Shown piece by piece: positions 1 through 45,180 of a DNA stretch of 45,180 nt. The position numbers and the translations under genes are program-made. Location: positions 1 through 45,180 of the forward strand of contig CAIUCV010000016.1 in the NCBI GenBank assembly GCA_903897805.1, read 5' to 3'. Numbering within the stretch: the stretch's first letter is position 1; each line of letters opens with the position of its first letter. This stretch comes from Candidatus Yanofskyibacteriota bacterium. GTDB lineage: Bacteria > Patescibacteriota > Minisyncoccia > 2-02-FULL-40-12 > IGHO2-01-FULL-4-A. The notes below the pieces were generated by a model that saw only the letters and a list, made by a program, of their open reading frames with translations, searched no databases and was not told the DNA's origin.

Positions 1-248
1 AGCGTGGTTTTCTCATCCGTTGCTCTTGCCACCATTTGTCAAGGCGCAAGGGCCTATGACAAAACCATGCTGGCGGCAAACGCAGCGGCCCCAGAAGGCA
101 CTATGACCTTCGCCCAATATCCCCAAAGTCCTTTCTGAAAATTTCTTAGATAGGGGGTCGTTCTAGCCACTTTTTTTTAAAAATAAAAACCTCCTAGTCC
201 CAGATACTTTCTTAGAAAGTGTCGGGTTTTGGAGGGTCAAGGTGGAAA

Positions 249-947
249 CTAAAAAATATACTTGCGGCGAGCGAAGAGATAGCGCAGATACCACCCGTCC
301 CCGAGGCAGCAGCAGCGCAGGCCGAGCTCCCGACCACCGGTGAAGCTCCAGAAGTTGAGCGCTTGCGGGTAGTCGTGCGCGTCGCACCAGGGATTCTCCG
401 GGATAAAGATGTGATGTCTCTCTCGTTGGTCGTCGGGATGGTCCTCTTGGAAGCGGAGGCCATCCTCATAGTGCGGGTAGCCGCAGCCGGGTTCTTCGCA
501 ACGGGCCCGGACTTCTTCGGTTGTGGGATCGTGGTCGAACTCGAAGAACTCGAGGATGACCGGCCGCCGTCTGCCATGGCCGGATGGCATGTTGGCTTGG
601 GTGATGTCGGAGTGGATAGAGCTCGGCCTATTCCTGCCCTCCAATCTCTTGGCGGCCTCAATGATCTGGTCAGTGGTGCGGCCGCCGCCGATTATGATGG
701 TAACGGTTTTGACGATTCTAATACCGGCACTGATTGGTACTGGAGATTTTAGATAATCCGGAACTGGGCTTATCAGGTTCGCAATGGCACCCTGAAATTC
801 CTCCTCGGTGTCGGCATAATTAATCCTCTTCGCCACCTCAAAAAGCTTAAACGTTTCTTCGTCCAAACGAATATGACCCTGATGGTGCCTGGAAATAATC
901 TTTTCGATGATAATCATTAAAGCGGTTGCTTTCCTACCAACTGACAT
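249..947 (-). CDS. hypothetical protein, Cys/His-rich C-terminal half
   Basis: 232-aa ORF; AAGGAG-type SD just upstream of ATG on minus strand (ggagataaaaATG); no recognised family; C-x4-C and HH motifs in C-terminal half. Confidence 0.6.
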   Translation of the reverse strand: MSVGRKATALMIIIEKIISRHHQGHIRLDEETFKLFEVAKRINYADTEEEFQGAIANLISPVPDYLKSPVPISAGIRIVKTVTIIIGGGRTTDQIIEAAKRLEGRNRPSSIHSDITQANMPSGHGRRRPVILEFFEFDHDPTTEEVRARCEEPGCGYPHYEDGLRFQEDHPDDQRERHHIFIPENPWCDAHDYPQALNFWSFTGGRELGLRCCCLGDGWYLRYLFARRKYIF

Positions 948-993
948 TTTTATCTCCTTTTCCTTGTATAAGAACCGTTTAAATACTACCTAA

Positions 994-2100
994 TTATCCA
1001 GTCCGCGTCAAGAGCTTGAGTATTTTCTCCCTGAATGTCTCCTTGTCAAATTTGAGGGCATGGGAGCGGATAGCTTGAGGATCCCAGTCGGTTTGATAAT
1101 ATTGACCGATGGCTTGGGCAAGGGAGATTTCGGTCTGCTCGTCAAAAAATATACCGGTTTTCCCATTTATTATGGTTTCTAACGCTCCCCCATCGCGATA
1201 GGCAATCACCGGGCGGCCGGAAGCCATCGCTTCAAGTGGCACAATACCGAAATCTTCAATTTGCGGGAAAATAACCGCTTGGGCATGGCTGTAAATCTCG
1301 GGCATTTTGTAATCGGAAACAAGCCCCAAAAATTGAATATTTTTCCCGGCCTGCCCTGAGCTCGCCGAACGGGCGATTTTTTCAAGCCGCTTACGCTCAG
1401 GACCGTCACCTACGATCTTTAAAGGTTTTTTTATGGCGCTAAAAACTTTGACGGCCAAATCAAAACGTTTATAAGACACCAGCCGTCCGACCATCAGGAA
1501 ATAATCGCCGATTTTATCCGCAATCTTGTATTTGTGTGTTGAAACCGGTGGATAAATCACCTGGGCGTCTCGTTCGTAATATTTTTTTATTCTTGCTCTG
1601 ACAAAATCAGAAATGGCAACAAATTTGTCCACCCGACAGGCAGCTTCTTTGTCCCAAATGCGAAGATAGGTTATGAAAATAGGAACCAGCTTTTTTATCG
1701 GCCAAGGATATTTAAACTCGTCTATGAAGCGGTGGCTGTCGTCCCACAAAAATCTGGTTGGGGTCATGCAATAACTTATGTGTCTGGTATGTGGTTTGGT
1801 GATTACGCCTTTGGCAAACGAAGCAGAATTAGAAAGTACGATATCGAATTCCGACAAATCAAACTGCTCTATTGCCAAAGGCATAAGGAGCGGGAAAACC
1901 CGGTGGTGCTTTCGGGCGAAAGGGATTTTCTGCAAAAAAGAAACGTGGATTTCCCTGCCCTTAAAAACACGGCCGGTCGCGGCTTCATCGTAAAGCAAAG
2001 TGTAAATAGGGGCATCGGGGAAAATCTCGCAAAGCGCTTCAAGCACTCTTTCCGCTCCGCCGTATTGGTTCAGATAATCGTGAACTAGGGCTATTCGCAT
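994..2100 (-). CDS. glycosyltransferase family 4 (group 1)
   Basis: MRIALVHDYLNQYGGAERVLEAL N-terminus and FGIVPLEAMASGRPVIAYRDGGALETI motif. Confidence 0.92.
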   Translation of the reverse strand: MRIALVHDYLNQYGGAERVLEALCEIFPDAPIYTLLYDEAATGRVFKGREIHVSFLQKIPFARKHHRVFPLLMPLAIEQFDLSEFDIVLSNSASFAKGVITKPHTRHISYCMTPTRFLWDDSHRFIDEFKYPWPIKKLVPIFITYLRIWDKEAACRVDKFVAISDFVRARIKKYYERDAQVIYPPVSTHKYKIADKIGDYFLMVGRLVSYKRFDLAVKVFSAIKKPLKIVGDGPERKRLEKIARSASSGQAGKNIQFLGLVSDYKMPEIYSHAQAVIFPQIEDFGIVPLEAMASGRPVIAYRDGGALETIINGKTGIFFDEQTEISLAQAIGQYYQTDWDPQAIRSHALKFDKETFREKILKLLTRTG

Positions 2101-2105
2101 GTTTA

Positions 2106-3491
2106 TTAAACCGCGGAGTGGTCGCGAAAAAGCTTAAGGACGGTCAGAAAGATAATCTTAAAATCCCGACCTAATGACCACTTCTCCATATACAAAGTGT
2201 CCAGAGCTACTTCTTTTTCAAATGGCAAATCAGAACTTCCGGAAATTTGAGCCATACCAGTGACGCCCGCCTTGATTGCCAAGACGCGCCTATGATGCTT
2301 TTCGTATCTCGCAATCTCGTCCGGCTGGTGTGGCCTCGGCCCGACTAAAGAAATGTCGCCCCGGAATACATTCCATAATTGGGGAAACTCATCCAAGCGG
2401 CATCGGCGTAAAAACCGGCCCACCCTAGTCACGCGCGGGTCGTCTCTCATCTTAAAAAGCGGGCTATCTGGCCTCTCGTTAAACTGCCACAAATGTTCCT
2501 TATATTTTTCCGCATCTTTTATCATTGAGCGGAATTTATAAAGCTTGAAGCGTTTTTTTCTGCTAACACGGCCCAATCTCACCAAAACCGGCCCCTCGCT
2601 TTCCCACTTAACGGCGAAAGCGATTGCTAAAAACAGCGGCGATAAAACAATGAGCCCGAGCGATGAACCGACTATGTCAATAATCCTTTTTATAATCTTG
2701 CCCCATCCGTCCAACGCCGTGCGGCGAAGCTCAACCAAGGGCACGCCGGTAAAAGTATCAATCACAAAATTGGCCGTTAATGTTTGGCATAAATTGGGAA
2801 CGAACTTGAAAACTATGTAGTTCTCATGGCAAAAATCTACCAGGTCCAAAACTTTTTCGGCGGGGTAATCGGGGTTAGCTAAAATAACTTCATCAATACC
2901 GGGGTTGCCAGCGGCCGCTTTAATTTCTCCAACCTCCGGATCCGTTAGATGCTTAACTATGCGATAACCGGAGGCGGGATTAGCTTTAATCTCACTGACG
3001 ATTCTCTGGGTCACGTCATCTCCGCCGATCACCATAACTTTGTGCACGCCGAAATTATATCTGGATATAAAAACTCTCTGAAGACGACGCATAATCAAAC
3101 GGCCGATGGAGACAAAGACAACGGCTAAAAACCAAGCACCCAAAACCAAAAATCTTGAATAAAAAAGTTCCTGCCTCAAAAAGATATAAATAATCACCGC
3201 CATCATGCCAGCGGACGACGCAACCACCATCCGAGAAAATTCACTAATCGCGCCCCTCGTGCTTCTTAAATTATACAAGCCGGAGATGGCATAGCTGGCA
3301 ATGAACAAGAAAGAAACGACAAGTACTAGAATAAAGTATTTCTCAAAAGGCAAATTAAACTGAAACAAAACCGGCCTGAAAGCCGACAAAATCCGGGTAC
3401 GCAAAAAATAGGTCGCGATTCCCGCCGCCAATAACATCACAAAATCAACCGGCAAAAGCAGTGCACTGAATACAAGTTCGCCTTTTTTCAT
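2106..3491 (-). CDS. undecaprenyl-phosphate sugar phosphotransferase (exopolysaccharide polyprenyl glycosylphosphotransferase)
   Basis: N-terminal TM segments, CoA-binding-like domain, C-terminal KRIIDIVGSSLGLIVLSPLFL...LYKFRSM...DEFPQLWNVFRGDISLVGPRP; ORF track start 3527 overlaps the rnpB promoter, internal Met at 3491 preferred. Confidence 0.92.
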   Translation of the reverse strand: MKKGELVFSALLLPVDFVMLLAAGIATYFLRTRILSAFRPVLFQFNLPFEKYFILVLVVSFLFIASYAISGLYNLRSTRGAISEFSRMVVASSAGMMAVIIYIFLRQELFYSRFLVLGAWFLAVVFVSIGRLIMRRLQRVFISRYNFGVHKVMVIGGDDVTQRIVSEIKANPASGYRIVKHLTDPEVGEIKAAAGNPGIDEVILANPDYPAEKVLDLVDFCHENYIVFKFVPNLCQTLTANFVIDTFTGVPLVELRRTALDGWGKIIKRIIDIVGSSLGLIVLSPLFLAIAFAVKWESEGPVLVRLGRVSRKKRFKLYKFRSMIKDAEKYKEHLWQFNERPDSPLFKMRDDPRVTRVGRFLRRCRLDEFPQLWNVFRGDISLVGPRPHQPDEIARYEKHHRRVLAIKAGVTGMAQISGSSDLPFEKEVALDTLYMEKWSLGRDFKIIFLTVLKLFRDHSAV

Positions 3492-3520
3492 CGGCTTAAA
3501 CTTACTACAAAAAAAGTAAA

Positions 3521-3549
3521 TTGACAACAGATGACCATTAAGATATAAT
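3521..3549 (+). promoter_or_regulatory. sigma70-type promoter of rnpB
   Basis: TTGACA (3521-3526), 17-nt spacer, TATAAT (3544-3549); predicted TSS about 3556 coincides with RNase P RNA 5' end. Confidence 0.9.
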
Positions 3550-3556
3550 TAAGATG

Positions 3557-3945
3557 TCTTGGCAAATCGGGTGATTGCCCCGACGCAAAGGTCGGGGAGG
3601 AAAGTCCGAACACTCCTGTCGATGAGGCAGGAAAAGGGCAGCGGCTAACGGCCGCCAAGTATAAGATCTGCAGTTCTTCCTCTTAAGAGAAGAGTGGCGG
3701 ATTAAAACTTAGGGAAAGTGGCACAGAGACTATTCCGAGCCCGCGCAAGCGGACCACGGGTGAAAAGTTCCCGAACGGGATTGCCCTATGGCAACATAGG
3801 AACATGCTAAACCCTGCCTGGTGCAAGTGCAGCGTTGTCGGTCGCAAGACCGCTTCGAAAAGTTAGCACGCTTGAGCCGCCTAGCAATAGTCGGCCTAGA
3901 GAAATAATCACACAAATACAGAATTCGGCTTATAGATTTGCCGAG
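3557..3945 (+). ncRNA. rnpB: RNase P RNA, bacterial type
   Basis: P1 arms cttggcaaatc/gatttgccgag; conserved GAGGAAAGTCCGAACAC, GGTGAAAAG, CTTGAGCC...CCTAGA, TTCGGCTTATAG. Confidence 0.95.
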
Positions 3946-3982
3946 AAATCAAAAGGCCGCCCTTGGGCGACCTTTTGATTTA
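3946..3982. terminator. bidirectional terminator hairpin between rnpB and rnhA
   Basis: aaatcaaaaggccgcccttgggcgaccttttgattt, near-perfect stem with A/T flanks. Confidence 0.8.
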
Positions 3983-4414
3983 AAGCAATTTATTTAATTC
4001 CTTATCCAGCGCCGCATTGACCAGCTTGTCGGCTTCTTTGTTTTTCTCGCGCAATAAGTGTTTGAAAACAACATCGCCGAAATCAATCTTAAGATTCCAG
4101 AGTTCCAAAAACAGCTCTCTTAGCTTCCTGCCCATTATCTTGTAATGCCCGTTGAGCTGGCGCTCCAGTAATTCGCTGTCAACATGAAACTCAACCTCCG
4201 CTTCCCCCGCCGCTTTTTTACCGATAAGCTGCTTCAATTTCTTCAGCGCGAAAATCGCCGCTTGATACTCGGCCTCGTTATTAGTGGTTTCGCCGATATA
4301 TTCGCTGTACCCCTTTTTTAATCCTCCGCCAGCTTCCTCAATTACCACCCCGATCGCTGCCGGCCCGGGGTTCCCTCGCGCCCCACCATCAGTATGTATG
4401 ATAAATTTACCCAT
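3980..4414 (-). CDS. rnhA: ribonuclease HI family protein
   Basis: MGKFIIHTDGGARGNPGPAAIGVVI, NNEAEYQA, HVDSELL, KEADKLVN. Confidence 0.93.
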   Translation of the reverse strand: MGKFIIHTDGGARGNPGPAAIGVVIEEAGGGLKKGYSEYIGETTNNEAEYQAAIFALKKLKQLIGKKAAGEAEVEFHVDSELLERQLNGHYKIMGRKLRELFLELWNLKIDFGDVVFKHLLREKNKEADKLVNAALDKELNKLL

Positions 4415-5342
4415 GCTTATTTAGGTATTCTATAATTTCCTCGGCAACTTTCAAAATCTCCGGTTTTGTTCTCCTTTCTACTCCACCTACGCCCTTATGG
4501 CCACCGCCACCGTATTTACCGAGCATCTCTCCAATGGCAATCTTATTTGGCATCTTTTTCCAAGGATTTTTACCTGCGCTAATATGGTAGCCGCCATCGC
4601 TCCGCATAACTATTACGAAATATTTAATTTTCGGGTATAAAAAATATCCCATGTATCGGGAAATAAAAGTTTTTGTTTTGGTCGTATCTACAAACACTAT
4701 TTTATCTTTCAAGGCCGAAATATCTTTGAAGATCTTTTTGGCTCTTTTGGTTTCATAATCAAGCTTTTTAAGTTCCTTTGCTATAAAAGGCAGCTTCACT
4801 ATTTTTGAAATCGATTCCGAGATAAGCCGTTTAATTATTTCCTCTTGATGTAGCGGATACGAATCGTCGGCCAGAAACAAAGCCAATCTCAAACCGGGCT
4901 CCTTAAGCTCTACGGCTTGCTTGGCCGATTTGTATGAGGCGGAGTCCACCATGTCGGCCCATCCTACCAGTTCTTTAATACAGTGAGGCGGCCGATAGCC
5001 AAATTGTTTTCCCAGATGAAAAATTATTAGGCCGCAGCAGGATTTAAATTTGGGCCCAAAATAATGAGCTTTATCGGTAGCAAAATCGCTTTTCCACTTT
5101 TCACTAATGAAAGTGCTTAAATGATGGTCAAACCAAAAATCGGCTTTCGGATGATATCTGAAATCTACAAGTATAAAGGGCTTTTTGAATTTAAACTTAG
5201 GCCATTTCTTTTGAAGTTCGGCAAAATAATTAATGGGGTTAAACGAGATTATTTTATCTCCGCGGCCTTTTAAAAAATCAAGCATCACCGCCCCTGATGC
5301 TATGCCGTCAAAATCATTGTGGAAATAAAGATGGTAATCCAT
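4407..5342 (-). CDS. DHH family phosphoesterase
   Basis: HNDFDGIASG, VDFRYHP, FDHHLSTF, C-terminal GGGGHKGVGG (DHHA1); start taken at MDYHLYF. Confidence 0.88.
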   Translation of the reverse strand: MDYHLYFHNDFDGIASGAVMLDFLKGRGDKIISFNPINYFAELQKKWPKFKFKKPFILVDFRYHPKADFWFDHHLSTFISEKWKSDFATDKAHYFGPKFKSCCGLIIFHLGKQFGYRPPHCIKELVGWADMVDSASYKSAKQAVELKEPGLRLALFLADDSYPLHQEEIIKRLISESISKIVKLPFIAKELKKLDYETKRAKKIFKDISALKDKIVFVDTTKTKTFISRYMGYFLYPKIKYFVIVMRSDGGYHISAGKNPWKKMPNKIAIGEMLGKYGGGGHKGVGGVERRTKPEILKVAEEIIEYLNKHG

Positions 5343-5386
5343 GAATCTAGCGGGATGGGCATTACCCATCCCGCTTACAAATTAAC

Positions 5387-6511
5387 CTAATTATAGTAAC
5401 CTAGCGCTTTTAAGCCAGCCAATTCGTTTCCAGCCAGAAATTCCAGCATCGCGCCGCCGCCGGTTGAAACAAAGCCATACTTATCAAGCAAGCCAAGCTT
5501 ATCGGCGGCGGCAATCGTATCGCCTCCGCCGATAATTGAGCGAGACGCTGAAGCCACTGCTTGGGCGACGATCTTCGTCCCCTCGGCAAATCTTTCAATC
5601 TCGGACAGACCCATAGGGCCGTTCCAAATTACCATTTCCGACCCTTTGATAATCTCGGCAAATTTTTCGGCAAATTCTGGACAAATATCAACTATCATTT
5701 GATTTGGGGCAATATTACCGAGCGGCATGCTGGTTGCTCCGGATTTTCCGGTTTTATCTTCGGTAACAACAATATTTTCCGGCAAAACTATTTTTGGACT
5801 GGAGACATCGACAACGGTATCGTCAACTACCGACGCTCCGATTTGGATACCTTTTGCCTTAAAAAAACTGTTGGCAATCGCCCCACCGATCAAGATCTTT
5901 TCGGCCTTGTCCAGAAAATTTTTAATAACCGGGAGTTTGGTTGAAATTTTAGCCCCACCCAAAACCACAATTTTGCCCGCCACCGGTGCTTTGAGCGCCT
6001 CCGATAAATTCTCCGTCTCTTTTTTTATTAAAAATCCCGCATAAGACGGCAGGTATTCGGTGATAGCTGAAACCGACGCGTGATTGCGATGGCAGACAGC
6101 AAAGGCATCGTTAATGTAAAAATCAAAACCCCCCGATAACTTCCGGGCAAATTCTTTATCGTTCTCGATCTCGCGCTTATCCTGCCTGATATTATCCAGC
6201 AGTAAAATCGGCGAAGCATTAAACAGATTGCCCCGAGAATTCAGCTCCGAAAGAGGAACTAATGTCAGGGCCTGCCCCAAAATTTCTCCGATTTGCTCTA
6301 CAATCGGACTAAAACTCTCAATCGCTTCAATGTGACTGACCAGAGTTGCTTTCGCTCCATTTGCTACTAGATAATCAATTGTCTCTTTGGCCGATTTAAT
6401 CCTGAAAGTTTCGGCGATTTTTCCTGCCACCACTGGAACATTAAAATCAACCCTCAAGAGGACTTTTTTACCGCTTAATTCGTTTTTTCCTAGTTGGTCA
6501 ATTGTTTTCAT
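5387..6511 (-). CDS. pgk: phosphoglycerate kinase
   Basis: KKVLLRVDFNVP, ATLVSH, YINDAFAVCHRNHASV, GGAKISTKLPVI, WNGPMG, GGGDT; start overlaps tpiA stop (TAATG). Confidence 0.96.
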   Translation of the reverse strand: MKTIDQLGKNELSGKKVLLRVDFNVPVVAGKIAETFRIKSAKETIDYLVANGAKATLVSHIEAIESFSPIVEQIGEILGQALTLVPLSELNSRGNLFNASPILLLDNIRQDKREIENDKEFARKLSGGFDFYINDAFAVCHRNHASVSAITEYLPSYAGFLIKKETENLSEALKAPVAGKIVVLGGAKISTKLPVIKNFLDKAEKILIGGAIANSFFKAKGIQIGASVVDDTVVDVSSPKIVLPENIVVTEDKTGKSGATSMPLGNIAPNQMIVDICPEFAEKFAEIIKGSEMVIWNGPMGLSEIERFAEGTKIVAQAVASASRSIIGGGDTIAAADKLGLLDKYGFVSTGGGAMLEFLAGNELAGLKALGYYN

Positions 6512-7230
6512 TATATTTTTGAAACAATCCTTAATATCTCTGCAAACTCGTCTTTCCGCAAGCTGGCGCCACCGATTACGGCACCGGAGATTTCCGGACA
6601 TGAGAGGAAATCGGCAACGTTCTTCGCGGTTACGCTGCCGCCGTATAAAAAGTGTTTAGCTTCTAGTTTGTAGTTTATAGACAAAAACTCGGAAATAATT
6701 TTCAGGGCCTCCAAGGTGTTTTCGGACGTATCGGCTTTGGCACCCAGAGTAGTACTGATGGCCCAAACCGGCTCGTAAGCAATTAAAACTTTTGAAATCT
6801 GGCCGGGATCCAAACCTTCAAGGTCAGCTGATAATTGTTTTTCCAAAACCTGCCGCCTATCATCTTCCCTGTTTTTCTCTCCCACTAAAAGCACGGGTAT
6901 AATTTCCGCCTCCAGCGTGACCTTGATTTTTTTGTTTATCATCTCGTCGGTCTCGCCGATTTTGTATCGTCTGTCGGAATGGCCAATTAAAGCATAATCA
7001 GTACCGAGTTTTTGCGGTTCAAAAAAATCAGATTCTTCCCAAAATACATCTTGCGCGCCAAGAACATTATTCGGAATTGACGCTAAGTCTTTCAAAAACA
7101 TAAATGGCGGGCAAATAACTGTTTTGACATTTTTATATTTCGCCGCTTCAATAACTTCTGCACGAAAAAGCTCTTGGGCCTCGGCCAAGGTTGGAGGATT
7201 CATCTTCCAATTAGCAATTAATATTTTCAT
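6511..7230 (-). CDS. tpiA: triosephosphate isomerase
   Basis: IANWKMNP, GHSDRR, AYEPVWAI, LYGGSV, GGASL. Confidence 0.96.
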   Translation of the reverse strand: MKILIANWKMNPPTLAEAQELFRAEVIEAAKYKNVKTVICPPFMFLKDLASIPNNVLGAQDVFWEESDFFEPQKLGTDYALIGHSDRRYKIGETDEMINKKIKVTLEAEIIPVLLVGEKNREDDRRQVLEKQLSADLEGLDPGQISKVLIAYEPVWAISTTLGAKADTSENTLEALKIISEFLSINYKLEAKHFLYGGSVTAKNVADFLSCPEISGAVIGGASLRKDEFAEILRIVSKI

Positions 7231-7232
7231 AA

Positions 7233-7868
7233 TTATACTTCCGGATATTTGCTAAATTTTCTAAGTTTATGAATTTGTCTGAAAACAAACAGAATTACAA
7301 CAATTAGAATTGCGGCTAAGATTGCCAGTTCAAGCTTCTGAAAATATGGCCGCAAAAAGTCCCAGTTTTTGCCGGCAACAAAGCCAACATAGGTCAGGGA
7401 AAGATTCCAAATAAAAGACCCGGCTAGTGTGTAGCAAAGAAACTTCTTAAAATTTATTTTGCCGGCACCAATCAGCAGCGAACTAAACGTCCTGACTCCC
7501 GGCAAAAGACGGGAAAAGAATGCCACGTGGGCCTCGTAACGATCCAGCCAACGATCCATCCTTGAGATACTTTCGGAAGAAACCAAAACATATTTTCCGT
7601 AACGCTCCAAAATCGCCCGACCGCCGAAGAATCCGACAAAATAAATTATCATCGCACCTATAAGATTGGCAGCAGTTGCTACAATAACAACGAACCAAAA
7701 GTACAGATGCCCCGACGATGCCAAAAACCCACCGAAAGGTAAAACAACCTCCGAGGGAATGGGAATGGCCGCACTTTCAAGCGTCATCGTGAAAAATATG
7801 CCCCAGTAGCCAAGCTTTCCCACTAATCCCACTGCCCAGCTAATAATTTGTTCAACAATAGTAGACAA
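7233..7868 (-). CDS. DedA family membrane protein
   Basis: ESAAIPIPSEVVLPFGG, FFSRLLPGVRTFSSLLIGAGKI. Confidence 0.92.
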   Translation of the reverse strand: MSTIVEQIISWAVGLVGKLGYWGIFFTMTLESAAIPIPSEVVLPFGGFLASSGHLYFWFVVIVATAANLIGAMIIYFVGFFGGRAILERYGKYVLVSSESISRMDRWLDRYEAHVAFFSRLLPGVRTFSSLLIGAGKINFKKFLCYTLAGSFIWNLSLTYVGFVAGKNWDFLRPYFQKLELAILAAILIVVILFVFRQIHKLRKFSKYPEV

Positions 7869-8864
7869 TTAAATTTCTGCTTCTCTAAATAATTTTGCCG
7901 CTTCGTCAGGATCAACGACATTTATCTCCATGCCGCTCGCCAATTCAAAGGCTCCTACTGAGGCAACTTTTGGTAAAATCTCTATGTGCCAGGAATAAAA
8001 TTCGTGGGCTTTCAGTGAAGAGGGGCTAATCGGCGAAGTGTGAATGAAAAAATTATAATCCGGTTTGTCCAACGCCTTGCCTATTTTCTTCATAGTCGTG
8101 CAAAAGATATCTCCCAGGTCGGTAATAAGCCCATCCGGCATCTCTTCAAAATGAGAATGCCCCTCTTTGCAAAAGATTCTGACCTCATACTCGGTCTTGG
8201 AAACAAAAGGACAGAAAGCTAAAAATTTTTCGTTCTCATAAATTATCCTTTTTTTCTCGCCTATTTCCCATTCCAGCATTACATCATAGACCTTTCTTCC
8301 GTGTTTGAGATAAAAACTCTCGGAACCTTCAATGCTTCTTTTAACATCCGGGGGCAAAATCGGGATTGAAATAATCTGCGAGTGGGGATGCTGAATCGTG
8401 GCTCCCGCTTGAGCGCCGTGATTATGAAAAATCAGAGTGTATTTTCTAGAACCGCCGTCCATCATTGCGAGGTAACATTTCTGATATATTCTGAAAATTT
8501 CGGCAACCTCTTCTCCGGAGAAATCATAAAAATCCCGCTCGTGATCTCTAAACACCAAAACTTCATGCACGCCCGTCCCCTTGAGCGTCTCAAATGGTCC
8601 GACTTGTCGCACGTCCCCGTCTTCTCCCTCCATAACTGCCGGGAATTTATTCTTTATGACCTTGGCAATCCAATCGGTCCCCGCCTTATCAAAATAGGTT
8701 GCCACAACTTCATTACCGGCTTCTTCAAGGTTTTCAAAAGGACAACTCTCTCTGGGCTGCAATAATCTTCTCGCCTCTTGCCCCTCTCCCGGCCTTTTTG
8801 CCCGCCCGGTCGCGAAAAGAACCCACTCGCCAGAAACTAAATCTTTTCTAAATTCATTGATCAT
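7869..8864 (-). CDS. galT: galactose-1-phosphate uridylyltransferase family
   Basis: MINEFRKDLVSGEWVLFATGRAKRP, CPFE, HNHGAQAGATIQHPHSQI, WHIEILP. Confidence 0.88.
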   Translation of the reverse strand: MINEFRKDLVSGEWVLFATGRAKRPGEGQEARRLLQPRESCPFENLEEAGNEVVATYFDKAGTDWIAKVIKNKFPAVMEGEDGDVRQVGPFETLKGTGVHEVLVFRDHERDFYDFSGEEVAEIFRIYQKCYLAMMDGGSRKYTLIFHNHGAQAGATIQHPHSQIISIPILPPDVKRSIEGSESFYLKHGRKVYDVMLEWEIGEKKRIIYENEKFLAFCPFVSKTEYEVRIFCKEGHSHFEEMPDGLITDLGDIFCTTMKKIGKALDKPDYNFFIHTSPISPSSLKAHEFYSWHIEILPKVASVGAFELASGMEINVVDPDEAAKLFREAEI

Positions 8865-8871
8865 AAAAATA

Positions 8872-9597
8872 TCAAACCGCCTTATTATATTTGTTGGCCC
8901 ACAAATTCCATCTAATTCGCAAAACTTCAAATAACATTCTGACCATCCCACTCAATTTTACATGACTCTCGGCGTCGTTAATCCATCTTATCGGAACCTC
9001 TTTTATTTTAAACCCAAGCTTCTTGGCAATGGCAAGTATCTCAACATCAAATGCCCAGCGGAAAATGGTTTGTTTCGGAAAAACGGTTTCTGCCGCATTT
9101 TTTGAAAACATTTTAAAGCCCGCCTGCGAATCTTTAACCCCGAGCGGCACTAAAGCGTGAACGATTAAACGAAAAATGCCGCCCAAAAAATCCCTGACCC
9201 GCGGTTGCTTTACCGCTATAATCGAATCTTTCAGCCGCCGAGAGCCTATGACAATATCATAACCTTGCGCGAAAAATGGAAAGAATTTTTCAACATGGTC
9301 TATCGTTGTAGAATTGTCCGCATCCGTAAAAAGCTGGTAATCGCTTTGCGTTGAAAGTATACCTTGCCGCACGACCCAGCCCTTGCCATGATTTTCCTTA
9401 TTATCTATTAACTTCAGGCCTCTTAGTTTGCCCGTTAAGCTACCGACTATCTCTGCCGTCTTGTCTTTAGAACCATCACTAATCACCAGAATCTCATAAT
9501 CATACGACTGCTTTGAAAGATACTCGTTCACGGACAAAAGCGTCTTCTCTATCCTCTTCTCTTCATTATAGGCAGGAATTACAACCGATAATCTCAT
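8872..9597 (-). CDS. glycosyltransferase family 2, dolichyl-phosphate-glucose synthase-like
   Basis: MRLSVVIPAYNEEKRIEKTL, ISDGSKDKT, FTDADNSTTI, GSRRLKDS, DSQAGFKMF. Confidence 0.9.
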   Translation of the reverse strand: MRLSVVIPAYNEEKRIEKTLLSVNEYLSKQSYDYEILVISDGSKDKTAEIVGSLTGKLRGLKLIDNKENHGKGWVVRQGILSTQSDYQLFTDADNSTTIDHVEKFFPFFAQGYDIVIGSRRLKDSIIAVKQPRVRDFLGGIFRLIVHALVPLGVKDSQAGFKMFSKNAAETVFPKQTIFRWAFDVEILAIAKKLGFKIKEVPIRWINDAESHVKLSGMVRMLFEVLRIRWNLWANKYNKAV

Positions 9598-9630
9598 AAA
9601 AATAGTATAGCAAAGATAATCGCTTTGGCC

Positions 9631-9657
9631 AAAAAGAAAAAACCGCTCGTTAGGCGG
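9631..9657 (-). terminator. intrinsic terminator after the 103-aa ORF
   Basis: minus strand CCGC-CTAACGA-GCGG followed by TTTTTTCTTTTT. Confidence 0.7.
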
Positions 9658-9961
9658 CCGGTTGCTTCTCAAATTCTTGGCAGATCTTAATGCACAAACC
9701 TACGATCGTTTCTTGGCTCTCTTTCAACTGGCTCGGAGTGCATAAGTCAGGCCGGAATTTCCTGAAAAAACTGAGAAGTGCGACAACGTTGGCATCTCTT
9801 CCCTTTTCATCTAGCAAAAGAAGTCTCAAAAAATCCCTGATTTTTTGAAAGAACACACCCGAACTATCACTTTCCAGACAAAGACCTTTCTTCACATGTC
9901 TCTCTATCCTTTCTAATTCTTCTCTCCAAGACCCGTATTCTCCCAGGACTTTTTCTGCCAT
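9650..9961 (-). CDS. hypothetical protein
   Basis: 103-aa ORF in operon direction, terminator at 3' end; no family recognised. Confidence 0.6.
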   Translation of the reverse strand: MAEKVLGEYGSWREELERIERHVKKGLCLESDSSGVFFQKIRDFLRLLLLDEKGRDANVVALLSFFRKFRPDLCTPSQLKESQETIVGLCIKICQEFEKQPAA

Positions 9962-10011
9962 TTTGCTCCCCCCGTCTTTAAGCAGCTAACCGGAGATTAG
10001 CTTAGGGACAC

Positions 10012-10776
10012 CTATTTTGTCAACACTTCTGGTCCTTTTTTTGTTATCGCAACCGTGTGTTCAAAATGGGCGGCATAACTGCCATCTTTGGTTTTATAGG
10101 CCAATCCATCCTGCACCAAATGCCAATCGCCGACTGAAATCATCGGTTCAATGGCAAGCACCATTCCCTCTTCCAGTATCGGGCCGTCATTTGGGCTGCC
10201 GTAATTCGGGATTTGCGGTTCTTCGTGAAGCTGCCGGCCTATACCGTGTCCGACCATTTCTCTGATGACGCCGAATCTTTCCCTTTCCGCAATGTTCTGA
10301 ATAGTATTGGAAATTTTCCCCAGACAATTACCGATTTTGGCCTGTTTAATGCCAGCGTTTAGAGCCGTCTTTGTGGTTTCAATAAGCTTGTTTAGTTTCG
10401 GGTTGTTCTTTGCCCACTGATCACAGGTCAATCCGCCAAGAACCGGCATAGTAACGGCGCTGTCCGCGAAAAATCCTTTGTGCGCTATTCCAACATCCAA
10501 ACTAAGAACATCGCCCTCTTTAAGTATTCTGTTGGACGGCACGCCGTGGACAACTTCGTCGTTTAAAGAAATACACACCGAAGCGGGAAAGCCATTATAG
10601 TTTAAAAATGCCGGCCTGACTTTATAAAACCGAAAAAGCTCACGCGCGAGCTTGTCCAAGTCTTTGGTGGGAATGCCGGGCTTTACAGCCTGGGAAATCT
10701 TCCGAATAATTTCAGCCAATATTTTCCCGCCCTCCCGCATTATTTCTATTTCTTCCGGGGATTTTTTTATAATCAA
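10012..10776 (-). CDS. map: type I methionyl aminopeptidase
   Basis: SVCISLNDEVVHGVPSNRIL, SLDVGIAHKGFFADSAVT, GHGIGRQLHEEPQIPNYG, EPMIS. Confidence 0.96.
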   Translation of the reverse strand: MIIKKSPEEIEIMREGGKILAEIIRKISQAVKPGIPTKDLDKLARELFRFYKVRPAFLNYNGFPASVCISLNDEVVHGVPSNRILKEGDVLSLDVGIAHKGFFADSAVTMPVLGGLTCDQWAKNNPKLNKLIETTKTALNAGIKQAKIGNCLGKISNTIQNIAERERFGVIREMVGHGIGRQLHEEPQIPNYGSPNDGPILEEGMVLAIEPMISVGDWHLVQDGLAYKTKDGSYAAHFEHTVAITKKGPEVLTK

Positions 10777-10798
10777 TTTAGAAATTAGTAATTAGAAA

Positions 10799-11461
10799 TT
10801 AGAAATTTTTCAGTATGTCCTCAAAAACTTTCTCAATCGGTTGTTCGCCGTTGATAACTATAATCGTATAGCCGTCCTTCTTTAAATAATCAAGCACCGG
10901 CTCTGTTTCTACCTTATAAACCCTATACCGCTCCCGAATCACCTCGGGTTTGTCCAACGCTCTTGTGATTAACGGCGAGCCGTCCTGCGGGCAGGTCGTT
11001 AAATTTTGATACTCGGGAAAATTAGGAATCGGGTGCCTGTTCTTCTCGCAAATTCTCCGGCCGGAATTGCGCTTCATCGATTCCTCCTCGCTTAAAGTAA
11101 TGTGAAAAACCTTAATATTGCCGCGACCGTACAACTTTTCAAATTCAGGCATCCCGGCTTCGGCTTCATAAAGAGTGCGGGGCGAAGCCGAAAGAACAAT
11201 GCTTTTATTTTCCGCCGCCAACTCGCTGACTTTCCCCAATAGCCAGTCCTTAACTATGGCCGGAGTATTTAATTCTCCGCTTAACCATTTTCTCTTTTCC
11301 TCAGCCATTGCCGGATCGTTCGGGTCAGCATCTTTTAACTTCGCCTCAATAATCTTTGAGGTTTCAATGTGAACAAGACCGAACTTCTCGGCCAGTAAAT
11401 TTGCCTGCGTTCCCTTGCCCGCCCCCGGCGGGGCAATGAAAATTACGATTTGTTTACTCAT
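10799..11461 (-). CDS. adk: adenylate kinase
   Basis: IAPPGAGKGTQANLLAEKFGLVHIETSKI, LSASPRT, GRRICEKN; secY-adk-map context. Confidence 0.92.
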   Translation of the reverse strand: MSKQIVIFIAPPGAGKGTQANLLAEKFGLVHIETSKIIEAKLKDADPNDPAMAEEKRKWLSGELNTPAIVKDWLLGKVSELAAENKSIVLSASPRTLYEAEAGMPEFEKLYGRGNIKVFHITLSEEESMKRNSGRRICEKNRHPIPNFPEYQNLTTCPQDGSPLITRALDKPEVIRERYRVYKVETEPVLDYLKKDGYTIIVINGEQPIEKVFEDILKNF

Positions 11462-11514
11462 AAAATCATCTTATCATGAATTGCCAATAAAAAAACACGC
11501 CTTAGCCGGTGTGC

Positions 11515-11676
11515 TCATTTCTCCTTTTGGGGAGCTCCGGAAAGAAGACCTAAAGTGATTAACATCCAGAGTATGATGTCTATCATAACTAGCGTGCCTC
11601 TCAAATGTCTGAAAACATAAATGTCAAGAACCATCAGAACGAAAAGGACCGCTATGATAATAAGTCTCCATTTCAT
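11515..11676 (-). CDS. 53-aa small membrane protein between secY and adk
   Basis: below ORF-track cutoff: MKWRLIIIAVLFVLMVLDIYVFRHLRGTLVMIDIILWMLITLGLLSGAPQKEK*; AGGGAGGT SD 7-8 nt upstream; two TM segments. Confidence 0.65.
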   Translation of the reverse strand: MKWRLIIIAVLFVLMVLDIYVFRHLRGTLVMIDIILWMLITLGLLSGAPQKEK

Positions 11677-11769
11677 TTCTAGACCTCCCTGTTATAAAGC
11701 AACTAAAAATAGGATAGTACCTCACAATACTTATGTCAAATTTAAAAGGAAACCTGGTACTGCCTGTGA

Positions 11770-13029
11770 TTAATACTCGTACATCGACAGCTGGGCGTCT
11801 ATCGCTTTCATCGTTTCCAGAACCACGCTGACCACAATCAAAATTGATGTGCCACCGACGGTAAAAGCGGTAATGCCGGTTACGCCGCGGACAATCTGCG
11901 GCAAAACGGCGATTAAGCCCAAGAAAATGGCGCCGACCAAAGTTACGCGATTGAGAAGATGGGTCAAAAACTGGGCCGTCGGCTGGCCGGGCCGAATGCC
12001 GGGGATATAGCCGCCTTGCTTTTGGATATTTTCCGAAATTGACTTGGGGTCAAAAGTTACGGCCGTATAAAAATAGGTGAATAAAATTACCAGCAAGAAG
12101 TAGAGGGCACCGTAAACCAGCTGATTTTGGATAAAACCGCCGACAGCGCGGGCGATATTAGCAATGAATGCAACACTAGACGTGCTGAAAAAATTTGCAA
12201 TCATCCCCGGGAACAAAAGCAATGACAGGGCAAATATAATCGGCATTACTCCCGCGTTGTTCACGCGCATAGGCAGATAGGTTGAAACGCCGCCGAATAC
12301 CCTGAACCCGCGTACGCGCCGGGCATAATTTATGGGTATATTCCTCTGGGCCTCCGTGAGATAGGTTACGCCGACTATCACGACAAGGGCGATAAGTGCG
12401 AAGGCAATGTAGGTGAATAACTGACTAGAAACATAAGCGGCCCCGGTCTGACCAAGACCCGTTGAAAATCTGGCGACAATCCCGGCAAAAATCAATAACG
12501 ATACGCCGTTGCCCAAATTCTTCTCAGAAATTAGCTCCCCCAGCCACATCAAAAATACTGCACCGGCAGCAATAACTACAAGCGAGCTCGCCCAATTAAA
12601 CAGAGCCATATTGCCTAGCACGCCCTGCCGCGCGAGTATCGCCATAAAGGCATAGCCCTGAATCATAGCTAAGGGCACAGTCAAGACGCGGGAATACTGG
12701 TTGAACCTCTGTCTCCCGGCCTCGCCTTCATATTTATACATCTGCTCAAGTGAGGGGAAAATCATAGTTAAAAGCTGCATTATGATTGAGGCCGTGATAT
12801 ACGGCCCCAAGCCAAGCATGGCAACGGAAAAACTGCTAAGCCCGCCGCCGGTAAAAGCGCTGATTAATCCAAAAAGTTGGTTATTCTGAAAAAATTCCTT
12901 AAGACGAATTGCGTCAACTCCCGGAATCGGGACGGCCGCCGCAAATCTGAACACGACTAAAAGCGCCAGGATAAAAAATATCTTGTTTCGTAAATCCTTT
13001 ATTTTAAAAATTTTCAGAAATCGCTCCAT
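11770..13029 (-). CDS. secY: preprotein translocase subunit SecY
   Basis: FRFAAAVPIPGVD, GLGPYITASIIMQLL, NAGVMPIIFA, YFYTAVTFDPKSISENIQKQGGYIPGIRPG. Confidence 0.98.
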   Translation of the reverse strand: MERFLKIFKIKDLRNKIFFILALLVVFRFAAAVPIPGVDAIRLKEFFQNNQLFGLISAFTGGGLSSFSVAMLGLGPYITASIIMQLLTMIFPSLEQMYKYEGEAGRQRFNQYSRVLTVPLAMIQGYAFMAILARQGVLGNMALFNWASSLVVIAAGAVFLMWLGELISEKNLGNGVSLLIFAGIVARFSTGLGQTGAAYVSSQLFTYIAFALIALVVIVGVTYLTEAQRNIPINYARRVRGFRVFGGVSTYLPMRVNNAGVMPIIFALSLLLFPGMIANFFSTSSVAFIANIARAVGGFIQNQLVYGALYFLLVILFTYFYTAVTFDPKSISENIQKQGGYIPGIRPGQPTAQFLTHLLNRVTLVGAIFLGLIAVLPQIVRGVTGITAFTVGGTSILIVVSVVLETMKAIDAQLSMYEY

Positions 13030-13032
13030 TTT

Positions 13033-13512
13033 TTATTTTCTATTTTCTATTTTCTCGTTAGTTGTCCCGCCCGCTTTTAGTATTTTATCACGGGCCTGCT
13101 TTGAAAATACAACTCCGGAAAAATTCAATTTTTTATCAAGTTCGCCGTCGCCCAAAATTTTTACCCGTTTCCCAGCGCCAATAATACCTTTCTGCACAAG
13201 AATTTTAGGAGACACGTAGTCGCCATCCTGAAAAAATGAATTCAAGACATCCAAATTAACAACTGCGGGACCGGTCCTTGTCACCCTAAATTTTGCATGC
13301 TTAATATCCACTTTCTTGGTGGCACCGCGTTGTTTGGGGAAAAGTTTCCAAATAGGGTTATCGCCGCCGCGAAACCCCGGTCTAATCCTGGCGCCGGCAC
13401 GGGACTTTTGTCCCTTGGAGCCATGGCCCGAAAATGTACCGCGCTTGCCGCCACGGCCGACCCGTTTCCGACGCTTGTGCTTAATTGTTGGTTTTAGTTG
13501 GTGAAGCTGCAT
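13033..13512 (-). CDS. rplO: 50S ribosomal protein L15
   Basis: KRVGRGGKRGTFSGHGSKGQKSRAG, FRGGDNPIWKLFPKQRG. Confidence 0.96.
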   Translation of the reverse strand: MQLHQLKPTIKHKRRKRVGRGGKRGTFSGHGSKGQKSRAGARIRPGFRGGDNPIWKLFPKQRGATKKVDIKHAKFRVTRTGPAVVNLDVLNSFFQDGDYVSPKILVQKGIIGAGKRVKILGDGELDKKLNFSGVVFSKQARDKILKAGGTTNEKIENRK

Positions 13513-13520
13513 GATTTAAT

Positions 13521-13620
13521 AAACTCTAAATTCTAATGTCTAAATCTTAAACTATTTGGAATTTAGGATTTCGGATTTGTTTCGGATTTAGGATTTCGTA
13601 TTTTGGATTTCAGGCTTTTC
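13521..13620. repeat. degenerate short tandem repeats (ATTTAGGATTTCGGATTT...)
   Basis: repeated words TTTAGGATTT/TTCGGATTT/TTTTGGATTT spanning the rplO-rpsE gap and the 3' end of rpsE. Confidence 0.8.
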
Positions 13621-14156
13621 AGGGCTCCGATAGTTGCCCTGGCAATGTTAATTTTATTATTCGTCCGCTCAATAAGTTTGGCAGTGATGTTTTCTATGCC
13701 AGCCAGTTTAGTAATGACGCGCACCGGTCCGCCAGCTTTTACTCCGCTGCCCGGAGGCATTGGTTTCAACATTACAACTGCGCTGTGATATTTAAACTGG
13801 ACTTGATGCGGAATGGTCGTTTTCTCAATCGGCACTTCCACGAGATTTTTACGCGCCCGATTGGTTGACTTCTGAACCGATTGCGCAACATCGCGGCCTT
13901 GGGCCACGCCTATACCAACCCTCCCCTTGCCGTCGCCAATCGCGACTGTCGCCCGAAAACTAAATCTCTTACCGCCTCTTGTTACACGGGTTACGCGGGC
14001 AATGTCCAAAACTCTGGAATCAAATTCCGATTTTTCTTTCGGGAATCTGTGAGGCCTGTCTTTCCCGCCAAATCCTCGCCCGCCAGCAGACGGCCCTCTT
14101 CTATAGCCGAAACTTCTATTGCTGCCGCTATTAATTTTTTGATTTTCGTCCGCCAT
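13563..14156 (-). CDS. rpsE: 30S ribosomal protein S5
   Basis: RVTRVTRGGKRFSFRATVAIGDGKGRVGIG, PPGSGVKAGGPVR. Confidence 0.96.
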   Translation of the reverse strand: MADENQKINSGSNRSFGYRRGPSAGGRGFGGKDRPHRFPKEKSEFDSRVLDIARVTRVTRGGKRFSFRATVAIGDGKGRVGIGVAQGRDVAQSVQKSTNRARKNLVEVPIEKTTIPHQVQFKYHSAVVMLKPMPPGSGVKAGGPVRVITKLAGIENITAKLIERTNNKINIARATIGALKSLKSKIRNPKSETNPKS

Positions 14157-14183
14157 ATTTATTAATTTCCTTCAAATTTTTTA

Positions 14184-14540
14184 TTAAAATATCAGTCCGC
14201 CCTTTCGCAAGCCATCGGCTAACGCCTTAACCCTGCCGTGATACTTGAAGCCTCCCCGATCAAATACAACTTTAGAGATACCGGCCTCTTTCGCTTTTTG
14301 GGCGATCGTTTCGCCGATCAAAGCAGCAGCTTCGGTTTTAGCACTTTTCGCCTTGTTTTTCGTTCTCAGTTCAATACTATTGCTTAAAATCGTTTTTCCT
14401 GTTGAATCGTCAATGATCTGGACGAACATATGCCTGTTGCTGCGGAATACAGAAATCCTCGGAACCGTTTCTGTTCCTTTAATCCTTTCTCTTAATCGTT
14501 GATGCCGTCGTGTCCTTTGTTGTTGTTTTGATTTATTCAT
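14184..14540 (-). CDS. rplR: 50S ribosomal protein L18
   Basis: RISVFRSNRHMFVQIIDD, VVFDRGGFKYHGRVKALADGLRKGGLIF. Confidence 0.96.
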   Translation of the reverse strand: MNKSKQQQRTRRHQRLRERIKGTETVPRISVFRSNRHMFVQIIDDSTGKTILSNSIELRTKNKAKSAKTEAAALIGETIAQKAKEAGISKVVFDRGGFKYHGRVKALADGLRKGGLIF

Positions 14541-14542
14541 TT

Positions 14543-14625
14543 CGGATTACAGTTTACAGCTTACGGTTTACAGTTTACAGTTTACAGTAAATTTTAACTG
14601 AAAACTGACAACTGTAAACTGAAAA
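14543..14625. repeat. degenerate tandem repeats (GTTTACA / AACTGTAAACTGA)
   Basis: cagtttacagcttacggtttacagtttacagtttacag then aactgaaaactgacaactgtaaactgaaaact, in the rplR-rplF gap. Confidence 0.85.
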
Positions 14626-15171
14626 CTATCCTGCGGTGGTAACTGCTTTCTTGCCGGCTTTTTTGATTATGATCTCGTCTTTATATTTAATCCCCGTGCC
14701 TTTGTACGGCTCAGGCGGACGCGAGGCGCGTATTAAAGCCGCAACATGACCGACTGCCTCCTTGTCCGCTCCTATTACTTTTATCAAATTCTTCTCAACC
14801 TGAAAGGCGACGCCCTTGGGGGCTTTGATGACAACGGGGTTCGTGAAACCGAGGTTTAATTCCAAATTTTCACCGTTCACTTGGGCCTTAAAACCGACTC
14901 CGCTGAACTCCAGCACTTTTTCAAAACCATCCGAAACACCCTTAATCATCGTCGCCAGAAGCGCTCTGCCCAATCCCCAGATTTCGGAATTTTTATCTCC
15001 GCACTCTGTGGGGGTAACTGAAACGGAGCCATCTTGGATTTGAATATCCAAATTCTTCGGAAATTCTTTTTCCAGCTCGCCCTTGGGTCCTTTAACGGCC
15101 ACTCTGCCGCTTTCAACTTTTATCTCAACGCCCTCGGGAATTTTAATTTGTTTTTTACCTATTCTGCTCAT
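14626..15171 (-). CDS. rplF: 50S ribosomal protein L6
   Basis: MSRIGKKQIKIPEGVE, GVGFKAQVNG, GHVAALIRASRPPEPYKGTGIKY. Confidence 0.97.
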   Translation of the reverse strand: MSRIGKKQIKIPEGVEIKVESGRVAVKGPKGELEKEFPKNLDIQIQDGSVSVTPTECGDKNSEIWGLGRALLATMIKGVSDGFEKVLEFSGVGFKAQVNGENLELNLGFTNPVVIKAPKGVAFQVEKNLIKVIGADKEAVGHVAALIRASRPPEPYKGTGIKYKDEIIIKKAGKKAVTTAG

Positions 15172-15180
15172 GATTATTTA

Positions 15181-15228
15181 CCCCGTCAAATAACTCCTTT
15201 GGAGTTCCCCTTTGGGGATTTGACTGGG
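15181..15228 (-). other. perfect three-way-junction inverted repeat in rplF-rpsH spacer
   Basis: outer GTCAAAT/ATTTGAC enclosing AACTCC-TTT-GGAGTT and CCCC-TTT-GGGG with no unpaired junction bases. Confidence 0.8.
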
Positions 15229-15232
15229 TGAA

Positions 15233-15631
15233 TTACCAAACTTCGCATATTATTTCTCCGCCAATCCCCGCCTTTTTCGCATCGTCTCCCGTCATCAGTC
15301 CTTTTGAGGTGGAAATTACGGAAATACCGTAACCATTCCTTATGGGCTTCAGATCGTCCTTCCCCACATAAACTCTGCGCGACGGTTTGGAAATCATTTT
15401 TATTCCGCCTATGGCACCAACGCCGTTTTCGTATTTCAATTCCACGCCGAGGATGCTGACTTCCGATTTCTTCATTTTCCTTGTTTTCTTCTCAACGCCA
15501 CCGACAAATCCTTTGTTTTTCAAAATCTCAGCAACGCCAAGCGTCATTTTAGAAAACGGCAAAACAACCCCTTCTTGGCCGCGGGATTGCGCATTCTTTA
15601 TTTGTGTCAGCATGTTTGCAATTGGAGACAT
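15233..15631 (-). CDS. rpsH: 30S ribosomal protein S8
   Basis: MSPIANMLTQIKNAQ, KPSRRVYVGKDDLKPIRNGYGISVISTSKGLMT. Confidence 0.96.
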   Translation of the reverse strand: MSPIANMLTQIKNAQSRGQEGVVLPFSKMTLGVAEILKNKGFVGGVEKKTRKMKKSEVSILGVELKYENGVGAIGGIKMISKPSRRVYVGKDDLKPIRNGYGISVISTSKGLMTGDDAKKAGIGGEIICEVW

Positions 15632-15669
15632 ATTTTTGGTTTAAAATTTACCAAACAAACTTTTAATCT

Positions 15670-15855
15670 CTACCACGAGGATTTTTGCACTCCGGGCAAT
15701 AATCCTTGGCTGGCCAATTCTCTGAAGTGAATGCGGCACAGTCCAAACTTTCTCATATATCCATGTTTGCGGCCGCAGATAAAACACCTGCGAACGATCC
15801 TGGTTGAAAATTTCGATTTCTTATTTGACCTTGCGATTGTTGATTTCTTAGGCAT
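15670..15855 (-). CDS. rpsN: 30S ribosomal protein S14, type Z (zinc-binding)
   Basis: 61 aa, [38 protein letters not shown]. Confidence 0.95.
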
Positions 15856-15859
15856 GGCT

Positions 15860-16432
15860 TTAGATTCTTATAGGAAATCCCGTTAATTTTAACAATTCTA
15901 TTCCTTCCTCTTGAAACTTGGCGGTTGTAACTACGGATATTTCTAATCCAAAGATGTCTTTCAGCGATTCATAAGTTATTTCCGGAAAAATACTGTGTTC
16001 TTTTATCCCAATGTTCAAACTTCCCTGCTTATCAAAGCTTTTTGGGTCCAGGCCGTGGAAATCTCTTGACCTTGGCAGGGCTATTGAAATCAATCTGTCT
16101 ATAAAATCATACATCCTCTTTCCGCGCAAAGTAATCATTGCGCCTATCTCCATCCCTTGTCTGACTTTAAAACCGGAGATGGATTTTTTGGCTTTTCTAA
16201 CGGCGGGTTTCTGGCCGGTTAATTTGGCCAAATCCTTTTCAATTTTTTCAATAGCCGCGGTCTCTTTAACTACTGCCCTGCGCCCGAAACCCACATTAAT
16301 TACAACCTTTTCAATTCTAGGCACGGCCATAATGCTTTTGTAACCAAATTTCTCCCGCATCGCAGGCACAACTTCCTTGTGGTATTTTGCCAATAATCGA
16401 GATTGGCTTTTATTTTGTTCTCTCTTTGCCAT
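15860..16432 (-). CDS. rplE: 50S ribosomal protein L5
   Basis: [46 protein letters not shown]. Confidence 0.96.
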
Positions 16433-16437
16433 GTTAT

Positions 16438-16740
16438 TTAGATTTCTCCTCCGCATTTCTTACAAACCCTCACCTTATTCTTACCCACCATCCTCGACCC
16501 GACTCTCGTGGGCTTCCCGCATTTTGAACAAACCAGCTGCACCGCCGATGCATTGACGGCCCTTTCTTTGTGAACCACCTGCCCCTTCTGCCCCTGCTTT
16601 CTGGCTCTCTGATGTCGGGCGATTAAATTTAATCCTTCCACGACAACTTTATCCTCCGCGGGAAAAACAAACAAAACCTTACCCTTCTTTCCTCGGTCCT
16701 TCCCGCTTAACATTATTACGTTGTCGCCTTTTTTAATCAT
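16438..16740 (-). CDS. rplX: 50S ribosomal protein L24
   Basis: MIKKGDNVIMLSGKDRGKKGKVLFV, KVVVEGLNLIARHQRA. Confidence 0.96.
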   Translation of the reverse strand: MIKKGDNVIMLSGKDRGKKGKVLFVFPAEDKVVVEGLNLIARHQRARKQGQKGQVVHKERAVNASAVQLVCSKCGKPTRVGSRMVGKNKVRVCKKCGGEI

Positions 16741-16744
16741 GGTT

Positions 16745-17110
16745 TTACACAACTTCCTGCGCTAAGCTGGCTATTGTATCAAAACCTTTCTCTTTGATTT
16801 CACGCGGGACCGGTCCGAAAATACGGCCGCCTTTCGGTTCCTTTCCTTCCAGTATCACTACGGCGTTATCGTCAAATCTTATATAACTGCCGTCCTTTCT
16901 CCCAAAATTATTTCTCTGACGTATAATAAGGGCCCTGACAACGTCTTTCTTTTTAACCTGCTTGCGCGGTTCCGCCTCTTTAACTGAAACTACAATGATG
17001 TCGCCTATCTGCCCATAACGCCGTTTTGACCCGCCCAAAACCTTAATTACGCCAACCCTCTTGGCTCCACTATTATCGGCAACACTCATTATTGAACGCA
17101 TTTGTATCAT
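16745..17110 (-). CDS. rplN: 50S ribosomal protein L14
   Basis: [46 protein letters not shown]. Confidence 0.98.
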
Positions 17111-17116
17111 GGTCGT

Positions 17117-17365
17117 TTATTGTTTAGCGATTACTGCCCATCTTTTTTCTTTTGATAGTGGTCTTGTTTCCTGAATCGCAACTTTGTCGCCGGTATGATA
17201 CTCGCTTTTTTCATCATGGGCTTTGTATCTTTTGGTAACCTTGTAATATTTCTTGTATTTGGGATGTTTAACCAGCCTGGAAACGGCGACAACGACAGTT
17301 TTTTGCATTCTGTCAGAAACAATCACGCCGTTTAGTGTTCTAATTTTTTTGTTTGTGTTTTCCAT
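17117..17365 (-). CDS. rpsQ: 30S ribosomal protein S17
   Basis: [42 protein letters not shown]. Confidence 0.96.
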
Positions 17366-17490
17366 GTTTTTTAAATCCTAAATCCTAATATCTAAATCCT
17401 AAACAAATCCTGACGACCAAAAGTTTTGAAATTTGATATTTGAATTTTGACATTGTCTAGTGCTTAGGATTTCGTGCTTAGGATTTTTAA
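17366..17490. repeat. degenerate tandem repeats (AAATCCTAA / TTTAGGATTT family)
   Basis: aaatcctaaatcctaatatctaaatcctaaacaaatcct... and tgcttaggatttcgtgcttaggattt. Confidence 0.85.
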
Positions 17491-17658
17491 TGCAGTCAGT
17501 ACTCGGGCAATGTCTTTTTTCGTTTGCCCAAGCTGGTCAAAATTTTTCAAAGTTTTGTTAGCCAATTCAAATCTAAACTTGCCGAGTTTAATTTTTAAAT
17601 CCTCGGCCATTTTTTGCAATTCCTTGATATCCTTGTTTTTAAAATCAGCATATTTCAT
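17464..17658 (-). CDS. rpmC: 50S ribosomal protein L29
   Basis: KDIKELQKMAEDLKIKLGKFRFELANKTLKNFDQLGQTKKDIARVLTAL. Confidence 0.93.
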   Translation of the reverse strand: MKYADFKNKDIKELQKMAEDLKIKLGKFRFELANKTLKNFDQLGQTKKDIARVLTALKILSTKS

Positions 17659-17660
17659 GT

Positions 17661-18065
17661 CTATTTTTTAATAAACCTCGTCTTAACCGGCAGTTTATGC
17701 GCCGCTAATCTTAGTGCATCCCTTGCAACTTTTTCAGTCACGCCGTCCATCTCAAAAATTATTCTGCCGCCCTCCACGGGCGCTACGAAATGCGATAAAG
17801 AACCGGCTCCTCCGCCCATACCAACCTCTGCTCCCTTTTGCGTCCTTGGTCTGTCGGGAAATACCCTAATCCAGATCTTCCCTCCGCGCTGGATAAAATG
17901 CGTAATCGCCCGGCGGGCGGCTTCCAACTGGACCGATTTTAACCAACCTGATTCCATGGCTTTTAATCCGTAGCTGCCAAAGCTTAAATAATGGCCGCGG
18001 GAAGTGACTTTTCTAACTCTGCCCTTGTGAACTTTCCTGTGTTTTATTCTCTTGGGCTGTAACAT
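17661..18065 (-). CDS. rplP: 50S ribosomal protein L16
   Basis: [63 protein letters not shown]. Confidence 0.97.
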
Positions 18066-18067
18066 AT

Positions 18068-18700
18068 TTAAAATTTAAGTCCTTTGTGTATCCAAACCTT
18101 AACTCCAACCGTTCCGTATGTCGTATATGCGGTAGCTTCGGCAAAATCTATATCCGCCCTTAATGTCTGGAGCGGCAAACTCCCCTCTTCCAAATGTTCT
18201 GTCCGGGCTATTTCGTTTCCGTCCAACCGGCCTGCCATAGTAACCTTTGCACCCTTCACGTCGCGATTAGCCATTATTTTGGCTATTGTCTGTTTCAAAA
18301 CCCTTCTGTAACGCACCCGTTTTTCTATTTGTTCGGTTATTTGCTCGGCCACAATTCTGGCCGAAGTTTCTGGATTCTTGAATTCTTGAACATCTAAGCG
18401 AACAGCGGTCTTTCGTTTTATCAGCTTTGCTATGTCGGCCTTCAAGTCCTCGATCCCTGTCCCGCCCCGGCCGATAACCAAACCCGGTCTTGCGGTGCTA
18501 ATTACAATTGAAAGGACGTCGGGGCTCCTCTCTATTTCCACCTTGTCTACGCTCATATTCTTGAGTTTCTTTTCCAAAAACTTCCTGATGGCCACGTCCT
18601 CCTTTAAAAATTGGGGGTATTTTTTCGCGCTAAACCACCGGGATTTCCAATCCTTATTTATGGATAATCTTAATGAAGTTGGTGAAATTTTCTGACCCAT
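18068..18700 (-). CDS. rpsC: 30S ribosomal protein S3
   Basis: [50 protein letters not shown]. Confidence 0.97.
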
Positions 18701-18701
18701 T

Positions 18702-19235
18702 TTATATTGCTTTTCTTCTAAAGAATCTCTTGGTAATCCCGCTCAAAAATCCTTTCCTTCCTATTTCTTTTTTAATCCCCGGCTTCGCTTTTTCTCTGGT
18801 TTCGGTTTTTACTTCTTTCTCGGGAACCGTTGCTTCTATTCTCTCTTCCCCCGTTACCTCCGCTTCTTCTTTTTTCTCGGCGGGGGCGGCCTTAAGGCCC
18901 GGGATTTTTTCTTCAAGAATCATTTTAACACACGAGGTTCTTTTCAGAATCGGTGAAGTAGAACCAAATCCCTTCGGTCTAAATCTTTTCAACTTCATGC
19001 CTTCGTCTACGATGACATCCTTTATGAAAAGATTTTCTTTTACCAAGCCAAAATTATTGTGCGCATTCGCAAGCGCCGAATCCAACAGCTTTGAAATCGG
19101 CTTGGATGATTTTTTAACCAAATGGTCAAGCTGACTTTTGGCCGCTATCGCATCCAATCCTTTAATCAAGTCCGAAATTAATCTTACCTTTCTCGACGCA
19201 ATTCTTAAATTTTTCAATTTGGCGGTAATTTGCAT
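18702..19235 (-). CDS. rplV: 50S ribosomal protein L22 with charged C-terminal extension
   Basis: LRIASRKVRLISDLIKGL, ANAHNNFGL, VDEGMKLKRFRPKGFG; about 60-residue K/E-rich tail. Confidence 0.95.
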   Translation of the reverse strand: MQITAKLKNLRIASRKVRLISDLIKGLDAIAAKSQLDHLVKKSSKPISKLLDSALANAHNNFGLVKENLFIKDVIVDEGMKLKRFRPKGFGSTSPILKRTSCVKMILEEKIPGLKAAPAEKKEEAEVTGEERIEATVPEKEVKTETREKAKPGIKKEIGRKGFLSGITKRFFRRKAI

Positions 19236-19236
19236 G

Positions 19237-19584
19237 TTATTCTGTCTTCTTCTCTGTCGTTTCCGCTTTCGCCGTCTGGGCGGCCTCTATTTCTTTTTGC
19301 CGGGCCGCAGCTTCTATTTCTCTTTGCATTCGGCCTCCGTGCCTCACAAATTTTCTGGTAAGCGAAAACTCTCCTAATTTATGGCCGACCATATCCTCGG
19401 TGATGAAAACCGGAATGTGAATCTTGCCGTTATGCACTCCGAAAGTAAAGCCGAGCATCTCCGGCGTTATTGTTGACGCTCTCGCCCATGTTTTAATAAC
19501 CGTCTTATCGCCAACTTTAAGCTTGCCGACTTTCTTCATCAGTTTTTCATCAACATATACGCCTTTTTTGATACTTCTTGACAT
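19237..19584 (-). CDS. rpsS: 30S ribosomal protein S19
   Basis: [60 protein letters not shown]. Confidence 0.97.
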
Positions 19585-19606
19585 AATTTATTTATTGGAT
19601 TATATT
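19578..19606 (+). promoter_or_regulatory. sigma70-type promoter on the strand opposite the S10 operon
   Basis: TTGACA (19578-19583), 17-nt spacer, TATATT (19601-19606). Confidence 0.75.
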
Positions 19607-19641
19607 ATAAATACCGTTATTTTACAAGGAGATCGAATAAT

Positions 19642-19854
19642 ATGCCTCGGATACATTGCTGGTTTTGTTTGCTTTTTTCTTTGTATTCCACGACTTTCTT
19701 CGTCATTAGTTCGTTTATCGCTTTTAGCGTCAGGGGTAATTCTCTGCTTCTATTACTCGCTCTTGTGGTATCTGCACTTTTATTATTTCTGACGTGGAGA
19801 ACTTTTTTGACGGCTTTCGGGAAAATTGAACATGAAGGCTTTTGGAAAATCTAA
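19642..19854 (+). CDS. 70-aa predicted two-TM membrane protein, reversed within the S10 operon
   Basis: AAGGAG SD 10 nt upstream; own promoter and terminator; MPRIHCWFCLLFSLYSTTFFVISSFIAFSVRGNSLLLLLALVVSALLLFLTWRTFLTAFGKIEHEGFWKI. Confidence 0.7.
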   Translation: MPRIHCWFCLLFSLYSTTFFVISSFIAFSVRGNSLLLLLALVVSALLLFLTWRTFLTAFGKIEHEGFWKI

Positions 19855-19868
19855 ATATTTTCTGAAAA

Positions 19869-19894
19869 CAATCGGGCTTCGGCCTGATTTTTTG
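19869..19894 (+). terminator. intrinsic terminator of the reversed small ORF
   Basis: AATCGGGC-TTCG-GCCTGATT followed by TTTTG. Confidence 0.8.
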
Positions 19895-19923
19895 TTTTCA
19901 AAAGATCGTAGCAATGCTTCGCG

Positions 19924-20751
19924 CTACTTTTTCCTTCGTCTGACAATGAACTTGCTGCTCTTTTTCTTTTTATTCCTCGTTTTTACCCCCAGCGCGTGCT
20001 TGCCCCACGGTGTCTTCGGATATTTCAAGCCGATCCCCTGCCTTCCTTCTCCTCCCCCGTGCGGATGGTCCACCGGATTCATCGCCGTGCCGCGAACTGC
20101 CGGACGCCACCCAAGATAACGATTCCGCCCCGCCTTCCCGATCTTTATTGAACTGTGTTCGGCGTTTGACAACTGGCCGATTGATGCCATCACGTCGCCA
20201 TGAAAACGGCGAACCTCCGAGGATGGCAAAACAACCTGAACATATCCTCCTTCATGCGCTAAAACGGTAGCGCTGGAACCGGCGGATTTCACGATCTGGC
20301 CGCCCTTCCCCGGATGTAATTCAATATTATGGATCACGGTTCCCTGCGGAATATTTTTTAATTTCATCCTATTGCCCGGTTCAAGCTTAGCTCTTTCCGA
20401 AACGATAATCTCATCACCGACTTTCAGGCCCTCCGGAGCCAAAATGTATCTTTTTTCTCCGTCGGCATAATGCAATCTCGCGATCCTCACCGTGCGGTTA
20501 GGGTCATACTCTACGGAAAAAACTTTTGCCGGCACGTTCATTTTCTCCTGTTTGAAATCAATCAGCCGATACAATCTCTTGGCTCCGCCGCCACGATGAC
20601 GCGTAGTAATTCTGCCCTGATTATTCCTGCCTTTGTCACGCTTAAAACCTGCCATCAGTTTCTTCAACGGCTCTATTTTAGACAAATTGGAGAAATCATA
20701 CCCCATCATTTGTCTTCTGCTCGGAGTTGTCGGTTTATATGTCCTCGCCAT
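19924..20751 (-). CDS. rplB: 50S ribosomal protein L2
   Basis: [40 protein letters not shown]. Confidence 0.98.
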
Positions 20752-20755
20752 GGTT

Positions 20756-21199
20756 TTACTTCGCTATTTCAATTTTTTCTCCTTCTTTTAGGGTAACGAT
20801 TGCCTTTTTAAATCCCGGCTTCTTACCCTCGTGTTCTCCAACCCGCCTGAATTTAGAGGGCACACTTGCCACATTGACCTTATCAACTCTGACCTTGTAC
20901 AACTTCTCTATGGCCTTTTTTATCTCAACTTTGTTCGCATCCTTTGCCACTTTGAAAAGATATTGACCATATTCTTCCAAAAGCCCGCCTTTTTCCGTAA
21001 TTATCGGTCTCAAAATTATCTGATACGAATGGGCGTCTTCCCCTTTGGGCAGTTTTACTACCGGTGCGGCTGGGATTGCGATTTTCTCCCTGGCCGTTTC
21101 TTCCGGCTTCGGTTTTTCTTCTCCGACGCTTCGGTCGGAGCCCCGATCCTTTGGCGTTGGGGCTTCTTTTTTCTTTTTACCAAATCCAAATAATCCCAT
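20756..21199 (-). CDS. rplW: 50S ribosomal protein L23 with N-terminal extension
   Basis: [49 protein letters not shown] after about 60 low-complexity residues. Confidence 0.93.
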
Positions 21200-21207
21200 G
21201 ATAAAAA

Positions 21208-21867
21208 TTAAAGTTTATATGTATTTACAATTACCGGCACCGCATCTTTTAACAAAATTAAATACTTCTTCTCCAGCAAATCCTTTACATTTAAACTTTT
21301 GGCGTCCGTCGTCTCTATAAACGGGAGATTATTCATGGCCTGCAAAATCATTTTGTCTTTCTCCGGCATAACGAACAAAACGGAATCTCTCTTCTTCTTT
21401 GTATTTTTATAGCCGGTCATCATGCTGGATAAGCCATTGATTACGCCCAGTGCTTCCTTGGTCTTAGGGACACTGAATTTTAAATCATTCAACAGCATCA
21501 ATTCCTTATCTTGGACCTTGGAAGACAGTACCATAAACAAGGCCTTTCGCTTCGTTTTCTTATTTATCTTCTTTTCAAAATTCCTTTCCTTGGTCGGGCC
21601 GAATGCCACACCGCCGCCCTTCCAAATGGGCGACCTGATAGAGGCATGCCTTGCTCGTCCCGTGCCCTTTTGCCGCCATGGTTTTTTGCCGCCACCGCGT
21701 ACTTCCCCCCGGCCTTTCGTATGAGCAATCACTTGTCTAGAATTTGCCATCTGCGCCACCAGCACTTGATGTACCAGATCAGGGTTCATTTTCACGCCAA
21801 AAATCCTGTCCGGCAATTCGGCTTCTCCAATAACTTCAGCGTTTTGGTTGTACAATTCGGTCTTCAT
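21208..21867 (-). CDS. rplD: 50S ribosomal protein L4
   Basis: TKGRGEVRGGGKKPWRQKGTGRARHASIRSPIWKGGGVAFGP. Confidence 0.97.
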   Translation of the reverse strand: MKTELYNQNAEVIGEAELPDRIFGVKMNPDLVHQVLVAQMANSRQVIAHTKGRGEVRGGGKKPWRQKGTGRARHASIRSPIWKGGGVAFGPTKERNFEKKINKKTKRKALFMVLSSKVQDKELMLLNDLKFSVPKTKEALGVINGLSSMMTGYKNTKKKRDSVLFVMPEKDKMILQAMNNLPFIETTDAKSLNVKDLLEKKYLILLKDAVPVIVNTYKL

Positions 21868-21876
21868 CTTTAAAAA

Positions 21877-22503
21877 CTATAAGCTGATTATTTCCAACAA
21901 CGTCCCCCTTCTCCCCGAAATTGCTCCCTTTATCATCATCAGATTATTTTCCTTATCAATTGATACTATCTCTAATCCTCTGGTAGTTTGTCTTTCGCCG
22001 CCCATCCGTCCGGCCATCCGCATTCCTTTCAGCGTGTGCTGAGGAAATCTCTGGCCGATTGAACCGCCATGCCGCAAAACATGATGATGGCCGTGGCTTG
22101 CCGGCATACCGTGAAAACCATGCCTCTTAACCACTCCTTGAAAGCCCTTGCCCTTGGTAATTCCGCTTACTTTTACGATATCTCCGACATTGAAAACTGA
22201 AACATCCAGCTTGTCACCTTTTTCCAACTCCTTTTCTGCTTCACCAACTTTAAATTTCAAATCCTCAACTCTGAACTCGGCTAATTTTTTTAAATTTTCC
22301 AATCCTTTAAGGTGGCCTAACTTCGGCTTATTCGGCTTCTTGTCTTTGCCAAAACCAACCTGCACAGCTTTGTAGCCGTCTTTTTCTTCGGTTCTGATTT
22401 GGGTAACGGTAATCGGGCCGGCTTCAACTACGGTTACCGGTATAACCTTGCCGTCTTCCCTAAAAATCCTTGTCATCCCGATTTTTCTGCCAAGTATAAA
22501 CAT
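21877..22503 (-). CDS. rplC: 50S ribosomal protein L3
   Basis: ILGRKIGMTRIF, GKGFQGVVKRHGFHGMPASHGHHHVLRHGGSIG. Confidence 0.97.
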   Translation of the reverse strand: MFILGRKIGMTRIFREDGKVIPVTVVEAGPITVTQIRTEEKDGYKAVQVGFGKDKKPNKPKLGHLKGLENLKKLAEFRVEDLKFKVGEAEKELEKGDKLDVSVFNVGDIVKVSGITKGKGFQGVVKRHGFHGMPASHGHHHVLRHGGSIGQRFPQHTLKGMRMAGRMGGERQTTRGLEIVSIDKENNLMMIKGAISGRRGTLLEIISL

Positions 22504-22505
22504 TT

Positions 22506-22533
22506 TAATAAAAACGCCCAGATTCAGCTGGGC
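22506..22533 (-). terminator. terminator/attenuator-like hairpin just upstream of rplC
   Basis: minus strand GCCCAG-CTGAAT-CTGGGC then GTTTTTATT, ending a few nt before rplC ATG. Confidence 0.55.
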
Positions 22534-22735
22534 AATAAAATCAGCTGGATCTTTTACTTACGGACTATGTTTTTACAAACAAAATTTGCATTCTGTTTTT
22601 AACCACTTCTAAAGGTGGCAAACGCGGGCATCGCTTCTCGCTCTTCCGAAACTCGAATGAGATTCGAGCGAAGGAGGGTGCGGCGACCACGTTTGCTACC
22701 TTTGTCCGTACGATATCCGAGGAAGGAATTGTAAA

Positions 22736-23071
22736 TTACATCTTGAGCTCAATATCCACCCCTGCCGGCAAATTAAGGTTCATCAGTGAATCAATGATTT
22801 TTGAACTTGGATTTGTAATATCAATCAGCCGCTTGTGAACGCGCATTTCAAACTGTTCCCGCGAATTCTTGTCAATGAAAGCCGAGCGATTAACAGTGTA
22901 TTTATGAATGGCCGTGGGCAAAGGCACGGGCCCCACCACCTGCCCGCCGTTTCGTTCAATGGTCTCAACGATCTGCTTGGCAGATTTATCAATAATCTTG
23001 TTGTCGTAGGCCTTCAGCTTTATTCTTATGCGCTGATTTACTTCTACCGTTTTTTCCTTTTTGGTTGGCAT
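22736..23071 (-). CDS. rpsJ: 30S ribosomal protein S10
   Basis: [40 protein letters not shown]. Confidence 0.97.
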
Positions 23072-23092
23072 TTGTTAAAAAGAGCTGGGACT

Positions 23093-23125
23093 GATAAGCC
23101 CCGACCGTTGCGGTCGGGGCTTATC
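23093..23125. other. perfect 15-bp hairpin in tuf-rpsJ spacer
   Basis: GATAAGCCCCGACCG-TTG-CGGTCGGGGCTTATC. Confidence 0.85.
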
Positions 23126-23133
23126 TTTTATGA

Positions 23134-24336
23134 TTACGCTATAACCTTTGTTACGACGCCTGCCCCTACTGTTTTACCTCCTTCACGAATAGCAAAGCGC
23201 TGCTTTTCTTGCATGGCAATCGGTGCAATGAGTTTTACCTTTAGATTAACTGTGTCTCCGGGCATTACCATTTCTGTTCCTTCTGGCAAAAACACTTCAC
23301 CGGTCACGTCTGTAGTTCTAAAGTAAAACTGCGGCTTGTAACCCTTAAAGAACGGGGTATGCCTTCCGCCTTCCTCTTTGGACAAAACCAAAATTTCCGT
23401 TTCAAATTCAGTATGCGGGGTAATGGAACCGGGCTTCGCAAGCACCTGGCCGCGCGAAACATCTTCTTTCTTCAGCCCCCGTAAAAGTATACCGGCATTG
23501 TCGCCAGCCTGACCGAAGTCAAGCTGTTTGTTAAACATTTCTATACCGGTAATAACCGTCTTCTGGGTCGGCCTGATACCTACAACCTCTACTTCCTCGT
23601 TCAGTTTGACCGTGCCTTTCTCAATACGTCCCGTGACTACCGTGCCTCGTCCTTCAATTGAGAATATGTCTTCTATGGGCATAAGGAACGGCTTGTCGGT
23701 TTCCCGGACCGGATCGGGAATGTAAGAATCCAGAGTATCAACCAGTTCTCTAATCGGCTTCACGGCTTCGTCATCTTTTGACGAGGCCTCCAGCGCCTTC
23801 AGGGCAGAACCGCGGATGATAGGGGTCTTGTCTCCCGGAAATTGATATTTATTCAAAAGTTCGCGAATCTCGGCCTCAACCAAATCAACCAGTTCGGGAT
23901 CATCCACTTGGTCAATTTTGTTCAAGAACACAATGATCGCAGGCACACCAACCTGACGGGCAAGCAAAATGTGTTCGCGGGTCTGGGGCATCGGGCCGTC
24001 CGTAGCCGCAACAACCAAAATAGCGCCGTCCATTTGAGCGGCGCCCGTAACCATGTTTTTAATATAGTCAGCGTGACCCGGACAATCAATGTGGGCATAG
24101 TGACGCTTCGGCGTTTCGTATTCCGAATGATGAATGGCAATAGTGATACCACGGGCTTTTTCCTCCGGCGCATTGTCTATCTGGCCGACCCCTTCAACGC
24201 GAGCGGTATAACCTTCGCCCTTTAACATATCTAGCGTGCGTAAAATAGCCGCCGTTAAAGTCGTTTTGCCGTGGTCAACATGACCAATCGTACCGATATT
24301 TAAGTGTGGCTTTGTTCTTTCAAATTTTCCTGCCAT
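23134..24336 (-). CDS. tuf: elongation factor Tu
   Basis: [57 protein letters not shown]. Confidence 0.98.
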
Positions 24337-24488
24337 AAAAAATTTCAGCTAACCGCTAACGCCTACCGCTACTGCATAATCATCCTCCTTCGCCCCGCCA
24401 AGGCGGGACTACGGAAGGACAAGCGAAGACTGCTGTAACTGGTAGTCCGTAAGCCGTGAGCAAAAGTTACATCTTTTTGATGTTAATC

Positions 24489-24517
24489 ATTATAAACAAA
24501 AACCTATTCAAAGTCAA
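24489..24517 (-). promoter_or_regulatory. sigma70-type promoter of the tuf-S10 operon
   Basis: minus strand TTGACT (24517-24512), 17-nt spacer, TATAAT (24494-24489). Confidence 0.88.
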
Positions 24518-24797
24518 TAACCTCGGCCGTTGGTTCCTCTTCCCCAGTGCTTTCAGTAAGTTCGGCCGATTCTTTTTGGCGTATTTCTTCCTTAAGCGCC
24601 AAGATTTCCTGATTTAATTTTTCTATGGTTTTTTCCTCCTCCTCCGGCTCCTTCGTATTCTCTCCCGAGTCATCCGGCGCACCGTTTTCTTTTTCATACT
24701 GGCCATAGGGTAAAATCACGAATTCCGGTTCGTTCCCGTCCAAAACTAAAATCCCACCCAGCTTCCTAGCCAACTTCTTCAGCTGATTGAAATCCAT
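24504..24797 (-). CDS. hypothetical acidic protein
   Basis: 97-aa ORF; LGGILVLDGNEPEFVILPYGQYEKE then acidic coiled tail. Confidence 0.65.
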   Translation of the reverse strand: MDFNQLKKLARKLGGILVLDGNEPEFVILPYGQYEKENGAPDDSGENTKEPEEEEKTIEKLNQEILALKEEIRQKESAELTESTGEEEPTAEVIDFE

Positions 24798-24839
24798 TAT
24801 TCCTTACTTATATCAAATTAAAACCGTGCGTGCAAGAGC

Positions 24840-24868
24840 TTGACCCCCGAGAACAATTTTGCTAATCT
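24840..24868 (+). promoter_or_regulatory. putative promoter of rpsF-ssb-rpsR
   Basis: TTGACC, 17-nt spacer, TAATCT ending 11 nt before the ATG. Confidence 0.5.
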
Positions 24869-24879
24869 AGCCCTAACCG

Positions 24880-25365
24880 ATGGCGGATGAAATTGAATCA
24901 AAAATATATGAACTTGCGTATCACCTAATTCCCGAGCTTGAAGAGGCCGACGTTAAGGTGCGCACACAGGAGCTTGTTGATTTAATAACTCAAAATAATG
25001 GCTCCGTGCTAATCTCCAAAGAACCTAGGCGTTCTCATCTGTCCTATCCGATACGCCACAAACAATATAGCTACTTGGGAGTGCTTGAATTTACGGCACC
25101 GGCCGAAGCGGTTGAAAAAATAAATGCCCAGATTAAACTCCAAAACGATGTTTTGCGCTTTCTCCTTTTGAAGAAACCCGGCAACGGCGCTTTAAGAACT
25201 CTGGGCGAACCCCGAGCGGAACGCATGAGGGCAAGAACACAGGAACCGACAATGGCTAAAATCAAGCCACGAGCGCCCGCCTCGGAAGAAGAGACAAGAA
25301 CGGAGAGTAAAATAAAAACTGAAGAAATAGAAAAAGAAATAGAGGAAGTAATAAAGGGGTTGTAA
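24880..25365 (+). CDS. rpsF: 30S ribosomal protein S6
   Basis: YELAYHLIPELEE, LSYPIRHKQYSYLGVLEFTAP, NDVLRFLLLKK; followed by ssb and rpsR. Confidence 0.9.
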   Translation: MADEIESKIYELAYHLIPELEEADVKVRTQELVDLITQNNGSVLISKEPRRSHLSYPIRHKQYSYLGVLEFTAPAEAVEKINAQIKLQNDVLRFLLLKKPGNGALRTLGEPRAERMRARTQEPTMAKIKPRAPASEEETRTESKIKTEEIEKEIEEVIKGL

Positions 25366-25366
25366 C

Positions 25367-25444
25367 ACTACGAATACGAATGGTCTCGAATATACGAATC
25401 TGAAAAAATCATTCGTATATTCGTAAAAATTCGTACTTCGTAGT
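25367..25444 (+). repeat. long imperfect hairpin/inverted repeat between rpsF and ssb
   Basis: ACTACGAA/TTCGTAGT, ACGAAT/ATTCGT, CGAATATACGAAT/ATTCGTATATTCG, 11-nt loop. Confidence 0.85.
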
Positions 25445-25453
25445 AAGGGAAAT

Positions 25454-25990
25454 ATGAACCTAAATAAAGTATTCCTAATCGGGCGGCTGGCCGCGGATCC
25501 GGAATCGCGAATGACGCCTAGCGGGCAAATGGTAACTACGGTAAGAATCGCTACCAACCGCGTATGGAACAACAGGTCCACCGGCGAGAAGCAGGAACAA
25601 GTTGAATTCCACACAATCGTTGCCTGGAGAAATCTCGCCGAAATTATTTCCAAGTATCTGCGCAAGGGCCAAATGGCTTTCTTTGAAGGACGCCTACAAA
25701 CACGCTCGTGGCAGGGGCAGGACGGTATAAAAAGATACAGGACGGAAATAGTGGCGGAAAATATGCAGCTTGGGCCTAAAGCCATGGGTGCGTCTGCGCA
25801 AGTTAATCCCATTAGAAGTGAGCCACTCCAAGCGGCTGACACCACGTCTTCGGCGGAACGGACTTCTAGTGGGGTAAAAGAAGAAGAAATCCCGGTGATT
25901 AACGAGGATGCGCCTGTTTCCAGCGACCCGATCATAGCCGACGACGAAATAGAAGAAAAAGAAATAGACCTGAAAGATATACCGTTTTAA
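25454..25990 (+). CDS. ssb: single-stranded DNA-binding protein
   Basis: MNLNKVFLIGRLAADPESRMTPSGQMVTTVRIATNRVWNN...VEFHTIVAWRNLAEIISKYLRKGQMAFFEGRLQTRSW, acidic IDLKDIPF tail. Confidence 0.97.
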   Translation: MNLNKVFLIGRLAADPESRMTPSGQMVTTVRIATNRVWNNRSTGEKQEQVEFHTIVAWRNLAEIISKYLRKGQMAFFEGRLQTRSWQGQDGIKRYRTEIVAENMQLGPKAMGASAQVNPIRSEPLQAADTTSSAERTSSGVKEEEIPVINEDAPVSSDPIIADDEIEEKEIDLKDIPF

Positions 25991-25992
25991 AT

Positions 25993-26205
25993 ATGCCCTG
26001 TATTTGTTGCCAGGAAAAAATAAATCACGTTGACTACAAAAAAACGGACATTCTCCGCAAATTTGTGTCGGGCCAATTTAAAGTTTCTTCTTCGGCCCGC
26101 ACTGGCTTATGCCAGAAGCATCAGCGCATGGTCGCCAACGCGGTAAAGTTGGCAAGATACATGGCTCTGATGCCGTATACAAAGGGACAAACAATTAAGA
26201 AATAG
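25993..26205 (+). CDS. rpsR: 30S ribosomal protein S18
   Basis: VDYKKTDILRKFVSGQFKVSSSARTGLCQKHQRMVANAVKLARYMALMPY. Confidence 0.94.
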   Translation: MPCICCQEKINHVDYKKTDILRKFVSGQFKVSSSARTGLCQKHQRMVANAVKLARYMALMPYTKGQTIKK

Positions 26206-26236
26206 GAAATAGACAGCTAAGATAGATCCAAAACAC

Positions 26237-26259
26237 AAATCGGGCCAATGGCCCGATTT
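26237..26259. terminator. bidirectional terminator between rpsR and the convergent ORF
   Basis: AAATCGGGCC-AAT-GGCCCGATTT. Confidence 0.75.
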
Positions 26260-26277
26260 AGGTTTGAAATTCAAATA

Positions 26278-26811
26278 TTAGTAGCCCTGCTGGATCCTGC
26301 TTTCTATTTCCCTTTTTTCTTTTTCCAATCCGTTGATTTCCCCTTGATATTCATCTATCCGCCTTCCAAGATCTGCTTTTATTCTTTGAGTTGCGTCCCG
26401 GCTATCATGAAGGGCTCGCTGCCACTCCCCATGTTCACGCTGCCTTCTTGGGTCTGTAGAATCAATCAGTGACAGCGTGGAATTAAGTTTGAATTCCTTG
26501 TCTAATATCTTCCTCATATCCGGACCCTTCATTTTGGTTAATCCTCGTTCTAATTCTTTGATCTTGATAGGGATTTGCGCCAACTGTTGTTCTAGTTTCG
26601 GCTTTTCGCTTTGGAATTTTTGTTTTGCTTCTTCTATTCTAACCCTATCGTTTTCCTTCCCTTCTTCTATCGCCCTTTCTCGACGCGCCTTGATTTCAGC
26701 GTTTTCGGCGGTTACCTCTTCAGGACTAGTGCCGTATCTGCGTCTAGGCAGATTTGTTTCTTGTTTGGGTTGTTTTGGCTTTATTCCAAAAAATTCTTTG
26801 AATGTTGGCAT
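26278..26811 (-). CDS. hypothetical coiled-coil protein
   Basis: 177 aa, long charged helices (KFQSEKPKLEQQLAQIPIKIKELERGL). Confidence 0.7.
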   Translation of the reverse strand: MPTFKEFFGIKPKQPKQETNLPRRRYGTSPEEVTAENAEIKARRERAIEEGKENDRVRIEEAKQKFQSEKPKLEQQLAQIPIKIKELERGLTKMKGPDMRKILDKEFKLNSTLSLIDSTDPRRQREHGEWQRALHDSRDATQRIKADLGRRIDEYQGEINGLEKEKREIESRIQQGY

Positions 26812-26866
26812 GATATTTTTATGCTACTCCTGAACTATTTTTTTTACAATTTGCCTATCAACACTA

Positions 26867-27655
26867 TTATTTTTCATCGTCTACGAAGAATTCGTAGTAA
26901 GAGAGAACAACGGCAGTACTGATTAATACCCAGAAGAAAAATTCCTCCAAGGGGAAAGTGATGCCTGCCACGTTCATATTCGCTAAATATTGGCCCGGAA
27001 AATACCATTGGCCGACTTTTAGCGCCGTCAGCTCGTGGGCTAAATGCAAAAAGGCAAAAAACAAACTTGCCCAAACAAATTTATGCAACAAAACGCCCGG
27101 CTTTTTTATCTTTAGCATTACTAAAGCGAAAAGCAGAGCGGCCAAAGAAGCCATAATCAAATATGTAAAAGGCAGATATAATTTGTCTTTATCAAAAAAG
27201 AACTTTAATAAAACAACGGCAAAAGTAAAAAGAGAGAAAATAAAAAGTTTTTTGAAGTTTTTTGAAATTTTGTCTTCTCCCCTGTCCTTATCAAGAAAAT
27301 GCTCGTAGAAAACTAAAATCACAAAAGCCCAAAGAAAGCCCCAGATAATCACGTCAATGCTCATAACCCCAAAAACTCTTTGGCTGAAGAAAAGTTTTGG
27401 CACTACCCAGGCACGGTTAAACTCGGCGATAAAATCCAGTTGCATCAGCAAAAATCCAAACAAAAAAGAGGCAAATAAAATTCTTCTCAAAGACGGGGTT
27501 TTTCTGATTATCAGATAAACCGAGGGTACGGTAAAAAATAAAATCGTTGAAACCAAAAAACTCGCTTTAAAGGCGAGGGTTATTAAGGAAGCAAAGACAA
27601 CAAGGCCTATAGTAACGAATAAATCAATCAGTAAACCATTTTTCCTCATAGACAA
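26867..27655 (-). CDS. lycopene cyclase domain-like integral membrane protein
   Basis: multi-TM; GQWYFPGQYLANMNVAGITFPLEEFFFWVLI resembles CrtYc/CrtYd-type PLEE motif; duplicated 3-TM-like halves. Confidence 0.7.
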   Translation of the reverse strand: MSMRKNGLLIDLFVTIGLVVFASLITLAFKASFLVSTILFFTVPSVYLIIRKTPSLRRILFASFLFGFLLMQLDFIAEFNRAWVVPKLFFSQRVFGVMSIDVIIWGFLWAFVILVFYEHFLDKDRGEDKISKNFKKLFIFSLFTFAVVLLKFFFDKDKLYLPFTYLIMASLAALLFALVMLKIKKPGVLLHKFVWASLFFAFLHLAHELTALKVGQWYFPGQYLANMNVAGITFPLEEFFFWVLISTAVVLSYYEFFVDDEK

Positions 27656-27656
27656 G

Positions 27657-28736
27657 CTACGCCTCTTGGGCCGCCGCGGCTTTTTTGATTAAAGAGAGGA
27701 TCTCTTTTTCTATTTTCGGATTTTCTTTGAGGAATTGGCGGGAAACCTCCATGCCTTGACCGAGTTTCTGCTCACCGAAATTATACCAGCTGCCTGACTT
27801 GGCAACCACGCCCAACGTAACCCCTGTGTTCACGAGGTCGGCTAATCTTGAAATGCCCTCATTGTAAATGATATCAAACTCGGCTGTACGGAATGGCGGC
27901 GCGACTTTATTCTTTTCAACTTTCGCCTTGTGGCGATTGCCGATTATTTTTTCGCCCGATTGAATTTGGGCCGAACGGCTAACCCTGACTATTACTGAAG
28001 CATAAAAATTCAACGCCAAACCGCCCGGTTTAGTTTCTGGGTTACCGAACATCACCCCGATTTTATGTCTGACTTGGTTTATGAATAAAACCGTAGTGTT
28101 TGTCTTTGATATAATACCAGCTAATTTTCTGCAAGCATGGGACATCATCCGCGCCTGCAAGCCCATGTGTTGCTGGTCCATTTCGCCTTCAATCTCGGCG
28201 CGCGGGGTTAAGGCGGCAACAGAATCAACAACGACTAAATCAATCCCTCCTGACCTGACCAATGTTTCAACAATTTCTAAACCCTGCTCTCCGGTGTCGG
28301 GTTGAGAGATTAGCAAATCGTTAACTTTTACTCCGATTTTTTTGGCGTATTCGGGGTCAAGTGCGTGTTCAGCATCAACGTAGGCGGCAACTCCGCCTGC
28401 CTTCTGAACTTCGGAAACAATATGTAAGGCCAGTGTGGTTTTACCGGAACTTTCTAGTCCGTAAACTTCAACAATCCTTCCACGGGGAATTCCACCAACT
28501 CCCAATGCTAAGTCCAGCGAGATAGAACCGGTAGAAATAGCATCAACGTCAACTCTGGGAGAATCCCCTAGCCTCATAATTGAACCCTCGCCGTATTTTT
28601 GCCGGATTTCCTTCACCGCCAAATCCACGCTTCGGCCTTGGACTTCGGCCGAGCTCAGCCGAGTGCCTTCAGCGCCAGCGCTTGTGTTTTGCACGGTTTC
28701 TGTTTTCTTATTTTCCTTTACTTTTTCCTTTGCCAT
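27657..28736 (-). CDS. recA: recombinase RecA
   Basis: [65 protein letters not shown]. Confidence 0.98.
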
Positions 28737-28784
28737 GGTTTTTACCTACCAGCCCTCCAAGTTAGTAGTGTTAAACAATTATAG

Positions 28785-31040
28785 TTACTCCTCCGTTGCA
28801 ATTTTATCATCTAGTTTTGAATCTGATGACGCTACCTCGGCCACACTGCCATCATCAACAAAATTATCCTCGCGCGGTGTAGCGTCACGCCCAATATAAA
28901 CTTCTCTCGGTTTTGCTCCTTCGCCCGGACCGATAATTCCTCTCTCTTCAAGCAAATCAAGCAGACGCGCTGCCCGGGCATAACCTACCTTCAGTCGGCG
29001 TTGGAGCAAAGACGCCGAGGCCTTGCCAGCTTGCGCTACTACTTCCTTGGCGTCAAAGAACAACGAATCGCCCATTGAATCGTCCCCTCCGAACGATGAA
29101 CCCTCTGGAACATTTTCATCAATCTCTAATTTTAACTTATCCGGCTCTCCGCTTGTCTCTCCCTCTTCCTCAAGTTGTTCCGTCTGTTGTTTTATGAATC
29201 TAACCACATCCTTAACTTCCTTTTCGGTAACGAACGCGCCCTGAAGACGGCGAGGCTTTGAAGTATCGCCGGCCTGATACAGCATATCGCCGCTGCCCAA
29301 AAGCTTTTCGGCTCCCGCCATATCAAGAATCGTTCTTGAATCAACTTGCGAAGCGACCTGAAATGCCATGCGAGTAGTAATATTCGCCTTAATCAAACCG
29401 GTAATGACTTCAACGGACGGACGCTGGGTAGAAACAATTAAATGGATGCCAACGGCTCTGGCCATTTGAGCAATACGCACAATAGCTGCTTCAACATCGC
29501 GGCCATGCGCGGCCATCAAGTCCGCTAATTCGTCTATTACGATGACGATAAAAGGCATAATTTCCTTTTGGGCGGTTGCTTGTTTGGCATTATACGAAAA
29601 AATGTCGCGTGAACCGGATTCGGATAATTTTTCATAACGTTTTTCCATTTCTCTTACCGACCAGCGTAAAGCATTAACGACTTTTTTAGTATCAACAATA
29701 ACCGGAGTGATCAGGTGCGGGATACCATTATACAGAGAAAGCTCAACTCTCTTGGGGTCAACCATAATCAGCTTTAATACGTTGGGAGAGTGGCGATAAA
29801 GCAGAGAGAGTAAAATCGCATTAATGGCAACGGATTTGCCGGTGCCGGTCGCGCCGGCTATGAGCAAGTGCGGCATTTTCTCCAAAGCGGAAAAGACCGG
29901 GAATCCGGCAACGTCTCTCCCCAGCACTAATGGCAGGGAGTATCTGCTCTTCTTATAATCATCGGCTTCAAAAAGATCTCGCAGACCGACAATCGCCGAT
30001 TTTTTATTCGGGACTTCAATGCCGACTAACGGCTTGCCCGGGATTGGCGCTTCAATCCTAATGGGATGAGCTGCCAAAGCCAGGGCCAGATCATTGGATA
30101 GGGTGGTAATTTGGGAAAGTTTCACGCCCATGGCCGGACGCAAGGTGAACTGGGTCACGGTCGGCCCGATTGAAACTTCCCCCATTTCAACGTCAATGCC
30201 AAAATTGACAAGTGTCCGCTTAATGATCGCCACGTTGGCGTTTATATCGCCGGAGTGCGGTTGATCTTTGTCCGAGTGCAGGATTTCAATCGGCGGCAAA
30301 ACCCATTTGCCGGATTTTGACGCTTTGATAACAAATTCTTTATCCTCGTCTGTTTTAGCTGCTACTATCGCTTGCCGCTTATCGCTTATCGCTTGCCGTT
30401 TTTGCTGCGCTTCTTCCGCCCTTTGCGCTTCTGCGGTTATGATCTGGGCACCGCGTTTGATAACCACGTTATCTTTCAATTGTTCCTCCTCTACCGTCTC
30501 TTCTCCCTCTTCGCCGCCGCGCAAAAACAATCTGTGAATCGGTATATTAAGAGCGATAAGCACCGAAACGAAAAGCAAAATGACTAGTATTATAAAGGAG
30601 GAGGTAAATCCCACTGCTTTGAACAGCGGGAAACCAAGAGCCAAGCCGAGATAGCCGCCTTGATGCACCCGCATCGCAAAATCACCCTTACCTAAGATAT
30701 TAAAAATTGCCAAAAACCCCAGGATAAAAAGCACCGTCCCGATTATCGCGCTTGAATAGATTTTGCGCGAAATGGATTTAAAGAGGGCAACCGCTAGCAT
30801 TAAGAGACCGACCGGCACTAAAAATATTCCCCATCCGAAAAGCGATTTTGAAATGGTAGCGAATAATTCGCCAGCTCCGCCCGCTTTATGAAAAAAGGCT
30901 AGCGTGCTTAAAACCGCCAGCCCCAAAGCGACAACGCCCCAAATGCCGTTTTTGGTTTCTTGCGATAATCCTAAAACCGGCCTAGGTTCGGATGTCGGCC
31001 TACCGACTGCCTTCTTTGCCTTTTTGAGTCTGCGCCGCAT
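28785..31040 (-). CDS. ftsK: DNA translocase FtsK
   Basis: 4-TM N-terminus; PHLLIAGATGTGKSVAINAILLSLLYR, IVIDELADLM, C-terminal winged helix (LLQRRLKVGYARAARLLDLLEERGIIGPGEGAKPREV). Confidence 0.97.
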   Translation of the reverse strand: MRRRLKKAKKAVGRPTSEPRPVLGLSQETKNGIWGVVALGLAVLSTLAFFHKAGGAGELFATISKSLFGWGIFLVPVGLLMLAVALFKSISRKIYSSAIIGTVLFILGFLAIFNILGKGDFAMRVHQGGYLGLALGFPLFKAVGFTSSFIILVILLFVSVLIALNIPIHRLFLRGGEEGEETVEEEQLKDNVVIKRGAQIITAEAQRAEEAQQKRQAISDKRQAIVAAKTDEDKEFVIKASKSGKWVLPPIEILHSDKDQPHSGDINANVAIIKRTLVNFGIDVEMGEVSIGPTVTQFTLRPAMGVKLSQITTLSNDLALALAAHPIRIEAPIPGKPLVGIEVPNKKSAIVGLRDLFEADDYKKSRYSLPLVLGRDVAGFPVFSALEKMPHLLIAGATGTGKSVAINAILLSLLYRHSPNVLKLIMVDPKRVELSLYNGIPHLITPVIVDTKKVVNALRWSVREMEKRYEKLSESGSRDIFSYNAKQATAQKEIMPFIVIVIDELADLMAAHGRDVEAAIVRIAQMARAVGIHLIVSTQRPSVEVITGLIKANITTRMAFQVASQVDSRTILDMAGAEKLLGSGDMLYQAGDTSKPRRLQGAFVTEKEVKDVVRFIKQQTEQLEEEGETSGEPDKLKLEIDENVPEGSSFGGDDSMGDSLFFDAKEVVAQAGKASASLLQRRLKVGYARAARLLDLLEERGIIGPGEGAKPREVYIGRDATPREDNFVDDGSVAEVASSDSKLDDKIATEE

Positions 31041-31158
31041 AAGATAAGTTTATAAAATGTTGGTCCTAAAAGCAACTTCGGCAATAACAAGTATTGACTG
31101 ATAACTATTTTATATGTAACCTCTGAATAGTTATTTCAAATATACGGGGAGGTTGGTG

Positions 31159-31395
31159 ATGACCAAAAAATCTATTTATAGAGCACTCGTGAGAGCAGAG
31201 AGTATATTGAACGATCAAGTTCGGATTGTTGTCCCGGGTTGGGGCTCTCAAAGCTTTCTAGTCCCCATATCGATATTCCCTGATAATTTAAAGGCCTTGT
31301 TGCTTAAGATACAGCTGCCATATCGTTTTCACGCGAAAGTAAATCTTGCAGCTGATAAACCACAAGAGCTGGAATTGCACGATTTCGAATTCTAA
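31159..31395 (+). CDS. hypothetical protein, 78 aa
   Basis: GGGGAGG SD 6 nt upstream of ATG; terminator downstream; no family recognised. Confidence 0.6.
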   Translation: MTKKSIYRALVRAESILNDQVRIVVPGWGSQSFLVPISIFPDNLKALLLKIQLPYRFHAKVNLAADKPQELELHDFEF

Positions 31396-31418
31396 ATAAG
31401 GTGCACAAAATAACTTAC

Positions 31419-31441
31419 GCGGCAGCATAGCCGCTTTTTTA
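31419..31441 (+). terminator. intrinsic terminator
   Basis: GCGGC-AGCATA-GCCGC TTTTTT. Confidence 0.85.
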
Positions 31442-31484
31442 TTTTGAAAATAGCCCGATTATTTGCTAGGGTGGAGTCAACCAT

Positions 31485-31745
31485 ATGAAATTAGTTATTA
31501 CTTTAAACCAAAGCGGGCTTCGATTGGAAATCCGCCAAAAGGGGCGGGTTATTGACTCTGAAACCTTTTCATACTATCATGATATTAGCGAGAAGTTGAT
31601 AACTTCTCTTGACAAGTTGCTAAAAAGGAATAATATTGACGCAACTGCTCTTAATTTGTTTAAAATACGAGGAAATACTGGCAAAAACAGCACTTCGTAT
31701 AAAATAGCGGCTGCGTTCGTTGAAGGGCTACGAATTAGAGCTTAG
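31485..31745 (+). CDS. small TsaB/YeaZ-like fragment protein
   Basis: 86 aa; ...SEKLITSLDKLLKRNNIDATALNLFKIRGNTGKNSTSYKIAAAFVEGLRI resembles the first-domain region of TsaB (GPGSFTGLRIG...AKGLA). Confidence 0.5.
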   Translation: MKLVITLNQSGLRLEIRQKGRVIDSETFSYYHDISEKLITSLDKLLKRNNIDATALNLFKIRGNTGKNSTSYKIAAAFVEGLRIRA

Positions 31746-31839
31746 TTTTTCTACCCGAGTTTCGTTTTCCATAATTCGCGTAGGCAAATTAAATTTGTTG
31801 CCCGATATCTCGCAAAAATAAAAGCGTAAATTTTAACTT

Positions 31840-31869
31840 CCCCGCGACGGCGGGGCTGGGTGTTTTTTT
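31840..31869 (+). terminator. terminator upstream of rpoB
   Basis: CCCCGC-GACG-GCGGGG ... TTTTTTT. Confidence 0.6.
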
Positions 31870-31947
31870 GCTTGCCATCAAAGCAAATGGATCAATAAAG
31901 GCGTCTCCGCTTTTTCGCTTTCGCTATTATTTTCACTCATCTAACTG

Positions 31948-34900
31948 ATGCGTAAAATACTTTCCAAATACGAACCGGACAAAATTGAAGCGCCTAATTT
32001 GGTGCAGGTTCAGCTTGACTCATATCAGTGGTTTCTTGATGTTGGTTTAAAAGAACTGTTAAACGATGTTTCGCCGATTGAGGACTGGACAGGCAAAGAA
32101 GTGGAATTGAGATTTTTGGACTTCAAACTGGAAGAACCGAAATACAACGAGAGGACTGCCAGAGAAAAGAATATAACCTATGAGGCGCCGTTGCGAGTCA
32201 AAATATCGCTGACGAATAAAAAAACTGGGAGAACCCAAGAGCAGGAAATTTATCTCGCCGATTTCCCCTTGATAACACCGAGGGGCACTTTTGTCATTAA
32301 TGGGGTTGAGCGAGTTGTGATTTCTCAACTCATCCGCAGCCCTGGCGCATTCTTTTCATTATCCCGTTCCAGCCGTTACAAACGGCTTTTTGGTGCCAAA
32401 ATTATCCCCTCCCGCGGGGCTTGGCTGGAATTTGAAACGGAATCAAGCGGCGTTATTTCCGTCAGAATTGATCGCAAAAGAAAAATCCCCGCAACTTCAA
32501 TTCTGCGCGCGTTCGGCATAGGAAAAGATGAGGATATTAAAAAATTGTTTGCCGACGTAGATAACAACCCCGAGATGCAGTATATCGTTTCGACGATAGT
32601 TGCCGATGCGGCTTCATCGGAAGAAGAAGGCCTGATTGAAATGTACAAGCGAATACGCCCCGGCGACCCGGCGACGGTTGATAACGCGCGACAGATGATA
32701 AACAATATGTTCTTCAACTTTTCCCGATATGATCTCTCGCGTGTCGGACGCCATCGCACAAACCAGCGTTTCCAGAGGGATTATCCTTTGGACGAAAAGA
32801 ACCGCACCTTGAAAGTAGAAGATATTATTGATGTGCTAAAAGAAATAATCCGCTTAAACAACAATCCCGAAGCACAACCGGATAATATTGACCACTTGGG
32901 CAACAGGCGGGTAAAAACGCTGGGGGAATTGCTTCAAGACAAATTAAGATTATCCTTCACCAGAATGGAACGTATCGTCAAAGACCGCATGAGCACGTCG
33001 GATCTGGAAACCGTGATTCCGGCGCAGCTTATCAACTCACGCCCGTTTGTCGCCGCAGTTAAAGAGTTTTTCTCATCGGGCCAGCTTTCCCAGTTCATGG
33101 ACCAGGTTAATCCGCTGGCCGAACTTGAGCACAAGCGGAGATTGTCGGCCTTGGGCCCCGGCGGCCTTACCCGGGAAAGAGCGAGTTTTGAAGTTCGCGA
33201 CGTTCACCCTTCTCATTACGGAAGGATCTGTCCAATTCAAACTCCCGAAGGCCCAAATATCGGGCTTGTGGGCCACTTGTCTTTGTACGCTAAGGTCTCG
33301 CCTCTCGGTTTTATTCTCTCCCCCTACCGCAAAGTAGTTAACGGGCGGGTTACCGACGAAATTGACTATTTGGACGCCACCGAGGAGGAACGATATGTCA
33401 TTGCCCACGCCGGCGCTAAACTTGACGAGAAAGGCGGGTTTGCGGAGATGAAAATCCCCTCCCGGGTTCACGGCGAACTCGGTTTGGCAAAACCGGATGA
33501 AATTAACTATGTTGATGTTTCTCCGAAGCAGCCGTTTTCCGTAGCTACATCCCTAATCCCATTCCTTGAAAACGACGATGCCAACCGCGCCCTGATGGGT
33601 TCTAACATGCAGCGCCAAGCCGTCCCGATTATAACTCCTGAAGCTCCAATTGTAGGCACCGGGTTGGAAGAGAAAGTCGCGCGCGATTCCGGTATGATGG
33701 TCATCGCCACCGATTCAGGGACAGTTAAAAAAGTTGATAGTTCTCAGATAATCATTGAGGACGCCAAGGGCGACGAAAAAAAGTACGACTTGCTTAAATT
33801 TGTAAAATCAAACAGTTTCACCGCTATCAATCAGAGACCGATCGTAAAACCCGGCCAAAAGGTAAAGAGGGGGGAAGTATTAGCCGACGGTCCCGCTACT
33901 TGCGAAGGCGAATTGTCGTTGGGAAGAAATCTTGTCGTGGCTTTTATGTCCTTTGAGGGGGCCAATTTTGAAGACGCGGTTGTTTTGTCAGAAAAATTAG
34001 TCAAAGAGGATTTATTCACCTCCATACATATAGAAGATTATTCGATTGACGTCAGGGAAACGAAACTCGGCCCGGAAATTACAACCTATGACATCCCCAA
34101 CCGCTCTGAAGAAAAACTGAAAGACTTGGACCCGGACGGCATTGTGAGGATAGGAGCTGAAGTTCGCTCACAAGATATTCTTGTGGGAAAAATTTCACCA
34201 AAAGGCGAGATTGACTTAACCGCCGAGGAAAGACTGCTCCGGGCAATATTCGGCGATAAATCACTGGATGTTAAAGATACTTCTCTGACGCTGGATTACG
34301 GCAAAATAGGACGGGTTGTCGGCATTCGGATATTCTCGCGAGAACAGGGCGACAAGCTCCCAGCCGGCGTTATTAAAACAATCCAAGTATCGGTCGCTCA
34401 AATGAGAAAAGTGCAAGTGGGCGACAAACTGGCGGGAAGGCACGGAAATAAAGGTGTTATTTCCACTATTCTGCCAGAAGAAGATATGCCGTTCCTGCCG
34501 GACGGACGGCCGGTTGATATGATCCTGAGTCCGTTAGGCATCATTTCCCGTATGAATATCGGGCAGGTGTTGGAAACTCATCTTGGCTGGGCGGTATCAA
34601 AGCTTGGTTATCGCGTGGCTGTCCCGTCCATGGCTGGCGCTACCGAGGGAATGATTAAAGAAGAACTGCGCAAGGCAGGATTGCCGGAAGATGGAAAAAT
34701 ATACGTCTATGACGGCAGAACCGGCGAGAGGCTCCACCAGAAAACCACGGTAGGCGTGATTTATTTCATGAAATTGATGCACATGGTTGAAGACAAGATC
34801 CACATGCGCTCCATCGGCCCTTATTCCTTGATTACCCAGCAGCCGCTGGGTGGCAAGGCCCAGTTTGGCGGCCAAAGGTTTGGCGAAATGGAAGTTTGGG

Positions 34901-35100
34901 CTTTAGAGGGTTACGGCGCCGCGTATACTTTGCAAGAAATGCTGACGATTAAATCAGATGATGTTCAGGGCAGGGCTAAAACTTACGAATCAATAGTTGA
35001 GGGCGAAGAAATAAGAGCGCCGCATTTGCCGGAGTCATTTAAAGTACTGCTCTCCGAGATAAAAGGATTGTGTCTTAATATAGAACTAAAGGAACTTTAA
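31948..35100 (+). CDS. rpoB: DNA-directed RNA polymerase subunit beta
   Basis: [78 protein letters not shown]. Confidence 0.99.
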
Positions 35101-35104
35101 TCAA

Positions 35105-38701
<3,597 letters not shown>

Positions 38702-38708
38702 GCGCTTC

Positions 38709-38948
38709 GCCAATCCCTCTCCCTCAATATTGATCCAGAATCTGACAAATGGGATAGCTCGTAACGCGGAATCCTTCGGAGCTTTCCCTCAACCACAACC
38801 CCGAGTCAATTGACTCGGGGTTGTCCCTTTCAGGGCTTCGGGTCTGCGGGACTCCGCTTTCCGCTACTCGCTATTCACCTCTGCCGAAGGCAGAGGATAC
38901 CCATTTGTTACCAGATTCTTCCTCGATAATTTCGGGAGGGGGATTGGC
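38709..38948 (+). repeat. giant imperfect inverted repeat directly after rpoC
   Basis: GCCAATCCCTCTCCC/GGGAGGGGGATTGGC, AGAATCTG/CAGATTCT, ACAAATGGG/CCCATTTGT, with internal palindrome at 38795-38824 and hairpin CCTCTGCC-GAA-GGCAGAGG. Confidence 0.75.
38795..38824. other. perfect 30-nt palindrome
   Basis: ACAACCCCGAGTCAATTGACTCGGGGTTGT. Confidence 0.9.
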
Positions 38949-38972
38949 TCGCTCTGGATTTTTGTTTTCCTT

Positions 38973-39000
38973 AAACAAAAAGGAGCTTTTTCAGGGCTCC
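38973..39000 (-). terminator. intrinsic terminator of the 137-aa ORF
   Basis: minus strand GGAGC-...-GCTCC followed by TTTTTGTTT. Confidence 0.75.
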
Positions 39001-39001
39001 A

Positions 39002-39415
39002 TTAGACTGTGGCAATCGTGGCTTTGAGGTCGTCAATGCTTATGCTTATTTGGATGGTTGATCCATCCTTCAAAAGCTTTGTGGCGTCCGTCACTCCCAC
39101 GACAACTACCTTATTATATTGACGCTCTTTCTTCATGGCCCACATTACTTGCTCGCGCAGTAGAATAGAGCCGTGGCCCAAAATCCCCCCCGTTTCAGTG
39201 ATTATTCCAAGGCATCCCTGTTCCATCAAAGCTACATCATCGTATTCCGCTTTATCGCAGACAATAATCCAGCCTGACTCGCTCCTTCTCCAGCGATGAA
39301 TAAACTGTGAGTACTCTTCGTACGGGCTGCCGCTAGGTGGCCGAATCGCTGCTTTTACCGTAAAAACAGAAGGTGCGTCCTTGCCCAATCCGGCAATTGA
39401 ACCAACCAGCTCCAT
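39002..39415 (-). CDS. standalone PEP-utilizing enzyme mobile (phosphohistidine swivelling) domain-like protein
   Basis: 137 aa: GWIIVCDKAEYDDVALMEQGCLGIITETGGILGHGSILLRE...KVVVVGVTDATKLLKDGSTIQIS; His of GGxxxH retained. Confidence 0.7.
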   Translation of the reverse strand: MELVGSIAGLGKDAPSVFTVKAAIRPPSGSPYEEYSQFIHRWRRSESGWIIVCDKAEYDDVALMEQGCLGIITETGGILGHGSILLREQVMWAMKKERQYNKVVVVGVTDATKLLKDGSTIQISISIDDLKATIATV

Positions 39416-39473
39416 AATTTGCCTCCGTTTTTATGATAACACGCCTCCTAACAAAATGCAAGGGGCAGGCAAG

Positions 39474-39664
39474 CCGCGACCCCTCCCTAATTTTTCTCTA
39501 TTATCTGCCGACTAGCAAATTGACGAGTTGAGCGTCATTGTTCAGCTGCAATTTGCGGGTCGCGAAGCAGGAATGGATAACCGCAAATTGCTAGGAACAA
39601 TAGCTCAACGAGGAAAATTTGCAGGAAGGCATGATACGGAGAGAAAAATTGGGAGGGGTCGCGG
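39474..39664 (+). repeat. 191-nt giant imperfect inverted repeat upstream of rodA
   Basis: CCGCGACCCCTCCC(T)AATTTTTCTCT / AGAGAAAAATTGGGAGGGGTCGCGG outer arms; inner GTTGAGC/GCTCAAC, ATTGTTC/GAACAAT, GCAATTTGCGG/CCGCAAATTGC. Confidence 0.85.
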
Positions 39665-39703
39665 TAATTTGTATTGCCCCAAAATCTGTTATAAAATCCC
39701 AGC

Positions 39704-40792
39704 ATGCCTTTCCCCTCTTTTTTCAGAAAATTTGACTGGGTTCTGCTGGGAATTATCGTGGCCATTGTTGTTTTAGGTATTGCCACTTTTTGGGGCATCG
39801 GGGCAAAGTCCCACGATTTTGTACAACGGCAAATAATATTTCTGGCTATCGGGATAATAATTATGATCGCCGTCTCATTTTTTGACTATCGCATTTTCAA
39901 AAATTTCTCTTCCGCCTCAATCACCATATACCTGATAACAATCGTCTTGCTCTCTCTCGCCCTGGCATCAAAAGAGATCAGAGGCGTAAGTTCCTGGATA
40001 ATCTTTAAAAACCTTACATTGGAACCGTCGGAGCTTGCCAAACTGGCGGTGCTCATATTGCTTGCGAAATATTTTTCCCAAAAACATGTGGAAATTTATC
40101 ACGCTCCCCATATTTTGGCATCGGGTTTTTATGCTCTGATCCCGGCAGTGCTGACTTTCCTGCAACCGGCGCTGGGTTCAACTATAATATTCATCGTCTT
40201 GTGGATAGCCATGCTGCTGCTTGCCGGAATCAAACGCAAACACCTGCTGATTATTTTGATGGCGGGTTTGGTGCTTAGCTCTCTTGCCTGGTTTTTTGCG
40301 CTTAAACCGTATCAAAAAGACCGTATTGTTTCATTTATCAATCCCTACCTTGACCCGCGCGGGAGCGGTTATAATACCTTGCAGTCAAGAATCACTTTTG
40401 GCTCCGGCCAGCTGGCGGGAACCGTTTTAGATAAACAGAGGGCCTCTTCTCCAGTGCTCGTGCCAGAGCCGTATAACGATTTTGCTTTCTCCACTTTTGC
40501 AAGAAAGTTCGGCTTCGCAGGAGTAATGGTTTTGTTTTCTTTGCTTTTGGCGCTTATGTTCCGCATCGGTTCCATTGCGGCGAGAACGGATAATAATTTC
40601 GCCAAACTTTTTTCGCTTGGCTTTCTGGTTATAATTTTCGCTCACATTTTTATCAACGCGGGCATGAATTTGGGGATACTGCCTATTACCGGAATCCCCT
40701 TCTCATTCCTAAGTTATGGCGGGAGTCATTTGACGATGCTGATGGTAGGCTTGGGCATCGTGCAGAGCATAAAATTACACAGCCGAGGTTAA
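39704..40792 (+). CDS. rodA: rod shape-determining protein RodA (SEDS family)
   Basis: LEPSELAKLAVLILLAKYF, LQPALGSTIIF, NAGMNLGILPITGIPFSFLSYGGSHLTMLMVGLGIV. Confidence 0.93.
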   Translation: MPFPSFFRKFDWVLLGIIVAIVVLGIATFWGIGAKSHDFVQRQIIFLAIGIIIMIAVSFFDYRIFKNFSSASITIYLITIVLLSLALASKEIRGVSSWIIFKNLTLEPSELAKLAVLILLAKYFSQKHVEIYHAPHILASGFYALIPAVLTFLQPALGSTIIFIVLWIAMLLLAGIKRKHLLIILMAGLVLSSLAWFFALKPYQKDRIVSFINPYLDPRGSGYNTLQSRITFGSGQLAGTVLDKQRASSPVLVPEPYNDFAFSTFARKFGFAGVMVLFSLLLALMFRIGSIAARTDNNFAKLFSLGFLVIIFAHIFINAGMNLGILPITGIPFSFLSYGGSHLTMLMVGLGIVQSIKLHSRG

Positions 40793-40814
40793 AAATTTCG
40801 TGGGCAATGACGAA

Positions 40815-40843
40815 TTGACTAAATAAACATATTTCACTAGTAT
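40815..40843 (+). promoter_or_regulatory. putative promoter of the 72-aa ORF
   Basis: TTGACT, 17-nt spacer, TAGTAT. Confidence 0.65.
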
Positions 40844-40872
40844 TAAGTTGGTTCTTTGAAGGGGGGGGATTT

Positions 40873-41091
40873 ATGGCTAAGACAGCGATGGAATTCAATA
40901 GAAAAGCCAGCAAAGAGCTAAATCGTCTCGCCAGACAACTCGGAATTGACAAGTGTGAAGTAGTAAGATTGGCAATAACAACGTACAGTTGTATCGTAAG
41001 TGAATTGGCGAAAACAGAAAAAAATCTTGCAATCATAGGAAAAGATGGGAAGGCCGAGAAAATTATTACCGTCCCCGGTTTAAAAAACTAG
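40873..41091 (+). CDS. small ribbon-helix-helix-like protein
   Basis: 72 aa MAKTAMEFNRKASKELNRLARQLGIDKCEVVRLAITTYSCIV...; AGGGGGGGG SD; downstream terminator. Confidence 0.65.
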   Translation: MAKTAMEFNRKASKELNRLARQLGIDKCEVVRLAITTYSCIVSELAKTEKNLAIIGKDGKAEKIITVPGLKN

Positions 41092-41114
41092 AAAGAACGT
41101 GCGCAAAATGTGTA

Positions 41115-41140
41115 ACCGCCCAACAGCGGTTTTCATTTTT
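41115..41140 (+). terminator. intrinsic terminator
   Basis: ACCGC-CCAACA-GCGGT TTTCATTTTT. Confidence 0.8.
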
Positions 41141-41170
41141 AAAACTAGAAGCCGAGAACTAGAAACTATT

Positions 41171-41950
41171 TCAATACATCTGCTTGAACCTTTCCTGCCC
41201 GCCATACTGACGCAAAAAGTTTGAATTTTCAAAAACATCCGTATTCGCTTCGGCATCAACGCTAGTCACATTTCCGACAAATGGTACGTACCATGTTACT
41301 TCAAAACCCCGGCTCGTCTTGGCCAGAAAAGTATTAATTTCTGTTTGGCCAATCGCCAAGGGATTATTTCCCGAATCAAACAGAACCACCGAAACATCGA
41401 CTTTATTCAAATCAAAATCTGAATTATTCAAAACTTCGCCCCCGACTTTGCCGAAAGCGCCGGGTTGCAAGATTTGAGTATAAGAAGAGTTCTTAACCAC
41501 CAAATTCACGCCCGTTATCGCCAAGGAGCTAAGCTTCTGCCAATCCGCGCTTTTGATGGCAAAATCGGCGTGGTCGATTCGCTCCTGAAATTTCAGCGGC
41601 GAATCAATTACGTATTTTGTCTGCCCGGGGAGGATATAAAAGCTGCCGACCTTTTGGGAAATCTTTGCCCCGCTCGCATTGAAAAATGAGATTTCGTACT
41701 CAACGTCGGGAGAACCGTAGTCGGTATTTGAATTAGTAATTTTTGCCAAAAAATCATAGTCATTACTCTCAACATTTGACAGCCAGTGGTCAACAACTTG
41801 TATAGGCGCGAGATTTATTGTCGGATTGGGAGTTGGCGTGGGCGATGGCGAGCGGACTCCTCTATAAATCAAAAAGCCAAGTCCGCCGACAATCAGAAAA
41901 AAAATGACGGCGGCAAGCATTTGCTTTCTTTTTCTCTGTCCTTCTTCCAT
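41171..41950 (-). CDS. hypothetical membrane-anchored protein with Pro/Thr linker and extracellular FxLYD-like beta domain
   Basis: N-terminal TM, SPSPTPTPNPT linker, repeated beta-rich segments (GGEVLNNSDFDLNKVDVSVVLFDSGNNPLAIGQTEI). Confidence 0.75.
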   Translation of the reverse strand: MEEGQRKRKQMLAAVIFFLIVGGLGFLIYRGVRSPSPTPTPNPTINLAPIQVVDHWLSNVESNDYDFLAKITNSNTDYGSPDVEYEISFFNASGAKISQKVGSFYILPGQTKYVIDSPLKFQERIDHADFAIKSADWQKLSSLAITGVNLVVKNSSYTQILQPGAFGKVGGEVLNNSDFDLNKVDVSVVLFDSGNNPLAIGQTEINTFLAKTSRGFEVTWYVPFVGNVTSVDAEANTDVFENSNFLRQYGGQERFKQMY

Positions 41951-41977
41951 AAAGATAATTATATCCCGAACAAAGCA

Positions 41978-42004
41978 ACAAAAAAAGCCCAATTAGGAAC
42001 GGGC
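41978..42004 (-). terminator. rRNA operon terminator
   Basis: minus strand GCCC-GTTCCTAATT-GGGC TTTTTTT. Confidence 0.8.
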
Positions 42005-42033
42005 CTGTGTTAATGTAATCAAAAAACCATTAA

Positions 42034-42140
42034 TCTGGCGACTACCTACTTTCGCAGACGGCTATGCCGACTACTATCATGGGCCTTGAAGGATTTCACT
42101 TCTGAGTTCGGCGTTGGAGACAACTGCTTGTCTCCAACCG
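42034..42140 (-). pseudogene. degenerate 5' truncated second 5S rRNA-like copy
   Basis: minus strand CGCCGAACTCAGAAGTGAAATCCTTCAAGGCCCATGATAGTA...TGCGAAAGTAGGTAGTCGCC matches 5S 3' part; 5' part replaced by TTGGAGACAA-GCAG-TTGTCTCCAA. Confidence 0.75.
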
Positions 42141-42235
42141 GAAATTTAGGAAAATTTTATATAATTTTCCGTCAAGAATTTTCGCATGCCAAATGAGAAA
42201 CCACGGGCATTGATGAAGCAAAATTAAAAGCAGTG

Positions 42236-42355
42236 AATTGGCGGCGACCTACTTTCGCATCATGCTGTGCACGATACTATCATGGGCCTTGGTGTATTTC
42301 ACTTCTGTGTTCGGAATGGGAACAGGTGGAGCAACACCGGTATAGCCACCAAATC
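42236..42355 (-). rRNA. rrf: 5S ribosomal RNA
   Basis: minus strand GGTGGCTATACCGGTGTTGCTCCACCTGTTCCCATTCCGAACACAGAAGTGAAATACACCAAGGCCCATGATAGTATCGTGCACAGCATGATGCGAAAGTAGGTCGCCGCC; extended helix I flanks. Confidence 0.95.
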
Positions 42356-42394
42356 ACTGCTTTTAACAGTGAGCGGAAAAATATTTTAAGGACT

Positions 42395-45180
<2,786 letters not shown>

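Follow-up and report, generated by a model that had tools for sequence, protein, structure and literature searches.

What kind of element is the long inverted repeat that lies immediately upstream of rodA? The window (the whole stretch of 45,180 nucleotides that was analysed) is contig 16 of a 621,693-base genome, referred to here as G000, which is about 90% complete and comes from a family-mate of the Candidatus Yanofskybacteria MAGs. The features that concern us are as follows.

38694-38963, no strand: a further giant hairpin, from a family other than A, immediately behind rpoC (palindrome score 62 versus 44 in shuffle)
39002-39415, reverse strand: neighbouring gene, 137 aa, PEP-utilisers mobile domain (PF00391)
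39462-39680, no strand: giant hairpin including the outermost GGGGCA/TGCCCC pairing (sequence, fold and palindrome score)
39471-39474, forward strand: AAGC, possible remnant of an asymmetric end motif that is enriched in other copies
39474-39498, forward strand: left outer arm CCGCGACCCCTCCCTAATTTTTCTC; its outer 14 nt are unlike other family A copies and common to hairpin type B of G000
39502-39636, forward strand: conserved family A core (TATC-TGCC ... GGCATGATA) with conserved internal loops (covariance model R1)
39559-39580, forward strand: apical loop GTCGCGAAGCAGGAATGGATAA, 22 nt, near invariant and, among 95 genomes, present only in these hairpins
39640-39664, forward strand: right outer arm AGAGAAAAATTGGGAGGGGTCGCGG
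39704-40792, forward strand: neighbouring gene, rodA/ftsW family (PF01098)

Every arm pair that the initial annotation had named for a 191-nt imperfect hairpin (39474-39664) is present in the sequence. CCGCGACCCCTCCCTAATTTTTCTCT, starting at 39474, pairs with AGAGAAAAATTGGGAGGGGTCGCGG, ending at 39664, with one bulged T, and is followed inward by GCAAATT/AATTTGC, GTTGAGC/GCTCAAC, ATTGTTC/GAACAAT and GCAATTTGCGG/CCGCAAATTGC. The loop, put at about 21 nt, measures 22 nt, and the flanking symmetry is real, with the correction that GGGGCA starts at 39462 rather than 39461 (GGGGCA, 39462-39467; TGCCCC, 39675-39680). When fold energy was compared with shuffled controls, as had been proposed, the RNA fold of 39455-39685 gave -120.5 kcal/mol versus -63.2 +/- 4.7 for 200 shuffles (z = -12.3). 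The hairpin is also the strongest palindrome of the window, with a self-complementarity of 90 versus 44 for the best in a composition-matched shuffle. The statement that no ORF explains the structure was borne out: we found no convincing gene overlapping the hairpin, and the ORFs that do overlap it, at 39528-39776 (forward) and 39535-39798 (reverse), look like mechanical by-products. Rfam gave no match to the hairpin at gathering score and none at E-values up to 1. The GTTGAGC/GCTCAAC arms resemble the core-site words of attC, but their strand order is the reverse of that in attC, and an attC-like site was rejected.

The hairpin is not unique. Four copies of what we call family A are present in G000, and the three beyond the window (contigs 1, 20 and 21) are full and 85-89% identical to the window copy. 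A covariance model built on the family A core (R1) was searched across the genomes of the order and identified 14 close copies, designated subtype A1 (four each in G000 and G002, three each in G005 and G007), together with about 13 hairpins that form a sister subtype, A2 (G002, G005, G006 and G007). The family as a whole spans these five genomes. Beyond them, a single divergent hairpin was found in G021, which belongs to another family of the same order, and R1 detected no family A copy in 39 other genomes of the order, including three of the same family. An exact-pattern scan of 84,980 species genomes returned repeated matches in two Candidatus Yanofskybacteria MAGs; single matches in a gammaproteobacterium and an Oscillospiraceae bacterium are not associated with a hairpin and were attributed to chance. 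The phages, plasmids and viral contigs searched contained no family A match. Family A is carried by Candidatus Yanofskybacteria and close relatives and was previously unnamed; an open-access literature search produced no description of these hairpin elements. All copies are intergenic, nearly all at different loci, with unrelated neighbouring genes, on either side of them and in either orientation, and thus belong to the multi-copy, dispersed, non-coding elements. The genomes are drafts, and draft assemblies are frequently interrupted at repeats of this sort. Genes for cell shape or division (rodA, mreC/mreD, mreB and ftsW; loci L001, L003, L134 and L121) adjoin about 4 of 27 copies, a mild excess by rough count that we do not find convincing as enrichment.

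The fold of the core is conserved. Standard pairs make up 96.4% of the pair cells over the 14 A1 copies, as opposed to 35-47% when partners are slid by 1-3 columns. Compensating changes occur in 22 of 56 pairs, compared with 13.2 in shuffles (0/500 as high) and 3-6 when slid, and internal loops stay unpaired across copies, as with GACTA opposite GGAA. Each family A element consists of a core of about 135-175 nt with fixed internal loops and the near-invariant apical loop, enclosed by outer stems that are largely particular to the site. All 15 occurrences of the loop word CGNAGNNGGAATGGATA in 95 genomes are at hairpin tips of this kind (its reversed control, 0), and a protein-coding origin of the loop was dropped. 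In the G021 hairpin (L012, G021:C2:252878-253017), a 24-nt tip comprising the loop and its flanks is identical to that of the window copy, while the stems are different yet complementary; the loop is much better conserved here than the stems. Conservation of a non-palindromic loop suggests recognition by something, since drift and conversion alone do not explain it, and the loop would serve as a specific bait for a protein that handles these hairpins.

The outer stems behave differently from the core. In G000, core identity among the copies on three different contigs (1, 20 and 21) is 99%, whereas their outer arms (TAGCGCGAATCTG, AAGCTTGCCC and GCAACCCG) are each complementary to their own partner and not to those of the other copies. 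For 24 copies, inverted flank similarity had a mean score of 20.1 within a copy versus 9.5 between copies (p 2.8e-13), while direct similarity was 8.8 within versus 8.0 between (p 0.11). Flanks therefore match in inverted and not in direct orientation, leaving no sign of classical target duplication; no direct duplication was detected beside the core in these 24 copies, and none is visible beside the outermost repeat. As terminal inverted repeats, the arms pair in nearly every copy, vary between copies in their outer part, and carry in about half of the copies an asymmetric end motif (AAGCG left, GAGCTT right). AGCG is found in the left arm of 12/24 copies, with 1.0 expected, and GCTC, read inward, in the right arm of 9/24, with 1.1 expected; the two are swapped in only one copy. 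Because about half of the copies keep AGCG/GCTC, part of the arm belongs to the element, and the idea that arms are pure target sequence is weakened by this conservation. By eye, other hairpin families have the same end asymmetry, with AAGCGAGCC on one side and GCTCGCC on the other. The outermost TCAAAAATTACAAACC/GGTTTGTAATTTTTGA repeat of some family A copies also occurs in elements that differ from them in length and interior, and in G000 arms of the sequence GACCCCTCCCYAATTT enclose A and B cores alike. The loop was never seen in inverted orientation to its arms, though template switching can invert spacers.

Comparison of orthologous loci revealed both presence and absence of the element. 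The one orthologous family A pair that was found lies at the class II aldolase gene, where G002 and G007 each carry an A1 hairpin in an equivalent position and with outer arms that differ little. Core identity between the two is only 85%, whereas the core in G007 shares 97% with those of the remaining two G007 copies. Judging from this locus and from the likeness of cores within genomes, cores appear to be exchanged between family A copies. Fast ongoing correction of arms by template switching was rejected, since at the aldolase locus either arm has retained base differences of its own in both G002 and G007. In G000, G005 and G006 the aldolase locus has other hairpins and no family A copy. Downstream of a pfkB-family gene, an A1 hairpin is found in G002 and an A2 hairpin in G006, with different arms. 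After rpoC, the window has the hairpin at 38694-38963, which begins in the last rpoC codons and includes the rpoC stop (38699-38701) in its arm, while in G007 an A2 hairpin lies 7 nt from the end of rpoC. The aldolase and rpoC gaps are thus occupied by different families in different genomes, so that one hairpin family takes the place of another at a given site. They are also layered: a family A copy lies within family F arms in G002, and hairpin E within F in G007.

Several further repeats were encountered. Searches with relatives' elements gave short matches to families B and F in the window at 24378-24413 and 32-73; an F-like repeat lies close to the start of the contig, and matches to F occur at several other contig ends as well. 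In G005:C3 (L020), the left arm of a family A copy is interrupted by an element CCCGTTAGAGAG...CTCTCTAACGGG with ATTCAT(C) repeated on both sides, possibly a true MITE with target duplication, and a similar element is present at the aldolase locus of G005. The stretch at 42023-42118 of the window has 76% identity with the 5S rRNA gene region (42226-42321), is not called by Rfam at gathering score, and may be a degenerate second 5S copy.

Where do the arms come from? The most direct case concerns a hairpin family other than A, found downstream of the pfkB-family gene in G007:C53 (L218) and G005:C2 (L216). Its right arm enters the conserved coding end GGGGCCCATGGCCG, which specifies W-G-x-W-P-L-V-E-V in G002, G005, G007, G000 and G006, and its left arm is an inverted copy of this coding arm at 14/14 in G007 (p about 0.001) and 13/14 in G005 (p about 0.005). 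As the coding side is most simply the original, the left arm of this hairpin arose as an inverted copy of its flank. In family A itself, the arm at mreC (contig 1) begins in the stop codon (p 0.014), a weak hint of flank copying, and no inverted copying was seen at the aldolase locus (p 0.29 and 0.49). Template switching between inverted repeats makes arms alike (PMC8604942, PMC7202029), and in one reported case an arm grew from 5 to 16 bp (PMC8604942). SbcCD acts on chromosomal palindromes in E. coli (PMC3315005). A model search for SbcD, part of the SbcCD hairpin nuclease, was negative in all 46 genomes (0/46) and positive in 13/14 control genomes. SbcD is missing order-wide, mostly from genomes without family A, and the absence of SbcCD can therefore only be permissive.

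Based on these comparisons, the hairpin beside rodA is probably one copy of a dispersed, non-coding, non-autonomous mobile family with homogenised cores and site-specific stems, tolerated without SbcCD. The core would spread between sites by element mobility together with copy-to-copy conversion, and conversion would level out core variants in each genome but spare the older stems particular to each site. Complementarity of the outer stems may be maintained, and their length could increase, when one flank is copied onto the other by fold-back (template switching). Since bacteria do not normally maintain long palindromes stably, many 200-nt hairpins in a small genome are unexpected; they would survive here owing to the missing hairpin nuclease, and a clear prediction follows for genomes with versus without SbcCD. 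A broader proposal, which we put forward only tentatively, is that A, B, E, F and other hairpins form a guild with a common asymmetric end motif, whose members replace one another, nest, and acquire their stems by inverted copying of flanks, which amounts to inverted target duplication. If true, this would represent a novel route of integration or growth for mobile elements, made possible by the lack of the hairpin nuclease, and stems built from the target would explain much of the intergenic variation in ultra-small Patescibacteria.

The layered hairpins could also mean that the core inserts into pre-existing hairpins, such as terminators or older elements, with the outer stems belonging to the target. 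The nesting of A within F in G002 and of E within F in G007 is what would be expected, as are the GACCCCTCCCYAATTT arms around both A and B cores in G000. We nonetheless consider such insertion doubtful: no core-less, arm-only hairpin was found for the GACCCCTCCCYAATTT arms, the arm at the pfkB-family gene is conserved coding sequence, and the conserved end motifs lie inside the arms.

A similar standing is given to a REPIN-like element that is mobilised in trans by a Y1 (REP-associated tyrosine) transposase encoded as a single copy and whose single-stranded DNA hairpin is recognised by its ends or loop. REPINs are broadly similar in being short, dispersed hairpins (PMC3116915), and both the asymmetric end motif and the lack of direct target duplication, as fits recognition of single-stranded DNA, are in its favour. 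Y1_Tnp genes are found in all five A-bearing genomes of the family (G000, G002, G005, G006 and G007) and are absent from the three A-free ones, although in a sample as small as eight genomes the exact chance of a perfect match is about 1 in 56, ignoring relatedness. The nearest NCBIfam model to the G000 Y1 protein is REP_Tyr_transpos, with a score below cut-off. What makes a Y1-driven element improbable is that many members of the order have Y1 genes without family A, and that the Y1 genes checked adjoin short palindromes of their own, such as ACTTAGAGGCTCAGCCTCTAAGT; at 11 Y1 loci there was no R1 match and no family A hairpin within about 1-2 kb. At the Y1_Tnp loci L103-L106, 23-bp palindromes of the form CTTAGnnGYTCARCnnCTAAG lie on the flanks of the genes and overlap them close to the gene ends; their middle letters covary from gene to gene, and they are apparently the REPs of these RAYT-like genes. 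No mobilising enzyme could be tied to family A. A lone reverse transcriptase, below all NCBIfam cut-offs, is encoded once in each A-bearing genome, but also in most A-free genomes, and is uninformative as a mobiliser. The one in G002:C1 (L175:540-1550) has 336 aa with a YSDD motif and lies about 3 kb from a family A copy.

Selection on a transcribed RNA, regulatory or trans-acting, would account for the strong covariation, the conserved internal loops and a near-invariant loop that is kept in G021 despite different stems. A structured RNA family is still quite unlikely, given that the copies have no fixed relation to genes or orientation, that Rfam contains no match, and that promoter-like matches around the hairpin are not above chance; a DNA hairpin kept by template switching would covary too. 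The initial annotation had offered a structured regulatory RNA of rodA and a MITE-like element as its two ideas, to be checked through further copies, covariation and target-site duplications. The first two were found, in the numbers given above, and direct flank similarity was no better within copies than between them. For the RNA idea, the conserved fold stands and the link to rodA does not: neighbours are unrelated, no orthologous copy of the window hairpin was found directly upstream of rodA in the relatives checked, and an RNA specific to rodA is unlikely. 'MITE-like' holds in the broad sense of a short, non-coding, dispersed inverted repeat, and is not borne out in the strict sense, as no direct target-site duplication was found and no full-length transposon with the same ends was met in the loci examined. 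A classical MITE, that is, a deletion derivative of a DDE transposon with long terminal inverted repeats, is very improbable even though the copies are short, non-coding and numerous with terminal inverted repeats, and some share the outermost TCAAAAATTACAAACC/GGTTTGTAATTTTTGA with elements of other length or interior, because no direct duplication lies beside the core or the outermost repeat, conserved internal and apical loops with compensating stem changes are unexpected in a decaying deletion derivative and, a weak point, no full-length partner was met in the loci examined.

Returning to a mobile family with homogenised cores, we compared it with known systems. ERIC-type palindromes and other bacterial MITEs are intergenic imperfect palindromes of 100-300 nt present in many copies. 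Family A differs from these (for ERIC, from its general description) in the compensating stem changes with conserved loops, the inverted similarity of flanks, and the exchange of cores within conserved stems. With REPINs, REPs and their RAYTs it shares a short, intergenic, dispersed, hairpin-forming and non-autonomous element with no direct target duplication seen, as well as a single-copy Y1 transposase in the same genomes (PMC3116915), though the REP_Tyr_transpos model is matched only below cut-off. A REPIN consists of two short inverted REPs, 71 bp apart in the type case (PMC3116915), whereas family A elements are about 200 nt long, form one long multi-loop stem with variable ends and outer stems particular to each copy, and are not located beside Y1 genes, which have other palindromes. 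Quasi-palindromes that evolve by template switching resemble family A in having complementary arms, which in their case become so by copying of one from the other (PMC8604942, PMC7202029). Unlike them, family A is a dispersed element with a conserved core, in which template switching, if any, leaves the conserved internal loops unrepaired.
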